A stretch of DNA of 64,000 nt, taken from contig NZ_NKJI01000001.1 of NCBI RefSeq assembly GCF_002277815.1, positions 303,501-367,500 of the forward strand, given 5' to 3'. Shown piece by piece: positions 1-64,000 of this stretch. The translations under genes and the position numbers were made by a program. Numbering within the stretch: position 1 is the stretch's first letter; every line of letters begins with the position of its first letter. The stretch is from Pseudomonas sp. ERMR1:02 (GTDB taxonomy: Bacteria; Pseudomonadota; Gammaproteobacteria; Pseudomonadales; Pseudomonadaceae). Below the pieces are notes generated by a model. That model saw only the letters and a list, made by a program, of their open reading frames with translations. It had not been told where the DNA came from and ran no database searches.

Positions 1-767
1 TCCGGACGGGCGCCGCGCCAGGCATAGATCGACTGGTCGTCGTCGCCCACCACGGTGAACTGGTTGCGTGAACCGATGAGCATCTTCACCAGCAGGTACT
101 GGCTGGCGTTGGTGTCCTGGTATTCATCCACCAGCAGGTAACGCACCTTGTTCTGCCACTTTTCCAGAATGTCGGCGTGCTCTTCGAACAGCTTCACTGG
201 CAGCAGGATCAGGTCGTCGAAGTCCACCGCGTTGAACGCCTTGAGTGTGCGTTGATAGTGGGTGTAGACGATGGCGGCGGTCTGTTCCTTGGGGTTGCGC
301 GCGTTTTCGAGGGCCTGGGCCGGCAAGATCAGTTCGTTTTTCCAGGCGCCGATCATGTTCTTGATCTCGTCGACGCCATCGTCGCCCGAGTATTCCTTCT
401 GCATGATGTCGGTCATCAAGGCCTTGACGTCGGTCTCGTCAAAGATCGAAAAACCCGGCTTGTAGCCCAGCCGCACATGTTCCTTGCGGATGATGTTCAG
501 GCCCAGGTTGTGGAAAGTGCAGACCGTCAGGCCGCGACCTTCACCGGCGCGCAGCAGAGTCCCGACCCGTTCCTTCATCTCGCGTGCGGCCTTATTGGTA
601 AAGGTCATGGCGACGATGTACTGGGCGCGGATGCCACAGTTCTGGATCAGGTGGGCAATCTTACGTGTGATCACGCTGGTCTTGCCGGAGCCTGCACCGG
701 CGAGCACCAAAAGAGGGCCGCCGACGTAGCTCACGGCTTCTTGCTGCCGGGGATTGAGTCGGGACAT
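1..767 (-). CDS. rep: ATP-dependent DNA helicase Rep (N-terminal part, cut by window edge)
   Basis: Superfamily 1A helicase that unwinds DNA 3'-5' and helps replication forks past obstacles. About 255 N-terminal residues lie in the window; the rest runs off the left edge. The start ATG gives MSRLNPRQQEAV, followed by Walker A in VLAGAGSGKT (about residues 20-29), then FTNKAAREMKER (motif Ia), LLVDEYQDTN (Walker B/motif II) and VVGDDDQSIYAWRGA (motif III). The opening resembles Rep (RLNPxQQ) more than UvrD or PcrA, and rep is the expected neighbour of the next gene in PAO1. A divergent promoter region of about 260 bp separates it from the EAL gene. Confidence 0.93.
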   Translation of the reverse strand, partial: MSRLNPRQQEAVSYVGGPLLVLAGAGSGKTSVITRKIAHLIQNCGIRAQYIVAMTFTNKAAREMKERVGTLLRAGEGRGLTVCTFHNLGLNIIRKEHVRLGYKPGFSIFDETDVKALMTDIMQKEYSGDDGVDEIKNMIGAWKNELILPAQALENARNPKEQTAAIVYTHYQRTLKAFNAVDFDDLILLPVKLFEEHADILEKWQNKVRYLLVDEYQDTNASQYLLVKMLIGSRNQFTVVGDDDQSIYAWRGARP

Positions 768-1031
768 AGGTAAATTCAGGAGTCAGTCACGAAATGGGCC
801 GGCATTTTAACAGGCTCGCAGAATTGTGCTGCTCTCTCCGACTTGTGACGTACAACGCGATCTCTAATTGCCGGTTTTGTTACTTTCACGCAGGATGCGC
901 AACGGATTAGCGGCTAATGTTCGTAATTCCGGATACAAAGGCCTCGTTTAATAACTGATGTCATTGGTCATTATTTATCAGCACGGCATAATGCCCGTCG
1001 CCTACATCTTTGCAGAGTCTAGGGAGCTAGC

Positions 1032-2705
1032 TTGTCTACGCCTGTCGAACCCTTGCGTTTGCTGCTACTGGCTGAAGAGCCGGCGTGGGCAGCGTTGTTG
1101 CGCGAGTGTCTGGCTCCGATGGGGAGCTCGGCCGTGCTCATCAGCGCGCCGAGTTGGGAGTCGGTCAGCAGTCTGTTCGATGACAACCGCAGCGCGGTGT
1201 TATTGACGATCCCGGCACTTCAGCCGGTGCCGGGCCGTTGCTGTCTGCCGACGGTGTTGCTGCTCGAACATGAGCCGCTGACCCCGCCCGATGGCGTGAG
1301 CGACTGGTTGGTACGCGACCATCTCGATCCCGGCATGCTGCGCCGTTGCCTGCGCCATGTGCGTGAGCGCGGCGTGCTGGAAACCACCCTGCAGCGCCTG
1401 GCCGAGCAAGACCCGCTGACCGGCATTGCCAATCGCCAGGGTTTCCAGACCTTGCTGACAGCGCGATTGGCAGAAAACGATGGGCGTGGTCTGGCGCTGG
1501 GCCACCTCGATCTCGACAACTTCCGTCACGCTAACGATGCCCTCGGCCATCAGGCCGGTGACCGTTTGATCCTGCAAGTGGTCGCGCGGCTCAAAAGCCA
1601 GCTTGAGGCCGGCGATCAACTGGCGCGACTGGGCAGCGACGAGTTCGCCTTGCTGATCGATACCCGCCGCGCGCCCCAGCGCGCCGAATGGATGGCCGAA
1701 CGCATCACTGAGGCGTTGGCCGAGCCCTATTGGGTCGATGGCGAAAGCCTGTTGATCGGCTCAAGCCTGGGTATCGCCCACGCTCGCGCCCAGGCCGGTG
1801 CCGACCCGTTGATGTGGCATGCGCACATCGCCATGCAACAGGCCAAGAGCACCCAGGGCTGCACCTTTCACATCTTCAATGAACGTATCAACCGCAATGC
1901 CCGCAGTGTCGCCGACCTCGAAACCGAGCTGCGCCGGGCGTTGCGCCGCGATGAGCTGGAACTGCATTACCAGCCAAGGCTGAATCTTGAGGACGGGCAA
2001 ATAGTCGGCCTCGAAGCGCTGGTGCGCTGGCGCCATGCCGAGCGTGGCTTGCTGCCTCCGAGCGAGTTCGTGCCTCTGGCCGAGCAAAGCGGTTTGATCG
2101 TGCCGCTCGGTTACTGGGTTATTTCCCGGGCCTTGCGCGACATGCAGGCGTTGCGCGAGCGTGGTTTGCCACCGTTGCACATGGCGATCAACCTGTCGTT
2201 CCGCCAGTTTCAGGACAGTCAATTGCTGTCGACGCTGAGCCGGCTGATTGCCGAGCGCGGCGTCGAGGCGCAATGGCTGGAGTTCGAACTGACTGAAACC
2301 GCGGTCATGCGCCGCAGCGATCTGGTCAAGCAGACCATGGATGCCCTCGGGCGCCTGGGCGTGCGCTTCTCCCTCGATGACTTCGGCACCGGGTTCTCAT
2401 CGTTCGTGCACCTCAACAGTCTGCCGATCACGTTGCTGAAAATCGACAAGAGCTTTGTCGGCGGCATGGAGCAACGGGAAGAGAACCGCAAACTGGTCCA
2501 CGCGATGATCAACCTGGCGCACAACCTCAACCTGGAAGTGGTTGCCGAAGGGGTGGAAACGCCGGAGCAGCTGGATCTGTTGCGTGGGTTTGATTGCGAT
2601 CAGGTGCAGGGATATCTGATCAGCAAGCCGTTGGCGTTGACGGACTTGGTTGAGTACCTGACGTTTGGCTCAAACCAGCAGTCAGCCCTGGAAGTGGTGG
2701 TTTAA
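1032..2705 (+). CDS. proE: GGDEF/EAL cyclic-di-GMP phosphodiesterase (ProE-like)
   Basis: Predicted to hydrolyse cyclic-di-GMP. 557 aa from a TTG start preceded by AGGGAG. The first ~115 residues resemble a degenerate receiver-like domain without a clear phosphoacceptor Asp. The GGDEF domain (about 125-285) reads GSDEF at 201-205, so its second Gly is lost and cyclase activity is doubtful. The EAL domain (about 300-550) looks complete: E328 in GLEALVRWRH, then ELTETAVM, DDFGTGFSS, KIDKSF, VVAEGVET and QGYLISKPL. Position beside rep matches P. aeruginosa PA5295 (ProE), which I recall as a phosphodiesterase affecting exopolysaccharide. The symbol is assigned by synteny and domain order, not by a database search. 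Confidence 0.87.
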   Translation: MSTPVEPLRLLLLAEEPAWAALLRECLAPMGSSAVLISAPSWESVSSLFDDNRSAVLLTIPALQPVPGRCCLPTVLLLEHEPLTPPDGVSDWLVRDHLDPGMLRRCLRHVRERGVLETTLQRLAEQDPLTGIANRQGFQTLLTARLAENDGRGLALGHLDLDNFRHANDALGHQAGDRLILQVVARLKSQLEAGDQLARLGSDEFALLIDTRRAPQRAEWMAERITEALAEPYWVDGESLLIGSSLGIAHARAQAGADPLMWHAHIAMQQAKSTQGCTFHIFNERINRNARSVADLETELRRALRRDELELHYQPRLNLEDGQIVGLEALVRWRHAERGLLPPSEFVPLAEQSGLIVPLGYWVISRALRDMQALRERGLPPLHMAINLSFRQFQDSQLLSTLSRLIAERGVEAQWLEFELTETAVMRRSDLVKQTMDALGRLGVRFSLDDFGTGFSSFVHLNSLPITLLKIDKSFVGGMEQREENRKLVHAMINLAHNLNLEVVAEGVETPEQLDLLRGFDCDQVQGYLISKPLALTDLVEYLTFGSNQQSALEVVV

Positions 2706-2713
2706 CGAGCCCC

Positions 2714-2819
2714 CTGTAGAAGCGAGCGGTGCGACGATTCGACTTGCCCGCGAAGGCCGTTACACGATTGATCAGGTACACCGCGTAACGGCCTTCGCGG
2801 GCAAGCCTCGCTCCTACAA
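2714..2819. repeat. REP palindrome pair (REPIN)
   Basis: Two inverted REP copies in the convergent gap between the EAL gene and the MATE gene. The inner arms share GCGAAGGCCGTTAC and its complement around a short AT-richer spacer; the outer arms end in the GTAG(G/A)AGCGAG-type core. Confidence 0.85.
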
Positions 2820-2826
2820 CGGGATC

Positions 2827-4224
2827 TCAGTCAGGCTGAGCCATCTGGAAACCACCCTGCGCAGCAGGCTCCCGTCGAATCATCCGCTTCATTTTCCACT
2901 CAAACGCCAGCGTCAAACCCACCGCCGCGAACGCCAGACCCAGTGCCAGACCCCACCAGACGCCCGTCGGCCCCCAGTGCAAATGGAAAGCCATCCACCA
3001 CGCCGCTGGCGCGCCAATCAGCCAATAGCAGCCCAAGCCGACCAGGAAAGTGGTCTTGGCGTCCTTGAGTCCGCGAATACAGCCCATGGCGATGGTTTGC
3101 GTGCCGTCGAACAGCTCGAACCATGCGGCCACTGCCAGCAGGCTCACCGCCAGATTGATAACCTCGCGGAACGCCGGATCGTTGTGGTCCAGGAACAGGC
3201 CGATCAATTGGTTCGGCAGCAGCCAGAACACCATCGCAAAGCACAACATCGACGCTGCACCGAAGGCGATGCCGACCCGCCCGGCCAGTCGCGCATCGAG
3301 CAGTTGCCCGGCGCCGTAATGCTGGCCGATGCGCATGGTAATCGCATAGGAAATCCCCGCCGGAACCATGAACGCCACCGAAACGATCTGCAGAGCGATC
3401 TGGTGCGCCCCCAGTTGCGTACTGCCCATGGTGCCCATGCACAGCGCCGCGAACGCAAACAGCCCGACCTCCACCGCGTAGGTACCACCAATCGGCAGGC
3501 CCAGGCGCCACAACTCCTTCAGGTATTGCCGGTTGAGCCGCAGCAGCCCCTGACGCAACGGGTAAGCGTCGTAAGCCGGGTGCCGGCGAATGTGCCATGC
3601 CAGCGCCAGCGCCATGAGATTGGCCACGATCGCCGTGACCAGGCCTATACCCACCAGGCCCATTTTTGGCAGACCGAACATCCCGGTAATCAACGCGTAG
3701 TTGAGCAGGAAGTTGGCTACCGTACCGCCCAGGCTGATGACCATCACTGGCGTCGCACGGCCGATGGCGCTGGTGAAGCCACGCAAGGCCATGAAACTCA
3801 GGTAGCCGGGCAGGGCGAACGGCAGGAGCAAGAGGAATTGTCCGGCGGCCTGGACGTTGGTTTCAGTCTGGCCGAGCAGTAGCAATACCGGTTTGAGGTT
3901 CCACAACAGTAGCCCGCCGCCCAGCGCCATCAACCACGCCAGCCACAACCCGGCCTGGGTCAGCCGCGCAGCGCCGACGATATCGCCCGCGCCCTGACGG
4001 ATCGCCACCAGAGTACCGACCGCAGCAATCACGCCGATGCAGAAAATCGACACGAACGAATAGGTCGCCACACCGAGCCCACCACCGGCCAGCGCCTCGG
4101 GACTGAGGCGCGCCATCATCAAGGTGTCGGTGAGGACCATCAGCATGTGCGCCAACTGCGAGGCAATCAACGGCCCCGCCAGCCGCAGGATGGCCCAGAG
4201 TTCAATACGTGCTGGATGCTGCAT
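2827..4224 (-). CDS. MATE family multidrug efflux transporter (NorM-like)
   Basis: Inner-membrane cation-coupled exporter of the MATE family. About 465 aa with twelve hydrophobic segments in two six-helix halves; the N-terminal RLAGPLIASQLAHMLMVLTDTLMMARL and the second-half GIPxxG-like stretches are typical. I prefer the ATG at 4224 (MQHPARIELW); in-frame ATG 4230 and GTG 4233 are alternatives because no strong ribosome binding site decides. Synteny with PA5294. It diverges from the LysR gene, leaving about 170 bp for both promoters; regulation by that LysR protein is possible but not shown. Confidence 0.9.
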   Translation of the reverse strand: MQHPARIELWAILRLAGPLIASQLAHMLMVLTDTLMMARLSPEALAGGGLGVATYSFVSIFCIGVIAAVGTLVAIRQGAGDIVGAARLTQAGLWLAWLMALGGGLLLWNLKPVLLLLGQTETNVQAAGQFLLLLPFALPGYLSFMALRGFTSAIGRATPVMVISLGGTVANFLLNYALITGMFGLPKMGLVGIGLVTAIVANLMALALAWHIRRHPAYDAYPLRQGLLRLNRQYLKELWRLGLPIGGTYAVEVGLFAFAALCMGTMGSTQLGAHQIALQIVSVAFMVPAGISYAITMRIGQHYGAGQLLDARLAGRVGIAFGAASMLCFAMVFWLLPNQLIGLFLDHNDPAFREVINLAVSLLAVAAWFELFDGTQTIAMGCIRGLKDAKTTFLVGLGCYWLIGAPAAWWMAFHLHWGPTGVWWGLALGLAFAAVGLTLAFEWKMKRMIRREPAAQGGFQMAQPD

Positions 4225-4392
4225 GGTCATCACGCTCGGCTATTCAGGTAAAAAACCAAAGAGAACAGGAAAGCGCCGATTCTCGGCGCTCTGCGGGCGT
4301 TGCACAAAGGGATAATAAGGATGGATAGCATGATTCAAACTCATGCAGAGATTTCTGGTAGGGTTGCCGGATCCTGCTGTAGGAGTATTCCG

Positions 4393-5313
4393 ATGTCACG
4401 TCGTCTTCCTCCCTTGTATGCCCTGCGCGCATTCGAAGCGGCGGCGCGGCACAGTTCGTTCACCCGTGCCGCCGAAGAACTGTCGATTACCCAGAGTGCG
4501 GTCAGTCGGCATATTCGTACCCTCGAAGAGCATTTTGCCTGCCGCTTGTTTCACCGCAGCGGCCGCAACTTGCAACTGACCGAGTCGGCCCGATTGCTGT
4601 TGCCGGGCATTCGTGAAGGTTTCACTGCCCTTGAACGGGCCTGCAATACCTTGCGCGCCGAAGACGACATCTTGCGCATGAAAGCCCCGTCGACCTTGAC
4701 CATGCGCTGGTTGCTGGCGCGCCTCAGTCGCTTCCGCCATCTGCAGCCGGGTAACGAAGTGCAATTGACCAGCGCCTGGATGGACGTTGATTCCGTGGAC
4801 TTCAACGAGGAGCCGTTTGACTGTGCGGTGTTGTTGAGCAACGGACATTTCCCACCGGACTGGGAGGCGAGTTACCTGTTCCCTGAGGAATTGATACCGG
4901 TGGGTGCGCCCAACCTGCCGAGCGATCAGCCTTGGGACGTTACGCGCCTGGCCAACACCGAACTGCTGCACCCTACGCCGGACCGGCGCGACTGGCGCAA
5001 TTGGCTGGAGCGTATGGGCCTGGCCGAACAGGTGTCGCTCAAGGGCGGGCAGGTGTTCGACACGTTGGAGTTGGGCATGATCGCTGCCGCCCGAGGCTAT
5101 GGCGTATCCATGGGCGATTTGCTGATGGTGGCCGAAGATGTAGCGCAAGGCCGGTTGAGCTTGCCCTGGCCGACGGCCGTTGCCAGTGGTGAGAAATATT
5201 TCCTGGTCTGGCCGAAAACCCGTCCCGGCGGTGAGCGCATGCGCCGGCTCAGCGACTTTCTGCAAGGCGAAGTCCAGGCCATGGAATTGCCGGATGTCGT
5301 GCACCTGAGCTGA
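4393..5313 (+). CDS. LysR-family transcriptional regulator
   Basis: 306 aa from the ATG at 4393, chosen because AGGAG (4381-4385) sits seven bases upstream; a longer in-frame extension lacks such a site. N-terminal winged helix (about 1-65) with the LysR pattern LRAFEAAARHSSFTRAAEEL and QSAVSRHIRTLEE; the remainder is the two-lobe periplasmic-binding-like effector domain. Sequence style (PLYALRAFEAAARH) is that of the GcvA subgroup. Divergent from the MATE pump and syntenic with PA5293. Ligand unknown. Translation resumes in frame after its stop into an unexplained 60-codon open stretch (see next entry). Confidence 0.9.
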   Translation: MSRRLPPLYALRAFEAAARHSSFTRAAEELSITQSAVSRHIRTLEEHFACRLFHRSGRNLQLTESARLLLPGIREGFTALERACNTLRAEDDILRMKAPSTLTMRWLLARLSRFRHLQPGNEVQLTSAWMDVDSVDFNEEPFDCAVLLSNGHFPPDWEASYLFPEELIPVGAPNLPSDQPWDVTRLANTELLHPTPDRRDWRNWLERMGLAEQVSLKGGQVFDTLELGMIAAARGYGVSMGDLLMVAEDVAQGRLSLPWPTAVASGEKYFLVWPKTRPGGERMRRLSDFLQGEVQAMELPDVVHLS

Positions 5314-5505
5314 ATCGATGAAGCTTCAGCAATTGCGGCCTTGAGCTATATCCCGGCGCGCTTCAGTGCGGGTCTGAGCGTGCACCCGGATGAGCCGGTA
5401 GCCGTGGCGGGGACGCAGGAACCTGGCCTGCACCTGAGCAACAGCTTCAAGGAAGTGGACGAGTTCAAGCAGATGACCGCAGGCGTGGTTGAGCGCTTCC
5501 GTTGA
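5314..5505 (+). pseudogene. Possible 3' remnant of a lost gene
   Basis: Immediately after the LysR stop, and in the same frame, 63 sense codons run to a TGA at 5503. The peptide has a soluble-protein look (PARFSAGLSVHPDEPVAVAG, then NSFKEVDEFKQMTAGVV). There is no ribosome binding site or good start. In PAO1 the genes after this regulator are, as I recall, a phosphorylcholine phosphatase and a choline transporter, absent here, so this may be the tail of a deleted gene. I do not recognise the family. Confidence 0.35.
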
Positions 5506-5613
5506 CGCGCGATCGGTTTTTTTCCGGCATGAGTTGGTTATGTCACTTTTGTGCTTGATGAATCGTTTCAGCAAGTTTATAAAAATGGCACAACTCCAAG
5601 AAAGGCGCTTGCC

Positions 5614-6828
5614 ATGACTTCCCTGAAATTCATCACCGCGCTCGGCGCGCTTGCTGCTTCTTCCCACGCCATGGCATGGGATTACGTCTTGCTCGACACG
5701 AACAGAGCGGCTCAAAACTGGACAATCACCAGCCAGGAACTCGGGGTAAAAACCGACAAACCGTTCGCCGTGACCCTGCGAACCTTGCATGGCGGCCGGC
5801 AAGAGGGCGTCAGCATCGTCGACATCGATAACGGCACGATGAAACTCTCGGTCGTGCCGACTCGCGGAATGAACGTCCTGCAGGCATCTGTAGGCGATGT
5901 GCGCATGGGCTGGGATTCGCCGGTCAAAGAAGTGGTCAACCCATCCTTCATTGAGCTCAACGGACGCGGCGGATTGGGCTGGCTGGAAGGCTTCAACGAA
6001 CTGGTCACCCGCTGCGGCTATGAGTGGGTCGGCCATCCGGGTATGGACAACGGCGAGTTGCTGACCCTGCATGGTCGCGCCGCCAATATCCCGGCCAGCA
6101 CAGTCACTCTGCACATTGACGAAAAACCTCCATATGCCATTACCCTGCGTGGCGAGTTAAAAGAGCAGGCGTTCAAGAAAGTCGATTTCTCTGTTGCGAC
6201 CGAACTGGTCACCGAACCGGGCAGTGTGAGCTTCACCCTCCACGACACGCTGACCAACAACGGCGACTACCCGAAGGAATACCAGGCGCTGTACCACAGT
6301 AACTTCAGCACTCCATTCCTAGAGCAGGGCGCCCGCTTCGCGGCACCCGTCAAGCAGGTATCGCCGTTCAACGACAAGGCCAAAGGTGACCTGCCGGACT
6401 GGCAGACTTACCGCGCGCCGACCAAGGATTACGACGAGACGGTTTACAACGTCGTGCCATATGCCGATGCCAAGGGCGATACCCTGACGGTCCTGCACAA
6501 CAAGGCGGGCAGCCTCGGTATATCGCTCGGCTTCAGCACGCAAACGTTGCCCGTGTTTTCTCTATGGAAAAACACCGATACCCAAGGCCAGGGCTATGTC
6601 ACAGGTCTTGAACCGGGAACCAGTTTTTCCTACAACCGGCGTTATCAGCGGCCACTGGGTCTGGTGCCGACGATTGCACCGCAGGAGCAGAAAAAGTTCC
6701 AGATCAGCTACAGCTTGCTGGCGGACAAGAGCGCTGTGGACAAGGCGCTGAAACGGGTGAGCGAGATTCAGGACGGACGGGAAACCGAGGTACGGCAGAC
6801 GCCTTTGGTGGATCTCACCAAGGAGTAA
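5614..6828 (+). CDS. Secreted aldose 1-epimerase-like protein (DUF4432)
   Basis: 404 aa from the ATG at 5614, preceded by AAGAAAGG. Signal peptide: MTSLKFITALGALAASSHAMA, with cleavage expected after AMA. The rest resembles the DUF4432 group of galactose-mutarotase-like beta-sandwich proteins: VVPTRGMNVLQA, a WLEGFNELVTRCG block, LHGRAANIPA, and a late TGLEPGTSF block. The family is thought to bind or epimerise sugars; substrate unknown. An alternative upstream start at 5551 would bury the signal peptide and is less likely. Flanked by LysR and comM; no operon partner. Confidence 0.85.
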   Translation: MTSLKFITALGALAASSHAMAWDYVLLDTNRAAQNWTITSQELGVKTDKPFAVTLRTLHGGRQEGVSIVDIDNGTMKLSVVPTRGMNVLQASVGDVRMGWDSPVKEVVNPSFIELNGRGGLGWLEGFNELVTRCGYEWVGHPGMDNGELLTLHGRAANIPASTVTLHIDEKPPYAITLRGELKEQAFKKVDFSVATELVTEPGSVSFTLHDTLTNNGDYPKEYQALYHSNFSTPFLEQGARFAAPVKQVSPFNDKAKGDLPDWQTYRAPTKDYDETVYNVVPYADAKGDTLTVLHNKAGSLGISLGFSTQTLPVFSLWKNTDTQGQGYVTGLEPGTSFSYNRRYQRPLGLVPTIAPQEQKKFQISYSLLADKSAVDKALKRVSEIQDGRETEVRQTPLVDLTKE

Positions 6829-6833
6829 TCCAA

Positions 6834-8327
6834 TCAGCCGGAGGTAGGTCGGTATTGCAGCGCTTCAGCCAGATGATCACGAGTGATGTCATCGACTTGC
6901 TCAAGGTCCGCCAGAGTCCGCGCGACTTTGAGCAGTCGATGCGCTGACCTCAGGGATAAGGTCAGTCGTTCACACGCGGTTTCCAGCCACGTCTCGTCGA
7001 CTGCGGACAACTGGCAGTGGCGGCGCAGACCCGGCAGATCGAGAAAGGCGTTGGCGCAGCCCTGGCGTTTGTGTTGCCGTTCTCTGGCATCTGCGACCCG
7101 CTGCGCAGCAGTGGCGGAGTCATCACCGGGTTTGAGCGCAGGATTCAAAGCTGTGGCTTCCCGAGCGACGGTCAGGTGCAAATCGATGCGATCCAGCAAA
7201 GGTCCTGACAGTTTGTTGCGATAGCGTTGGACCATGTCGGGCGTACAGGAGCAGCGACCAGTCGGTTCGCCAAGATATCCACAAGGGCAGGGATTCATGG
7301 CGGCGACCAGTTGAAAGCGCGCTGGAAATCGCACGCGATCCTTGGCCCTCGATATCACGATATTCCCGGATTCCAGCGGTTCGCGCAGCACCTCCAGTAC
7401 CTTGCGATCAAACTCCGGCAGTTCGTCCAGAAACAGGACGCCATGATGAGCGAGGGTGATTTCGCCGGGCTGTGGTTTCGAGCCGCCCCCTACCAGCGCA
7501 GGCCCGGATGCCGAATGATGAGGCTGACGAAACGGTCGCTGCGGCCAATGGCTCAGCGACGAGCAACTGACGACCGACTGAATCGCCGCCACCTCCAGCG
7601 CTTCGCTTTCGGCCAGCGGCGGCAGCAGCCCTGGCAGGCGACTCGCCAACAGCGTTTTTCCTGTTCCCGGCGGCCCGCTGAACAACAGGTTGTGAGCGCC
7701 CGCGGCGGCAATCAGCAACGCCCGCTTGGCCGCGAGTTGTCCCTGCACTTCATTCAAGTCGGGATAAGGTTTGCTGACGTAGAGCAGGCCATTGGAAACA
7801 TAAGGCGCAATCGGTGTATGCCCGTTGAAATGCGCGACGGCCTCAAGTAAATGATCCACCGCAATCACTTTCAATCCCGAAGCCAGGCACGCTTCTTCGG
7901 CGTTCGCGCGAGGCACCATCAACCAGCGCCCGGCCTTGCGCGCCGCCAGCGCCGCCGGCAACACGCCCCGAACCGCCCGCACGGCGCCCGATAATGCCAG
8001 CTCCCCAAGGCATTCCACATCATCGAGCGTCAACGTCGGCACTTGAACGCTGGCGGAAAGAATCCCCAAGGCAATCGCCAGATCGAACCGCCCGCCATCC
8101 TTGGGTAAATCCGCCGGGGCCAGATTCAGCGTTATGCGCCGCGCCGGGAATTGCAGGCCGGAATTGATAATTGCGCTACGCACCCGATCCTTGCTCTCCT
8201 TCACCGCCGCCTCGGGAAGGCCGACCATGGTTAGCGACGGCAAGCCATTGGCCAGATGGACTTCAACGGTGACAGCGGGCGCATCCACACCAATCTGGGC
8301 GCGGCTGTGGACGATGGAGAGGGACAT
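6834..8327 (-). CDS. comM: ComM/YifB family Mg-chelatase-like AAA+ ATPase
   Basis: 497 aa. The ATG at 8327 follows AAGGAA and gives MSLSIVHSRAQIGVDAPAV, the conserved start of this family. N-terminal Lon-protease-like ChlI fold (about 1-170), then a Mg-chelatase AAA+ module with Walker A LLFSGPPGTGKT (about 215-226), Walker B GVLFLDELPEF, and the zinc-type CPCGYLGEPTGRCSC segment; a C-terminal lid ends the protein. ComM forms a hexameric branch-migration helicase used in natural transformation. Synteny with PA5290. Its stop lies six bases from that of the converging DUF4432 gene. Confidence 0.94.
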   Translation of the reverse strand: MSLSIVHSRAQIGVDAPAVTVEVHLANGLPSLTMVGLPEAAVKESKDRVRSAIINSGLQFPARRITLNLAPADLPKDGGRFDLAIALGILSASVQVPTLTLDDVECLGELALSGAVRAVRGVLPAALAARKAGRWLMVPRANAEEACLASGLKVIAVDHLLEAVAHFNGHTPIAPYVSNGLLYVSKPYPDLNEVQGQLAAKRALLIAAAGAHNLLFSGPPGTGKTLLASRLPGLLPPLAESEALEVAAIQSVVSCSSLSHWPQRPFRQPHHSASGPALVGGGSKPQPGEITLAHHGVLFLDELPEFDRKVLEVLREPLESGNIVISRAKDRVRFPARFQLVAAMNPCPCGYLGEPTGRCSCTPDMVQRYRNKLSGPLLDRIDLHLTVAREATALNPALKPGDDSATAAQRVADARERQHKRQGCANAFLDLPGLRRHCQLSAVDETWLETACERLTLSLRSAHRLLKVARTLADLEQVDDITRDHLAEALQYRPTSG

Positions 8328-8463
8328 GGTCGTTCCTTGAGATGACGGAGGCCGCTTCCTGCGGTTCTTGAAGGGTAGTCGGGGGAGGAGATTTCGGCGG
8401 TGTGGGTGAAGGGGCAAATTTTCACTGGATGTTGCATGTATGAAGCAGGCTGATGGCGAGACA

Positions 8464-8493
8464 CAAAAAAACCGCCATTCAGACGGTTTCTTT
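8464..8493 (-). terminator. Rho-independent terminator
   Basis: On the minus strand AAACCG pairs with CGGTTT across a nine-base loop and runs into seven T. It lies just beyond the stop of the 56-aa minus-strand gene and supports that gene being a real transcription unit. Confidence 0.65.
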
Positions 8494-8506
8494 CACGACA
8501 AAATAG

Positions 8507-8677
8507 TCAATTTCTTCCACCAGCTAACCAACCACCTGGCTCAAGCTCTTTACCGCGCGCGAGGCCGACTTCAATAATCCGTCGTTGATTGGCCGATAAG
8601 TCTCCAGCCAGGCGACGTGCTTCAGCGTGGAACTCAACAATTTGTAGCAGCTTCGCCTTTCGCTTTTTTGGGCTCAT
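8507..8677 (-). CDS. Small basic hypothetical protein, 56 aa
   Basis: From the ATG at 8677, with AAGG seven bases upstream, the peptide opens MSPKKRKAKLLQIVEFHAEA and continues with a helix-rich, charged body ending in GGWLAGGRN. There is no membrane segment or cysteine. A clear ribosome binding site and a terminator 14 bp after the stop argue for expression. The family is not recognised; the basic N-terminus would fit nucleic-acid binding, but that is only a guess. It sits alone between comM and the antirepressor-like gene. Confidence 0.6.
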   Translation of the reverse strand: MSPKKRKAKLLQIVEFHAEARRLAGDLSANQRRIIEVGLARGKELEPGGWLAGGRN

Positions 8678-8835
8678 ACACACACCTTGTCTGTCGAATA
8701 TCAAGACCAATAGCGTAAAGGAACGAGTGTGAGCTGATAAATCAGGCCGAAGAGCTACTTTTGTAGGACCGTGCCGAGATAGCTGAAGGACGTCGGTGAA
8801 AGCGTGCGGACGGAGCGAGCCCGGCCAATGCCGCC

Positions 8836-8936
8836 TGTAGGAGCGAGCCTGCTCGCGAAAAATTCGAATGCACCGCTGAGCATCTGGGTTTACGCGTTAT
8901 CGTTCACGACCATCGCTGGCAAGCCAGCTCCTACAG
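8836..8936. repeat. REP pair with diverged arms
   Basis: Left arm is the GAGCCTGCTCGCG variant, right arm the CTGGCAAGCCAGCTCC variant, so the two halves belong to different subfamilies. Lies in the 272-bp gap between the 56-aa gene and the antirepressor-like gene, in which I see nothing else. Confidence 0.75.
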
Positions 8937-8949
8937 TGGATTATCTCGC

Positions 8950-9468
8950 TCAACCGATTCGCGAAGCTCGTTTCCACCAAGGCGCATTGATCGCACGTCT
9001 TGGTTCCTCCCGATCAGGCAATACGTGCGGTACGTCTTGCAGTCGAATCCACGGCTGGTTATTCCAGTGCAGCAAACTCAACGACATTTCCGGCCAATTG
9101 AGCAGGCTTAGTTGTGGGCGTTCGGTTGTGGTGGGGTGTTGGGCGTCTCGCAGGGCGGGGACGACTTCGTGGGTGAGCCATTCTCGTAGGGCTCGGTATT
9201 CGGGGCAGTAGTGGTAGACGAGGAGGGCGTAGACGCCGGATTCGCTGATTAGCAGTGTGTTTTCGATGCGGCCGTAGATGAGGATTTTGATGGTTTGGTA
9301 TTGGTCGGGATCGAGTTTTCGGAGTTGGCGGTCGTTGAGGTAGAGGCGTATGAGTCGGCCGAGGTCACGGGCGCTGAACCAGGGTTGGTTTTGGAGGAGT
9401 AGGGCGTGGAGTTGGAGTTTGTGTCGGGTGAAGACATGCGGAATCAGGTAAGCGTCATCTCGATTCAT
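8950..9468 (-). CDS. BRO-N domain antirepressor-like protein
   Basis: 172 aa. The first ~105 residues match the BRO-N/phage antirepressor fold: NQPWFSARDLGRLI, then LLISESGVYALLVYHY and ALREWLTHEVVPALRD, the hallmark C-terminal block of the domain. A second weaker copy of the opening (WPEMSLSLLHWNNQPWIRLQDV, about residues 128-149) follows but is cut short. Such domains bind DNA in phage and virus regulators. No other phage gene surrounds it, so it is probably a domesticated orphan. The ATG at 9468 has AAAAGGAG upstream, and the 5' leader is unusually structured (see 9501-9629). Confidence 0.8.
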   Translation of the reverse strand: MNRDDAYLIPHVFTRHKLQLHALLLQNQPWFSARDLGRLIRLYLNDRQLRKLDPDQYQTIKILIYGRIENTLLISESGVYALLVYHYCPEYRALREWLTHEVVPALRDAQHPTTTERPQLSLLNWPEMSLSLLHWNNQPWIRLQDVPHVLPDREEPRRAINAPWWKRASRIG

Positions 9469-9500
9469 TGATACAGCTCCTTTTGCTTAAGGGCTGCCGG

Positions 9501-9629
9501 CAATTGTCGCCAAACAATTGGGGTGGCAGTTGTACGCGGGTTGGCGAACCGGAGCAAAAGGAACCCGGCAGACCCGAGAAGTCTCCCACGCACAACCGCC
9601 ATAACTCGATGTGGCGGTTAAACCCGCCA
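9501..9629 (-). promoter_or_regulatory. Structured mRNA leader of the antirepressor-like gene
   Basis: Read as minus-strand RNA: hairpin A/B (9624-9629 with 9612-9617); alternative hairpin B/C (9612-9619 with 9594-9601, eight perfect pairs); long stem C/D (9585-9601 with 9524-9540, 17 contiguous pairs including three G-U). Inside its loop are a 4-bp hairpin AGAC/GUCU and a CCGG/CCGG hairpin whose 12-nt loop GUUCCUUUUGCU is complementary to AGCAAAAGGAGC, the Shine-Dalgarno region at 9476-9487. A further perfect 7-bp hairpin lies at 9501-9520. B/A, B/C and C/D are mutually exclusive, as in an attenuator or translational switch. The pairing is seen directly; the function is inferred. Confidence 0.6.
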
Positions 9630-9678
9630 TCGGATGGTCGTCGTGCACCTTAAACTTTTTCCAGGTCGCCAAACCCAA

Positions 9679-9694
9679 AGCTGAATATTCAGCT
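9679..9694. promoter_or_regulatory. 16-bp perfect palindrome, candidate operator
   Basis: AGCTGAATATTCAGCT is a perfect dyad about 210 bp upstream of the antirepressor-like start and 50 bp beyond the structured leader, where that gene's promoter would be expected. Suitable as a dimeric regulator site; the regulator is unknown and could be the gene's own product. Confidence 0.4.
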
Positions 9695-9784
9695 GGTGGT
9701 GAGCTTAGAGACCGGATACTTGGCGGCGCAATCGGACGGCGGTGTGATTTTTGTAGGACTTTGCCGAGATTTTTGCGGGGCTTA

Positions 9785-9872
9785 GGATCAAAAGATCGCA
9801 GCCTGCGGCAGCTCCTACAGGTGAAGCGGAGGTCGTGCCGACCTCCAATCGCGGGCAAGCCCGCTCCCACAG
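9785..9872. repeat. Composite short palindromic repeats
   Basis: Contains the AAAAGATCGCAGCCTGCGGC element with GCTCCTACA, followed by a CGCGGGCAAGCCCGCTCCCAC REP half. With the leader and the palindrome it accounts for most of the 415-bp gap before ubiK. Confidence 0.7.
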
Positions 9873-9883
9873 GGACCGAGGTG

Positions 9884-10144
9884 TTATTCGGTTGGCGGGT
9901 TCAGCTTCGCTTCCATTTCCGCAACCTTCGTCTCAAGAGCTTCCAGTCGTGCCCGCGCGCGCGCGAGCACAACCATCTGACTATCAAACTCTTCACGACT
10001 CACCAGATCCAGCTTGCTGAAGGCGCTTTGCAGCAGGGCCTTGAACTGGCTTTCGATTTCGCTTTTCGGCAGTGGGGTGTCACCGCTGAAGAGACGGGAG
10101 GCTGTGCCGGTCAGGGCGTCGAGGAAGTCTTTGGGCGCGAGCAT
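9884..10144 (-). CDS. ubiK: UbiK/BMFP family accessory factor
   Basis: 86 aa from the ATG at 10144 (AGGACA upstream); the TTG at 10150 is less likely. The protein is an amphipathic, membrane-associating helix followed by a trimeric coiled coil: MLAPKDFLDALTGTASRLF, then KSEIESQFKALLQSAFSKLDLVSREEFD and a C-terminal heptad stretch ALETKVAEMEAKL. In E. coli this factor (YqiC) assists aerobic ubiquinone synthesis by binding UbiJ and lipids. The location upstream of and divergent from glnK matches other pseudomonads. Confidence 0.88.
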   Translation of the reverse strand: MLAPKDFLDALTGTASRLFSGDTPLPKSEIESQFKALLQSAFSKLDLVSREEFDSQMVVLARARARLEALETKVAEMEAKLNPPTE

Positions 10145-10216
10145 GGGCAATGTCCTGATAACAATGGCGGGCAGTGTATCACGCAGTGTCCATAGTCAAT
10201 TTCGCGGGCAAGGGAT

Positions 10217-10264
10217 GCACGCTTTTCGCGCATGCGGATGGGCGGCATCGCACCGTTGTTGTGC
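10217..10264 (+). promoter_or_regulatory. Candidate NtrC binding sites upstream of glnK
   Basis: 10250-10264 reads GCACC-N5-TGTGC, one mismatch from the NtrC consensus GCACC-N5-GGTGC. A weaker copy, GCACG-N5-CGCGC, lies at 10217-10231. Centre-to-centre spacing is 33 bp, and both lie 75-125 bp upstream of the sigma-54 promoter, the usual enhancer position. Confidence 0.6.
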
Positions 10265-10339
10265 GTAACGTGTCGCCTGTTGTAGCGAAGTAGCTGGCAT
10301 CAACTGGTAAGGGCTTGAAAACAGTGAGTTTTGTGGAGA

Positions 10340-10356
10340 TGGCAAGCTTTCTGCTT
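10340..10356 (+). promoter_or_regulatory. Candidate sigma-54 (RpoN) promoter of glnK-amtB
   Basis: TGGCAAGCTTTCTGCTT carries the invariant GG and GC exactly 10 bases apart and resembles TGGCACG-N4-TTGCT. It leaves a leader of about 200 nt before glnK. RpoN/NtrC control of glnK-amtB is established in enterobacteria and pseudomonads. Confidence 0.65.
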
Positions 10357-10515
10357 AGACTCTCATGACCCATGCACTGATGCAGTCGCCGTGACGAATG
10401 CAGTGCGCCAGGCGAAACGCGGGGAGCGTTTCGCAAGGAGCGGTTAGCTGGCGTCGGACGGGCAGGTAAGGCCGACGATGCGTTACAAAGCCAGGCACTG
10501 CGCATAGACTTGTGA

Positions 10516-10902
<387 letters not shown>

Positions 10903-10937
10903 GCCGCCACAAACCCAACGCCCCAGGAGAAAACAAT

Positions 10938-12275
10938 ATGACTCTGCGTAAATTCGCAGGGCTAGGAGCCCTGTTGTCCCTCGTAATGCCCGGCCTGGCC
11001 ATGGCGGCAGATCCGGTGGCGCCTCCAGTCCTCAACTCCGGCGATACCGCCTGGATGTTGACCTCGACAGCCCTCGTGCTGTTCATGACCATTCCCGGCC
11101 TTGCGCTGTTCTACGGCGGCATGGTTCGGTCGAAAAACATTCTTTCCGTGATGATGCAGTGCTTTGCCATTACCGGCCTGGTCACCATCCTGTGGTTCAT
11201 TTATGGCTACAGCATGGCGTTCGACACCACGGGGATGGAAGCCAACGTCGTCAACTTCAACTCCTTTGTCGGCAGCTTTGCCAAGGCCTTCCTCGCGGGC
11301 GTCACGCCTGCCAGCATTACTGGCCCGGCGGCGTTGTTCCCTGAGGCAGTGTTTGTCACCTATCAGATGACCTTCGCGATCATCACCCCGGCGCTCATCG
11401 TCGGTGCGTTCGCTGAGCGGATGAAGTTCTCCGCGATGCTGATCTTCATGGGCGTTTGGTTCACCGTGGTTTACGCGCCAATTGCGCACATGGTCTGGAG
11501 CGGTCCGGGTTCGCTGTTGGGTGACTGGGGCGTGCTCGATTTCGCGGGCGGCACGGTGGTTCACATCAACGCCGGTGTGGCGGGTCTGATTGCCTGCCTG
11601 GTGCTGGGCAAGCGTAAAGGCTTCCCAACCACCCCGATGGCGCCGCACAACCTCGGCTACACCCTGATGGGCGCCGCAATGCTGTGGGTCGGCTGGTTCG
11701 GCTTCAACGCCGGTTCCGCCGCTGCGGCCAACGGCACTGCCGGTATGGCGATGCTGGTGACCCAGATCGCTACCGCTGCTGCGGCACTGGGCTGGATGTT
11801 CGCCGAGTGGATCACCCACGGAAAACCAAGTGCTCTGGGCATCGCCTCGGGTGTGGTCGCCGGTCTGGTCGCAATTACTCCGGCGGCCGGTACTGTTGGC
11901 CCGATGGGTTCGCTGATCATCGGTCTGGCAGCTGGCGTGGTGTGCTTCTTCTGCGCCACCACTCTGAAGCGCAAACTGGGCTATGACGACTCCCTGGACG
12001 CCTTCGGCGTACACGGTATCGGCGGTATCCTCGGCGCGATCCTGACCGGTGTATTCGCTGCACCGTCCCTGGGTGGCTTCGGCACCGTGACCGACATCGC
12101 CGCACAAGTGTGGATTCAGTGCAAAGGTGTTGGCTTCACGGTGATCTACACCGCGATCGTCACCTTCATCATCCTTAAGGTCCTGGATGCGGTCATGGGC
12201 CTGCGTATCACCGACGAAGAAGAATCGGTCGGTATCGATCTGGCACTTCACAACGAACGCGGCTACAACATGTAA
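10938..12275 (+). CDS. amtB: Ammonium transporter AmtB
   Basis: 445 aa. A cleavable signal peptide (ends GLAMAADP), then eleven membrane helices. Visible pore features: ALFYGGMVRSKN near the N-terminus, DFAGGTVVHINAGVAGL containing the conserved Asp, the first pore His in VHINAG, and the second in DAFGVHGIGGILGAI. The C-terminal tail ITDEEESVGIDLALHNERGYNM is the GlnK-regulated cytoplasmic region. Co-transcribed with glnK; a strong terminator follows. Confidence 0.96.
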   Translation: MTLRKFAGLGALLSLVMPGLAMAADPVAPPVLNSGDTAWMLTSTALVLFMTIPGLALFYGGMVRSKNILSVMMQCFAITGLVTILWFIYGYSMAFDTTGMEANVVNFNSFVGSFAKAFLAGVTPASITGPAALFPEAVFVTYQMTFAIITPALIVGAFAERMKFSAMLIFMGVWFTVVYAPIAHMVWSGPGSLLGDWGVLDFAGGTVVHINAGVAGLIACLVLGKRKGFPTTPMAPHNLGYTLMGAAMLWVGWFGFNAGSAAAANGTAGMAMLVTQIATAAAALGWMFAEWITHGKPSALGIASGVVAGLVAITPAAGTVGPMGSLIIGLAAGVVCFFCATTLKRKLGYDDSLDAFGVHGIGGILGAILTGVFAAPSLGGFGTVTDIAAQVWIQCKGVGFTVIYTAIVTFIILKVLDAVMGLRITDEEESVGIDLALHNERGYNM

Positions 12276-12285
12276 GCACGCGCAT

Positions 12286-12320
12286 GAAAAAAACTTGCCC
12301 GGCTTGCCGGGCATTTTTTT
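12286..12320 (+). terminator. Terminator of glnK-amtB
   Basis: TGCCCGGC pairs with GCCGGGCA around a two-base apex and is followed by seven T, 20 bp after the amtB stop. Confidence 0.9.
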
Positions 12321-12491
12321 GTCCGCGATTTATCATTGGAAGTGCAGCTGAAAGGTTTTTTCTTACAGCTTTATGAACGTTTACGACGCGTGTTTTTATG
12401 CCGCCGAAGGCTTACATGATGGAAGGATTATTAGGGCCTTTGTTTTTTCCCAGAGCGCGCTAGAATGCGCCCCGAACGTGCGGAGAACTGT

Positions 12492-12917
12492 ATGTGGCAA
12501 CAGACTCTGATAACCCTGCGGGCGAGGCCTCGGGGCTTTCATCTGGTAACGGACGAGTTACTCGCTGGCTTGCCTGAACTCAAGGCATGTCGGGTTGGTC
12601 TGTTGCATTTATTGCTGCAGCATACCTCGGCGTCGTTGACCATCAACGAGAACGCCGATCCGGCGGTACGTCGCGACTTCGAACGGTTTTTCAATCGTCT
12701 GATCCCACAAGGAACAGACGGCTATGAGCATAACGACGAAGGCCTGGACGACCTCCCGGCGCACTTCAAGGCCAGCGTGCTTGGCTGTCAGCTCAGTCTG
12801 CCAATCTCGGCGGGTCGACTGGCGTTAGGAACCTGGCAAGGTGTTTATCTGGGCGAGCACCGTGATTTTGGCGGTGCCCGTAAAGTCCTCGCCACCGTTC
12901 ACGGTGAGGAGGCATGA
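12492..12917 (+). CDS. YjbQ/UPF0047 family protein
   Basis: 141 aa from the ATG at 12492 with GGAGAA upstream; a start 27 bases earlier is in frame but poorly placed. Contains the family core LLHLLLQHTSASLTINENADPAVRRDFERF, then DGYEHNDEGLDDLPAH and GTWQGVYLGEHRD. Members form trimers with conserved His/Asp/Glu at an active site; some have weak thiamine-phosphate synthase activity, but the physiological role is unsettled. Synteny with PA5286. Confidence 0.88.
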   Translation: MWQQTLITLRARPRGFHLVTDELLAGLPELKACRVGLLHLLLQHTSASLTINENADPAVRRDFERFFNRLIPQGTDGYEHNDEGLDDLPAHFKASVLGCQLSLPISAGRLALGTWQGVYLGEHRDFGGARKVLATVHGEEA

Positions 12918-13017
12918 ACCGCTGGTCACCAGCGGTTATTGAATTTTCCGGCAGCCTTCGACAGAGGGCAAAGCTGGGCTATAACTAATCTGCTTTTCGC
13001 AAGTCATGAGGTAGAAC

Positions 13018-13341
13018 ATGAGCGACGATGATCTGGAAAACGACGACCTCGAAGTAGGCGACGACGACGAAACCGAAGAAGGTCTGGAAGCAGCGGCCGA
13101 AGACGTCGCTGAAGACGATGGCGGAGATACGCCCGCTCCAACCGCCAAAGGCAAGGCCAAGGCTGCGGTGTCGGTCGATGAGCTGCCGAGTGTCGAAGCC
13201 AAGAACAAGGAACGTGACGCCCTGGCCAAGGCCATGGAAGAGTTCCTCGCTCGTGGTGGCAGGGTGCAGGAAGTGGAGGCCAATGTGGTCGCCGATCCGC
13301 CCAAGAAGCCTGACAACAAGTACGGCAGCCGGCCTATCTGA
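13018..13341 (+). CDS. sutA: RNA polymerase-binding regulator SutA
   Basis: 107 aa. Acidic, disordered N-terminus (about 1-40, nearly all D/E/A/G), a central segment ELPSVEAKNKERDALAKAME likely to be helical, and the conserved tail VVADPPKKPDNKYGSRPI. This matches what I recall of P. aeruginosa SutA, which binds the RNA polymerase beta subunit and raises transcription of housekeeping and ribosomal genes during slow growth. Its own promoter region of about 100 bp and a perfect terminator make it monocistronic. Confidence 0.85.
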   Translation: MSDDDLENDDLEVGDDDETEEGLEAAAEDVAEDDGGDTPAPTAKGKAKAAVSVDELPSVEAKNKERDALAKAMEEFLARGGRVQEVEANVVADPPKKPDNKYGSRPI

Positions 13342-13360
13342 GCCAGCTTCGCGCTTGCTG

Positions 13361-13389
13361 AAAAAGCCCGCCGTCGCTGCGGGCTTTTT
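13361..13389 (+). terminator. Terminator of sutA
   Basis: AAAAAGCCCGC and GCGGGCTTTTT form an 11-bp perfect stem with a 7-base loop; A and T tracts on both sides could serve either strand. Confidence 0.9.
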
Positions 13390-13427
13390 CATGCCTGAAA
13401 CAAAATCACGCGTCTGGCGCAAGCCCG

Positions 13428-13518
13428 TGTAGGAGCCGGCTTGCTGGCGAAGACGTTTTATCATTCAGCATTGATATCGACTGACCTGCCGCCTTCGCCA
13501 GCAAGCCGGCTCCTACAA
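13428..13518. repeat. REP pair, 'GCCGGCTTGCTGGCGAAG' subtype
   Basis: Arms TGTAGGAGCCGGCTTGCTGG and complement flank a 40-base spacer. The same subtype recurs at 47575-47663. Confidence 0.85.
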
Positions 13519-13537
13519 GGTCGTGTGTTATTAAATG

Positions 13538-14242
13538 TCAGTGTTGGGCATTCCACAGCGCCAACAATGCCGGTAACTCGGTCAGGCTGCGAATCTCGGC
13601 ATCCGGCAAGCGTTCGGCCTCCCAGACTTTGCCCGTCGGGTTGAACCAGATCGCGCGCAGCCCCGCTTGCTGGGCACCGGCAATATCGTCACCCGGATGA
13701 TCGCCGATATGCACCGCTGTCTCGGCGGTTGCACCTCCGCGTTGCAATGCTTCATGAAACAGTCGTGCATCGGGTTTGGCGATGCCGATGTCTTCGGCGC
13801 ACAACGCGAACTTGAAGTAGTCCGCCAGCCCCAGCCGCCGCACATCGGCGTTGCCATTGGTGACCACGCCGAGGGCGTAGTGGTTGGCCAGCACTTCCAG
13901 GGTCGGTTGCACCTCCGGGAAGATCTCCAGCTGATGCCGGGCGTGCAAAAACACTTCGAAACTCTGGTCGGCAAGGTCCGACGCTTCTGCGTGGGTATAA
14001 CCGGACTCTTCCAGTGCCTGGAACAATACGCGTCGACGCAGGGCGCTGATGCGGTGCTTGAGGCTCGGTTCGCTGCTCAGAATATGTTCGCGAATGGCCC
14101 ACAGATGTTCCACCGGAACTGCACCAAGATTGGGCGCATGTTCGGTCAGCCATTCGCGCAATACGGCTTCGGCACTGACGATCACCGGGGCGGTGTCCCA
14201 CAGGGTGTCATCGAGGTCGAAGGTGATCAGTTGGAGAGTCAT
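13538..14242 (-). CDS. HAD-superfamily hydrolase (YigB-like)
   Basis: 234 aa. HAD motif [11 protein letters not shown] (about 8-17), motif II VVTNGN, motif III Lys in IAKPDARLF and motif [15 protein letters not shown]. Cap domain of the helical C1 type. Related to E. coli YigB, a phosphatase acting on FMN and the riboflavin intermediate; that substrate is possible but not proven. Last gene of the lptM-lysA-dapF-DUF484-xerC operon, overlapping xerC by 4 bp (ATGA), the same arrangement as enteric dapF-yigA-xerC-yigB. Confidence 0.9.
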
Positions 14243-15138
14243 GAATCATCGCCTTTAATGCGTTTGGCCCGTGGATGGGCGCTGTCATAGACCGTGGCCA
14301 GGTGCTGGAAGTCCAGGTGTGTATAGATCTGCGTGGTCTTGATGTCCGAGTGGCCGAGCAATTCCTGCACCGCCCGCAGGTCCTGGGAGGACTCCAGCAA
14401 ATGGCTGGCGAAGGAATGCCGCAACATGTGCGGGTGCAGGTTTTGCCCCAGCTCACGTTCGCCAGCCGCTTTGACGCGTAGCTGAATCGACCGTGGACCC
14501 AGGCGCCGACCTTGTTGGCTGACAAACACCGCATCGTCCGTTGGGTTGGCCATGGCCCGCAAAGGCAGCCATAGCTCCAGCGCCTCGCGAGCCTTCTTGC
14601 CCACCGGTAGCAGACGCGTCTTGCTGCCCTTGCCGAGCACCTGGACCATGCCATCCGCCAGATCAAGCTGATCGAGATTCAGACCGGTCAGCTCCGACAG
14701 ACGCAACCCGGAGGAGTAGAACAGCTCGAGAATGGCTTGATCCCGGCGAGCGAGAAAGTCGTCTTCGACTCCCCCTTCAAGCAGTTGCAGTGCGCGGTCG
14801 GTGTCGAGGGTTTTCGGCAGGCGGCGTTCGCCCTTGGGCGGCGCCAGGCCGTTGGCCGGGTCGTGGTCGCACAGACCTTCGCGGTTCAGATAATGGTAGA
14901 GCCCGCGCACCGCCGACAGCAGCCGCGCCAGGCTGCGAGAGGATTGGCCTTGGGCATGCAGGCGGGCGATCAGGCTGCGCAGGCGCTGGATGTCCAGCGC
15001 GGCCCAGCTGTCGATGTTCTGTTTAGCGCACCAGCCCAGCACTTTGTCGAGATCGCGGCGGTAGGCCGACAGCGTGTGCGGCGACACCTGCCGCTCACTG
15101 CGCAGGTGTTCGCAGTAAGCGTCCAGTTGCCGTTCCAT
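14239..15138 (-). CDS. xerC: Site-specific tyrosine recombinase XerC
   Basis: 299 aa. With XerD and FtsK it resolves chromosome dimers at dif. N-terminal SAM-like core-binding domain (about 1-85) and catalytic domain with Arg in [12 protein letters not shown], Lys in [12 protein letters not shown], HxxR in [13 protein letters not shown], His in [12 protein letters not shown] and the nucleophile Tyr in IYTHLD. In P. aeruginosa and P. fluorescens this gene was named sss and affects root colonisation and phase variation. Start at 15138 lies two bases before the DUF484 stop (15141-15143), so translation is probably coupled. Confidence 0.95.
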
Positions 15139-15140
15139 GA

Positions 15141-15866
15141 TCAGCGTACCGAGCGCAGGGAGCTGTTGATCCGTGGCAGCACGCGGCCCATGACTTCGGC
15201 GATGTAGCTCAGGAACAGCGTGCCCACCGAGCTTTTGTAGTGCTGCGGATCACGGCTGGCGATGGCCAGAATGCCGTGGATGCCCTGATGACTGATGGCA
15301 ACGACGGCGGTGGAGCCGATCTGCTTACGCTGTTCTTCGCCGAACAGGAAGTCCAGCTCATGCTCGCGCAGGCTGCCGCTGACGCTTTTGTCTTCCAGCA
15401 GCAAGCCGCCAATGGCCACTTGCGCCTGCGCGTGGGTGACCCAGCGGCCGACCGGCATGGGGTTGTCGCCGAGCAGGATTAGGCTGACGAAGGGCACCTG
15501 GAAGTCCTGACGCAGGCTGTCTTCGACGCACATCACCACGTCTTCCAGGGTACTGGCGTCCATCAGCGCGAGAATCAGGCGGCGGGTCTTGTCGAAGAGG
15601 CGGTCGTTGTCGCGGGCAACGTCCATCAAATGCGAGAGGCGGTGCCGCAACTCGATGTTGCGGTCGCGCAGGATGGTCATCTGCCGTTCGACCAAGGACA
15701 CGGTATCGCCGCGTCGGTGGGGGATGCGCAAGGCCGGCAGCAGTTCTTCGTGCTCGACGAAGAAATCCGGATGAGCCTCCAGGTACGCGGCAATCGCCGC
15801 CGCCTCCAGGCTTTCGGACGCTGATTCGTCGGGCTTGCGGGCGGGTACCTGTGGCTTATCGGTCAT
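15141..15866 (-). CDS. DUF484 family protein (GAF-like)
   Basis: 241 aa. An N-terminal helical segment with [28 protein letters not shown] (DUF484 hallmark), a coiled-coil linker ([19 protein letters not shown]), then a GAF-like domain (about 90-230) containing [20 protein letters not shown]. Always found between dapF and xerC; function unknown. Thirteen bases separate it from dapF. Confidence 0.9.
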
Positions 15867-15879
15867 GGCTTTGGCTCAC

Positions 15880-16710
15880 TCAAAGACGCACTTGTCCTTC
15901 GTATACGCGCACTGCCGGGCCGGTCATCATGACCGGTTTGCCAGGGCCTGCCCATTCAATGGACAGACGCCCGCCAGGCAGGTCGATCAATAGCGGCGAA
16001 TCCATCCACCCCTGGCTGATCGCGGCCACCGCGGCGGCACAGGCGCCGGTACCGCAGGCCTGGGTTTCCCCGGCCCCGCGCTCCCAGACGCGCAACTGCG
16101 CGCGGTTGCGGTCGATGATCTGGATAAAGCCGACATTGACCCGCGCCGGGAAGCGCGGGTGGTGTTCAATTTTCGGCCCCAGCTCATGCACCGGTGCGTT
16201 GTTGATGTCGCTGACCCGCAGCACGGCATGGGGATTACCCATGGAAACCGCAGCCAGCTCGACCTGCGTACCGTCGACGTCGACCTGATAGCTCAGGGCC
16301 TGCTCCGGTGCCTGGAACGGAATATCGGCCGGCACCAGGCGTGGGGCACCCATATTGACACCGATCTGCCCATCGCTACGAACGTCCAGCTCGATGACGC
16401 CGCTTTTGGTTTCGACACGGATCTGCCGCTTTGTGGTCAGACGCTTGTCGAGCACGAAACGGGCGAAACAGCGTGCACCATTACCGCATTGTTCCACTTC
16501 GGAGCCGTCGGAGTTGAAGATCCGATAGCGGAAATCCACGTCCGGGTTACTCGGTGCTTCGACGATCAGCAACTGGTCGAAACCGATACCGGTATGCCGA
16601 TCGCCCCACAGCTTGGCGTGCTTGGGCAGAATGTGCGCGTGCTGGCTGACCAGGTCGAGGACCATGAAGTCATTGCCCAGGCCGTGCATCTTGGTAAAAC
16701 GCAGCAGCAT
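15880..16710 (-). CDS. dapF: Diaminopimelate epimerase
   Basis: 276 aa. Interconverts LL- and meso-diaminopimelate for lysine and peptidoglycan synthesis. Catalytic pair C75 ([13 protein letters not shown]) and C219 ([14 protein letters not shown]) are present, with [15 protein letters not shown] at the N-terminus and FDQLL for substrate binding. Four bases separate it from lysA, so the two are clearly co-transcribed. Confidence 0.97.
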
Positions 16711-16714
16711 GGTT

Positions 16715-17962
16715 TTACTCCGGCAGCAGGCTTTCGCCAGCGAACAACTCGGCTACCGTCTCACGGCGACGCACTTCAAATGCCTGATCACCGTCCACCA
16801 ACACTTCAGCGGCACGGCCGCGGGTGTTGTAGTTGGAACTCATGACAAACCCGTAGGCACCGGCCGAATGCACAGCCAGCAAGTCGCCTTCTTCCAGGGC
16901 AAGCTCACGTTCCTTGGCCAGGAAGTCGCCGGTCTCACAGATCGGGCCGACGATGTCGTAGGCGCGTGCAGCGGTGCTGCGCGGACGCACGGCGGTAACG
17001 TCCATCCAGGCTTGATACAGCGCCGGGCGGATCAGGTCGTTCATGGCCGCGTCGACGATGGCGAAATCTTTATGTTCGGTGTGCTTGAGGTACTCGACCT
17101 GAGTCAGCAGCACGCCGGCGTTGGCCACGATAAAGCGGCCCGGCTCGAATACCAGCGCCAGGTCGCGCCCGTCGAGACGCTCGCGCACGGCCTTGATGTA
17201 GTCGGCAGCCAAAGGCGGCTCTTCATCGCGATAACGCACGCCCAAACCGCCACCGAGGTCAATGTGGCGCAGATAGATGCCGCAGTCGCCGAGGCGGTCG
17301 ACCAGGCCCAGCAGGCGGTCGAGAGCATCGATGAATGGCGGCAGGGTGGTCAGTTGCGAACCGATGTGGCAATCGACGCCAACCACTTCCAGGTTCGGCA
17401 GTTGCGCGGCGCGCACGTACACGTCTTCAGCGTCAGCGATGGCGATGCCGAACTTGTTCTCTTTGAGACCGGTAGAAATGTACGGGTGAGTGCCGGCATC
17501 GACGTCCGGGTTCACGCGCAGCGAGATCGGTGCACGAACACCCAGCTCGGCGGCCACTACTTGCAGGCGTTCCAGCTCGTCAGTGGACTCGACGTTGAAG
17601 CAATGCACGCCGACTTCCAGGGCGCGTCGCATGTCGTCACGGGTCTTGCCGACGCCAGAGAACACGATCTTGTCGGCGCTGCCGCCAGCGGCAAGCACGC
17701 GTTCCAGCTCGCCACGGGAAACGATGTCGAAACCGGCGCCAAGGCGCGCCAGGACATTCAGTACACCCAGGTTGGAGTTGGCCTTGACCGCGAAGCAGAC
17801 CAGGTGCGGCATACCGGCCAGCGCATCGGCGTAGGCCAGGTATTGGGCTTCGATGTGGGCACGGGAATAAACGTAGGTCGGTGTACCAAAGCGCTCGGCG
17901 ATGGCAGACAGGGCAACACCTTCCGCGAACAGCTCACCGTCACGGTAGTTAAAAGCGTCCAT
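16715..17962 (-). CDS. lysA: Diaminopimelate decarboxylase
   Basis: 415 aa, PLP-dependent fold III. Makes lysine from meso-diaminopimelate. PLP lysine K60 in [13 protein letters not shown], then [33 protein letters not shown] and the partner-subunit catalytic block ICETGDFL. Alanine-racemase-like TIM barrel plus C-terminal beta domain. Located 12 bp after lptM. Confidence 0.97.
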
Positions 17963-17974
17963 GAGGTTCCCTTA

Positions 17975-18160
17975 TTATTGGTAGACGTCGTGCTTGTGCG
18001 CCTTGGAGGCAGGCTGTTTTTGCGAGGACTGAGCCTGCGCTGCAGGGTCCTGGTCTTCGTCTGGCAGGTATAGCGGGCCTTTTTGACCGCAGGCCGACAC
18101 AAGGCAGGCAAAAGCGACGATCGAAGAGAGCGCAGCAAGGGAAGAGATCAGGCGCTTCAT
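17975..18160 (-). CDS. lptM: LptM/YifL-type small lipoprotein
   Basis: 61 aa. Lipobox LVSAC at residues 20-24 after a hydrophobic signal, then the conserved CGQKGPLYLP and a disordered Gln/Ala/Lys-rich tail. In E. coli, LptM associates with the LPS translocon LptDE and helps oxidative maturation of LptD; the Pseudomonas gene was earlier called lppL. First gene of the lysA-dapF operon. Confidence 0.9.
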   Translation of the reverse strand: MKRLISSLAALSSIVAFACLVSACGQKGPLYLPDEDQDPAAQAQSSQKQPASKAHKHDVYQ

Positions 18161-18280
18161 GGCGAAATCCTTGAAAATGCATTAATTGCGCCGGAGTATA
18201 CCGGCCACCCGGCAGCTTGCCTATGTGATGGGGCTCCCGTCCGGCGGGCCTTCGCCCGTTGCAGCAGCCCTGTGCAATCC

Positions 18281-18372
18281 TTGTGGGAGCGGGCTTGCTC
18301 GCGAATGCGGTGGATCAGTCAATGCAAATATCGACTGACCCACCGCATTCGCGAGCAAGCCCGCTCCCACAA
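18281..18372. repeat. Long near-perfect REPIN, 40-bp arms
   Basis: The two ends match as inverted repeats at 39 of 40 positions, leaving only about a dozen unpaired bases at the apex. Sits between divergent lptM and cyaY. The GGGAGCGGGCTTGCTCGCGA subtype recurs at 61741-61836. Confidence 0.9.
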
Positions 18373-18466
18373 ACAGCCCTCTTGGCCGTTATTCTTTGCA
18401 ATCACCGGGGCTCGCCCGTATCTTGCGGCGCTTGAGCCTGATCAGACACTTTTTGAGGTTGCCGTA

Positions 18467-18799
18467 ATGAGTTTGTCCGAAGCGCGTTTCCACGATCTGG
18501 TCGATGCCACCCAGCAAACCCTGGAGGACATCTTTGACGACAGCGACCTGGATATCGATCTGGAGAGCTCGGCCGGTGTACTGACCGTCAAGTTCGAAAA
18601 CGGCACTCAGTTGATCTTCAGTCGTCAGGAGCCGCTGCGGCAGTTGTGGCTGGCAGCGGTGTCCGGTGGCTTCCACTTCGATTTCGACGAAGAGAGTGAA
18701 CGCTGGATGTGCGACAAGAGCGAAGAGCAGCTGGGCGAAATGCTTGAGCGCATCGTCAAGCAGCAGGCCGGCGTCGAACTCGATTTCGAAGGCCTGTAA
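18467..18799 (+). CDS. cyaY: Frataxin homologue CyaY
   Basis: 110 aa from the ATG at 18467 with GAGG upstream. Iron-binding regulator of Fe-S cluster assembly. Acidic first helix and ridge (DIFDDSDLDIDLESSAGVL), then the beta-sheet signature LTVKFENGTQLIFSRQEPLRQLWLAAVSGGFHF. Followed four bases later by the DUF1289 gene, probably co-transcribed. Confidence 0.95.
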   Translation: MSLSEARFHDLVDATQQTLEDIFDDSDLDIDLESSAGVLTVKFENGTQLIFSRQEPLRQLWLAAVSGGFHFDFDEESERWMCDKSEEQLGEMLERIVKQQAGVELDFEGL

Positions 18800-18803
18800 C
18801 ACC

Positions 18804-19028
18804 GTGACCCAGCCAGCGCCTGTCCGCCCGCCCAAGCCGCTCTATAGCAATGTCAGCCCGGCCGTGCCATCGCCGTGCAGCGGTATCTGTCGGTTGGATG
18901 AGCAGAAAGTCTGCCTCGGATGTTTTCGCCATGTCGAAGACATCCGCGAATGGCGCTCGGCTGATGACGAGCGACGGCGGGTGATTTGCGCGCAGGCCTC
19001 CAATCGCAAAGCCTCCAGTTTCCTGTAG
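18804..19028 (+). CDS. DUF1289 family cysteine-rich small protein
   Basis: 74 aa from a GTG start four bases after the cyaY stop. Carries the DUF1289 motif CSGICRLDEQKVCLGCFRHV (four cysteines, likely metal or cluster binding) and EDIREWRSADDERRR. The family is found as a fusion or neighbour of many redox genes, with no established function. Adjacency to cyaY makes an iron-related role worth testing. Confidence 0.85.
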   Translation: MTQPAPVRPPKPLYSNVSPAVPSPCSGICRLDEQKVCLGCFRHVEDIREWRSADDERRRVICAQASNRKASSFL

Positions 19029-19125
19029 GAGCGAGCATGCTCGCGATGGTCGTTAACGAAAACGCGGGGAGTCTGTATGCCCGCGTTGTCCGGGCGTCCA
19101 TCGCGAGCCTGCTCGCTCCTACAGG
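19023..19125. repeat. REP pair
   Basis: GTAGGAGCGAGCATGCTCGCG and an inverted GCGAGCCTGCTCGCTCC copy; begins inside the last codons of the DUF1289 gene, so the repeat supplies its stop codon. Confidence 0.85.
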
Positions 19126-19191
19126 TGTTCCCTTGTATATTTTTTGAGCTGTGATAGTGTCCGGATACGCCTCAACCCATCGAGGCTCGTG

Positions 19192-19228
19192 AAAACCCTG
19201 CCTTTTTCTGGCGGGGTTTTGCTTTTTT
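19192..19228 (+). terminator. Terminator-like hairpin in front of rnk
   Basis: AAAACCCTGCC pairs with GGCGGGGTTTT (one G-T) around a U-rich loop and is followed by GCTTTTTT. It ends only about 12 bases before the rnk Shine-Dalgarno, so an rnk transcript must either pass through it or start inside it. Confidence 0.75.
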
Positions 19229-19257
19229 CGTGCAGAAGAAAGGAGTCTGCCCTGATC

Positions 19258-19668
19258 ATGACCGCACCTTCCATCACCCTTACCCGTCTGGACGTTCAAC
19301 GTCTGGAGCGTCTGATCGACAGCCTGGATGAAACGCTGCCGGGCGTTATTGCGCTGCAAACCGAGCTGGACCGTGCCGATACGCTGGTCAGTCACGATGA
19401 AGTGCCCGCCGATGTCGTGACCATGAATTCGCGCGTTCACTGCCGCGAAGAGATCAGCGGCAAGGACTATCACCTGACTCTGGTTTACCCCAAGGATGCC
19501 AATGCCGACGAAGGCAAGATTTCCATTCTGGCGCCGGTGGGCAGCGCACTGCTCGGCCTGAAGGTTGGTCAGCATATCGACTGGCCGGCACCGGGCGGCA
19601 AGACCCTGAAATTGACCCTGCTGGAAGTCGAGTCTCAGCCAGCCAATGGCGGCGATTACAACGTTTGA
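19258..19668 (+). CDS. rnk: Regulator of nucleoside diphosphate kinase, Rnk
   Basis: 136 aa. GreA/GreB-related RNA polymerase-binding protein: N-terminal short coiled coil LDVQRLERLIDSLDE, then the FKBP-like C-domain with SRVHCREEISGKDYHLTLVYP and APVGSALLGLKVGQHIDWPAPGG. In Pseudomonas, Rnk affects nucleoside diphosphate kinase levels and alginate production. Start at 19258 is the conserved one; AAAGGAG is 12 bases upstream, rather distant. Convergent with cyaA, eight bases between stops. Confidence 0.92.
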   Translation: MTAPSITLTRLDVQRLERLIDSLDETLPGVIALQTELDRADTLVSHDEVPADVVTMNSRVHCREEISGKDYHLTLVYPKDANADEGKISILAPVGSALLGLKVGQHIDWPAPGGKTLKLTLLEVESQPANGGDYNV

Positions 19669-19675
19669 TCCCGCC

Positions 19676-22519
19676 TCAGACCTGCCCGAGCGCTTCGTTC
19701 AGTGCGCGCTCCAGCTCAGCCTTGTAGCGCAGAAACAAATTGCTTGAGCCCTGACCGTCACCGAGCAGGCCCGACAGGTCCAGATCGGTGATGTAGCAGC
19801 GGTAGCGTTCGGTCTCGCGGCGCTGCTCGACGATTTCCCGGGCGACCACACTGAACAGTCGGTCGCCATGCTCCAGCTCTGAAAACTCCCGCTGATTGCA
19901 GTACAACGTGACCTGCACCTTGCCCGGTGCGGCTTTGCCGACGATCGCCTGCACGTCATAGAACGGTTTGTTGACCGGGGTTTGCGGTGCCGGACGGGCT
20001 TCGACCCGGCGCGCCCGGCCTGTACCTGAAGGCAATAGTTGGTGGTACAGGGTGTCCAGGCTCCGAGGCTGAGCTGTATCCATCGGCAGCAAAGCTTCGC
20101 GTCGGTACTGGATCGATTGCAGAAATCGTTGCAGCGGCACCAGCAGGCTTTGCTCGTCATGCCACGGCAGTCGGTCATGCCACAAGGCATTGAATTCATC
20201 GAGTACGTACAGGTCCGCCTGGTCTTCGTTGATTCGGTAGAACACTTGGATGCAGCCCGGCTGGCCCATGGGCAGGAGCAGCGCGAGGTCGTGGTCTTCC
20301 AGCGCCATCGAGTCCAGGTGCAGAGGACTGTAACTGGCCAGTTCTGCACTCAGGTAGTCGACCAGCGCCGGCAATGTGGCCAGGGCGACATGATTGACCT
20401 GGCCGGGCACCAGCTCCAGCACGTGGTAATGCTGCTGGACCTGAATCAGGTAGCGGTGATTGAGTTTGCTCAGCAGCAGGTTCTGAGCCGTGTCGAGGAT
20501 GCCTTCGATGCGCTGGGCGATGAACTGCGCGCGGTTATGGCAGAAGCAACGCACGCGCAACCGGGGCTGCCGCAGACCGTCCGGCAGGTTGTTGAGGTAA
20601 TCACGCAGGCAGTCGAGCAGGGCGTGAGGGCCGTCGAATCGATTGACCAGCACTTCGTTCCAGCTGTTGAGCGTGACCTGATCCAGGGTCAGCACCAGGT
20701 TTTCCCTGACGCCTGCATAGCTCAGTGAGTCGGTGCGCTCGGTGGTCATCAGGATGTTCAGGTCGCGGTGATGCTTGAGCGGATCGACGCCGACGTTCAC
20801 CAGAATCAGCACTTCGCTGGGCACGCTGGCTCGCAGCAGGGGTTCTTCGGCGACGGTCGGCAAAGGCAGGGGGATGCTCTGTTGCAAGCTGCCGAGCAGA
20901 TTGAACAGCTCGAACTCGCTCAGGTCGCTGCCGCCCGGGTGCAAAGCCAGGCGGGTGCTGCTGTCGATCACGCCGTTGCGGTGGCACCAGGTGAGCAATT
21001 CGAGCAATTGGCGACTGCGTTTGATCGGGGCAAAATGTTCCCACTCAAGGGCGGTCAGACTACCGTTGTACAAGCCCCACTGAGATTGCCCCGATTCGCT
21101 CTTGTTCACTGCGTGCACCAGCGTCAGGGTGTCTTCGGCCAGATCCGGGGCGATGCCCGGATTGATGAACTCGACCTTGTCTGCCTTGCGCTCGAAGGCT
21201 GCGTACAGGCGTCGGCCCAGTACGCTGAGGTCGCGTTTGTTGATCAGGCTGACGGTCTGTTCATTGCGGGCGAACTGGGTCAGGAAGCGGTAGCTGTAAT
21301 TCAGTTCGTTGACCAGCGCTCGGCGTTCGGAGGTGACCTGGCGGACTTTCCATTGACTGCGGCTGTCGAGCAGGGCCAGTTGACGATGATCCCAGTGCCA
21401 TTCGTGGGCCAGACGCTCAAGCAGCGTGCGCTGCCAGCTCTGGTTGCGACTGTTGCCTGTGAGTTTGCGGTTGACCTTCAGGTACAGCGCGCGCCGCACC
21501 AGCTCCAGCCGTTCCGGCTCGTTGCGGGCAATGAGGTATTCCTCGATGCGCCGGTAAACCACGACGTAAGGGTCCAGCTCATCAAGGTCGAGCCGGTTGG
21601 CGAACACCGCCTGTTTGAAACGCAGGCTCAGGCACTGCACCCTTGGGTGTTCGCTGGCGTAAACCTCGGTCAGCAGCAGCTTGAGCACCGATTTGTAAGG
21701 TGATTCGATTCCCTTGAACAGTTGCCAGAGCCCGGCGCCGATAAATTCCCCCGGCGGAATGAACGCCAGATGCCCCAGGTCGAGGGCTTCGTCGGCGCGG
21801 ATGAAGCGTTTGGACAGCAGCGTGTGCGTGTAACGGTCGTAATTCGCTTCTTCATAGACCGGCACCAGCCACCAGATTGGCGTGCGCCCGGCCAGCCAGA
21901 TCGCGGTGCGATAAAACTCGTCGAGCAACAGATAGTGCTGGGTGGTGCCACAGTTTTCGGAACTGAGTTGATTGTCGCGCTCGCCCAGAACGAAGCGCGC
22001 CGGGTCGATCAGGAAGAAGTGGGCCTCGGCCCCCTGGCTGGCGGCCCAGATTTCCAGCTGCTGGCACTTTTTGCGTAGTTCGGCCAGTTCGTGCTCACTC
22101 AAATCCGGAGCGTGACACACCCAGACGTCCATATCGCTCTGGTCGGCCTGGGCCAGGGTGCCGAGGCTGCCCATCAGGAAAAGGCCGTGGATCGGGCGTG
22201 GCGGATTGCTGCCGTGGCGTGGCTTATAGGAAAACGAGCGGGTCAGGCGTTGGGCTTCGACGAGGGCGTTGGCGTCCGGTTCGAAATTGGACAGCCCGGC
22301 CGGCGTGCTACCCGAGACGTAACCCGGCAGTAGCGGATGATTGACGTGGAAAAATAGCGGCAGGAGGTTAAGTACCCCTTGCTGGCGGGTCGACAAGCCC
22401 TCCATGGCGCGCGCCCTTCGGCCCTCGTTGAGCTTCAGAAAGCGTGCACGTAGTTGGCTGAGAACCTTGCGGTCGATTCCCTCGTCCAGATCGGGGCGAA
22501 TTTCGTGGGTTCGGATCAT
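19676..22519 (-). CDS. cyaA: Class I adenylate cyclase
   Basis: 947 aa. Cytoplasmic enterobacterial-type enzyme making cAMP from ATP. The N-terminal catalytic half has the nucleotidyltransferase block GLFLMGSLGTLAQADQSDMDVWVC with the GS-x-DxD metal site, then LLLDEFYRTAIWLAGRTPIWWLVP; the C-terminal half is regulatory. Full family length is about 940. Start ATG at 22519 opens MIRTHEIRPDLDEG. A monocistronic unit with a 198-bp upstream gap. Confidence 0.95.
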   Translation of the reverse strand: MIRTHEIRPDLDEGIDRKVLSQLRARFLKLNEGRRARAMEGLSTRQQGVLNLLPLFFHVNHPLLPGYVSGSTPAGLSNFEPDANALVEAQRLTRSFSYKPRHGSNPPRPIHGLFLMGSLGTLAQADQSDMDVWVCHAPDLSEHELAELRKKCQQLEIWAASQGAEAHFFLIDPARFVLGERDNQLSSENCGTTQHYLLLDEFYRTAIWLAGRTPIWWLVPVYEEANYDRYTHTLLSKRFIRADEALDLGHLAFIPPGEFIGAGLWQLFKGIESPYKSVLKLLLTEVYASEHPRVQCLSLRFKQAVFANRLDLDELDPYVVVYRRIEEYLIARNEPERLELVRRALYLKVNRKLTGNSRNQSWQRTLLERLAHEWHWDHRQLALLDSRSQWKVRQVTSERRALVNELNYSYRFLTQFARNEQTVSLINKRDLSVLGRRLYAAFERKADKVEFINPGIAPDLAEDTLTLVHAVNKSESGQSQWGLYNGSLTALEWEHFAPIKRSRQLLELLTWCHRNGVIDSSTRLALHPGGSDLSEFELFNLLGSLQQSIPLPLPTVAEEPLLRASVPSEVLILVNVGVDPLKHHRDLNILMTTERTDSLSYAGVRENLVLTLDQVTLNSWNEVLVNRFDGPHALLDCLRDYLNNLPDGLRQPRLRVRCFCHNRAQFIAQRIEGILDTAQNLLLSKLNHRYLIQVQQHYHVLELVPGQVNHVALATLPALVDYLSAELASYSPLHLDSMALEDHDLALLLPMGQPGCIQVFYRINEDQADLYVLDEFNALWHDRLPWHDEQSLLVPLQRFLQSIQYRREALLPMDTAQPRSLDTLYHQLLPSGTGRARRVEARPAPQTPVNKPFYDVQAIVGKAAPGKVQVTLYCNQREFSELEHGDRLFSVVAREIVEQRRETERYRCYITDLDLSGLLGDGQGSSNLFLRYKAELERALNEALGQV

Positions 22520-22668
22520 GTCAGCTCAAACCGGCTCGCAGGCTCGGACGCAGGGGCTCTCAGGTGAGGGAAGTTTAGCGCCTCGATCCCGGGATATTTA
22601 AGCTGATTTTGGTTTTTTGCCGTCAGATTTCTACCGCAGTGCGACGTCGAATAGCAGGTAAACGAGTA

Positions 22669-22706
22669 TGCCCGCGGAAATCCCGTGTCGGGGTTTCCGT
22701 GGGCAA
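22669..22706. other. Hairpin in the cyaA-TIGR02647 gap
   Basis: GCCCGCGGAAATCCC and GGGGTTTCCGTGGGC can pair with few mismatches, 12 bp after the TIGR02647 stop. No clear T tract on either strand, so it may be a Rho-dependent 3' end structure. The rest of this 198-bp gap shows nothing recognisable. Confidence 0.45.
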
Positions 22707-22717
22707 TACGATGGGAT

Positions 22718-22963
22718 TCAGGCTGTTTCCTGCACGCTAAGAATGGTCAGCACGGTTTGCACATTTTGTGCGGCGTCACGTCCCAGGCTGGTCAGATAAC
22801 CACCATCGGGCTGGTCGATCAGTTCTTTTTCGTACAGGCGTTGGGCGGCGGCAATGGCTTTCGGGGCAGCGGTCTGATGAATTTTCAAACCCTCCTGGGA
22901 ACTGTCCAGGTTGAAGAGTGCGAGGATTTCCAGTTCGGCAACCAGCTCAGGGGTAAGCGACAT
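22718..22963 (-). CDS. TIGR02647 family small protein
   Basis: 81 aa. Opens MSLTPELVAELEILALFNLDSSQEG and continues KIHQTAAPKAIAAAQRLYEKELIDQPDGGYLT, a winged-helix-like two-helix plus wing pattern. The family is confined to gammaproteobacteria and labelled DNA-binding by prediction only. Lies between two unlinked genes on the same strand. Confidence 0.8.
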   Translation of the reverse strand: MSLTPELVAELEILALFNLDSSQEGLKIHQTAAPKAIAAAQRLYEKELIDQPDGGYLTSLGRDAAQNVQTVLTILSVQETA

Positions 22964-23091
22964 AGGGACTCCAGACTTTCTAGGAATTGGTCGATAGCGC
23001 CACTAAGGTGAACCCGCTTGTGCGGCATGTCCAGTGCTCGTAGCAGCCTTTTTTTCGCCATGGGCTGCATTCCCCCGATATCGCGGGAGGA

Positions 23092-23182
23092 CTGTAGGAG
23101 CGAGGCTTGCCCGCGAAGAACGATGACGCAGTTTGTCTGGCTAACCGCGTTGGCCCCTTCGCGAGCAAGCTTCGCTCCTACG
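23092..23182. repeat. REP pair
   Basis: CTGTAGGAGCGAGGCTTGCC with an inverted GCGAGCAAGCTTCGCTCCTA copy nine bases beyond the stop of the 98-aa gene. Confidence 0.8.
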
Positions 23183-23191
23183 GGGGAGGGG

Positions 23192-23488
23192 TTATTTCTT
23201 TTCCGGCGGCAATTCTGGCAATGCTCGCAGCGCAGCTTCGTACCATTCGGTGTTGAACGCGCGGTCTTCTTCGAGGATCGCGTCGATTTCTACCGCCAAA
23301 ACGTGGGCCATCAGGTTGAGGATTTCGTCTCGCTCGTAACCCACCAGTGTCAATTTATTGAAAGTCGCCTTGGCCGCTGGCGGATTTTCGCTTTCGATCT
23401 GGTTCTCGATGGCTTCGATCAGCGTATTCTCGGCGAACTCTTCTTCGTCGATGTCGTCTTGGTTGGTGCCGGGGGTTGGCTCGCTCAT
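23192..23488 (-). CDS. Conserved acidic hypothetical protein, 98 aa
   Basis: Acidic, all-helical look: disordered MSEPTPGTNQDDIDEEEFAE, then FNKLTLVGYERDEILNLMAHVLAVEIDAILEE and a C-terminal WYEAALRALPELP. The KLTxxGyxxxeAxxlI-like block recalls the DUF1841/UPF0149 neighbourhood but I cannot assign a family. Good start context (GGAGCC) and conserved position next to TIGR02647 in pseudomonads suggest a real gene. Confidence 0.75.
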   Translation of the reverse strand: MSEPTPGTNQDDIDEEEFAENTLIEAIENQIESENPPAAKATFNKLTLVGYERDEILNLMAHVLAVEIDAILEEDRAFNTEWYEAALRALPELPPEKK

Positions 23489-23613
23489 GGCAGGCTCCTC
23501 AAGGAAAGGCGGTCAGTTTACCCGCATTCAGCGCTGTGTTGCTGCTGGCGAGAACGCCCAAGGCGTTCTATAACAGGCACTGCCAACCCCCTGCATGGCC
23601 TGGAGGCTTTGTG

Positions 23614-24273
23614 ATGCTCAAGCTTTATGGATTTTGTGTCAGCAACTACTACAACATGGTCAAGCTGGCGTTACTGGAAAAGGAACTGCCATTCGAAGAA
23701 GTACCGTTTCACGCAGGCAACAGCCCCGAGGCGCTGGCCATAAGCCCGCGCAGCAAGGTGCCGGTGCTGGGTGTCGAGCAAGGTTTCATCAATGAGACAG
23801 CGGTGATTCTCGAATACATCGAGCAAAGCCAGAAAGGCACGCCACTGCTGCCAAGCGATCCTTTTGAACGGGCTCAGGTTCTGGCGCTGGCCAAGGAAAT
23901 CGAGCTGTACATCGAGTTACCTGGTCGCGCCTGTTTCGCCGAGGCGTTTTTCGGCATGTCGGTGCCGGATGCGATTAAGGAAAAGACCAAGGCTGAGCTG
24001 GTGCTGGGGTTTGCGTGCTTGGGCAGGCATGGCAAGTTTGCCCCTTATGTGGCGGGCGAGAGTCTGAGCGTGGCGGATTTGTACTTCCTGTACAGCGTGC
24101 CACTGGCTTGTGCGGTAGGGAAGAAGTTGTTCGATATCGATCTGTTGGCTGATATGCCGGCGGCAAAAGCGCTGCTGGAGCGTTTGGAGCAGAACCCGAA
24201 CGTGCAGCGGATTGCGGCGGACAAGGAAGCGGCGATGCCTGCATTTATGGCGATGGTCGCGTCCAAAAAGTAG
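23614..24273 (+). CDS. Glutathione S-transferase family protein
   Basis: 219 aa from the ATG at 23614, with GGAGG seven bases upstream; GTG 23611 is possible. Thioredoxin-like N-domain with LYGFCVSNYYNMVKLALLEKELPFEEV, the cis-Pro block SPRSKVPVLGVEQGFINETAVILEYIE, and a helical C-domain with GESLSVADLYFLY. The active site could use Ser or Tyr in CVSNYYN. Substrate unknown. Confidence 0.9.
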   Translation: MLKLYGFCVSNYYNMVKLALLEKELPFEEVPFHAGNSPEALAISPRSKVPVLGVEQGFINETAVILEYIEQSQKGTPLLPSDPFERAQVLALAKEIELYIELPGRACFAEAFFGMSVPDAIKEKTKAELVLGFACLGRHGKFAPYVAGESLSVADLYFLYSVPLACAVGKKLFDIDLLADMPAAKALLERLEQNPNVQRIAADKEAAMPAFMAMVASKK

Positions 24274-24298
24274 ATTTTGTAGTGCATTCAAGTATGCA

Positions 24299-24362
24299 TT
24301 CGCGGGCAAGCCTCGCTCCTACAGGATTGGTGTGATCTGTAGGAGCGAGGCTTGCCCGCGAA
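24299..24362. repeat. Compact REP pair
   Basis: TTCGCGGGCAAGCCTCGCTC with a full inverted copy after only about 20 bases, between convergent GST and argH. Confidence 0.85.
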
Positions 24363-24367
24363 GCTTT

Positions 24368-25762
24368 TTAGCGGCTGGCGATCAGCGCCTGACCGCGAGC
24401 TACGGCAGCCTTCACCTGCGCCGGTGCAGTGCCGCCGATGTGGTTACGGGCATTGACCGAACCTTCCAGAGTCAGCACGGCAAATACGTCCTGATCGATC
24501 TGGTCGCTGAACTTGCGCAGCTCTTCCAGGCTCATTTCCGCGAGGTCCTTGCCGCTTTCCACACCATACTTCACGGCGTGACCAACGATTTCGTGACAGT
24601 CACGGAACGGCAGGCCGCGGCGCACCAGGTAGTCAGCCAGGTCGGTGGCGGTGGAGAAACCGCGAAGCGCCGCTTCGCGCATCATGGCGTGCTTGGGCTT
24701 GATCGCTGGGATCATGTCGGCAAACGCCCGCAGCGAGTCTCGCAAGGTATCGGCAGCGTCGAACAGCGGTTCCTTGTCTTCCTGGTTGTCCTTGTTGTAG
24801 GCCAGAGGCTGGCCTTTCATCAGGGTCAGCAGGCCCATCAATGCGCCGAATACACGACCGGTCTTGCCTCGCACCAACTCTGGCACGTCCGGGTTTTTCT
24901 TTTGCGGCATGATCGAGCTGCCAGTGCAGAAACGGTCCGGCAGATCGATGAACTGGAACTGCGCGCTGGTCCACAGCACGAGTTCTTCGGAGAACCGCGA
25001 CAGGTGCATCATCGCGATGCTCGCGGCCGAGCAGAATTCGATGGCGAAGTCGCGATCGGACACGTTGTCCAGGGAGTTGCCGCCTACTGCGTCAAAGCCC
25101 AGCAGTTGGGCGGTGAACTCGCGGTCGATCGGGTAGGTGGTACCAGCCAATGCGGCGCTGCCCAGTGGCATGCGGTTGGTGCGCTTGCGGCAGTCGACCA
25201 GGCGTTCATAGTCGCGGCTTAGCATTTCAAACCAGGCCAGCATGTGGTGTCCGAAGGTCACCGGTTGCGCGGTCTGCAAGTGTGTGAAGCCCGGCATGAT
25301 GCTGCCCGCTTCGCGCTCGGCTTGTTCCAGCAAGCCTTTTTGCAAGCGGGTGATTTCGCCCAGGATCAGGTCGATTTCGTCACGTAGCCACAGGCGTATG
25401 TCGGTGGCGACCTGGTCGTTACGGCTACGGCCGGTGTGCAGCTTTTTACCGGTCACGCCGATGCGGTCGGTCAGGCGCGCCTCGATGTTCATGTGCACGT
25501 CTTCGAGATCGACGCGCCAGTCGAACTGACCGGCCTCGATTTCACCCTGGATGGTCTTCAGGCCATCGGTGATGCTGTCGCGCTCGGCATCGGTCAGCAC
25601 GCCGACCTTGGCCAGCATGGTGGCGTGGGCGATCGAGCCCATGATGTCGTGGCGATACAGGCGCTGGTCGAAGGTGACGGAGGCGGTGAAGCGGGCGACG
25701 AAGGCGTCGACGGGTTCACTGAAGCGGCCGCCCCAGGACTGATTGGTCTTGTCAGTGCTCAT
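24368..25762 (-). CDS. argH: Argininosuccinate lyase
   Basis: 464 aa. Final step of arginine synthesis, releasing fumarate. Fumarase/aspartase superfamily signature [12 protein letters not shown] is intact, with [20 protein letters not shown], the catalytic-His region [17 protein letters not shown] and SQKNPD-like loop. Start at 25762 gives [22 protein letters not shown], the usual N-terminus. Divergent from algR across a 540-bp gap. Confidence 0.97.
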
Positions 25763-25859
25763 GAATTCGCTCGTATCGGCTGAAGAAAGTTGGCATTGGA
25801 AGTTGCCACGGATAATAACAGGGTTGCCAATCCTGTCGCAGACACTGGTCGACTGGTTT

Positions 25860-25974
25860 TGTAGGAGCGAGCTCGCTCGCGATGGACGTTAACGATTACG
25901 CGTGCTTTCTGGATAAGCGCGTCGCCCGTGGGTTCATCGTCGGAACGCCGCCCGGAGCAAGCTCGCTCCTACAG
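25860..25974. repeat. REP pair
   Basis: TGTAGGAGCGAGCTCGCTCG and an inverted GCAAGCTCGCTCCTACAG end, separated by about 75 bases. Confidence 0.85.
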
Positions 25975-25991
25975 ATATCCTTATTAGTACA

Positions 25992-26019
25992 ACGATATTT
26001 TTCAATTGAGCAATATCGT
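25992..26019. repeat. Inverted repeat ACGATATT / AATATCGT
   Basis: Perfect 8-bp arms separated by 12 bases (centre-to-centre 20 bp, about two helical turns), 280 bp upstream of algR. Compatible with a dimeric operator; the binder is unknown. Confidence 0.4.
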
Positions 26020-26301
26020 CCCGGCAACCGTCTACAGTTGGACAGTAGGATCAGCGCACTTCTCGATGCCAGCGCTGACTATAAGAAGAGGGGTGTTCGG
26101 ATTGCGTATCAGCAAACCCTGGGGCGATGCGTCGCCAATGCGGGCCTGGGCCGCGAATCGCCCGGCAGTAGTAAATTTAGCTGCCGGACCAGCGGCACTT
26201 TTTGACGCTCGCGCTAGTCTTAGCGTGGATCGCGGTGACAGACGTCACTTCACCTGTCTACGCTATCCTTGTGCGAGACTCACGCAGGAATCCAGCGCAA
26301 T

Positions 26302-27047
26302 ATGAATGTCCTGATCGTTGATGACGACCCCCTTGCCCGCGAGCGCCTGAGCCGAATGGTTGGTGAACTCGAGGGATACAGTGTCCTGGAGCCCAGCGCC
26401 ACGAACGGCGAAGAAGCGTTGGCACTGATCGACAGCCACAAGCCGGATATCGTGCTGCTCGATATCCGCATGCCAGGCCTCGATGGTCTGCAGGTGGCCG
26501 CGCGATTGTGCGAGCGCGAAACCCCGCCCGCCGTGGTGTTTTGCACGGGGCCCGATGAATTTGCCGTGGAAGCCTTACAGGCCAGCGCCGTAGGCTATCT
26601 GGTGAAACCTGTGAGAACTGAACATTTACATGACGCATTAAAAAAGCCGAACGCCCCAATCGTATCCAGCTCTCGGCGCTGACCCGCCCGGCCGCCGAAA
26701 GTGGCAGCGGCCCTCGCAGCCATATCAGCGCACGCACCCGCAAAGGAATCGAACTGATTCCGCTGGATCAAGTGGTTTATTTTATCGCCGATCACAAATA
26801 CGTGACCTTGCGCCACGAAGCCGGCGAAGTGCTACTGGATGAACCGCTCAAGGCCCTTGAAGACGAATTCGGTGACCGTTTCGTGCGCATCCACCGCAAC
26901 GCCCTGGTGGCTCGCGAGCGTATCGAACGCTTGCAACGAACGCCGCTGGGACATTTTCAGTTGTTCCTGAAGGGCCTGAACGGCGACGCATTGATCGTCA
27001 GTCGGCGCCATGTGGCCGGCGTGCGGAAAATGATGCAACAGCTTTAA
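26302..27047 (+). pseudogene. algR: Response regulator AlgR, frameshifted at an A-run
   Basis: LytTR-type response regulator controlling alginate, twitching and virulence genes in P. aeruginosa. Receiver domain: MNVLIVDDDPLARERLSRMV, phosphoacceptor D54 in DIVLLDIRMPG, switch Lys in VGYLVKPVR. After codon 115 (TTA AAA AAG at 26638-26646) the zero frame ends 11 codons later. The -1 frame continues with GCC GAA CGC as AERPNRIQLSALTRP, then the LytTR domain VVYFIADHKYVTLRH ... FVRIHRNALVARERIERL to TAA at 27045. Joined, the protein is 248 aa, the length I recall for P. aeruginosa AlgR. The shift point is exactly A-AAA-AAG, so slippage could restore it; sequencing error or a real mutation are the other options. 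Confidence 0.85.
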
Positions 27048-27185
27048 TTCGCTGTTCGCAGGCGAATTTCACACCCGATTGCCGGATATCCGGGGCCAGG
27101 GAGGGCGAGTAGTTTCTGATACAAGTCAAAGTGGATTTGGCTGAGCTGTTATTATCCGTCGTATCTATTCAGTACGGATTGATCC

Positions 27186-28127
27186 ATGTCCTCTCGCCAA
27201 ATCCGCATCGCCACCCGCAAAAGTGCTCTCGCCCTGTGGCAGGCCGAATACGTCAAAGCCCGTCTGGAAGAGGCCCATCCTGGCCTGCTCGTGACGTTGG
27301 TTCCGATGGTCAGTCGTGGCGACAAGCTACTCGATTCGCCGTTGTCGAAAATCGGCGGCAAAGGCCTGTTCGTCAAGGAACTGGAAACCGCGCTGCTGGA
27401 AAACGAAGCTGACATTGCCGTGCACTCCATGAAAGACGTGCCGATGGACTTCCCCGAAGGCCTCGGTCTGTTTTGTATCTGCGAGCGCGAAGACCCGCGC
27501 GATGCATTCGTCTCCAATACCTATGCCAGCCTTGAAGAGTTGCCATCCGGCAGCATCGTCGGCACGTCGAGCCTGCGCCGTCAGGCTCAGTTACTGGCCC
27601 GTCGACCGGACCTGGAAATCCGCTTCCTGCGCGGCAACGTCAACACTCGCCTGGCCAAGCTTGATGCCGGCGAATACGACGCCATCATCCTCGCGTCCGC
27701 CGGTTTGATCCGGCTGGGTTTTGAAGATCGCATCACCTCGGCCATCAGTGTCGACGACAGCCTGCCGGCCGGTGGCCAAGGCGCAGTGGGGATCGAGTGC
27801 CGCAGCGTTGACAGCGAAATTCATACGCTGCTGGCGCCGCTGCATCACCAGGACACTGCTACTCGTGTGACGGCCGAACGTGCCCTCAACAAACATCTGA
27901 ATGGCGGCTGCCAAGTGCCGATCGCCTGCTATGCCGTGCTTGAGGGCGAGCAGATCTGGTTGCGTGGCCTGGTGGGTGATCCGAGTGGCGGTCTGCTGCT
28001 CAGTGCCCAGGCGCGTGCGCCGCGTGGCGATGCCGAAGCCTTGGGTGTGCGAGTCGCCGAAGATCTTTTGAGCCAGGGCGCCGCCGACATTCTGAAAGCG
28101 GTCTATGGCGAGGCAGGCCACGAGTGA
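27186..28127 (+). CDS. hemC: Porphobilinogen deaminase (hydroxymethylbilane synthase)
   Basis: 313 aa. Polymerises four porphobilinogens into hydroxymethylbilane. N-terminal [19 protein letters not shown], catalytic Asp region [24 protein letters not shown] and the dipyrromethane-cofactor Cys in [17 protein letters not shown] are all present. It overlaps hemD by 4 bp (GTGA). First gene of hemC-hemD-hemX-hemY, downstream of algR as in other pseudomonads. Confidence 0.97.
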
Positions 28128-28891
28128 CGGGCTGGCGCCTGCTGCTGACGCGTCCGGCGGATGAGTCGGCGGCGCTGGGCAGTCTGTTGGCCGCGCAGGG
28201 GATTTTCAGCACCAGCTTGCCGCTTTTGGACATAGTGCCGGTCCCTGTCTCTGACACAATGCGCGACGTGATCCGGGAATTGGATCGCTACTGCGCGGTG
28301 ATCGTGGTCAGCAAGCCCGCCGCGCGGATCGGCGTCGAACTGCTCGACCGGTTTTGCTCGAAAACTTTGCGAGTGAAGTGGTTCAGCGTCGGTGCGGCGA
28401 CGGCGCAGATCCTTGAAGATCATGGCTTGGATGTGAGCTTCCCGCAGGAAGGCGATGACAGTGAAGCCTTGCTTGAGCTTGCGAATTTGCGCGAGGCTAT
28501 CGCCCGCCCTGATCAGCGTGTGCTGATCCTGCGCGGGGAGGGCGGGCGCGAACTGCTGGCTGAGCGCTTGCGTGAGCGAGGTGCTAGCGTCGAGTATCTG
28601 GAGTTGTACCGCCGCGAGCTGCCGCACTATCCGCCCGCCGCGCTTACGGGACGGATCGAAGCGGAACGCCTGAATGCACTGGTGGTCAGCAGTGGACAGG
28701 GTTTTGAGCACCTGCATCAATTGGCTGGCGAAGCCTGGCCGCAGTTGGCGCAGTTGCCGTTGTTTGTACCAAGCCCCAGGGTCGCCGAGCTGGCACGTGC
28801 TGCCGGTGCCCTGACAGTTGTGGATTGTCGTGGCGCCAGTGCCGCGGCTTTGCTGACGGCGTTACGGGAGCATCCCGTGCCCGTTCTCTAA
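28124..28891 (+). CDS. hemD: Uroporphyrinogen-III synthase
   Basis: 255 aa from a GTG start overlapping the hemC stop. Closes hydroxymethylbilane with inversion of ring D. The family is poorly conserved; visible pieces are [23 protein letters not shown] at the N-terminus, [13 protein letters not shown], the [29 protein letters not shown] linker and [11 protein letters not shown]. Two-lobe alpha/beta fold expected. Position decides the assignment. Confidence 0.94.
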
Positions 28892-28907
28892 TGCAAAGGA
28901 TGGATAC

Positions 28908-30068
28908 GTGAGCGAAACAGCCTTGCCTAAAGATGACGTCCGGCCAGTGCTTGATGCACCGGTTGATGCACTTGTTGATGAAGCGCCGCTGTCACCTGCT
29001 GCAGTGCAGCGCCGAGGCAATGGGCTGGCAATTGTCGCACTGTTGCTGGGCGCTGCCGGTATTGCGGTGGGCGGTTGGGGAGTCTGGCAGGTGCGCCACC
29101 TGCAAGCGACCAATCAACAGCAGTTGAGCCAGGTGCAGAGTTTGAGCGACGAGGCGCAAAGCCTGAAGCTCAATGAGCAGCGCCTGAGTGCGCGTCTGGA
29201 GCAACTGCCCGGCGCCGATGTGCTGGAAGAGCGCAGTCGTCTGGTGATTCAGCTTCAGGGTGATCAGCAGCGACTCAATCAACGTCTGGAAACCGTTCTT
29301 GGCGCCAGCCGCAAGGACTGGCGACTGGCCGAGGCCGAGCACTTGTTGCGTCTGGCCAGCCTGCGCCTGTCCGCGTTGCAGGACATCAGCAGCGCCCAGG
29401 CACTGGTTCAGGGCGCCGACGAAATTCTCCGTGAACAAAATGACCCCGGTGCCTTCGCTGCTCGCGAACAGGTGGCCAAAACCCTGGTGGCTTTGCGCAG
29501 CACCGAGCAGCCGGATCGCACCGGGCTGTTCCTGCGTTTGGGTGCACTGCGCGAACAGGTGGTCGGCCTCACCGAGCTCGCACCCGAGTACAAAGATCGT
29601 GGCGAATCCCTGCTGGGCCTGACTGCCGATGGCGACGGCGCCAGCCGCTGGGCACAATGGTGGGATCAAATCTCGCGCTACATCCGCATCGATTTCGACG
29701 CCAATAAAAATGTCCGTCCGTTGCTCGCCGGACAGAGCCTGAGCCAGGTACGCCTGGCTTTGAGTCTGACACTGGAACAGGCGCAATGGGCCGCGCTCAA
29801 TGGCCAGGCAGCGGTGTACAGCCAGGCGCTGGACGAGGCGCGCGACGTGCTCAAGGGTAACTTCAACCCGGACAACCCGCAGAGTAAGGTGATGCTTGAG
29901 CAGGTAGCCGAATTGAGCAAGCAGCCCGTTACCGTGGTTACCCCGGACCTGACCGGTACGCTCAGCGCGGTTCAGGGGTATCTGGAACGGCGCAATGTTA
30001 ACGCCGAGGACTCGATCAAGCCGCTGGCCAAGCCTGCCGCGAGCACCACGCAGGAGGCCACTCCATGA
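28908..30068 (+). CDS. hemX: HemX-like membrane protein of the haem operon
   Basis: 386 aa from a GTG start with AAAGGATGG upstream. A cytoplasmic N-tail, one membrane helix (about residues 45-65, IVALLLGAAGIAVGGWGVW), then a long periplasmic region beginning with coiled coil (QQQLSQVQSLSDEAQSLKLNEQ). Often labelled uroporphyrinogen-III C-methyltransferase, but the SAM-methyltransferase motifs are absent, so that name is doubtful. Likely a scaffold for the haem pathway. Overlaps hemY by 4 bp (ATGA). Confidence 0.9.
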   Translation: MSETALPKDDVRPVLDAPVDALVDEAPLSPAAVQRRGNGLAIVALLLGAAGIAVGGWGVWQVRHLQATNQQQLSQVQSLSDEAQSLKLNEQRLSARLEQLPGADVLEERSRLVIQLQGDQQRLNQRLETVLGASRKDWRLAEAEHLLRLASLRLSALQDISSAQALVQGADEILREQNDPGAFAAREQVAKTLVALRSTEQPDRTGLFLRLGALREQVVGLTELAPEYKDRGESLLGLTADGDGASRWAQWWDQISRYIRIDFDANKNVRPLLAGQSLSQVRLALSLTLEQAQWAALNGQAAVYSQALDEARDVLKGNFNPDNPQSKVMLEQVAELSKQPVTVVTPDLTGTLSAVQGYLERRNVNAEDSIKPLAKPAASTTQEATP

Positions 30069-31303
30069 AGCGCCTGTATGTGATCGTGTTTCTGGCCATC
30101 GCCGCTGCGGCTGCGTTGGGGTTGGCAATAGCCGAACATTCCGGTTACGTGCTGATCGCCTATAGGAGCTTTCGCTTCGAATCGAGTCTGTGGGCGACGC
30201 TGGCGCTGGTCGCCGTGCTTTGGCTGGTGTTCTGGGGCATCAAAGCGCTGATCGAGTTGGTGACGACTTCCGGCGGCGTGGTCAATCCCTGGTCACGGCG
30301 CAATCGCAGTCGCCGGGTACAGGTAGCGATCGAACACGGGCAGCTGGACCTGGCCGAAGGTCGCTGGGCCAGTGCGCAGCGTCATCTGCATCGGGCCGCG
30401 GAGGCCGAGCGCCAACCGCTGCTTTATTACCTCGGTGCTGCGCGCGCTGCGAACGAACAGGGGCATTACGAGGAGAGCGACAACCTGCTGGAGCGTGCGC
30501 TGGAGCGCCAGCCTCAGGCCGAGTTGGCAATTGCTTTGAATCACGCACAATTGCAGACCGATCGGGGTGATACCGACGGCGCCCTGGCGACGTTGCAAGC
30601 GATGCACGAGCGCCATCCTCATAACGTACAGACCCTGCGCCAGTTGCAGCGCCTGCTTCAGCAGCGAGGCGAGTGGTCGGCGGTCATTCGCCTGCTGCCG
30701 GAACTGCGCAAGGACAAAGTCCTGCCAGCGGCTGAACTGGCTGAGCTGGAGCGCCAAGCCTGGGGTAAAAATCTGACCCTGGCGGCGCATCAGGAAGAGG
30801 ACGGGGCCGTCGGTTTGCAATCGCTCAATCGCGCCTGGCAGCAGCTGACTTCGGCTCAGCGTCAGGAACCGCAACTGGTGCTCGCCTATGCCGATCAGTT
30901 GCGGCAACTGGGCGCGCAGGTCGAGGCCGAAGAGGTTTTACGTACGGCGCTCAAGCGCAACTATGACAGTCACCTGGCACGGCTTTACGGGTTGGTTCGC
31001 GGCAGTGATCCGGCTCGTCAGCTGAACCTCGCCGAGGGCTGGCTCAAGGATCACCCTTCCGACTCAAGCTTGTTACTGACCCTGGGACGGCTGTGTTTGC
31101 AAAGCAGCCTTTGGGGCAAGGCGCGGGACTATCTGGAAAGCAGCCTGCGTGTGCAACGCAACCCGGAAGCGTGCGCCGAACTGGCGCGGCTGCTGGCGCA
31201 GATGGGTGACACCGAGCGTAGCAATCAGCTATTCCAGGAAGGTCTGGGCTTGCTGGATGAGCGCTTGCTGGCAGCGCCGTTGCCGGTCTCGGCGCACGCT
31301 TGA
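30065..31303 (+). CDS. hemY: HemY protein (TPR membrane protein)
   Basis: 412 aa. Two N-terminal membrane helices (about 5-22 and 40-63), the HemY_N block NPWSRRNRSRRVQVAIEHGQLDLAEGRW, then tetratricopeptide-like helices to the end. Function in late haem synthesis is inferred from operon position in proteobacteria; it is not the oxygen-dependent oxidase that shares the name. Last gene of the hem operon. Confidence 0.92.
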   Translation: MKRLYVIVFLAIAAAAALGLAIAEHSGYVLIAYRSFRFESSLWATLALVAVLWLVFWGIKALIELVTTSGGVVNPWSRRNRSRRVQVAIEHGQLDLAEGRWASAQRHLHRAAEAERQPLLYYLGAARAANEQGHYEESDNLLERALERQPQAELAIALNHAQLQTDRGDTDGALATLQAMHERHPHNVQTLRQLQRLLQQRGEWSAVIRLLPELRKDKVLPAAELAELERQAWGKNLTLAAHQEEDGAVGLQSLNRAWQQLTSAQRQEPQLVLAYADQLRQLGAQVEAEEVLRTALKRNYDSHLARLYGLVRGSDPARQLNLAEGWLKDHPSDSSLLLTLGRLCLQSSLWGKARDYLESSLRVQRNPEACAELARLLAQMGDTERSNQLFQEGLGLLDERLLAAPLPVSAHA

Positions 31304-31532
31304 TACGCGAATGAAGGGGCGCTCGAATGGGCGACCCCATTGCCTGTGTTTTGTCGGAATTTTACTTTCGCGGTGCGTCTTCAGCAAAGTCCTACAATGG
31401 ACTACGCCTAATCCTCTAGCAGTTGTCGGGAATTCCCTACACCTCTGCTGAAGTGTCCCTGCCAGCCTGCCTTGAAACGCCCGAGCGCTTTCCTCTACCG
31501 TAGCCGTCGACTCTTACTGTTACGGAAAAGCC

Positions 31533-32081
31533 ATGTCTTTGGCCTGCACACGCTCTTTGTTTTTCACGGTTTTCGTTACGGGTACCCTGGTCTTGGGCGT
31601 GTCCTACTATCTGGAGTATTCCGTCGGCCTCATACCGTGTGGATTGTGCCTTTTGCAAAGGTTTTGCCTGGCATTGCTGGTCGGTGTCTGCCTGATGGCG
31701 GCAGTGCACGGGCCTGGTCGCCTTGGTTCATTCCTGTATTGGCTGCTAGGCCTGCTCTGTAGCCTGGCTGGTACGGTCACGGCGTGGCGGCAGGTGCTGT
31801 TGCAAAGTGATCCAGTGCATTTATCGATCTGCACGCCCAATCTGGCTGACCTGTTCGCCAACGCTCCGTGGAGCTATGTTGTGCAGCAGATGTTCAAAGG
31901 CACCATCGACTGTGCGCAGATCTCCTGGACGCTGTTCGATTTGAGCATCCCGGAGTGGAGTTTGCTGTTCTTTGTCGCGATGATGACTCTCGGTATTTAT
32001 CAGCTGTTGCGCCTTGTCTGGAACGCGGTTCGACGACCGCTCAGCGGCGAGTCGTCGCACCAGGTCCTGGCCGGTGATTAA
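31533..32081 (+). CDS. dsbB: Disulfide bond formation protein DsbB (DsbH-like)
   Basis: 182 aa, four membrane helices. Reoxidises DsbA and passes electrons to quinone. First cysteine pair C36-C39 (IPCGLC) after helix 1 and second pair C100 and C127 in the periplasmic loop (SICTPN ... GTIDCAQISW) are present, as is the quinone-site Arg in LLQRFCLA. Pseudomonads have two paralogues; this location corresponds to PA5256 (dsbH). Confidence 0.93.
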   Translation: MSLACTRSLFFTVFVTGTLVLGVSYYLEYSVGLIPCGLCLLQRFCLALLVGVCLMAAVHGPGRLGSFLYWLLGLLCSLAGTVTAWRQVLLQSDPVHLSICTPNLADLFANAPWSYVVQQMFKGTIDCAQISWTLFDLSIPEWSLLFFVAMMTLGIYQLLRLVWNAVRRPLSGESSHQVLAGD

Positions 32082-32258
32082 ACACTTGTATGAACTTTAT
32101 CGCCTGCGTACCTTGAAGCCACCGTCGCGCGGGCATAATCTGGCCCGCACGTGTCATTGGATTTATGTTGCTCGATGACGCTCTGCCGGGCTGACTCTTG
32201 ATCTTCAGGAGTACAACGGGTGTAGAGCAGCATGACCCACAAGGGAAGAGAGACCGCC

Positions 32259-32717
32259 ATGCTCGAAAGTTGTCAGAATGCTCAGGAACGTTGGGGTGGA
32301 GTACATCTGCTGATCGATCGCTGGTTGCAGGAACGTCACGAACTCGTTCGGTCCTATGATGCGCTCGGCGCCAAGCCTGAGGCTCTGGGCGAGAACCGCA
32401 AACCTTTGCAGGAGTTCTGCGGCGTACTGGTCGATTATGTGTCCGCCGGGCACTTCGAGATCTATGAACAGCTGACGGGGGAGGCCAAAGCCTTCAACGA
32501 CAAGCGTGGTCTGGAGCTCGCCGAGACCATCTATCCGCGCATCGATGTCATTACCGAGAAACTGCTCGCGTTCAATGACCTGTGCGATGCCGGCAAGTGT
32601 GTTGCTGAAGAGTTCAAGACGCTGGGTGGTCTGTTGCACGAACGCTTCGAACTGGAAGACTGCCTGATCGAAGTGCTGCACACCGCTCACAAGGAAACCG
32701 ATTCGGTCCAGGCCTGA
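32259..32717 (+). CDS. algQ: Anti-sigma-70 factor Rsd/AlgQ
   Basis: 152 aa from the ATG at 32259 (AAGGGAAGAGAG upstream); a start 27 bases earlier is less likely. All-helical Rsd fold: [29 protein letters not shown], then [30 protein letters not shown]. Binds free RpoD in stationary phase; in P. aeruginosa it is AlgQ (AlgR2), which also affects alginate and nucleotide metabolism. Shares a two-way terminator with the converging FKBP gene. Confidence 0.95.
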
Positions 32718-32739
32718 ACCGCGCTTTCCGCAAGACCCC

Positions 32740-32769
32740 GAAAACGGTGCGCCAAGGCGCACCGTTTTC
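32740..32769. terminator. Bidirectional terminator
   Basis: GAAAACGGTGCGCC and its exact complement, 14-bp arms around two bases, with A and T at the outer ends. Serves rsd on plus and the FKBP gene on minus. Confidence 0.88.
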
Positions 32770-32779
32770 ATTTGCGCTA

Positions 32780-33445
32780 TCAGCCGGTGGCGCCGCGCAA
32801 TTCGACTTCAAACACCAGCGGGGTGAACGGCGCGATCAGGTCACCGGCACCGTCGGCGCCATAGGCTTGTGCCGATGGAATCACCAGACGCCATTTCGCG
32901 CCGACCGGCATTTGCTGCAATGCGCTACGCCAGCCGTTGATAACGCTATCGAGACTGAACCATTGCGGCTGGCTGTTCTGGTCGAACACTGTGCCGTCAG
33001 GAAGGCGTCCGATGTAAAGCACCTGCACCTTGCCGTTCGGTCCGGCCTTGGCACCGGTACCCGGTGCCAATTCCGTCAGCAGTATTCCATCCGCCAGTTC
33101 TCGCACACCGGGTTTGGATTTTTCTTCGGCGAGAAAACGTTGCTCCTTTTCCAGTGCCAGTTCGCTTTGCGGCGCAGATGTTTGCATGGCAACCCGGGCT
33201 TCGTGTTCGGTCAGAATCTGTTCGATCTGCTCGTCTTTCAACGCCAGCGGCTTGCCTTGATAGGCTTGCTGCAAACCTTCGACCAGTGCTTTGAGTTGCA
33301 GGTCGGGAACCTCCTGACGCAAGCGTTCGCCGAGGCTCGCACCCAGGCTGTAAGCGAGATCGTGAGCGTCATTTTCCTGGTTTTTTTCGGCGGCCTGAGC
33401 CACGGAAAAAATCACGCACAGCGATAAAAAAAGGTAGCGCGACAT
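32780..33445 (-). CDS. FKBP-type peptidyl-prolyl isomerase, exported
   Basis: 221 aa from the ATG at 33445 (GGAGAG upstream). Signal peptide MSRYLFLSLCVIFSVAQA, an N-terminal helical dimerisation domain of the Mip/FkpA type (LAYSLGASLGERLRQEV ... EQRFLAEEKSKPGV), then the FKBP domain with VQVLYIGRLPDGTVFDQNSQP and IPSAQAYGADGAGDLIAPFTPLVFEVEL. Periplasmic folding helper. Synteny with PA5254. Confidence 0.92.
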   Translation of the reverse strand: MSRYLFLSLCVIFSVAQAAEKNQENDAHDLAYSLGASLGERLRQEVPDLQLKALVEGLQQAYQGKPLALKDEQIEQILTEHEARVAMQTSAPQSELALEKEQRFLAEEKSKPGVRELADGILLTELAPGTGAKAGPNGKVQVLYIGRLPDGTVFDQNSQPQWFSLDSVINGWRSALQQMPVGAKWRLVIPSAQAYGADGAGDLIAPFTPLVFEVELRGATG

Positions 33446-33637
33446 GGGCACTCTCCAGCCTGAGATGCGGGCGATTATGCCAGTGTGAATGTGCTTAACG
33501 GTGAACTGCTTTTGCTCAAGTGCAGAACATTTTCCATCTGTTGCAACGCAACGCTTTGGATACTGTCAAGATGCCCTAGCGGCGGTAGCAGCAGAGGTCT
33601 AGTATGAGCCGCACCCACGTCAGCCAGGAGGTAAACC

Positions 33638-34768
33638 ATGTCGGCCACCAAGAAGCCTGTAAATACCCCGTTGCACTTACTCCAACAACTCTCGGGCAGC
33701 CTGCTCGAGCATCTGGAAACCGCTTGTTCCGAAGCCTTGGCTGATGCTGAAAAATTGCTCGCCAAACTGGAAAAGCAGCGCGGAAAAGCGCAGGAAAAAT
33801 TGCACAAATCCCGCACCAAATTGCAGGACGCTGCAGCGGCCGGAAAGGCCAAGGCACAAGCCAAAGCCAAGGACGGAGTAAAGGCGCTCGAAGACCTGCT
33901 TGATGCACTCAAGGAGCGTCAGTCGGACACTCGCGGCTACATTCTGCAACTCAAGCGCGACGCTCAGGAAAGCCTGAAATTGGCCCAGGGTGTTGGTCGT
34001 GTACAAGAGGCTGTCGGCAAGGCGTTGTCCCTGCGTGCGGCCAAGCCTGCTGCGGCTCCTGCGAAGAAAGCCGCTGCCAGCCCGGTTGCCGCAAAAGCAC
34101 CGGCCAAGACTGCCGCCAAACCGGTTGCCAAAGCACCGGTGAAAGCCGCAGTAAAACCTGCCGCTAAACCTGCGGCGAAAAAACCAGTCGCTGCCAGCGC
34201 TGCTAAACCGGCTGTTAAAACTGCGGCTACCAAACCGGCTGCCAAGCCAGCCGTTGCTAAAACTGCTGGCGCAAAACCAGCTGCAAGAACCGCTGCCGCG
34301 AAACCGGGCGTGGCGAAAACCGCAGTGGCCAAAACGGCTGCAAAACCAGCCGCAAAACCAGCTGCTAAAACAGCCGCTGCAAAACCTGCTGCCAAGTCGG
34401 CCGCAAAACCTGTCGCGGGTAAAACCGCTGCCAAGCCAGCTGCAAAACCAGCAGCTAAACCGGCTGCGAGAACTGCTGCAGCAAAACCTGCGGCCGCCAA
34501 GCCAGCCACTGCTGCAAAACCTGCCGCTGCCAAACCGGCTGCAAAACCAGCAGCTAAACCTGTCGCTGCAAAACCTGCTGCCAAGCCTGCGGTTAAAAAA
34601 CCTGCCGCTGTTGCCAAGCCGACCCCGGCACCTGCTGCCAAGCCAGCAACGCCAGCGCCATCCGCTTCGGCTGCCCCTGCGCCAGCAGCAACTATCTCGA
34701 CAGCCACCACTGCGCCAACGCCAGTTGCACCGTCGAGCACTGCCACCACCCCAACCAGCGCTTCCTAA
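33638..34768 (+). CDS. algP: AlgP, histone H1-like KPAA-repeat regulator
   Basis: 376 aa; AGGAGGT just upstream. N-terminal ~130 residues are globular/coiled coil (LLQQLSGSLLEHLETACSEAL ... LLDALKERQSDTRGYILQLK). From about residue 131 to 345 the chain is almost entirely degenerate KPAA-type repeats (K, P, A with occasional T, V), like eukaryotic histone H1 tails; the last 30 residues are A/T/P/S-rich. AlgP (AlgR3) was linked to alginate gene transcription in P. aeruginosa. The repeat DNA is prone to expansion and contraction. Tail-to-tail 4-bp overlap with the next gene. Confidence 0.93.
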   Translation: MSATKKPVNTPLHLLQQLSGSLLEHLETACSEALADAEKLLAKLEKQRGKAQEKLHKSRTKLQDAAAAGKAKAQAKAKDGVKALEDLLDALKERQSDTRGYILQLKRDAQESLKLAQGVGRVQEAVGKALSLRAAKPAAAPAKKAAASPVAAKAPAKTAAKPVAKAPVKAAVKPAAKPAAKKPVAASAAKPAVKTAATKPAAKPAVAKTAGAKPAARTAAAKPGVAKTAVAKTAAKPAAKPAAKTAAAKPAAKSAAKPVAGKTAAKPAAKPAAKPAARTAAAKPAAAKPATAAKPAAAKPAAKPAAKPVAAKPAAKPAVKKPAAVAKPTPAPAAKPATPAPSASAAPAPAATISTATTAPTPVAPSSTATTPTSAS

Positions 34769-35229
34769 GTGCCGGATACCGCGACGCGCAGCTGATGCAG
34801 CGCGTCGTGGTCCAGTTGGGTGGCGCGCGCTGCCACGCCTTCGAGCCAGGCCGATAAATCGGTCGCCTCATCCTGCGGCCAGTCTTGCGCCACTCGTTCC
34901 AGTCGCAATAACAGAAGTCGTTCAGCTTCCAGTTCCAGTGTCTTCACTTCTTCACGCAAATTATTCAGGCCGGCATCTTCGCCAGCGGCGACTTTCCATC
35001 GCTCTCGCAGGGCGCGCACCGGTTGAACGACCTCAGCGTCCCAAGGCCCGGCTATATCACGAAGCAGCTTCAATCGCTGTTCGTCGAAGGTCACTCCACG
35101 TTCTCCCAGCCACAGCCCGCACAGCAGCAGGCACACGTTCGCGCCCTTCGACTGCAATTGCAGGCACGCGCGTTCAACGCCGCGACGGGAATAGGTAATC
35201 TCGGAAAAGCTCCACAGGTCAGAGGACAT
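34765..35229 (-). CDS. TIGR02444 family protein (DUF2390)
   Basis: 154 aa, helical. Family pattern LWSFSEITYSRRGVERACLQLQ and GANVCLLLCGLWLGERG, then an Arg/Leu-rich coiled region VKTLELEAERLLLLRLERVAQ. Function unknown. Converges with algP (stops overlap) and diverges from yheS; that neighbour set matches PAO1. Confidence 0.88.
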   Translation of the reverse strand: MSSDLWSFSEITYSRRGVERACLQLQSKGANVCLLLCGLWLGERGVTFDEQRLKLLRDIAGPWDAEVVQPVRALRERWKVAAGEDAGLNNLREEVKTLELEAERLLLLRLERVAQDWPQDEATDLSAWLEGVAARATQLDHDALHQLRVAVSGT

Positions 35230-35279
35230 AGTGCTACTCGCGCCAGTTGCGAGCGAAGCTGGTAGACTCCGCCGCCATT

Positions 35280-37190
35280 ATGATTCGACTTCAGAACCTG
35301 ACTTTACAGCGTGGCCCGCAACGTCTGCTAGAAGACGCCGAGCTGACCCTGCACGCCGGCCACAAAGCCGGCCTCATCGGTGCCAATGGCGCCGGCAAAT
35401 CGAGCCTGTTCGCCTTGCTTCGGGGTGAACTGCACCCGGATTCGGGTGACTGCTTCCTGCCGGCCGACTGGCGTATCGCCCACATGCGCCAGGAGGTCGA
35501 CACGCTCGAGCGCCTGGCGGTCGACTACGTGCTCGATGGCGACCTGCGCCTGCGCCAGGTGCAACGCGACCTGGCGGCAGCCGAAGCAGCCCATGACGGT
35601 GCTGCACAGGCCCGCCTGCACTCGGAACTCGACAGCGCCGACGGGTACACCGCCGACGCCCGGGCGCGCAAGTTGCTGGCAGGCCTGGGCTTCACCAATG
35701 AGCAGATGGATCGCCAGGTCGGAGATTTCTCCGGTGGCTGGCGGATGCGTCTGAATCTGGCGCAAGCCTTGATGTGCCCTTCGGATTTGTTGCTGCTCGA
35801 CGAACCGACTAACCACTTGGACCTTGACGCCATCATCTGGCTCGAAGAGTGGCTCAAAAGTTATCCCGGCACCCTGATGCTGATCTCCCACGACCGGGAC
35901 TTCCTCGATGCCGTTGTCGATCACGTGGCCCACGTCGATCAACGCAAGATCACCTTGTATCGTGGCGGCTACAGCGCCTTCGAGCGTGCCCGTGCCGAGC
36001 GTCTGGCCCAGCAGCAGCAGGCCTATGAGAAGCAGCAGGTGCAACGTGCGCACATGGAAAGCTACATCGCCCGCTTCAAGGCCCAGGCCACCAAGGCCCG
36101 TCAGGCCCAGAGCCGGATCAAGGCGCTGGAGCGGATGGAAGAGCTGACCGCTGCCCACGTCGATTCGCCATTCGACTTTGTTTTCCGCGAATCACAAAAA
36201 ATTTCCAGCCCGCTGATCGACCTGTCCGATGCCCGCTTGGGCTACGGCGAGAAAACCGTGTTGGAGAAGGTCAAGCTGCAACTGACGCCAGGCGCGCGGA
36301 TTGGATTGCTTGGCCCTAACGGCGCGGGCAAGTCGACCCTGATCAAAAACCTCGCGGGTGAACTCGAGCCTCTGGCCGGCCGGTTGACCCGTGGCGAGAA
36401 CACCGTTGTCGGCTACTTCGCCCAGCATCAGCTTGACTCTCTGGATGCCAAGGCTAGCCCTTTGCTGCACTTGCAGCGTCTGGCCCCGACCGAGCGCGAA
36501 CAGAGCCTGCGCGACTTCCTTGGCGGTTTCGATTTCCGCGGTGCGCGGATCGACGAGCCGGTGCTGAATTTCTCCGGTGGAGAGAAGGCGCGTCTGGCGT
36601 TGGCGTTGATTGCCTGGGACCGGCCGAACCTGTTGCTGCTTGACGAACCGACCAACCACCTGGACCTGGAAATGCGCCTGGCGCTGACCATGGCCCTGCA
36701 GGAATTCAGTGGCGCGGTACTGGTGGTCTCCCACGACCGTCACCTGCTCAAAAGCACCACCGATAACTTCTTTCTGGTGGCGGACGGCAAGGTCGAAGAG
36801 TTCGACGGCGATCTGGAAGACTACACCCGCTGGCTGGTGGACTACCGTCAGCGCAATGCCCCGGTCAGCAACACCCCGGTCAACCCGGACAAGACCGACA
36901 AGAAAGCCCAGCGTCAGGCTGCGGCCGCCTTGCGTCAGCAACTGGCACCGCACAAGCGCGAGGCTGACAAGCTCGAAGCCGAGCTGGGCAAGCTTCACGA
37001 GAAACTGGCGAAGATCGACACCAGCCTCGGCGACAGCGATATCTACGAGCCAATGCGCAAGAACGAGTTGCGTGATTTGCTGGCCGAACAGGCCAAGCTG
37101 AAGGTGCGTGAGGCGGAGCTGGAAGAAGCCTGGATGGAAGCTCTGGAACTGCTGGAAAGCATGCAGGCGGAGCTGGAGGCGCTGTCCTGA
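35280..37190 (+). CDS. yheS: ABC-F ATPase YheS-like
   Basis: 636 aa from the ATG at 35280. Two ABC domains without membrane parts: Walker A IGANGAGKSSL and LLGPNGAGKSTL, signatures FSGGWRMRL and FSGGEKARL, Walker B plus EPTNHLDLD in both, joined by the positively charged P-site linker (KAQATKARQAQSRIKALERM). C-terminal coiled coil rich in E/K/A. ABC-F proteins act on ribosomes; YheS relieves some nascent-chain stalls in E. coli. Overlaps the next gene by one base (TGATG). Confidence 0.94.
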   Translation: MIRLQNLTLQRGPQRLLEDAELTLHAGHKAGLIGANGAGKSSLFALLRGELHPDSGDCFLPADWRIAHMRQEVDTLERLAVDYVLDGDLRLRQVQRDLAAAEAAHDGAAQARLHSELDSADGYTADARARKLLAGLGFTNEQMDRQVGDFSGGWRMRLNLAQALMCPSDLLLLDEPTNHLDLDAIIWLEEWLKSYPGTLMLISHDRDFLDAVVDHVAHVDQRKITLYRGGYSAFERARAERLAQQQQAYEKQQVQRAHMESYIARFKAQATKARQAQSRIKALERMEELTAAHVDSPFDFVFRESQKISSPLIDLSDARLGYGEKTVLEKVKLQLTPGARIGLLGPNGAGKSTLIKNLAGELEPLAGRLTRGENTVVGYFAQHQLDSLDAKASPLLHLQRLAPTEREQSLRDFLGGFDFRGARIDEPVLNFSGGEKARLALALIAWDRPNLLLLDEPTNHLDLEMRLALTMALQEFSGAVLVVSHDRHLLKSTTDNFFLVADGKVEEFDGDLEDYTRWLVDYRQRNAPVSNTPVNPDKTDKKAQRQAAAALRQQLAPHKREADKLEAELGKLHEKLAKIDTSLGDSDIYEPMRKNELRDLLAEQAKLKVREAELEEAWMEALELLESMQAELEALS

Positions 37191-37771
37191 TGGACGCGTT
37201 CAAGCTGCCGCTGCCGGCAATGTGGGTCGAGCCGATCTGGCTCGGCGTGCAAATCCTGCTGATCCTGCTGGCCGGCTATGTCGCGCAGCGTTTTGTCGCC
37301 AAGTGCCTGACCCGTCTCGGTGAGCGCTATCCGTTCCCACCGCAGTTGCTGATGCCGCTGCGCGGCGGTCTGCGCTGGCTGATCATGGGCAGTGCGCTGA
37401 TTTTCGTGCTGGAGCGCCTTGGGGTTTCGGCCACGGTGCTCTGGACGGCATTGTCCGGTTTTGTCGCGGTCGCTGCGGTGGCGTTTTTCGCCATGTGGAG
37501 CGTGCTCTCCAATCTACTGTGCGCGATCCTGATTTTTACCGTCGGCCCGTTTCGCCTGGGTGATGTGGTCGAACTGGTGGATACCACCGACAAGCCTGGC
37601 GTCAAAGGCCGGGTCGTGGCAATCAATCTGCTGTACACCACGCTGATCGAGGCCGCAGAACTCGGTACTGGTAGCGCCATGGTGCAAGTGCCCAATAGCC
37701 TGTTCTTCCAGCGTTCGGTTCGGCGTTGGCGCGGGACTGATGTGTTCCCTTCCAGCGGTTTTGAAAAATAA
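37190..37771 (+). CDS. Small MscS-family mechanosensitive channel protein
   Basis: 193 aa. Three hydrophobic helices at the N-terminus (WLGVQILLILLAGYVAQRF; LRWLIMGSALIFVLERLGV; FVAVAAVAFFAMWSVLSNLLCAILI), then the MscS beta domain with GPFRLGDVVELVDT and GRVVAINLLYTTL and VQVPNSLFFQ. The large C-terminal alpha/beta domain of E. coli MscS is missing, so this is the short form. Translationally coupled to yheS. Confidence 0.9.
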   Translation: MDAFKLPLPAMWVEPIWLGVQILLILLAGYVAQRFVAKCLTRLGERYPFPPQLLMPLRGGLRWLIMGSALIFVLERLGVSATVLWTALSGFVAVAAVAFFAMWSVLSNLLCAILIFTVGPFRLGDVVELVDTTDKPGVKGRVVAINLLYTTLIEAAELGTGSAMVQVPNSLFFQRSVRRWRGTDVFPSSGFEK

Positions 37772-37795
37772 GACATCTATTTGCTGACAGACCGC

Positions 37796-37890
37796 TTCGC
37801 GAGCAGGCTCGCTCCTACAGTGGATCTATGGCGTTCACAAATATTGTGGTCACTGAAGATCAAATGTAGGAGTGAGCCTGCTCGCGATGG
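37796..37890. repeat. REP pair
   Basis: TTCGCGAGCAGGCTCGCTCC and an inverted GTAGGAGTGAGCCTGCTCGC copy with one substitution, in the gap before the LysE gene. Confidence 0.85.
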
Positions 37891-38006
37891 GGCCCTCAGG
37901 TGGCAAACGCCGGTCGGCAACCGCAACATCCTGAAAAAATCGATAGTCATCGGCCCAAAGCCGCATTAGCTTAGACGTCTGTCACGAGTCTGAGCCGAGG
38001 TGTGCA

Positions 38007-38639
38007 ATGGAGCTTCAAACATGGATGGCGTTTTTTGCCGCCTGCTGGGTGATCAGTCTGTCTCCCGGTGCCGGCGCCATTGCGTCGATGTCCAGCGGTC
38101 TGCAATACGGTTTCTGGCGTGGTTACTGGAACGCCTTGGGCCTGCAATTGGGCCTTGCGGTGCAAATCGCCATTGTCGGCGCCGGTGTGGGAGCGATTCT
38201 TACAGCGTCGGCTACAGCCTTCTATGCGATCAAATGGTTCGGTGTGGCGTATCTGGTTTATCTGGCGATCAAGCAATGGCGTGCGCTGCCCAGCAATATG
38301 AGTGATGACTCGGCCGTACGCCCGATCGGCAAACCGATGGTCCTGGTATTCCGTGGATTTCTGGTGAACATCAGCAATCCCAAGGCGCTGGTTTTCATGC
38401 TCGCGGTGCTGCCTCAGTTCATCGACCCGCACGCGCCACTGCTGATCCAGTACCTGATCATCGGTGCGACCATGATTTGCGTCGATCTGATCGTCATGGC
38501 CGGGTATACCGGGCTGGCGTCCAAAGTGCTGCGACTGTTGCGCACACCCAAGCAGCAAAAACGCATGAACCGCACTTTTGCCGGGCTGTTCATCGGCGCG
38601 GCGGCGTTCATGGCGACGCTGCGAAAAGCCGCCATATAA
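38007..38639 (+). CDS. LysE/RhtB family exporter
   Basis: 210 aa, six membrane helices. N-terminal WMAFFAACWVISLSPGAGAIASMSSGLQYG is the RhtB-type signature, and FRGFLVNISNPKALVFMLAVLPQFI the conserved second block. Exports amino acids or homoserine lactones; substrate not predictable. A perfect terminator follows. Confidence 0.92.
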   Translation: MELQTWMAFFAACWVISLSPGAGAIASMSSGLQYGFWRGYWNALGLQLGLAVQIAIVGAGVGAILTASATAFYAIKWFGVAYLVYLAIKQWRALPSNMSDDSAVRPIGKPMVLVFRGFLVNISNPKALVFMLAVLPQFIDPHAPLLIQYLIIGATMICVDLIVMAGYTGLASKVLRLLRTPKQQKRMNRTFAGLFIGAAAFMATLRKAAI

Positions 38640-38652
38640 AACCGCAAGCCAC

Positions 38653-38684
38653 AAAAAAGGCGACCTTTTCAGGTCGCCTTTTTT
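38653..38684 (+). terminator. Terminator of the LysE gene
   Basis: AAAAAAGGCGACCT and AGGTCGCCTTTTTT, 14-bp perfect arms around four bases. Confidence 0.92.
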
Positions 38685-38823
38685 ATTCCCTCAACGAGAG
38701 TAATGCTTCTCGCGAAAGTGAATAACAGGCCGGACCTCGTTAAGCCCTGCGCACACAAAGCTTGAGTGAAAGTGATTGAGAGGGAACAATATATTACTTC
38801 GTATTTCCAATTGAGATTCATTC

Positions 38824-40722
38824 ATGATTGCCCCGTCCCGTTTCCTGGCCTGGCTGATAGCGCCAGTGTTTGCCCTATGCAGTTTCAACCTGCTGGCCGA
38901 CACGGTGGAAGGCGCGCCGCAAGCCCTGCATTTACTCGACTACATCGGTGCTGATTACCCGCAAGCAGTGCAGGCAGGCAAGGTTGTCAACGAGTCCGAA
39001 TACCGCGAGCAACTGGAGTTCGTCCAGGCGTTGCAAGGCCTGGTGTCTGCCATGCCGGCCAAGCCGGAAAAGGCCGGGTTGGAGCAGGGCATCAGCACAC
39101 TGCGTAATGCGATCACTTCGCGTCAGGAAGGCGGGGATGTCGCCCGTCAGGCGCGGCAACTCGGAGCGAAACTGGCCGTGGCCTATGAAGTCAGCCAGGC
39201 GCCGATCATTACCCCGGACCCGACTCGTGGTGCGCCGCTGTATGCACAGCACTGCTCCGTGTGCCACGGCGATACCGGGGCGGGTGATGGTCCGGCGGGT
39301 GTCGGCCTGACGCCGCCCCCGGCCAATCTGCGCGATAACGCGCGTCTGGATCACCTGAGTCTCTACGCGATCTACAACACCTTGGGTCTGGGGGTTGAAG
39401 GCACCGACATGCCAGCCTTCGCCGATCAACTGGATGATCGTCAACGTTGGGACCTGGCAACCTACATCGCCGGCTTCAGCGCCGATCCGGCGACTGCGAG
39501 CAGTGACAAGGTCTACAACATTGCCGATCTGGCCCGTCAAACCCCGTCCGAAGTTCAGGCCGCCGATGGCCCGCAAGCCACGGCGACCTTCCGTGCGCAA
39601 CGGGCGCAGCCGCCGCAGGTCAAGCGTGGCCCGGCCCAGTTGCTCGACTACACCGCCGCGACTCTGGACAAGAGCGTCGCGGCCTATCGTGCGGGCGACC
39701 ACGATCAGGCCTATGACTTGTCGGTGGCGGCGTACCTGGAAGGTTTCGAGCTGGTCGAAAGCTCCCTGGACAACGTCAACGCTGACGTGCGCAAAGACAC
39801 TGAAAAATCGCTGATGGCCTATCGTCAGTCGTTGCAGGATGGCTTGCCGGTGGAGCAGGTCGAGCAGCGTCTGGAGGCGGCCAAGGCCAAATTGAAGACA
39901 TCTTCCGGCTTGTTGGGCAGCGATGGCTTGAGCTGGTCTCTGAGCTACATTTCCGGCCTGTTGATTCTGCTGCGCGAGGGGCTGGAAGCGATTCTGGTAC
40001 TCGCGGCAATCCTCGCTTTCTTGCGTAACACCGGCCAGCAATCGGCGGTGCGCAGCGTCAACGTCGGTTGGGGCCTGGCGCTGTTGGCTGGTCTGGGAAC
40101 CTGGGCGTTGGCGGCGTATGTGATCGATGTCAGCGGTTCGCAGCGTGAATTGCTGGAAGGCGCGACGGCGTTGTTCGCCAGCGTCATGGTGCTGTGGCTC
40201 GGCGTGTGGATGCACGACCGTCGCCATGCCGCGGCCTGGCAGGATTACATCAAGAGCAGCCTGGTCGGCGGCGGCGGACGTTTCGGTTTTGCGATACTGG
40301 CGTTCTTCTCGGTGTATCGCGAACTGTTCGAAGTGATCCTGTTCTACGAAACCCTGTGGTTGCAGGCCGGGCCTGCGGGACATGACGCGGTGCTGGCCGG
40401 CGGTGTGACGGCGCTGGTGCTGCTGGTGGGTCTGGCGTGGGTGATTCTGCGTGGTTCGGCGAAATTACCGTTGGCGTTGTTCTTCAGCATCAACGCCGGT
40501 CTGCTGTGTGCGTTGTCGGTGGTGTTCGCCGGGCATGGCGTGAAGGCGCTGCAGGAAGCCGGGATCTTCGGTACACGGCCGGTGCCGTTCTTTGAGTTCG
40601 ACTGGCTGGGGATTCATGCCGATGCGTATTCGTTGAGTGCGCAGGCGGTGGCGTTGATCGCGATCATCGTGCTGTACAGTCGTAGTCGCATGGCTGAGAA
40701 GCGGCGGGTGCAGGTTTCCTAA
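38824..40722 (+). CDS. Cytochrome c-FTR1 iron permease fusion
   Basis: 632 aa. Signal-anchor/signal peptide (1-25), then a periplasmic c-type cytochrome with C144-S-V-C147-H148 and a distal Met ligand in GTDMPAFADQLDD, a helical linker domain (about 270-370), and a seven-helix FTR1 permease. The two iron motifs are LLREGLEAILVL (REGLE) and YRELFEVILFYE (REXXE variant RELFE). Likely oxidises ferrous iron at the haem and passes it to the permease. A weak AT-rich Fur-like stretch overlaps 38811-38828 just before the start, too degenerate to annotate. Synteny with PA5248. Confidence 0.93.
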   Translation: MIAPSRFLAWLIAPVFALCSFNLLADTVEGAPQALHLLDYIGADYPQAVQAGKVVNESEYREQLEFVQALQGLVSAMPAKPEKAGLEQGISTLRNAITSRQEGGDVARQARQLGAKLAVAYEVSQAPIITPDPTRGAPLYAQHCSVCHGDTGAGDGPAGVGLTPPPANLRDNARLDHLSLYAIYNTLGLGVEGTDMPAFADQLDDRQRWDLATYIAGFSADPATASSDKVYNIADLARQTPSEVQAADGPQATATFRAQRAQPPQVKRGPAQLLDYTAATLDKSVAAYRAGDHDQAYDLSVAAYLEGFELVESSLDNVNADVRKDTEKSLMAYRQSLQDGLPVEQVEQRLEAAKAKLKTSSGLLGSDGLSWSLSYISGLLILLREGLEAILVLAAILAFLRNTGQQSAVRSVNVGWGLALLAGLGTWALAAYVIDVSGSQRELLEGATALFASVMVLWLGVWMHDRRHAAAWQDYIKSSLVGGGGRFGFAILAFFSVYRELFEVILFYETLWLQAGPAGHDAVLAGGVTALVLLVGLAWVILRGSAKLPLALFFSINAGLLCALSVVFAGHGVKALQEAGIFGTRPVPFFEFDWLGIHADAYSLSAQAVALIAIIVLYSRSRMAEKRRVQVS

Positions 40723-40743
40723 AAAGCATTCGCTGCGCTCATA

Positions 40744-40827
40744 TTCGCGGGCAAGCCTCGCTCCTACAGGATTCGTGCGGTGTTTGTGGTCGCGTATATC
40801 CTGTAGGAGCGTGGCTTGCCCGCGAAG
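40744..40827. repeat. REP pair
   Basis: TTCGCGGGCAAGCCTCGCTC and inverted GTAGGAGCGTGGCTTGCCCG arms; the right arm ends 23 bp before the YaiI start. Confidence 0.85.
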
Positions 40828-40849
40828 CTTTTCAATAGAGGAAAAACCG

Positions 40850-41305
40850 ATGCGTGTCTGGATCGATGCCGACGCCTGCCCTCGGGCGGCCAAGGATCTG
40901 GTGGTGAAGTTCGCCCTCAAGCGCCAGTTTGAAGTGGTGCTGGTGGCCGGTCAGCCGCAGAGCAAACCGGGCTTGGCCTTGGTGAAGTTGATCGTGGTGC
41001 CGAGTGGTCCGGACGCGGCCGACGACTACCTGGTAGAGCACGCAGTGCCTGGTGAGCTCGTGATCTGCAGCGATGTGCCATTGGCCGACCGTCTGGTGAA
41101 AAAGGGTGTGGCGGCGCTGGACCCGCGGGGCAAGGAATTCGACGCGCAGAACATGGGCGATCGGTTGGCGGTGCGTAACCTGTTCACGGACTTGCGAGAA
41201 CAAGGACAGATGAGTGGCGGACCGGCGCCGTTTGGCGAGCGCGAGAAGCAGGCGTTTGCCAATGCGCTGGATCGGATTTTGACGCGGCTGACCCGCAAAC
41301 TGTAG
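40850..41305 (+). CDS. YaiI/YqxD family protein (UPF0178)
   Basis: 151 aa from the ATG at 40850 (AGAGGAAAA upstream). PIN-like/NYN-related fold: MRVWIDADACPRAAKDLVVK at the N-terminus with acidic residues, then VICSDVPLADRLVKKGVAALDPRGKEFD. Predicted nuclease-like on fold grounds; no activity is established. Flanked by REP pairs on both sides. Confidence 0.9.
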   Translation: MRVWIDADACPRAAKDLVVKFALKRQFEVVLVAGQPQSKPGLALVKLIVVPSGPDAADDYLVEHAVPGELVICSDVPLADRLVKKGVAALDPRGKEFDAQNMGDRLAVRNLFTDLREQGQMSGGPAPFGEREKQAFANALDRILTRLTRKL

Positions 41306-41401
41306 GAGCGAGCCTGCTCGCGATGGACGTCAACGATAACGAGCGCTACCTGGATGAACGCGGCGCCCTCACGTTTTTCGCGAGCAGGCTCGCTCCTACA
41401 G
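41300..41401. repeat. REP pair overlapping a stop codon
   Basis: Starts within the last codons of the YaiI gene, whose TAG stop is part of GTAGGAGCGAGCC. The inverted arm ends ten bases before the elbB stop. Confidence 0.85.
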
Positions 41402-41410
41402 TAAATCGTG

Positions 41411-42079
41411 TCAGGCGTCGTTTTCGTGGGTCAGTTCGAGCACTCGGTCGACCAGCTTGTTGATGCCCGATGCCGCTTCGCTGACGCTCTGAGCCAGCAT
41501 GTACGCCGGGGTGCTCACCAGTTTGCGCGCCTTGTCTTCTACGATATCGCTCACTGCACAATCCTTGTGGGTGGCGCCCATCTTGTTCAACGCGGCTGCG
41601 GTTTCGGCGTCGTTGCCGATGGTGCAGGTCACGCCCGGACCATAGATTTTCGCCGCCAGAGCCGGCGAGATGCAGATCAGGCCGACCGGTTTACCGGCCT
41701 CGGCGAACGCTTCGGTCAAGGCCAGAACATCCGGTTGCACGGTGCAGCCGGTGCCTTCGACGGCAAAATTGGATAGGTTCTTGGCCGATCCGAAACCGCC
41801 GGGAATGATCAGCGCATCGAATTCTTCGGCGTCCGCTTCACGAATGTCCTTGATCTCGCCACGGGCAATCCGCGCAGACTCCACCAGCACGTTGCGCGAC
41901 TCGGGCATTTCTTCGCCGGTCAGATGGTTGATCACGTGCAACTGGGCGATATTGGGTGCGAAACACTGTACCTGCGCACCACGCTGGTCCAGGCGCAGCA
42001 GGGTAATCACGCTCTCATAGATCTCGGCGCCGTCGTACACGCCACAACCGGAAAGGATCACTGCAACTTTTTTGCTCAT
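41411..42079 (-). CDS. elbB: Glyoxalase III-like ElbB (DJ-1/PfpI superfamily)
   Basis: 222 aa. KKVAVILSGCGVYDGAEIYESV at the N-terminus, DALIIPGGFGSAKNLSNFA with the family elbow, and the nucleophile region PVGLICISPALAAKIYG (Cys in LICIS). Linked to isoprenoid production in E. coli overexpression studies and to weak glyoxalase activity; physiological role unclear. Confidence 0.93.
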   Translation of the reverse strand: MSKKVAVILSGCGVYDGAEIYESVITLLRLDQRGAQVQCFAPNIAQLHVINHLTGEEMPESRNVLVESARIARGEIKDIREADAEEFDALIIPGGFGSAKNLSNFAVEGTGCTVQPDVLALTEAFAEAGKPVGLICISPALAAKIYGPGVTCTIGNDAETAAALNKMGATHKDCAVSDIVEDKARKLVSTPAYMLAQSVSEAASGINKLVDRVLELTHENDA

Positions 42080-42194
42080 GGGCTTTTCTCCAGATTCATG
42101 GCGTTAAATGTCCACTAATTTGTCACTCGTTGCCATAGGGTTAATTCACGGCTACACATAGCATCTGTCCTCAAGATTCCGATCAGGGCGCGTC

Positions 42195-43429
42195 ATGGAC
42201 TTCATTCTGTATGCGGTGCCGTTTTTCTTTGTGCTGATCGCCGTCGAACTGCTGGCCGACCGTTGGCGCGGAGTCAGCAACTATCGGGTGGCGGACGCGA
42301 TCAACAGCATCAGTACCGGCGTGCTGTCGACCACCACCGGATTGCTGACCAAAGGTGTGGGGTTGGTGACCTATGCATTGGCCCTCAAGCATCTGGCGCT
42401 GTTCGAGCTTTCGGCCGATAGCGTCTGGGTCTGGGTGTTCGCCTTCGTGTTTTATGACTTTTGCTATTACTGGCTGCATCGCATGGGCCACGAGCGCAAC
42501 ATTCTCTGGGCTGCGCATTCGGTGCATCACCAGAGCGAGGACTACAACCTCTCCACGGCCCTGCGCCAGACAAGTACCGGCTTTCTGTTGAGCTGGATCT
42601 TCTACCTGCCCTTGGCCATCGCGGGCGTGCCGCTGCTGGTGTTTGTCAGCGTCGCCGCGCTGAACCTGCTGTACCAGTTCTGGGTGCACACCCGGCATAT
42701 TCCCAAGCTCGGCTGGTTCGAGTGGTTCTTCGTCACGCCATCCAATCATCGGGCCCACCATGCACAAAACGCTCTCTACATGGATCGCAACTACGGCGGG
42801 GTGTTCATTGTTTGGGACCGTCTGTTCGGCTCGTTCCAGGAAGAAGACGACAATGAACCGGTGATTTTCGGCGTGACCACGCCGCTGGCGAGCTGGAACC
42901 CGATATGGGCGAATGTGCAGTTTTACGCGCAGTTGTGGGCGGATGCGCGGCGTGCCGAAAGTACCTGGGACAAGCTGCGGATCTGGTTCATGCGCACGGG
43001 TTGGCGGCCGGCGGATGTGGCGGCGAAGTACCCGATGAACAAACCGGACCTGAGTCAGTTTCGCAAATTCGAAGTGCAACTGGATGGGCGTCAACTGTGG
43101 TACGTGGCGTTGCAGTTTTGCGTCTACATCGCGCTGGGCAGTTACTTGATGAATCTGGAGCCGAGCCTGCCGACCGGTGCGCTGGTGCTGGGCTGGGGGC
43201 AGTGGCGCTGGGGTTGTTCGTGCTGGGCGTGGCCCTGGAGAATCGCCCGTGGGCGTTGAAGCTGGAGCTGCTGCGGCTGGCGTCGAATGTGCCGCTGGTG
43301 TGGCTGGCGCCGCTGGTGGGGCTGTGGCCGGTCAGCGCGGTGGGCTGGGTCGGCCTGCTCAGTTACAGCCTGCTAAGTGGCATCGGTCTCTACTGCTGCA
43401 GAAACCGTTTTACTCGATTGGCGTCTTAG
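42195..43429 (+). pseudogene. Sterol desaturase/fatty-acid hydroxylase family, frameshifted near the 3' end
   Basis: Integral membrane di-iron enzyme of the FA-hydroxylase family. Histidine clusters intact: YWLHRMGHE, AHSVHHQSEDYN, HTRHIP and SNHRAHHAQN. At the G5 run 43195-43199 the frame closes 18 codons later; the -1 frame instead continues with AVALGLFVLGVALENRPWAL and ends RNRFTRLAS at 43429, giving a 411-aa protein if one G is restored. All catalytic His precede the shift, so the truncated 354-aa form may still act. The 3' end overlaps dedA tail-to-tail by 20 bp. Substrate unknown. Confidence 0.8.
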
Positions 43430-44042
43430 GCTCGCCAGTGTTGGCCCGTTTGGCCTTCAGGGCTTGCTCGTCGGCGTAAACCTGCTTGGCCAGACGCGCA
43501 TTCTTGAAGCGTCGGCGCAACCACAGGCCCACACCCAGGATGAGCAAAGCGCCGAGCACCCACAGCTCATACTTCTTGATGCTGCCGAGCATGCCTTCCA
43601 GCACTGCACCGAAGTGATAGGCCGCCGCTGCCAGTGCGGCAGCCCAGATTGCCGCGCCAATCCCGTTGAGCAGCAGATAACGCCCCGGTGGATAGCCCGA
43701 TAAGCCAATCGCCACCGGCATCACAGTGCGCAGGCCGTAGACAAAGCGGAAGCTCAGGACCCAGATGTCCGGGTGCTTGCGGATATGTTCCAGCGCCCGG
43801 TCACCCATCAACTGCCAGCGCGGTTTGCGTGCCAGCAGCTTGCGCCCGTGCTTGCGTCCCAGGAAGTACCACAGCTGATCGCCGGCATAGCTGCCGCAGA
43901 ACGCCACGACCACCACCATATTGATGTCCATGTATCCACGGAACGCGAGGAAGCCTGCGAGCACCAGGATGGTTTCGCCTTCGAAGAACGTGCCAAGAAA
44001 CAGGGCAAAGTAGCCGAAGTCATGCAGAAATTGTTGGAGCAT
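43410..44042 (-). CDS. DedA family membrane protein
   Basis: 210 aa. Conserved DedA features: LGTFFEGETILVLAGFLAFRG, GSYAGDQLWYFLGRKHG, and the amphipathic FRFVYGLRTVMPVAIGLSGYP with key Arg residues. Family members are undecaprenyl-phosphate or phospholipid flippases needed for envelope homeostasis. The stop overlaps the neighbouring converging gene. Confidence 0.93.
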   Translation of the reverse strand: MLQQFLHDFGYFALFLGTFFEGETILVLAGFLAFRGYMDINMVVVVAFCGSYAGDQLWYFLGRKHGRKLLARKPRWQLMGDRALEHIRKHPDIWVLSFRFVYGLRTVMPVAIGLSGYPPGRYLLLNGIGAAIWAAALAAAAYHFGAVLEGMLGSIKKYELWVLGALLILGVGLWLRRRFKNARLAKQVYADEQALKAKRANTGEPKTPIE

Positions 44043-44228
44043 TGTCTGGGTGCTGGCGAAATGAACGCGCAGCCTAACCCTTCGTACACAATCAGGAAAG
44101 TGTCCAAATGTGTCTCGACGTGAACATTTCCTACAACGACAATGGAATGCGGCTACGCGTCACAAGGTGCGCACAACTGTAATACGTTCGTCATAATGGC
44201 CGCATATAACTGTCACGCTCGCCCGTAA

Positions 44229-45263
<1,035 letters not shown>

Positions 45264-45281
45264 CTCTCCCAGGAACACTCG

Positions 45282-47504
45282 ATGAATACCGAAGGACTCA
45301 CTGAAGTTGCCGTAAAAGACGCTCAACCGCTGGTGGAGCAAATCGACGAAACCCCGCCGGAACTGGAGCCTGCTCCGCCCGCGGCGGTGACTGAGCCCGT
45401 TCCGGCGGCGCCGGCGATTGCCGTTCCTGGCCTGGATGACAGCAGTCTTTACATCCATCGCGAGCTGTCGCAACTGCAGTTCAATATCCGCGTGCTGGAG
45501 CAGGCACTGGACGAGTCCTACCCGTTGCTGGAACGGCTGAAGTTTCTGCTGATTTTCTCCAGCAACCTGGACGAGTTCTTCGAAATTCGTGTTGCCGGTC
45601 TGAAGAAGCAGATCACCTTCGCCCGTGAACAGGCTGGCGCCGATGGCTTGCAACCGCACCAGGCGCTGGCCCGCATCAGCGAACTGGTGCACGGTCATGT
45701 TGACCGTCAGTACGCGATCCTCAATGACATTCTGTTGCCGGAGCTGGAAAAACATCAGGTCCGCTTCATCCGTCGCCGTCACTGGACGACCAAGCTCAAG
45801 ACCTGGGTTCGCCGGTATTTCCGCGACGAAATCGCACCGATCATCACCCCGATCGGCCTCGATCCGACGCACCCGTTCCCGCTGCTGGTAAACAAGAGTC
45901 TGAACTTCATTGTCGAGCTCGAAGGCATTGACGCCTTCGGTCGCGATTCCGGTCTGGCGATTATCCCGGCACCGCGTCTGCTGCCGCGGGTCATCAAGGT
46001 TCCGGAAGAGGTCGGCGGCGCTGGCGACAACTATGTGTTCCTGTCGTCGATGATCCACGCTCATGCCGATGACCTGTTCCAGGGCATGAAGGTAAAAGGC
46101 TGCTATCAGTTCCGCCTGACCCGAAATGCCGACCTGGCGCTGGATTCCGAGGACGTCGAAGACTTGGCCCGTGCCCTGCGCGGTGAGCTGTTCTCCCGTC
46201 GCTATGGTGACGCGGTGCGTCTGGAAGTGGCCGATACCTGCCCGAAACTCTTGTCCGATTACCTGCTCAAGCAATTCAACTTGAGCGAGACCGAGCTGTA
46301 TCAGGTCAACGGTCCGGTGAACCTGACGCGTCTGTTCAGCATCACCGGCCTGGACAGCCAGCGCGAGCTGCAATACCTGCCGTTCACGCCGCAGATCCCG
46401 AAACTACTGCAGAACAGCGAGAACATTTTCAGCGTGATCAGCAAGCAGGACATCCTGTTGCTGCACCCGTTCGAATCGTTTACGCCAGTGGTCGACTTGC
46501 TGCGTCAGGCAGCGAAAGACCCGCACGTTCTGGCGGTGCGTCAGACGCTCTACCGCTCCGGCGCCAACTCGGAAATCGTCGATGCGCTGGTGGATGCGGC
46601 GCGTAACGGTAAGGAGGTCACTGCGGTGATCGAATTGCGCGCACGGTTCGACGAGGAATCCAACCTGCAACTGGCCAGCCGTCTGCAAGCGGCCGGTGCG
46701 GTGGTGATTTACGGTGTGGTCGGCTTCAAGACCCACGCCAAGATGATGCTGATCCTGCGCCGCGAGGCCGGTGAGATCGTGCGTTATGCGCACTTGGGCA
46801 CGGGTAACTACCACGCCGGTAACGCGCGCCTGTACACCGACTACAGCCTGCTGACTTCCGACGACGCCCTGTGCGAAGACGTCGGTAAGCTGTTCAGCCA
46901 GTTGATCGGCATGGGCAAGACGCTGCGCATGAAGAAGCTGTTGCATGCGCCGTTCACCCTGAAGAAGGGCATGCTCGACATGATTGCCCGCGAGACCCAG
47001 TTCGCCCTCGACGGCAAACCGGCGCACATCATCGCCAAGTTCAACTCGCTGACCGATCCGAAGATCATTCGCGCGTTGTACAAGGCCAGTCAGTCGGGCG
47101 TGCGCATCGACCTCGTGGTGCGTGGCATGTGCTGCCTGCGTCCGGGCATTGCCGGTGTTTCGCACAACATCCACGTGCGCTCCATCATCGGTCGCTTCCT
47201 GGAACACACCCGGGTGTTCTACTTCCTCAACGGCGGTGAAGAGCAGATGTTCCTCTCCAGTGCCGACTGGATGGAGCGCAACCTCGACAAGCGTGTCGAA
47301 ACTTGCTTCCCGGTGGAAGGCAAGAAGCTGATCATGCGGGTCAAGAAAGAGCTGGAGCTGTATCTCACCGATAACACTCACAGCTGGAGCCTGCAGTCGG
47401 ACGGTCGTTACATCCGTAACACGCCAACCGGCAACCAGAACCCGCGCAGTGCCCAGGCTACGTTGCTGGAGCGCTTAGGTAGCCCGATCCTGACGGTTCG
47501 TTAA
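45282..47504 (+). CDS. ppk: Polyphosphate kinase 1
   Basis: 740 aa. Makes inorganic polyphosphate from ATP. Variable N-tail (about 1-45), then N domain with [20 protein letters not shown], head domain, and C1/C2 with [15 protein letters not shown], the phosphohistidine in [15 protein letters not shown] and a second His in [18 protein letters not shown]. Convergent with ppx across a strong terminator, an arrangement typical of pseudomonads. Confidence 0.97.
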
Positions 47505-47520
47505 CGCAATTTCGGCTAGC

Positions 47521-47556
47521 AAAAAAGGGGCGATCCAAGTGGATCGCCCCTTTTTT
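47521..47556. terminator. Terminator between ppk and ppx
   Basis: AAAAAAGGGGCGATCC and exact complement, 16-bp arms with a 4-base loop; works in either direction. Confidence 0.93.
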
Positions 47557-47574
47557 GTAATCACACCCAACCCG

Positions 47575-47663
47575 TGTAGGAGCCGGCTTGCTGGCGAAGA
47601 CGGCAGTCCGGCCAACACTGCGGTGCCTGAAACACCGCCTTCGCCAGCAAGCCGGCTCCTACA
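47575..47663. repeat. REP pair, 'GCCGGCTTGCTGGCGAAG' subtype
   Basis: Same subtype as 13428-13518; lies between the ppk terminator and the ppx stop. Confidence 0.85.
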
Positions 47664-47683
47664 TGGCCGTATTTAATGAATTT

Positions 47684-49186
47684 TTATCGAACGCTCAACA
47701 CGATGTCGACGCGGGTCAGCCATTCCGCTTCGATGGCGAAGTCGGCCTGGGTCAGCTGATTGTCGTCCAGCCAATTTTCCGGAAACACCACTTCCAGGCT
47801 ATTGCCATTGGCGTTCAGTTCCACCTGAGGCATTTGCTGGGTGCCGCGGATGTGATGGAACAGGATCGCAAAGCGCAGCAACACGCACAGGCGAATCAGC
47901 TTGATGCCGTCTTCACCGAAATCGGCAAACTTGTCCTTGGGAATGTTGCGGCGGTGGCCACGCACCAGCAGCGCGAGCATCAGTTGATCTTCGCGGGAGA
48001 AACCGGCGAGGTCCGAGTGCTCGATCAGGTAGGCGCCGTGTTTGTGGTACTGATAGTGGGCGATGTCCAGGCCTACTTCGTGGACCTTGGCCGCCCAGCC
48101 CAGCAACTCGCGCCACACACCGTCTTCCAGATCCCAGTCCTTGGCCACCTGATCGAAGGCGTGCAGGGCCTTGCGTTCGACGCGCGCTGCCTGTTCCAGA
48201 TCAACGTGATAGCGCTCCATCAGCGAGGTTAGCGTGCGTTCGCGTACGTCTTCGTGATGGTGGCGGCCCAGCAGGTCGTAGAGCACACCTTCACGCAGGG
48301 CGCCTTCGCAGTGATCCATGCGTTGCAGTTCGAGGGAGTCGAAGATGGCTTCGAGAATCGCCAGGCCGGCCGGGAAAATCGCGCGGCGGTCAGGCTTGAT
48401 GCCTTCGAAGTCGATTTTCTCGATATCGCCAAGCTTGATCAGCTTGCGCTTGAGCCAGGCCAGGCCTTCGGCGTTGACTTCGCCGGTGCCGTGACCGCCA
48501 GCCTTCAACGCCAGGCCGATGGCGCGGATGGTGCCCGAGGAGCCGATGGCTTCATCCCAGGTCAGGCGGTGCAGGGCGTGTTCGATGCTCATGATCTCCA
48601 GCCGGGCCGCGGTATACGCCTGGGCGTAGCGGGCCGGGGTGATCTTGCCATCCTTGAAATAGCGCTGGGTGAAGCTGACGCAGCCCATTTGCAGGCTTTC
48701 GCGCAACAGCGGTTCGAAGCGCTGGCCGATGATGAACTCGGTACTGCCGCCACCGATGTCGGCCACCAGGCGCTTGCCCGGGGTATCGGCGAGGGTGTGG
48801 GACACGCCGAGGTAGATCAGACGCGCTTCTTCACGGCCGGAGATGACCTCCACCGGATGGCCGAGGATTTCTTCGGCGCGGCGGATGAATTCGGCGCGGT
48901 TGCGCGCTTCACGTAGGGCGTTGGTACCAACGATCCGCACGGCGCCCAGTGGCATGCCGTTGATCAGTTGGGCGAATCGCTTCAGGCAATCGAGCCCGCG
49001 CTGCATGGATTCTTCGCTGAGATGACGCTCTTCGTCGATGCCGGCAGCCAGCTGTACCTTCTCCCCGAGACGTTCGAGAATACGGATTTCGCCGTTCTGG
49101 GCCTTGGCCACGACCATGTGAAAGCTGTTGGAGCCCAGGTCGATTGCGGCGATCAGGGACAGATTCTTGGCTTGGGATTGCGGCAT
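47684..49186 (-). CDS. ppx: Exopolyphosphatase
   Basis: 500 aa from the ATG at 49186. Degrades polyphosphate; the same fold hydrolyses pppGpp (GppA). Actin-like ATPase N-half with [20 protein letters not shown], the catalytic Glu in [24 protein letters not shown]-terminal HD-like half with [22 protein letters not shown] and [22 protein letters not shown]. An in-frame extension upstream to 49519 runs through repeats and the neighbouring gene and is not real. Confidence 0.95.
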
Positions 49187-49257
49187 GGTCAGGGGTCTCG
49201 GTCGATAACCATGACATCGTGCCACGATCAAAGGCTGCCGCCAACGCGCAGTGTTCA

Positions 49258-49370
49258 AAGCCGATCGTTCCCACGCTCCGCGTGGGAATGCAGCCCGGGA
49301 CGCTCTGCGTCCCAAAAGCGGACGCGGAGCGTCCGTTGAGGCATTCCCACGCGGAGCATGGGAACGATCA
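49258..49370. repeat. Nested palindromic repeat of a second family
   Basis: Outer arms GATCGTTCCCACGCTCCGCG and inverted GCGGAGCATGGGAACGATC, inner arms CGGGACGCTCTGCGTCCC and ACGCGGAGCGTCC. Unlike the REP elements elsewhere in the window. Fills most of the gap between ppx and the ABC transporter. Confidence 0.8.
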
Positions 49371-50105
49371 GGCGGTGTGTTCAACCGTCCCAATGAAATT
49401 CGCCAGTTCCACCGTCTGCGGATTGGCAAACAACGCCTTCGGATCTCCCACCTCATGCACCAGGCCCTGATGCATGAACACCAATTTGTCGCCAACCTCC
49501 CGGGCAAAACGCATTTCATGGGTGACCATGATCAGCGTCATGCCCTCTTTGGCCAGTTGCCGAACCACACTCAGCACCTCGTTGACCAGTTCGGGGTCCA
49601 GCGCCGAAGTGATTTCATCGCACAGCAGCACTTTTGGCGACATGGCCAACGCGCGGGCAATCGCCACGCGCTGTTGCTGCCCGCCGGAGAGTCGATCAGG
49701 GAAAGCATCGAATTTCTCCCCGAGCCCAACCCGCTCCAGCATTTGTCGCGCCAGTCCGGCGGCTTTGGCTTTCGGGATTTTTTGCACCACCTGCGGCGCG
49801 AGCATGACGTTCTCGCCCACGGTCAGGTGCGGGAACAGGTTGAACTGCTGGAACACCATGCCGACTTTCTGTCGCAGGCTGCGCAGGTCGGCGCGAGCGG
49901 CGTCGAGGTATTCACCGTCGACCTCGATGACGCCGTCGTTGATCGACTCAAGACCGTTGAGCGTGCGCAGCAAAGTCGACTTGCCCGAGCCGCTGCGCCC
50001 GATGATCGCCACCACCTGGCCTTCCTCGACGCTGAGGTCGATGCCTTTAAGCACATGGTGGTCGCCGTAGTATTTATGCAGGGCGGAAATTCTAAGCAGA
50101 GGCAT
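49368..50105 (-). CDS. Polar amino-acid ABC transporter, ATP-binding protein
   Basis: 245 aa from the ATG at 50105. Walker [12 protein letters not shown]-loop [14 protein letters not shown], signature [17 protein letters not shown], Walker [13 protein letters not shown] (Ile replaces the common Pro), switch His in [12 protein letters not shown]. HisP/GlnQ subfamily. Last gene of the four-gene transporter; its start overlaps the end of the upstream permease gene by 14 bp. Confidence 0.95.
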
Positions 50106-50742
50106 GCAGTCTCCTTTCCAGGTAGCGCGCACTGAGGGACAAGGGGTAACAGAGCACGAAATAACCGAGAGCCACGAGGCCGTAGACCATGAAGGGTTCG
50201 AAGGTTGCATTGGCGAGCATGCCGCCGGTCTTGGTCAGCTCGGTGAAGCCGATGATCGAGGTGACGGCGGTGCCTTTGACCACTTGCACTGAAAATCCCA
50301 CGGTCGGTGCGACGGCAATGCGTAAGGCCTGCGGCAAGATCACGTAGCGCAGTTGCTCCAGCGGATTGAGCGCCAGGCTCGACGAGGCTTCCCACTGGCC
50401 GTTGGGGATCGACTCGACGCAACCACGCCAGATCTCCGCCAGATAAGCGCTGGTGAACAGCGTCAGCGCAATCGCCGCTGCCATCCACGGAGAAATCTCC
50501 AGCCCGGCCAACGCCACGCCGAAGAACACCAGGAATAGCTGCATCAACAATGGCGTGCCCTGGAACAGTTCGATGTAGGTGCGGGCGAAGTTGCGCGGCA
50601 GTGATTTTGCCGAGATGCGCATGACCATGATCAGTAAACCGATCAGCCCGCCGCCAATGAACGCCACCAACGACAGCGCCAGCGTCCATTGCAGGCCCGT
50701 GACCAGATTGCGCACGATGTCCCAAAAGGTGAAATCGCTCAT
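50092..50742 (-). CDS. Polar amino-acid ABC transporter, permease
   Basis: 216 aa from the ATG at 50742 (AAGGAG upstream). Five membrane helices; HisM/GlnP-type coupling loop with EASSSLALNPLEQLRYVILPQALRIAVAP. N-terminal WTLALSLVAFIGGGLIGLLI and RTYIELFQGTPLLMQLFLVFFG are family hallmarks. Overlaps the other permease gene by 4 bp. Confidence 0.94.
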   Translation of the reverse strand: MSDFTFWDIVRNLVTGLQWTLALSLVAFIGGGLIGLLIMVMRISAKSLPRNFARTYIELFQGTPLLMQLFLVFFGVALAGLEISPWMAAAIALTLFTSAYLAEIWRGCVESIPNGQWEASSSLALNPLEQLRYVILPQALRIAVAPTVGFSVQVVKGTAVTSIIGFTELTKTGGMLANATFEPFMVYGLVALGYFVLCYPLSLSARYLERRLHASA

Positions 50743-51407
50743 CGGCTGCTCCTTGCTATGAAGCGGTGGCCAATCCAGTTCAGCAATTGGCGGATCAGCA
50801 GTGCCATGCACAGGTAGAGCAGCGTAGTCAGCGCGTAGGTTTCAAAGGCGCGGAAGTTGCGCGATTGAATGAAGTTGGCAGCGAAGCTCAGCTCTTCGGT
50901 GGCGATCTGCGAGCACACTGCCGAGCCGAGCATGACGATGATGATCTGGCTGCTCAGGGCCGGCCAGACTTTGCTCAGCGCGGGTAGCAACACTACGTGG
51001 CGGAAGGCCTCGAAACGGGTCATCGCCAATGCCGCGGCGGCTTCCAGTTGGCCTCGTGGAATTGCCTGGATGCCGGCGCGGATGATTTCCGTCGAATAAG
51101 CCCCGAGGTTTATCACCATCGCCAGCACCGCCGCCTGCCATTCGGATATCTGCACGCCCAGGGACGGCAGGCCGAAGAAGATGAAAAACAACTGCACCAG
51201 AAACGGCGTGTTGCGGATCAACTCGACATACACCCCGAAAATCCCCGCGAACGGGCGAATGTTCCACGCCCGCACCAGCGCCCCGACGATGCCCAGGCCC
51301 ACGCCGAGCACTGCACCGATGGCCGTCAGCTCAAGGGTGAAAAACGCACCGCGCAGCAGCAGATCGGTGTTATGCACCACCGGCAAGAAATCGAATTGAT
51401 AAGCCAT
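50739..51407 (-). CDS. Polar amino-acid ABC transporter, permease
   Basis: 222 aa. Same family as its partner: FFTLELTAIGAVLGVGLGIVGAL, VYVELIRNTPFLVQLFFIFFGLP, and coupling loop EAAAALAMTRFEAFRHVVLLPALSKVWPAL. The two permeases would form a heterodimer. Twenty-two bases downstream of the binding-protein gene. Confidence 0.94.
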   Translation of the reverse strand: MAYQFDFLPVVHNTDLLLRGAFFTLELTAIGAVLGVGLGIVGALVRAWNIRPFAGIFGVYVELIRNTPFLVQLFFIFFGLPSLGVQISEWQAAVLAMVINLGAYSTEIIRAGIQAIPRGQLEAAAALAMTRFEAFRHVVLLPALSKVWPALSSQIIIVMLGSAVCSQIATEELSFAANFIQSRNFRAFETYALTTLLYLCMALLIRQLLNWIGHRFIARSSR

Positions 51408-51429
51408 AACGTGTCTCCTGCGCGCCGAA

Positions 51430-52215
51430 TCAAAGGTCAGCCGGCAGCGGTTCTTTCAGCCAGGTCAGGGCATTTTTCTCCAGTGCACCGTCGCTCTTGG
51501 CGCTGACGAGGATCTGGTTGACCTTGTCCAGCAGCGCCGGCTCGTTCTTGTTCACACCTACGTACACCGGCGAATCCTTGAGCTTCACTTTCAGCGCCGG
51601 CACGCGTTTCGGGCTCTTTTCGCTGATCGCGACCATCACCACGTTGCCGCTGGCGATCAGATCGACCTGGCCGGCCAGGTAAGCGGCGATGGTCGAGTTG
51701 TTGTCTTCGAAGCGCTTGATGGTCACGCCTTCGGGGGCGACCTTGGTCAGCTCGATGTCTTCGATGGCGCCACGGGTGACGCTGATGGTTTTGCCCTTGA
51801 GGTCGTCCAGGCTTTTGATGTCGGCGTCTGGCGGGCCGAACACGGCGAGGTAGAACGGTGCGTAGGCACGGGAGAAGTCGATGACTTTCTCGCGCTCGGG
51901 ATTCTTGCCGAGGCTGGAGATCACCAAGTCAACCTTGCCGGTGGTGAGGAACGGAATGCGGTTGGTGCTGTTGACCGGTGTCAGTTCGAGTTTGACCTTG
52001 AGCTGGTCGGCCAGCAGTTTCGCGGTATCGATATCCAGGCCGCGGGGTTTCATGTCCGGGCCGACCGAGCCAAAGGGCGGGAAGTCCTGGGGCACGGCGA
52101 CCTTGAGGACGCCGCGCTTGACCACATCCTCCAGGCCGTCGGCGTGGACGGGTGCCTGGCTTAGCATCAGGCTGGCAAACAGGGCAGCGAGGAGGGCGCT
52201 GTAACGCTGGGTCAT
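51430..52215 (-). CDS. Polar amino-acid ABC transporter, periplasmic binding protein
   Basis: 261 aa from the ATG at 52215. Signal peptide MTQRYSALLAALFASLMLSQAPVHA, then SBP_bac_3 features: VLKVAVPQDFPPFGSV, GLDIDTAKLLADQL, the ligand-contact stretch VDLVISSLGKNPEREKVIDFSRAY and GKTISVTRGAIEDIEL. First gene of the operon. The ligand is not evident; glutamate/aspartate-like or opine-type amino acids are plausible. A divergent GntR regulator gene lies across 256 bp. Confidence 0.94.
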   Translation of the reverse strand: MTQRYSALLAALFASLMLSQAPVHADGLEDVVKRGVLKVAVPQDFPPFGSVGPDMKPRGLDIDTAKLLADQLKVKLELTPVNSTNRIPFLTTGKVDLVISSLGKNPEREKVIDFSRAYAPFYLAVFGPPDADIKSLDDLKGKTISVTRGAIEDIELTKVAPEGVTIKRFEDNNSTIAAYLAGQVDLIASGNVVMVAISEKSPKRVPALKVKLKDSPVYVGVNKNEPALLDKVNQILVSAKSDGALEKNALTWLKEPLPADL

Positions 52216-52471
52216 GGCAAATCTCCGAATCGGCGAGGAGTGATTTCTGCGATTCGACAGAGCACGGGCCATGCCAATATGGCGTTTCCAGCACCGCAGA
52301 CCGCGGTTTTGCTGGGCTGGCAAGGTCTTACTGGTCTGAACAGTGGCGTGGGGTTTCGCACCTCGATAGCGCAGTCTTGAAAGTCATCGAACTCCCATGG
52401 GGCACGACTTGCCGGACGCCGTGAATAGCTTTACAACTGGGCGCACATTGGCCTGGTTCGTCTGGAAAACC

Positions 52472-53179
52472 ATGAATTCGATCTCTCGCGCCGTACCCGA
52501 AGTGGCGCTGCAAGCCATCCGCAAATTGATCAACGAACAGGGCTTCGGGCCGGGCGATGCCTTGCCCTCGCAACGGGACCTTGCGCTGCAATTGGGGGTC
52601 AGTCGGGCGTCATTACGCGAGGCGTTGTCATCGCTCAGTGCGTTGGGCGTCATCAGTATCCAGCCGGGAAAGGGCGTGTTCGTGCAGTCGCCGGTGGATC
52701 TGCCGCGAGGCGAGGCGGCGCCGGGTTGGCCGTTCGCGGCTCAGGCTTCGCCGCTGGACATCTTCCAGTTGCGTTATGCGCTGGAGGGGTTCGCTGCTGG
52801 GTTAGCCGCGGTGACCTTGAGTACCGATGAGCTCGATACTCTGGAAGACAACGTCGCCGCCATGCGCAACGAATTGAAAGCCGGCGACTTCGAAGCGGCG
52901 GCACGGCTGGACTTCGAATTTCACCGGCGCATTCTGCTCGCCAGCGGGAATCAGGCGATGCTGAGCATCCTCACCGCCAGCGCTGACATCTTCCTGGAAA
53001 GCCAGAAACTACCGTTCATCCGGGCTGAACGGGCCATGGAAACCTGGCAGGAACACCGCAAAATCCTTCGCGCGCTGGCTCGCCGGGGCTCTGTCGCTGC
53101 GCAGAAAGCCATGCAAGAACACGTGCGCAATGCAGCACTGCGCACTGGAATCGCCTTCGTCGCTCCCGCCACGACGTGA
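52472..53179 (+). CDS. GntR/FadR-family transcriptional regulator (FCD domain)
   Basis: 235 aa from the ATG at 52472 (GGAAAA upstream); in-frame ATG at 52397 is an alternative. Winged helix (about 1-75) with FGPGDALPSQRDLALQLGVSRASLREALSSLSALGVISIQPGKGVFV, then the all-helical FCD domain with metal-binding candidates: Asp in LDFEFHRRILLASGN and His in WQEHRKILRALARR and MQEHVRNA. Probably represses the divergent transporter operon, judging from position. Confidence 0.9.
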   Translation: MNSISRAVPEVALQAIRKLINEQGFGPGDALPSQRDLALQLGVSRASLREALSSLSALGVISIQPGKGVFVQSPVDLPRGEAAPGWPFAAQASPLDIFQLRYALEGFAAGLAAVTLSTDELDTLEDNVAAMRNELKAGDFEAAARLDFEFHRRILLASGNQAMLSILTASADIFLESQKLPFIRAERAMETWQEHRKILRALARRGSVAAQKAMQEHVRNAALRTGIAFVAPATT

Positions 53180-53300
53180 CCTGGGCTATACACATACTCA
53201 TGAAACACCATAGCGAGACTCAATCATCTGCACCTTCCTGAACGAGGGAAGGGCCGTTATGATGGGCCACGTTTTTTTGCTTACAACCCTGGAGAATTCC

Positions 53301-53630
53301 ATGAGCAGCGATCTTATCAAACACGTTAGCGACGCTAGCTTCGAGGCCGACGTACTCAAGGCTGAAGGCGCTGTACTGGTCGATTACTGGGCTGAGTGGT
53401 GCGGCCCTTGCAAAATGATCGCTCCTGTTCTGGACGAAATTGCCGAGACCTACAAAGGCAAGCTGACCGTTGCCAAACTGAACATCGACGAAAACCAGGA
53501 AACCCCGGCCAAGCATGGCGTGCGTGGTATCCCGACCCTGATGCTGTTCAAGAACGGCAACGTAGAAGCGACCAAGGTCGGCGCACTGTCGAAGTCGCAA
53601 CTGGCGGCTTTCCTCGACGCCAACATCTAA
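53301..53630 (+). CDS. trxA: Thioredoxin 1
   Basis: 109 aa, GGAG upstream. Active site W33-C-G-P-C37 in [11 protein letters not shown], cis-Pro in [14 protein letters not shown]. General cytoplasmic disulfide reductant. A start further upstream is in frame but not needed. Followed by a perfect terminator and then rho, the standard trxA-rho order. Confidence 0.97.
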
Positions 53631-53652
53631 GCGTCGTTGTAACGTGTCACCC

Positions 53653-53681
53653 AAAAGGCCCCGCAAATAGCGGGGCCTTTT
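53653..53681 (+). terminator. Terminator of trxA
   Basis: AAAAGGCCCCGC and GCGGGGCCTTTT around five bases. Confidence 0.92.
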
Positions 53682-53689
53682 CGTTATTG

Positions 53690-53877
53690 AGGGCTAGACG
53701 CTCCGAAACTCAGGTGGTACATTCGGCCCCGCACTGGTTTCTCCATTGCCCCCTGCTAGCCGTCGCCGACGCTCTCCATTCGAATAAGTACGCGATCCTG
53801 TCGCCTTCTCCGCGGCGCGGCCTCATTAAGCCAAAAGCTTAATTTCCCCCCTCCATAAATGATTACGTCATTCCTAT
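53690..53877 (+). promoter_or_regulatory. rho leader, C-rich
   Basis: About 190 nt between the trxA terminator and rho. The middle (about 53735-53865) is rich in C and T and poor in G, as expected of a Rho-utilisation site; enterobacterial rho is autoregulated by Rho-dependent attenuation in its leader. No convincing leader peptide was found. Confidence 0.4.
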
Positions 53878-55137
53878 ATGAATCTGACTGAACTCAAGCA
53901 AAAGCCGATTACCGAACTGCTCGAATTGGCCGAACAGATGGGCATAGAAAATATGGCCCGTTCGCGCAAGCAGGACGTGATTTTCTCCCTGCTCAAGAAG
54001 CACGCGAAAAGCGGTGAGGAAATCTCCGGTGATGGCGTGCTGGAGATTCTCCAGGACGGCTTCGGCTTCCTTCGCTCCGCTGATGCTTCCTATCTTGCCG
54101 GCCCCGACGATATCTACGTCTCGCCGAGCCAGATCCGTCGCTTCAACTTGCGCACCGGTGACACCATCGTTGGCAAGATCCGCCCTCCAAAGGAAGGCGA
54201 GCGTTATTTCGCACTGCTCAAGGTCGACACGATCAACTTCGACCGTCCGGAAAACGCGAAAAACAAGATTCTCTTCGAGAACCTGACCCCGCTGTTCCCG
54301 ACTGTGCGCATGAAGATGGAAGCCGGCAACGGTTCCACTGAAGACTTGACTGGTCGCGTGATCGACCTGTGCGCCCCGATCGGTAAAGGCCAGCGCGGTC
54401 TGATCGTTGCACCGCCGAAAGCCGGCAAGACGATCATGCTGCAGAACATCGCCGCGAACATCGCACGTAACAATCCTGAAGTTCATCTGATCGTGCTGCT
54501 GATCGACGAGCGTCCGGAAGAAGTGACCGAAATGCAGCGCACCGTGCGCGGCGAAGTGGTTGCCTCGACGTTCGACGAGCCGCCAACCCGCCACGTGCAG
54601 GTTGCCGAAATGGTGATCGAGAAGGCCAAGCGCCTGGTTGAACACAAAAAAGACGTAGTGATCCTGCTCGACTCCATCACCCGTCTGGCTCGCGCCTACA
54701 ACACCGTGATCCCGAGCTCCGGCAAGGTACTGACCGGTGGTGTCGATGCCCACGCCCTAGAGAAACCGAAGCGTTTCTTCGGCGCCGCGCGGAACATCGA
54801 AGAAGGCGGCTCGCTGACCATCATCGCCACCGCGCTGGTTGAAACCGGCTCGAAGATGGACGAAGTGATCTACGAGGAATTCAAAGGCACCGGCAACATG
54901 GAACTGCCTCTGGATCGTCGTATCGCTGAAAAACGCGTGTTCCCGGCCATCAACATCAACCGCTCCGGTACTCGCCGCGAAGAGTTGCTGACCGCCGACG
55001 ACGAGTTGCAGCGCATGTGGATCCTGCGCAAGCTGCTGCACCCGATGGACGAAGTGGCTGCCATCGAGTTCCTGGTCGACAAGCTGAAAACGACCAAGAC
55101 CAACGATGAGTTCTTCCTGTCGATGAAGCGCAAGTAA
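53878..55137 (+). CDS. rho: Transcription termination factor Rho
   Basis: 419 aa, the usual length. N-terminal helix bundle ([22 protein letters not shown]), RNA-binding OSB/CSD domain with [29 protein letters not shown], Walker A APPKAGKT, Walker [18 protein letters not shown]-loop [23 protein letters not shown] and R-loop. Essential RNA-dependent hexameric translocase. Confidence 0.98.
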
Positions 55138-55152
55138 GTCGAGCAGCAAAAG

Positions 55153-55176
55153 AAAGCCGGGGAAACCCGGCTTTTT
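55153..55176 (+). terminator. Terminator of rho
   Basis: AAAGCCGGG and CCCGGCTTT around GAAA, then two more T, 15 bp after the rho stop. Confidence 0.9.
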
Positions 55177-55278
55177 GCTATCTGATGTTTGATCAACCGG
55201 TAGTTTGTGGTTCTGAACCGCGGTGTTCAGCGCTAAACTGCCTGCCCCCGAACGCCACGGCCAACACGAGGCTCACGC

Positions 55279-56744
55279 ATGCAGTATCGCGACTTGCGCG
55301 ACTTTATCAGCGGGCTGGAAAAGCGCGGTGAACTCAAGCGCATTCAGGTTCCGGTGTCCCCAGTGCTCGAAATGACCGAGGTCTGCGACCGCACTTTGCG
55401 CGCCAAGGGCCCGGCCCTGCTTTTCGAAAAGCCCACCGGTTTTGACATTCCCGTGCTCGGCAATCTGTTCGGCACCCCGAGCGTGTCGCGTTGGGCATGG
55501 GCGCCGAAGCGGTCAGCGAGCTGCGCGAGATCGGCAAGTTGCTGGCGTTTCTCAAGGAACCCGAGCCGCCGAAAGGTTTGAAAGACGCCTGGTCCAAGCT
55601 GCCGATCTTCCGCAAGATCATCTCGATGGCGCCTAAGGTGGTCAAAGACGCGATCTGCCAGGAAGTAGTCATCGAAGGCGACGACGTCGACCTTGGGAAG
55701 TTGCCGGTGCAGACCTGCTGGCCGGGCGATGTCGCCCCGTTGATCACGTGGGGCCTGACCGTCACCAAGGGTCCGAACAAGGACCGTCAGAACCTCGGCA
55801 TCTACCGTCAGCAGGTGATTGGCCGCAACAAAGTCATCATGCGCTGGCTGAGCCATCGTGGCGGCGCGCTGGATTATCGTGAGTGGTGCGAGAAGCATCC
55901 CGGCCAGCCGTTCCCGGTCTCCGTGGCGTTGGGCGCCGATCCCGCGACCATCCTCGGCGCCGTGACCCCGGTGCCGGACAGCCTTTCCGAGTACGCCTTC
56001 GCCGGCCTGCTGCGTGGCAACCGAACCGAATTGGTGAAATGCCGCGGCAACGATCTGCAAGTGCCGGCTACCGCCGAAATCATCCTTGAAGGCGTGATCC
56101 ATCCGGGCGAGATGGCTGATGAAGGTCCGTATGGCGACCACACCGGTTACTACAACGAAGTCGACAGCTTCCCGGTGTTCACGGTCGAACGCATTACTCA
56201 TCGCATCAAGCCGATTTATCACAGCACCTACACCGGTCGTCCACCGGATGAGCCGGCGATTCTCGGCGTGGCGCTGAACGAAGTGTTCGTGCCAATCCTG
56301 CAGAAGCAATTTCCGGAAATCACTGACTTCTACCTGCCGCCCGAAGGCTGCTCGTATCGCATGGCCGTCGTGACCATGAAGAAGTCGTATCCGGGGCACG
56401 CCAAGCGGGTAATGCTCGGTGTCTGGTCGTTTTTGCGACAGTTCATGTACACCAAGTTCGTTATCGTCACTGACGACGATATCAACGCTCGGGACTGGAA
56501 CGACGTGATCTGGGCCATCACCACGCGCATGGACCCCAAGCGCGATACGGTGATGATCGAAAACACGCCGATCGACTACCTCGACTTCGCCTCGCCGGTG
56601 TCCGGCCTGGGTTCGAAGATGGGCCTCGATGCCACGCATAAATGGCCTGGCGAAACCACGCGCGAGTGGGGCCGGGTGATCGTCAAGGACGACGCCGTGA
56701 CTCAACGGATCGATGCCATCTGGAATCAGTTAGGAATAGATTGA
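55279..56744 (+). pseudogene. ubiD: 4-hydroxy-3-polyprenylbenzoate decarboxylase UbiD, frameshifted
   Basis: Prenylated-FMN decarboxylase of ubiquinone synthesis. N-terminal [22 protein letters not shown] and [21 protein letters not shown] are in frame one. At the C4 run 55475-55478 the frame should read ACC CCC GAG but one C is missing. The -1 frame continues [18 protein letters not shown] to the TGA at 56742, through the catalytic region (E-R-E type: [56 protein letters not shown]). With the base restored it is 488 aa, the normal length. Overlaps the reductase gene by one base (TGATG). Error or recent mutation are both possible. Confidence 0.9.
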
Positions 56745-57712
56745 TGCGTGTAACCTTGCAGCCCTCCGGCGCAGTACTGGATATTTTGCCCGGCGAGCGG
56801 ATTCTCGATGGCGCACGCCGTCTGGGCTATGAATGCCCGCAAAGCTGTCGCAACGGCAATTGCCACGTGTGCGCCGCGCTGCTGGTGGAAGGCCGGGTCG
56901 AACAGGCTGGCCATGTGCGTGACCATGGCGAGTTCTACACTTGCATAGCAGAGCCGCTGGAAGACTGCATCGTGCTGTGGGATGGCGTGCTCGCGCTGGG
57001 AGAATTGCCGGTGCGCAGTCTGTCGTGTCAGGTCACCAGTTGCACCGAGGTCGGTGGTGACACCTGGCGTGTTCGACTACGGGCGCCGGCCGGCAAGCCG
57101 CCGCGTTATCACGCGGGTCAGTATTTGATGATCCATCGGGACAATGGCGAAAAGTCGTCCTTTTCCCTGGCGTCGGCGCCTTCTGGCGGGCGAGATCTGG
57201 AGATCCACGTACTGGCGCGCGAAGCCAGTGCGCTAAATCTGATCAAGCAATTGCAGCGCGACACGATGGTGCGGATCGACATGCCATTTGGCGATGCGCA
57301 CCTTGCCGAGTTGCCGGAGGCCCCGTTGGTGCTGATCGCCGCAGGCACCGGCATGGGCCAGGTGCATGGCCTGATCGAACATTGCCGTGCCGAAGGTTTC
57401 AAGCATCCGGTGCATCTGTACTGGGGTGTGCGTCGACCCGAAGACTTTTATGAAGTCGAACATTGGAATGAATGGCTGAAACTGCCCAATTTGTTCCTGC
57501 ACAAAGTCGTCAGCGATCAATGCGGCTGGCAAGGGCGTTGCGGCATGTTGCATGAAGCGGTGTGCGAAGACTTTCCTGATCTCAAGACCTTGCACGTGTA
57601 TGCCAGTGGCTCGCCGGCGATGGTCTACGGCACGCTGGATGCGCTGGTCGAGGCGGGGATGGACGCCCACCAGATGCGCGCCGATGTCTTTGCCTACGCA
57701 CCTAGATCCTGA
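56744..57712 (+). CDS. Ferredoxin-type 2Fe-2S flavin reductase
   Basis: 322 aa. N-terminal plant-type ferredoxin domain with CRNGNCHVC and FYTCIAEP supplying the four cluster cysteines, then a ferredoxin-NADP reductase-like FAD domain (HAGQYLMIHRDNGEKSSFSLASAP) and NAD domain (LVLIAAGTGMGQVHGLIEH). Commonly annotated as CDP-6-deoxy-delta-3,4-glucoseen reductase, a name inherited by homology. Coupled to ubiD, as in PA5237-PA5236; an electron-supply role for a hydroxylase or for prenyl-FMN chemistry is possible but unproven. Confidence 0.93.
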   Translation: MRVTLQPSGAVLDILPGERILDGARRLGYECPQSCRNGNCHVCAALLVEGRVEQAGHVRDHGEFYTCIAEPLEDCIVLWDGVLALGELPVRSLSCQVTSCTEVGGDTWRVRLRAPAGKPPRYHAGQYLMIHRDNGEKSSFSLASAPSGGRDLEIHVLAREASALNLIKQLQRDTMVRIDMPFGDAHLAELPEAPLVLIAAGTGMGQVHGLIEHCRAEGFKHPVHLYWGVRRPEDFYEVEHWNEWLKLPNLFLHKVVSDQCGWQGRCGMLHEAVCEDFPDLKTLHVYASGSPAMVYGTLDALVEAGMDAHQMRADVFAYAPRS

Positions 57713-57722
57713 CGCTACCCCG

Positions 57723-57823
57723 TGTAGGAGCGAGCCTGCTCGCGATGGAGGTCAACGATAACGCGTGCAGTCAGGATGAATGCGTTGTCCTTGCCTCCAT
57801 CGCGAGCAAGCTCGCTCCTACAG
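57723..57823. repeat. REP pair
   Basis: TGTAGGAGCGAGCCTGCTCG and inverted GCGAGCAAGCTCGCTCCTAC arms with a 60-base spacer. Confidence 0.85.
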
Positions 57824-57847
57824 GTTTCTTTTATAACCCCTATATAG

Positions 57848-57942
57848 CCTATCGGTATTTATATAATCGTATAAATGTCGGTAGGTTATATATCGTTCAA
57901 GTGATTAATTAAGAGTCGTGCCAAGGCACTTAAATTACTTGA
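57848..57942 (+). other. Two stable hairpins, possible leader or small RNA
   Basis: 57848-57863 pairs with 57870-57885 over 16 contiguous positions (three G-U) around UAAUCG. 57897-57942 forms a second, branched hairpin with ends TCAAGT/ACTTGA and apex GTGCC-AA-GGCAC. The G-U pairs in the first are valid only for the plus-strand RNA, which favours an RNA structure over a DNA operator. Confidence 0.45.
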
Positions 57943-58021
57943 AAACGCATGTGCCTTATTCTTTCTGCCGTGCGTTCTATTTAGTAACTGTTTACTCGCG
58001 GGGAGCTGAACGCTATTCGCC

Positions 58022-58690
58022 ATGAGCGCCATTGAATCTTCGTTTCTGAACCTGGCTTACCCTCCGCAGCTCGATCTGGGGCCGCCGCTCACGCATGAAC
58101 AACTGCTCAGCTCGATGCAATCGACCATGGCACGCCACAAAGGTGGGCCAGTGTGGCTGTTCGCGTATGGGTCGCTGATCTGGCGCCCTGAGTGCACAGC
58201 GGTAGAACGCGTTCGCGGGCGAGTACATGGCTACCATCGCGGTTTGTATTTGTGGTCCCACGAACATCGCGGCACGCCGGAAATGCCCGGGCTGGTGTTC
58301 GGGCTGGACCGCGGCGGCTCGTGCAGCGGCTTCGCCTATCGCTTGCCGGAAGAACAGCTGGATGCTTCGCTGTATGCGCTTTGGAAACGGGAGATGCCAT
58401 TTCCGTCCTATCGCCCGCACTGGCTCAACTGCCGGCTTGAAGATGGCAGCCAGGTTCAGGCGTTGGGATTTGTGCTGGAGCGGCACCTGCCCAGCTACGC
58501 CGGTAATCTGCCGGATCACGTGTTGAGCCACGTGTTCGAAAACGCTTGCGGGCGTTACGGCACCACTCGCGACTATGTCGAGCAGACCGCTCACGCCCTG
58601 CGTAGCCACGCCATGCCAGACCGGAATCTGGAGGCGCGGCTCAAGCGCTGTAAATCAAAGGCTGATCAAGCGACTGCTTCACGGCTCTGA
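58022..58690 (+). CDS. ChaC-like gamma-glutamylcyclotransferase
   Basis: 222 aa. GGCT-like fold: substrate loop [11 protein letters not shown] (about 48-58), [39 protein letters not shown], and the catalytic Glu in [16 protein letters not shown]. Expected to degrade glutathione to 5-oxoproline and Cys-Gly. Start at 58022 follows GGGGAGCTGA. The 3' end overlaps the end of the glpT remnant by 25 bp. Confidence 0.88.
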
Positions 58691-59378
58691 CTGGCGACTT
58701 GCTTGTGCCGTAGGGTTGGCGCAAGGAAGGCCATCGCCAGCAGGCAGGCACCGATCAGCAAGACGAAACCGCCGTCCCAACCGAAATGGTCCACGGTGTA
58801 GCCCATCGCTGCCCTGGCCGCGACCGACCCACCCAGATAACTGGGCGCCTGCAGGCCGATCAGCATCACCGGGCCATAGATCAGGAAGCCGATGGAAACC
58901 AGTGCGATCATGTCGACCGTCGGGTTACCGGCCGGGTTTAGCCAGTACACCAGCGTCGCCACGGTCACCAGTGCCATGAACACCATGCCGGTCAGGCCAC
59001 GGTTGCCACGGAAGATCTTGTCCGACATCCAGCCGCACAGCAGCGTGCCCGGAATACCGGCCCACTCGTAGAAGAAATACGCCCAAGACGTCTTGTCCAC
59101 GGTGAAGCCCTTGGCTTCCTTGAGGTAAGTCGGTGCCTGTCCAGCACGCCATAGCGCAGCAGATAGACAAAGACGTTAGCCATGGCGATGTACCAGAGCA
59201 TCTTGTTGCGCAGCACGTACTTGACGAAGATTTCCTTGGCGCTGAATTCCTTTTCGTGGCTGGCGTCGTAGCCTTGTGGATAGTCATTCTTGTACTTCTC
59301 GATCGGTGGCAGGCCGACCGATTGCGGGGTGTCGCGCATCACGATGAAGGCAAATACCGCACCGCCACTCCTTGTCAA
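58666..59378 (-). pseudogene. glpT: Remnant of glycerol-3-phosphate transporter GlpT
   Basis: Only the C-terminal part of this MFS antiporter remains, in pieces. Central piece: [26 protein letters not shown] ... [13 protein letters not shown]; then a base is missing near 59133 where [16 protein letters not shown] is expected; then [21 protein letters not shown] to IGLQA. After that about 20 residues expected in GlpT are absent and the chain resumes [21 protein letters not shown]. The N-terminal half is replaced at about 59365-59380 by AT-rich DNA. Three independent lesions make assembly error an insufficient explanation. In PAO1 glpT is next to the following oxidoreductase. Confidence 0.85.
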
Positions 59379-60178
59379 AAATAGTTAATTGATGAGACTC
59401 AAGAGATCAATCTCTTTATTAATAGTGCTACTTTACAATTCATTAGGAGTCAAAAGCGTATTGCGGTTTTAGCTTGGTCTATGAAGATAGATATGGTTAG
59501 CTCCGGTGGGATCGCTCCCCGATTTGTCAAATATAAACTTCACAAATATCATCACCCTGTCGCCGACTGGCGAACCAATCCAGCCGCCTTTTTGGTAAGG
59601 AAGCCAAATACCGGTCTGATGTAAGTCATCGCCGGATCGGGTTTCGAAAGACTGACCGTTTGGAAAAGATCCGAAATTGAAATCCAGATTTGCCTTATTG
59701 CCCCCTGACTGGCCGTTAGATCGGGTGATGCGGTACTCCTTTGAATAGCAATAAAACAGTCCTTGCCCCCACCAATGCTCAACTTTCAGCTCACCCTTGA
59801 AGTTTCCATTGGTAGCGATGAGGATTGTAGTTTCTGCTCGCTCTGAACGTGCTTGTTCGATATTTTTTTGATCTTCAGAGGATAGTTTGTCGAGAATATT
59901 TTTTTCTGAAACATTATCAATGTTGGATGTGAGCTTTCTGTATTCGTTGATGCTTGCCTCGCTTTCTGTCTTCATTATTTTTTCCTCATGGTTCCATGGA
60001 AAACTCTTTTTTACTGCATGAAGATATTAACAAGCGAAAATCACTCGGCCTACCTGTCAGAAATATCAGTTTCGACAGGCGGTCGAGGGATAGCAGAATT
60101 CACGAATTTTCAGTTCGCTCTGAACTACGGATTAACACTTTCCCGAGTTGTAAAAATGCACATCTCAGCTCCACATCT
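59379..60178. mobile_element. AT-rich inserted segment within the glpT locus
   Basis: About 800 bp with visibly lower GC than both sides, between the truncated glpT and the oxidoreductase stop. Holds one gene (59469-59975), a small inverted repeat AAGAGAT-CA-ATCTCTT (59401-59416) and, at 59976-60178, presumed promoter DNA with no recognisable gene. No terminal inverted repeats, integrase or tRNA were seen, so the entry mechanism is unknown. Confidence 0.55.
59469..59975 (-). CDS. Orphan 168-aa protein, foreign base composition
   Basis: From the ATG at 59975, with GAGGAAAAAATA upstream. Residues 1-48 are charged and helical (MKTESEASINEYRKLTSNID ... QARSERAE). Residues 49-168 look like a beta-sandwich rich in Gly, Asn and aromatic residues: GNFKGELKVEHWWGQGLFYC, ITRSNGQSGGNKANLDFNFG, GIWLPYQKGGWIGSPVGDR, then a C-terminal IYLHRPS. 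No signal peptide or membrane helix. Codon use is A/T-rich, unlike its neighbours. I do not recognise the family; a secreted or toxin-like beta-sandwich is one guess. Its ribosome binding site and a hairpin downstream suggest it is expressed. Confidence 0.7.
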   Translation of the reverse strand: MKTESEASINEYRKLTSNIDNVSEKNILDKLSSEDQKNIEQARSERAETTILIATNGNFKGELKVEHWWGQGLFYCYSKEYRITRSNGQSGGNKANLDFNFGSFPNGQSFETRSGDDLHQTGIWLPYQKGGWIGSPVGDRVMIFVKFIFDKSGSDPTGANHIYLHRPS

Positions 60179-61156
60179 TCAACGAACCTTCACGACAATC
60201 TTCCCAACCGCCTTGCGCTGGCCGAGATCATTGATGGCCTGCGCGGCATTACCCAGCGGATACACCTGTGACACCAGCGGTTTCAATTTGCCTTCGGCAA
60301 ACCAGCCAAACAATTGCTGGAAGTTCGCGGCATTGTCCTGTGGCTGACGCTGGGCAAACGAGCCCCAGAACACGCCAACCACGGCGGCACCTTTAAGCAG
60401 GGCAAGGTTCACCGGTAGCTCTGGAATGCGGCCGCTGGCGAAGCCTACTACCAGCAGTCGACCGTTCCAGGCGATAGAGCGGATGGCCTGGTCGAACAAG
60501 TCTCCGCCCACCGGATCGTAGATCACGTCGGCGCCCTGGCCATCGGTCAGGCGCTTGATTTCGTCCTTGAGGCTGGTTTCGCTGTAGTTGATCAGTTCAT
60601 CGGCACCTGCGGCTTTGGCCACTGCCAGTTTTTCCGCGCTGCTGGCTGCCGCGATCACCCGGGCGCCCATGGCCTTGCCGATCTCCACGGCGGCGAGACC
60701 GACGCCGCCGGAGGCGCCGAGTACAAGCAGGGTTTCACCGGGTTGCAGGTTACCGCGCTGCTTGAGCGCGTGCATCGAGGTGCCGTAGGTCATGCTGAAG
60801 GCTGCGGCGGTGTTGAAGTCCATGGAGGGCGGGATCGGCAGTACGTTGTAGCCCGGCACCGCGACCTGTTCGGCGAAGCTGCCCCAGCCGGTCAGGGCCA
60901 TGACCCGGTCACCGACTTTCAGATGACTAATCTTTTCGCCCACCGCACTGACCACGCCAGCCGCTTCGCCGCCCGGGGAAAACGGGAAGGGCGGTTTGAA
61001 CTGGTATTTGCCCTCGATGATCAGCGTGTCCGGGAAATTTACCCCGGCAGCGTGCACGTCCAGCAGGATCTCGTTCTTCTTCGCGACAGGACTGGCGACG
61101 TCTTCCAGCACCAGCGATTCGGCAGGGCCGAAGGCTTTGCACAGCACGGCTTTCAT
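60179..61156 (-). CDS. NADPH:quinone oxidoreductase family protein
   Basis: 325 aa from the ATG at 61156 (AAAGGAAT upstream). Zinc-free MDR superfamily: MKAVLCKAFGPAESLVLEDV, AAGVNFPDTLIIEGKYQFKPPFPFSPGGEAAG, nucleotide-binding LVLGASGGVGLAAVEIGKAMGARVIAAAS and YDPVGGDLFDQA. Closest in style to the bacterial QOR-like oxidoreductases; substrate unknown. Synteny with PA5234. Confidence 0.92.
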   Translation of the reverse strand: MKAVLCKAFGPAESLVLEDVASPVAKKNEILLDVHAAGVNFPDTLIIEGKYQFKPPFPFSPGGEAAGVVSAVGEKISHLKVGDRVMALTGWGSFAEQVAVPGYNVLPIPPSMDFNTAAAFSMTYGTSMHALKQRGNLQPGETLLVLGASGGVGLAAVEIGKAMGARVIAAASSAEKLAVAKAAGADELINYSETSLKDEIKRLTDGQGADVIYDPVGGDLFDQAIRSIAWNGRLLVVGFASGRIPELPVNLALLKGAAVVGVFWGSFAQRQPQDNAANFQQLFGWFAEGKLKPLVSQVYPLGNAAQAINDLGQRKAVGKIVVKVR

Positions 61157-61306
61157 CAGGGCTATTCCTTTGGGATTGATGGCCGATAAGTGTAGGTGTG
61201 TGAGTCGACGGGTCAACGAGCATGCCCGGCCCTGATAGTCAGCCATAAGCTTGTGCTTGAACTTGGGGTCGTTATGCTAGGCCGCAAACCGGATGAGGAG
61301 TGAATT

Positions 61307-61714
61307 GTGAAAGCGTGGATCATGTTGATGCTGGCCCTGTCGCTGCCTGTGGCAGCGGTGGCCGAAGAAGCCAGTGAAGGTGCAGCACCGAAGGTTAATT
61401 ACATCACCCTTAGCCCGCCTTTCGTGGGTAACTACGGGCTGGACGGCACGCCGAAGCTCAAGGTCTACAAGGCCGACGTGGCATTGCGGGTAACGGGTGA
61501 CGAGGCGACCAAGGCGGTGAAGGCCAACGAGCCGTTGATCCGTAACCAGCTTGTGGCGCTGTTTGCCCAGCAGACCACCGAAACGATGAACAACGTCGAG
61601 GCCAAGGAAAAACTGCGTCAGCAAGCACTGAAGCAAACCCAACAGATCATGAATGATGAGACCGGCAAGCCGGTGGTTGAGGATCTGTTGTTCAACAACC
61701 TGATCATCCAATAA
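61307..61714 (+). CDS. FliL-related exported protein
   Basis: 135 aa from a GTG start (GATGAGGAG upstream). Signal peptide MKAWIMLMLALSLPVAAVA, then the FliL-type core APKVNYITLSPPFVGNYG ... LKVYKADVALRVTGDEATKAV and KQTQQIMNDETGKPVVEDLLFNNLIIQ. True FliL has an N-terminal membrane anchor and sits in flagellar operons; this orphan copy is conserved in pseudomonads away from those genes (PA5233). Role unclear. Confidence 0.9.
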   Translation: MKAWIMLMLALSLPVAAVAEEASEGAAPKVNYITLSPPFVGNYGLDGTPKLKVYKADVALRVTGDEATKAVKANEPLIRNQLVALFAQQTTETMNNVEAKEKLRQQALKQTQQIMNDETGKPVVEDLLFNNLIIQ

Positions 61715-61740
61715 AACTTTCGTTGTCGGGACGAGCCTCT

Positions 61741-61836
61741 TCGCGAGCAAGCCCGCTCTCACATTTGATCTCCAGTGGATGCTGATTTTGCATCCGGCGC
61801 GGGATCAAATGTGGGAGCGGGCTTGCTCGCGAAGGC
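61741..61836. repeat. REPIN with about 30-bp arms
   Basis: TCGCGAGCAAGCCCGCTC through CATTTGATC, with an inverted copy GATCAAATGTGGGAGCGGGC to its end. Same subtype as 18281-18372. Confidence 0.88.
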
Positions 61837-61858
61837 ATTCTTACAGGCACCACAGGTC

Positions 61859-62311
61859 TTACGGCCGAAGTGCAATGACCACTGCCCATTGGTCTTCGGT
61901 AACCGGCATCACTGACAATCTTGAACCCTTTTGCACCAGCGGCATTTCCGCCAGCGCCGTCTGCTGTTTCAGATAGTCCAGCTTCAACACCCTGGAAAAC
62001 GTCTCGACATGAGCGACATCAATCGCGCTCCAGGCGTTTTTCTCCGCTGTTGCCTTTGGGTCGTAGTAATGGCCTTCCGGCTCCAGCGCCGTGGGGTCCG
62101 GATACGCCGCTTCGACGATCTTGCCGATCCCGGCGATGCCCGGCTCAGGGCAGCTGGAGTGATAGAAGAAAAACTCGTCACCTACCGCCATAGCCCGCAA
62201 AAAATTGCGCGCCTGATAGTTGCGAACCCCGTCCCAGCGCGCTTTGCCGAGCTTTTCCAGACCTTTGATCGACAGTTCGTCGGGCTCGGATTTCATCAGC
62301 CAATAGGCCAT
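61859..62311 (-). CDS. EVE domain-containing protein
   Basis: 150 aa from the ATG at 62311. PUA-like EVE fold: MAYWLMKSEPDELSIKGLEK, WDGVRNYQARNFLRAM, VGDEFFFYHSSCPEPGIAGIGKIVEAAYPD, and SVMPVTEDQWAVV. Family members bind modified bases in nucleic acids; the target here is unknown. A longer start at 62389 lacks support. Confidence 0.93.
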   Translation of the reverse strand: MAYWLMKSEPDELSIKGLEKLGKARWDGVRNYQARNFLRAMAVGDEFFFYHSSCPEPGIAGIGKIVEAAYPDPTALEPEGHYYDPKATAEKNAWSAIDVAHVETFSRVLKLDYLKQQTALAEMPLVQKGSRLSVMPVTEDQWAVVIALRP

Positions 62312-62506
62312 GGTTTGCCTCCTTGCGAGGTGTGTGGGCAGGTTGTCCGGCAATTTTATGACAAACCGACAGTCGGTTGACGCCAGCATTTGCGTGCAGG
62401 TTCACGTTGTCGCAAAATGCCGGCCTTTAAAGCTTGACGCTGCTGCACGGCCTACAAAAGGAAACCGCTGCTGACATCGTATAGATATGCCTTTGGGGGG
62501 CAGTCG

Positions 62507-62662
62507 ATGAAACGCAAACCGGATTTACTATGGATTTTGGTTATTTTGTTTGGCCTCGGCGTCGTGACCACCGGCTATGCCCAAAGCCTTTGGACCAACA
62601 AGAACGATGCGCCGATCGAAGTCTCGCCGTTGCAGCAACAGTCGACCGCTTTCAAACGCTGA
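62507..62662 (+). CDS. Tiny single-pass membrane protein, 51 aa
   Basis: MKRKPDLLWILVILFGLGVV starts the peptide: positively charged N-terminus, one membrane helix (about residues 8-24), then a hydrophilic tail ending QQQSTAFKR, giving N-in C-out topology. GGGGGG lies eight bases before the ATG. Too short for most gene callers. No family recognised, but the charge pattern, ribosome binding site and isolated setting between EVE and the cyclo-ligase gene support it. Confidence 0.7.
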   Translation: MKRKPDLLWILVILFGLGVVTTGYAQSLWTNKNDAPIEVSPLQQQSTAFKR

Positions 62663-62698
62663 TTTCGTCTTTTCGACGCCGCTGACGTGCAGTGGCGT

Positions 62699-63304
62699 CT
62701 AGCCTGCGAAGTACCAGGCCTTGTCCGTCACCGTTCCTTGCAGCGGCACATCCCAGCTCGCCTGAGCCAGTCGCTCCACCTTCTGACATTCATGGGCCAG
62801 GCCCAGTAACGTCGGCTTGCGCCAGTCATTTCGGCGCGCCAGGTAGGCCAGACTTCGATCATAGAAGCCGCCGCCCATGCCCAGACGTCCGCCGACATCA
62901 TCGAATCCCACCAACGGTAACAGCACCAGATCCAGCGCCCAGACTTTACGTTGCCGGGCGAGGTTGTGCCTTGGTTCGAGAATTCGGAAGCGATTGGGCT
63001 TGAGTTTTTCGCCTGGGCGGATGCGCTGGAACACCATTTTGGTTCGCGGCCAGGCGCTGAGCACCGGTAGATAGGTGGCCTTGCCCCGACGCTGAGCGGC
63101 ACGCAGCAGCAGGCGTGGATCGATTTCACCGTCGGTGGGTAAATAAAGAGAGATATGTTTGGCGCGGCGGAACAGCGGTTGCTGGGCCAATTGCTTGTAC
63201 AGCCCGCGAGCTGCCTGGCGCTGCTGACTGGGTGTCAGTGCGCGGCGGGCCTTGCGCAGCATGCGTCGAAGTTGCGGGCGGGGTAGCAGCGCAGGTTCGT
63301 TCAT
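62699..63304 (-). CDS. 5-formyltetrahydrofolate cyclo-ligase
   Basis: 201 aa. Converts 5-formyl-THF to methenyl-THF. N-terminal RPQLRRMLRKARRALTPSQQ, folate/ATP-site block LVLLPLVGFDDVGGRLGMGGGFYDRSLA. E. coli counterpart is ygfA (fau), which lies directly downstream of ssrS and is co-transcribed with 6S RNA; the same order is kept here. Confidence 0.94.
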   Translation of the reverse strand: MNEPALLPRPQLRRMLRKARRALTPSQQRQAARGLYKQLAQQPLFRRAKHISLYLPTDGEIDPRLLLRAAQRRGKATYLPVLSAWPRTKMVFQRIRPGEKLKPNRFRILEPRHNLARQRKVWALDLVLLPLVGFDDVGGRLGMGGGFYDRSLAYLARRNDWRKPTLLGLAHECQKVERLAQASWDVPLQGTVTDKAWYFAG

Positions 63305-63346
63305 GAATTCGGGCTTCAGCAGTGCGGATACGTAAAGCGTACCCGT

Positions 63347-63382
63347 AAAAAAGCCGATGCCGGTATAAAAACCGACATCGGC
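63347..63382 (-). terminator. Terminator between 6S RNA and the cyclo-ligase gene
   Basis: On minus, GCCGATG-T-CGGT pairs with ACCG-G-CATCGGC and is followed by six T. Readthrough would give the ssrS-ygfA dicistron known from enterobacteria. Confidence 0.85.
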
Positions 63383-63389
63383 TGGAATC

Positions 63390-63567
63390 AGGCTCCCCGA
63401 ATGTGCCGCTGTCGACTTAGCCCTTGAACCCGAAAGTTCAAGGTGGAAGATGCAGTAGGCTTTAAGGCTTTCCGTCTAGCGGACATGCACACCAGCCCAA
63501 CGTGCAACCTCCAGGGTATAGCAAATCGGCTCAGGGACATCGCCAACTGGCAAGCACCCCAGGGAGT
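63390..63567 (-). ncRNA. ssrS: 6S RNA
   Basis: About 178 nt between zapA and the cyclo-ligase gene, the conserved 6S position. Promoter: TATACT at 63574-63579 on minus. The 5' end CTCCCTGGGGTGCTTGCC and the 3' end CATTCGGGGAGCC can form the closing stem; the 3' part GGTTCAAGGGCTAAGTCG resembles the P. aeruginosa 6S sequence as I recall it. Binds the RNA polymerase sigma-70 holoenzyme in stationary phase by mimicking an open promoter. Ends are estimated to within about five bases. Confidence 0.85.
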
Positions 63568-63598
63568 GATAGGAGTATACCGCAAGCGTTGGCGCGAA

Positions 63599-63916
63599 TC
63601 AGCCTTTGGTTACGTCCGGATCGGTTGCGAGCACCAAATCGACCCGATCCAGCAGATCGCGTACCTGCTCGCGGGTCGAGCCGCTGGCTTGAACATCCGG
63701 GCGTTCTTCCTTGTGCAGGAGGTCGTGGGTGATGTTCAAGGCGGCCATGACGGCGATGCGGTCGGCGCCGATGACTTTGCCGCTGCTGCGAATTTCGCGC
63801 ATCTTGCCGTCCAGGTAACGGGCGGCGCTCACCAGGTTGCTGCGTTCTTCCTGGGGGCAAATGATCGAATATTCTTTGTCGAGGATCTGCACGGTGACGC
63901 TATTGCTTGAACTCAT
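63599..63916 (-). CDS. zapA: Cell division protein ZapA
   Basis: 105 aa. FtsZ-ring stabiliser. N-terminal SVTVQILDKEYSIICPQEERSNLVSAARYLDGKMREI is the ZapA core, then a long coiled-coil helix with GADRIAVMAALNITHDLL. Starts at an ATG overlapping the upstream stop (ATGA). Confidence 0.94.
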   Translation of the reverse strand: MSSSNSVTVQILDKEYSIICPQEERSNLVSAARYLDGKMREIRSSGKVIGADRIAVMAALNITHDLLHKEERPDVQASGSTREQVRDLLDRVDLVLATDPDVTKG

Positions 63917-64000
63917 GAGTCTTGCTCCAGGGCCTTGAGGCGCGAAATCATCGACTCGACCTTACGCCGGGCGATTTCGTTTTTTTCAATGAGGTGAGCG
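63913..64000 (-). CDS. TIGR02449/ZapB-like protein, C-terminal end only
   Basis: The last 28 codons are visible: AHLIEKNEIARRKVESMISR then LKALEQDS and TGA. The IEKNEIARRKVE block is typical of the short coiled-coil TIGR02449 family encoded just before zapA in pseudomonads. The stop overlaps the zapA start by four bases. The rest lies beyond the right edge. Confidence 0.85.
   Translation of the reverse strand, partial: AHLIEKNEIARRKVESMISRLKALEQDS

Follow-up and report, generated by a model that had tools for sequence, protein, structure and literature searches.

The minus-strand RNA at positions 9519-9606 of the window, the whole 64,000-nucleotide stretch of Pseudomonas DNA analyzed here, very probably silences the BRO-N gene lying behind it, as a C4 antisense RNA. 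In phages P1 and P7, C4 RNA shuts off the antirepressor operon, and this lock was first known from phage P1. Our naming follows the record of phage P1, in which the target a2 lies directly behind C4 and the target b2 at the ribosome-binding site, while the corresponding parts of C4 are a' and b'. The features are as follows.

8950-9468 (-): BRO-N antirepressor-like gene, 172 aa, ATG at 9468, PF02498 at E 2.8e-10
9473-9497 (-): local hairpin holding the Shine-Dalgarno, from the fold, with part of b2 displayed in its loop
9476-9487 (-): b2 target AGCAAAAGGAGC, covering the Shine-Dalgarno
9506-9515 (-): a2 target GUUUGGCGAC, flanked by CAAUUG arms, an exact copy of a1
9519-9606 (-): C4 antisense RNA with helices P1, P2 and P3, RF01695 at 77.6 bits, covariation in 32 copies of the same genome
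9524-9540 (-): 3' arm of the P1 stem, partner 9585-9601, from the fold
9539-9548 (-): a', the single-stranded segment of C4, UUCGCCAACC, complementary to a2
9553-9564 (-): b', the loop of the C4 anti-Shine-Dalgarno hairpin, GUUCCUUUUGCU, with 10 consecutive Watson-Crick pairs to its own target (copy L027)
9585-9601 (-): 5' arm of the P1 stem, partner 9524-9540, from fold and consensus
9658-9708 (-): a1/b1 element, the duplicate upstream targets, a weak RF03163 match outside the coordinates of the earlier note on this DNA

The match to RF01695, the Rfam family of C4 antisense RNA, is full length and scores 77.6 bits against a gathering cut-off of 45 (E 1.8e-13 across the whole window), which identifies 9519-9606 (-) as a C4 antisense RNA; the C4 of phage P1 itself scores 68.8 bits. 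The RNA, which the earlier note could assign to no named class, therefore has one. The three-helix fold with b' in a hairpin loop and a single-stranded a' is present. The minimum-free-energy fold of 9460-9635 has -75.4 kcal/mol (z -4.15, equaled by 0 of 200 shuffles) and contains the 17-bp stem between 9585-9601 and 9524-9540 that had been described; two extra pairs in it reduce the 12-nt loop to 7 nt. The positions previously given for the CCGG arms (9565-9568 and 9549-9552), the 12-nt loop (9553-9564) and the Shine-Dalgarno-side target (9476-9487) were right, and the match of CUGCCGG to CCGGCAG stands as sequence, its coordinates having been off by 3-4 bases (actual positions 9565-9571 and 9494-9500).

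The same genome holds 32 C4 copies over the cut-off, 9519-9606 among them; 14 control genomes hold none. Across the 32 copies, 98.4% of cells are paired in the 25 pairs of the C4 structure, compared with at most 44.7% in slid versions of it, and double-sided changes occur in 15 of the 25 pairs, a level reached by 0 of 500 shuffles. Sixteen pairs of the P1 stem are in the consensus, with 98.8% of cells paired. The covariation that the earlier note had asked for is there: it is strong in the stems, and loop and Shine-Dalgarno change together.

Complementarity links a' to a2 and b' to b2, the latter target lying at the BRO-N ribosome-binding site. The computed duplex energies are -19.7 kcal/mol for the b' loop plus CCGG arms with the Shine-Dalgarno region and -10.8 kcal/mol for 9536-9550, which contains a', with the a2 region. 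Upstream, a1 (9665-9674) is identical to a2, while b1 in 9658-9708 is imperfect, a partial match to the C4 loop. RF03163 scores 19.7 bits on 9658-9708 (-), under its gathering cut-off of 46.7 (E 0.011 in a 401-base search), and the a1/b1 region is conserved in BRO-N orthologues. The order a1, b1, C4, a2, b2, start is that annotated in the record for phage P1 immI, and the start codon follows the end of the C4 match by 51 nt in the present locus (9519 to 9468) and by 48 nt in phage P1 (48422 to 48470). What is more, the likeness to immI of P1 and P7 takes in the fold, the a' and b' segments, the duplication of the targets up- and downstream, the position of b2 at the ribosome-binding site and the antirepressor-type gene. 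There are also differences. In phage P1 an icd frame precedes the antirepressor gene, whereas here there is none and BRO-N itself would be the locked gene; the present locus is chromosomal, between yqiC/glnK and comM, with BRO-N only; and here there are many copies per genome, with different loops.

The class, the fold, the covariation, the a'/a2 and b'/b2 complementarity and the retention in orthologues are all read from sequence, and they suggest the following mechanism. A single transcript would carry a1/b1, C4, a2, b2 and the BRO-N gene, most likely from a promoter upstream of a1. A consensus promoter scan upstream found no sigma-70 site; a TTGCGY...TAAGCT pair is conserved upstream in the orthologues, by our reading by eye. 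By analogy with P1 and P7, RNase P would cut C4 out of the transcript and C4 would act in trans. Its a' would pair with a2 and its b' loop with b2, covering the Shine-Dalgarno, and the BRO-N gene would therefore be off by default. In P1 and P7 fashion the block of translation would be followed by premature termination, which occurs behind a blocked start. Expression of BRO-N would require that C4 be outrun or titrated. Since the Shine-Dalgarno also sits in a local hairpin, C4 may not be the sole brake.

The earlier note had proposed a cis-acting translational switch. Its core, translational control of the BRO-N gene through a loop complementary to the Shine-Dalgarno, is very likely, but a riboswitch or thermometer is not the best reading of it. 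In such a switch (riboswitch, thermometer or protein-responsive leader) everything would happen within one RNA, with no antisense RNA released, and the P1 stem, an upstream hairpin and the Shine-Dalgarno hairpin would be alternative folds. Conservation of the Shine-Dalgarno hairpin in the BRO-N orthologues, where it is kept with a few compensatory changes, would fit this, as would the fact that the P1 stem can pair downstream through its 3' arm. GGCAG at 9494-9498 is an arm of the conserved hairpin; in related copies the C4 3' arm may pair alternatively with this downstream, GGCAG-type sequence. The RNAalifold consensus of 40 copies from other genomes indeed joins the C4 3' arm and the sequence behind a2 in a hairpin and not a' and a2, and the 3'-arm pairing has a modest cognate preference (6.91 versus 6.23 and 7.42 versus 6.57; 0-1 of 10,000 permutations). 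The consensus of the 32 own-genome copies gives the a'/a2 pairing unprompted, with five positions each showing three or four standard pair types. The upstream pairing that the switch would need, 9612-9619 with either 9624-9629 or 9594-9601, is not generally conserved: among 15 of the 30 aligned rows, the stretch is absent in L046, L053 and L058, although a hairpin resembling it occurs in L048 and partly in L074. Two further observations speak against a cis switch, namely that the duplicated targets a1/b1 and a2/b2 suit an antisense RNA and that the loops vary between copies along with the Shine-Dalgarno, as those of an antisense RNA would. We therefore consider a cis switch improbable. The riboswitch or thermometer was rejected as the main reading on two grounds, the assignment of the RNA to RF01695 and the lack of general conservation in the upstream segment. 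The locus is best read as an antisense-RNA lock.

That the gene encodes a predicted antirepressor-like protein, as had been noted before, is borne out by PF02498 and by matches to 11 PHROG families, 9 of them named anti-repressor. At E <= 0.001, a fold search with the BRO-N model retrieved nothing from the PDB. By eye a partial internal repeat can be made out in the protein, its C-terminal portion (LHWNNQPWIRLQDVP) being similar to an N-terminal segment (LLLQNQPWFSARDLG). At E <= 1e-10 the protein is matched in 143 of 249 genomes of the genus, and the 30 best matches (L045-L074, the window's own copy included) served as the orthologue set. The leader accompanies the gene in these homologues: a pattern test found the C4 hairpin loop in all 30, own copy included, and of these loci the 19 that were scanned with Rfam all passed RF01695. 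The BMFP gene (yqiC) and glnK adjoin BRO-N in 29 of the 30, the thirtieth lying at a contig end, and comM is inside the examined flank in 23. We take the neighbors to be comM, yqiC and glnK from their protein sequences; at the domain level they are Mg-chelatase/ChlI, BMFP and an ammonium transporter beside glnK. The BRO-N module is thus a chromosomal locus held at one place in relatives. The median dN/dS is 0.188 (435 pairs among the 30). The 30 matches have 11 distinct loops, which change together with the Shine-Dalgarno: the longest Watson-Crick run is 7.55 for cognate and 4.19 for non-cognate pairs of loop and start region (0 of 10,000 permutations as high). With several loops near-identical, 5 of the 11 fit their own start region strictly best.

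These data bear on the view that C4 and BRO-N are inert phage leftovers in a decaying prophage remnant. The BRO-N gene does resemble phage antirepressors, and some other C4 copies of the genome stand before frames that look broken to us. At the BRO-N locus, however, the neighbors and the position are conserved, the dN/dS indicates purifying selection and loop and Shine-Dalgarno still change together; on these grounds we rejected a remnant here, and regard it as most improbable.

The 32 copies allowed loop-target matching to be followed across the genome. Scoring by energy suffered from dilution by stem sequence and was replaced by a loop-only test, which takes the longest Watson-Crick run between the b' loop and the stretch about 12-62 nt behind C4. 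For the own-genome copies (n = 32) the cognate run was 7.28 and the non-cognate run 4.21, a difference reached by 0 of 10,000 permutations, and the cognate was strictly best in 20 of 32. A second set comprised 40 copies picked from a high-scoring list, 39 from the same genus and one, L123, from another genus of the order; L130 in this set is a BRO-N copy. Here the runs were 8.03 and 4.49, with the cognate best in 26 of 40 and again 0 of 10,000 permutations as high, all of these permutation tests being inflated by the relatedness of the sequences. On average, then, a C4 loop fits the start region behind it better than those of the other copies. The earlier note had asked whether the leader might be a non-regulatory dispersed repeat: dispersed it is, at 32 copies, but loops that on average match their own targets speak against a non-regulatory one. 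The preference has its limits. Eight own copies out of 32, and 5 of the other 40, have a cognate run below 6; non-cognate runs of at least 6 occur in 74 of 992 pairs in the own genome and 226 of 1,560 in the others; and once G-U pairs count as well, no more than 12 of 32 and 19 of 40 copies fit their own target strictly best. With energies, loop against Shine-Dalgarno region, the cognate is best in 6 of 32 (0 of 10,000 permutations as good).

Runs of at least 6 between a' and its targets are found in 30 of 32 own copies and 40 of 40 others for a2, and in 30 of 32 and 35 of 40 for a1; for b' with b1 the counts are 19 of 32 and 30 of 40. Since many copies have an a' in common, a' fits its own target strictly best in no more than 7 of 32 and 7 of 40. 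C4 copies can lie close together: L121 and L122 form a tandem about 1 kb apart (G024:C45), and in a 1.5-Mb genome four copies fall inside 1.4 kb (G522:C9, 1700-3092).

With a criterion of C4 at most 600 nt upstream on the same strand, C4 precedes 20 of 27 DUF6124 and 4 of 5 DUF3077 matches in the own genome. Two BRO-N matches were included, one of them with such a C4 (a third, its place not listed, was left out). Seen from the RNA, 25 of the 32 copies precede DUF6124, DUF3077 or BRO-N, and 7 precede other frames. The 7 DUF6124 matches without C4 make 6 places, two being taken as one split copy. Among the 72 copies of both sets, 3 have no frame inside the search range; the first plausible frame behind the remainder matched, in Pfam, DUF6124 in 33, DUF3077 in 5 and BRO-N in 2 of 69 cases, and several frames look broken in our reading. 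Thirty-three of the proteins behind C4, chosen as alike, have K-x-x-P-x-P-P near the N-terminus in common. One DUF6124 protein model has a mean pLDDT of 76.4 (residues 61-110 about 89-98) and is confident only in its C-terminal half, a predicted helical hairpin; a fold search with it gave no PDB match at E <= 0.001. In a PHROG scan of 31 own-genome proteins 12 families were matched, 11 via BRO-N and 1 via DUF3077. The latter has phage relatives, since the DUF3077 protein L014 matches phrog_36471, a family of unknown function, at E 7.5e-12. A mobile or phage cassette was considered and rejected: one DUF6124 protein, taken as query, hit 1 of 50,697 phage records and 0 of 72,556 plasmid records. 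The a1/b1 element also occurs alone, without C4, before a DUF6124 gene at L141 (G000:C35; 57.5 bits) and, below threshold at 39.8 bits, before a BRO-N gene at L093; these may be either locks from which C4 has been lost or targets acted on in trans.

The flanks were scanned through the 64 longest stop-to-stop frames beside the 32 own copies. The Pfam families, 25 of 74 inspected, were mostly metabolic, transport and signaling, with transposase, PAAR, Phage_GPD and Phage_base_V (T6SS/baseplate-type) also present; the PHROG families, 25 of 37 inspected, included transposases along with general families, kinases and ABC transporters among them. PAAR was seen beside some C4 cassettes, in 3 of 64 frames, and VgrG-type (Phage_GPD) in 2 of 64.

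Within the genus, C4 is found in 110 of 119 genomes at E <= 0.001 (109 over the cut-off), own genome included. The median copy number is 13, with at least 10 copies in 73 genomes; these counts are lower bounds, and 16 genomes have at least 33. In the class beyond the genus, 17 of 273 genomes have C4, with 1 to 6 copies each. C4 and c4-a1b1 are listed by Weinberg et al. 2010 (PMC2864571). A paper on Acinetobacter baumannii AB5075 gives 21 C4-like RNAs, cites predictions in Pseudomonadales and refers to processing of C4 by RNase P (PMC5320573). To go by the passages on C4 in these papers, published work already covers C4 in Pseudomonadales and, for Acinetobacter, a multicopy set. The AB5075 'Group 1' sRNAs resemble the present set in number per genome (21) and in their variable recognition loop, and are described in that paper as apparently processed at a GGW site; what the present set adds to that account is a matching target directly behind most copies and identified protein families (PMC5320573). 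In the portions of the literature consulted, we found no paper on C4 control of DUF6124 or DUF3077 genes.

The repertoire and the loop-target matching can be seen in the sequences themselves. A further step, which we put forward as a tentative and rather doubtful one, is that Pseudomonas carries tens of self-contained C4 cassettes in which small genes (DUF6124, DUF3077, BRO-N or an unnamed family) would be RNA-locked, with loops diverged to their own targets, so that the cassettes would form insulated switches. The logic would be that which keeps P1 and P7 heteroimmune, in the treatment of these phages in PMC12197685. If so, the locks could be opened singly, or all at once on a failure of processing or termination such as phage attack might bring; the independence of the switches and such a sentinel role may be features of the set, as candidates only. 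Two uncharacterized Pseudomonas families, DUF6124 and DUF3077, and a conserved BRO-N gene would become predicted targets of a well-understood phage RNA, which gives a hint of where multicopy C4 RNAs find their targets, and the dozens of natural loop/target pairs are material on how antisense RNAs keep apart.

A sample of 20 chosen, more distant BRO-N matches has C4 upstream in 6 (L077, L084, L085, L087, L091, L092), with a second C4 farther upstream at L087. Another 8 (L075, L076, L080, L082, L088, L089, L090, L094) have sRNA-Xcc1 (RF02221) there, and 6 have neither over threshold. sRNA-Xcc1 is thus like C4 in lying upstream of BRO-N, but it is a different sequence family, and its downstream complementarity marks a predicted target. 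Its b'-like segment matches the sequence just downstream with a run of 6.38 versus 5.02 (n = 8; 19 of 10,000 permutations). A UUUCUUA-type segment has a matching downstream stretch of 7-8 nt in 7 of 8, L088 not fitting, and is nearly identical between copies, without covariation (5,552 of 10,000 permutations). sRNA-Xcc1 may be another lock of the C4 kind, one that perhaps also controls symE in Xanthomonas integron cassettes, and the lock reading would suggest a function for it. At five BRO-N loci with no C4 or Xcc1 match (L078, L079, L081, L083, L086), CCUCUACG-type segments face, by eye, a GUAGAGG-type start region, perhaps a third C4-like type.

IsrK-orf45-anrP of Salmonella Gifsy-1 is alike in that a small RNA is processed from the leader of an antirepressor operon, in the accounts of PMC4825925 and PMC12197685, and differs in being prophage-borne with a leader ORF (PMC4825925). 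In PMC4825925 IsrK is likened to P4 CI/SeqA, and 'c4 rna' occurs 0 times in the main text. At L009 the Rfam isrK model overlaps an a1/b1 element (1603-1691, (-)), which suggests that IsrK may be the a1/b1 part of a C4 system. The other Rfam matches over cut-off in the window are ordinary: 6S RNA at 63390-63568 (-), the Pseudomon-Rho leader at 53722-53821 (+) and the rnk leader at 19123-19228 (+).
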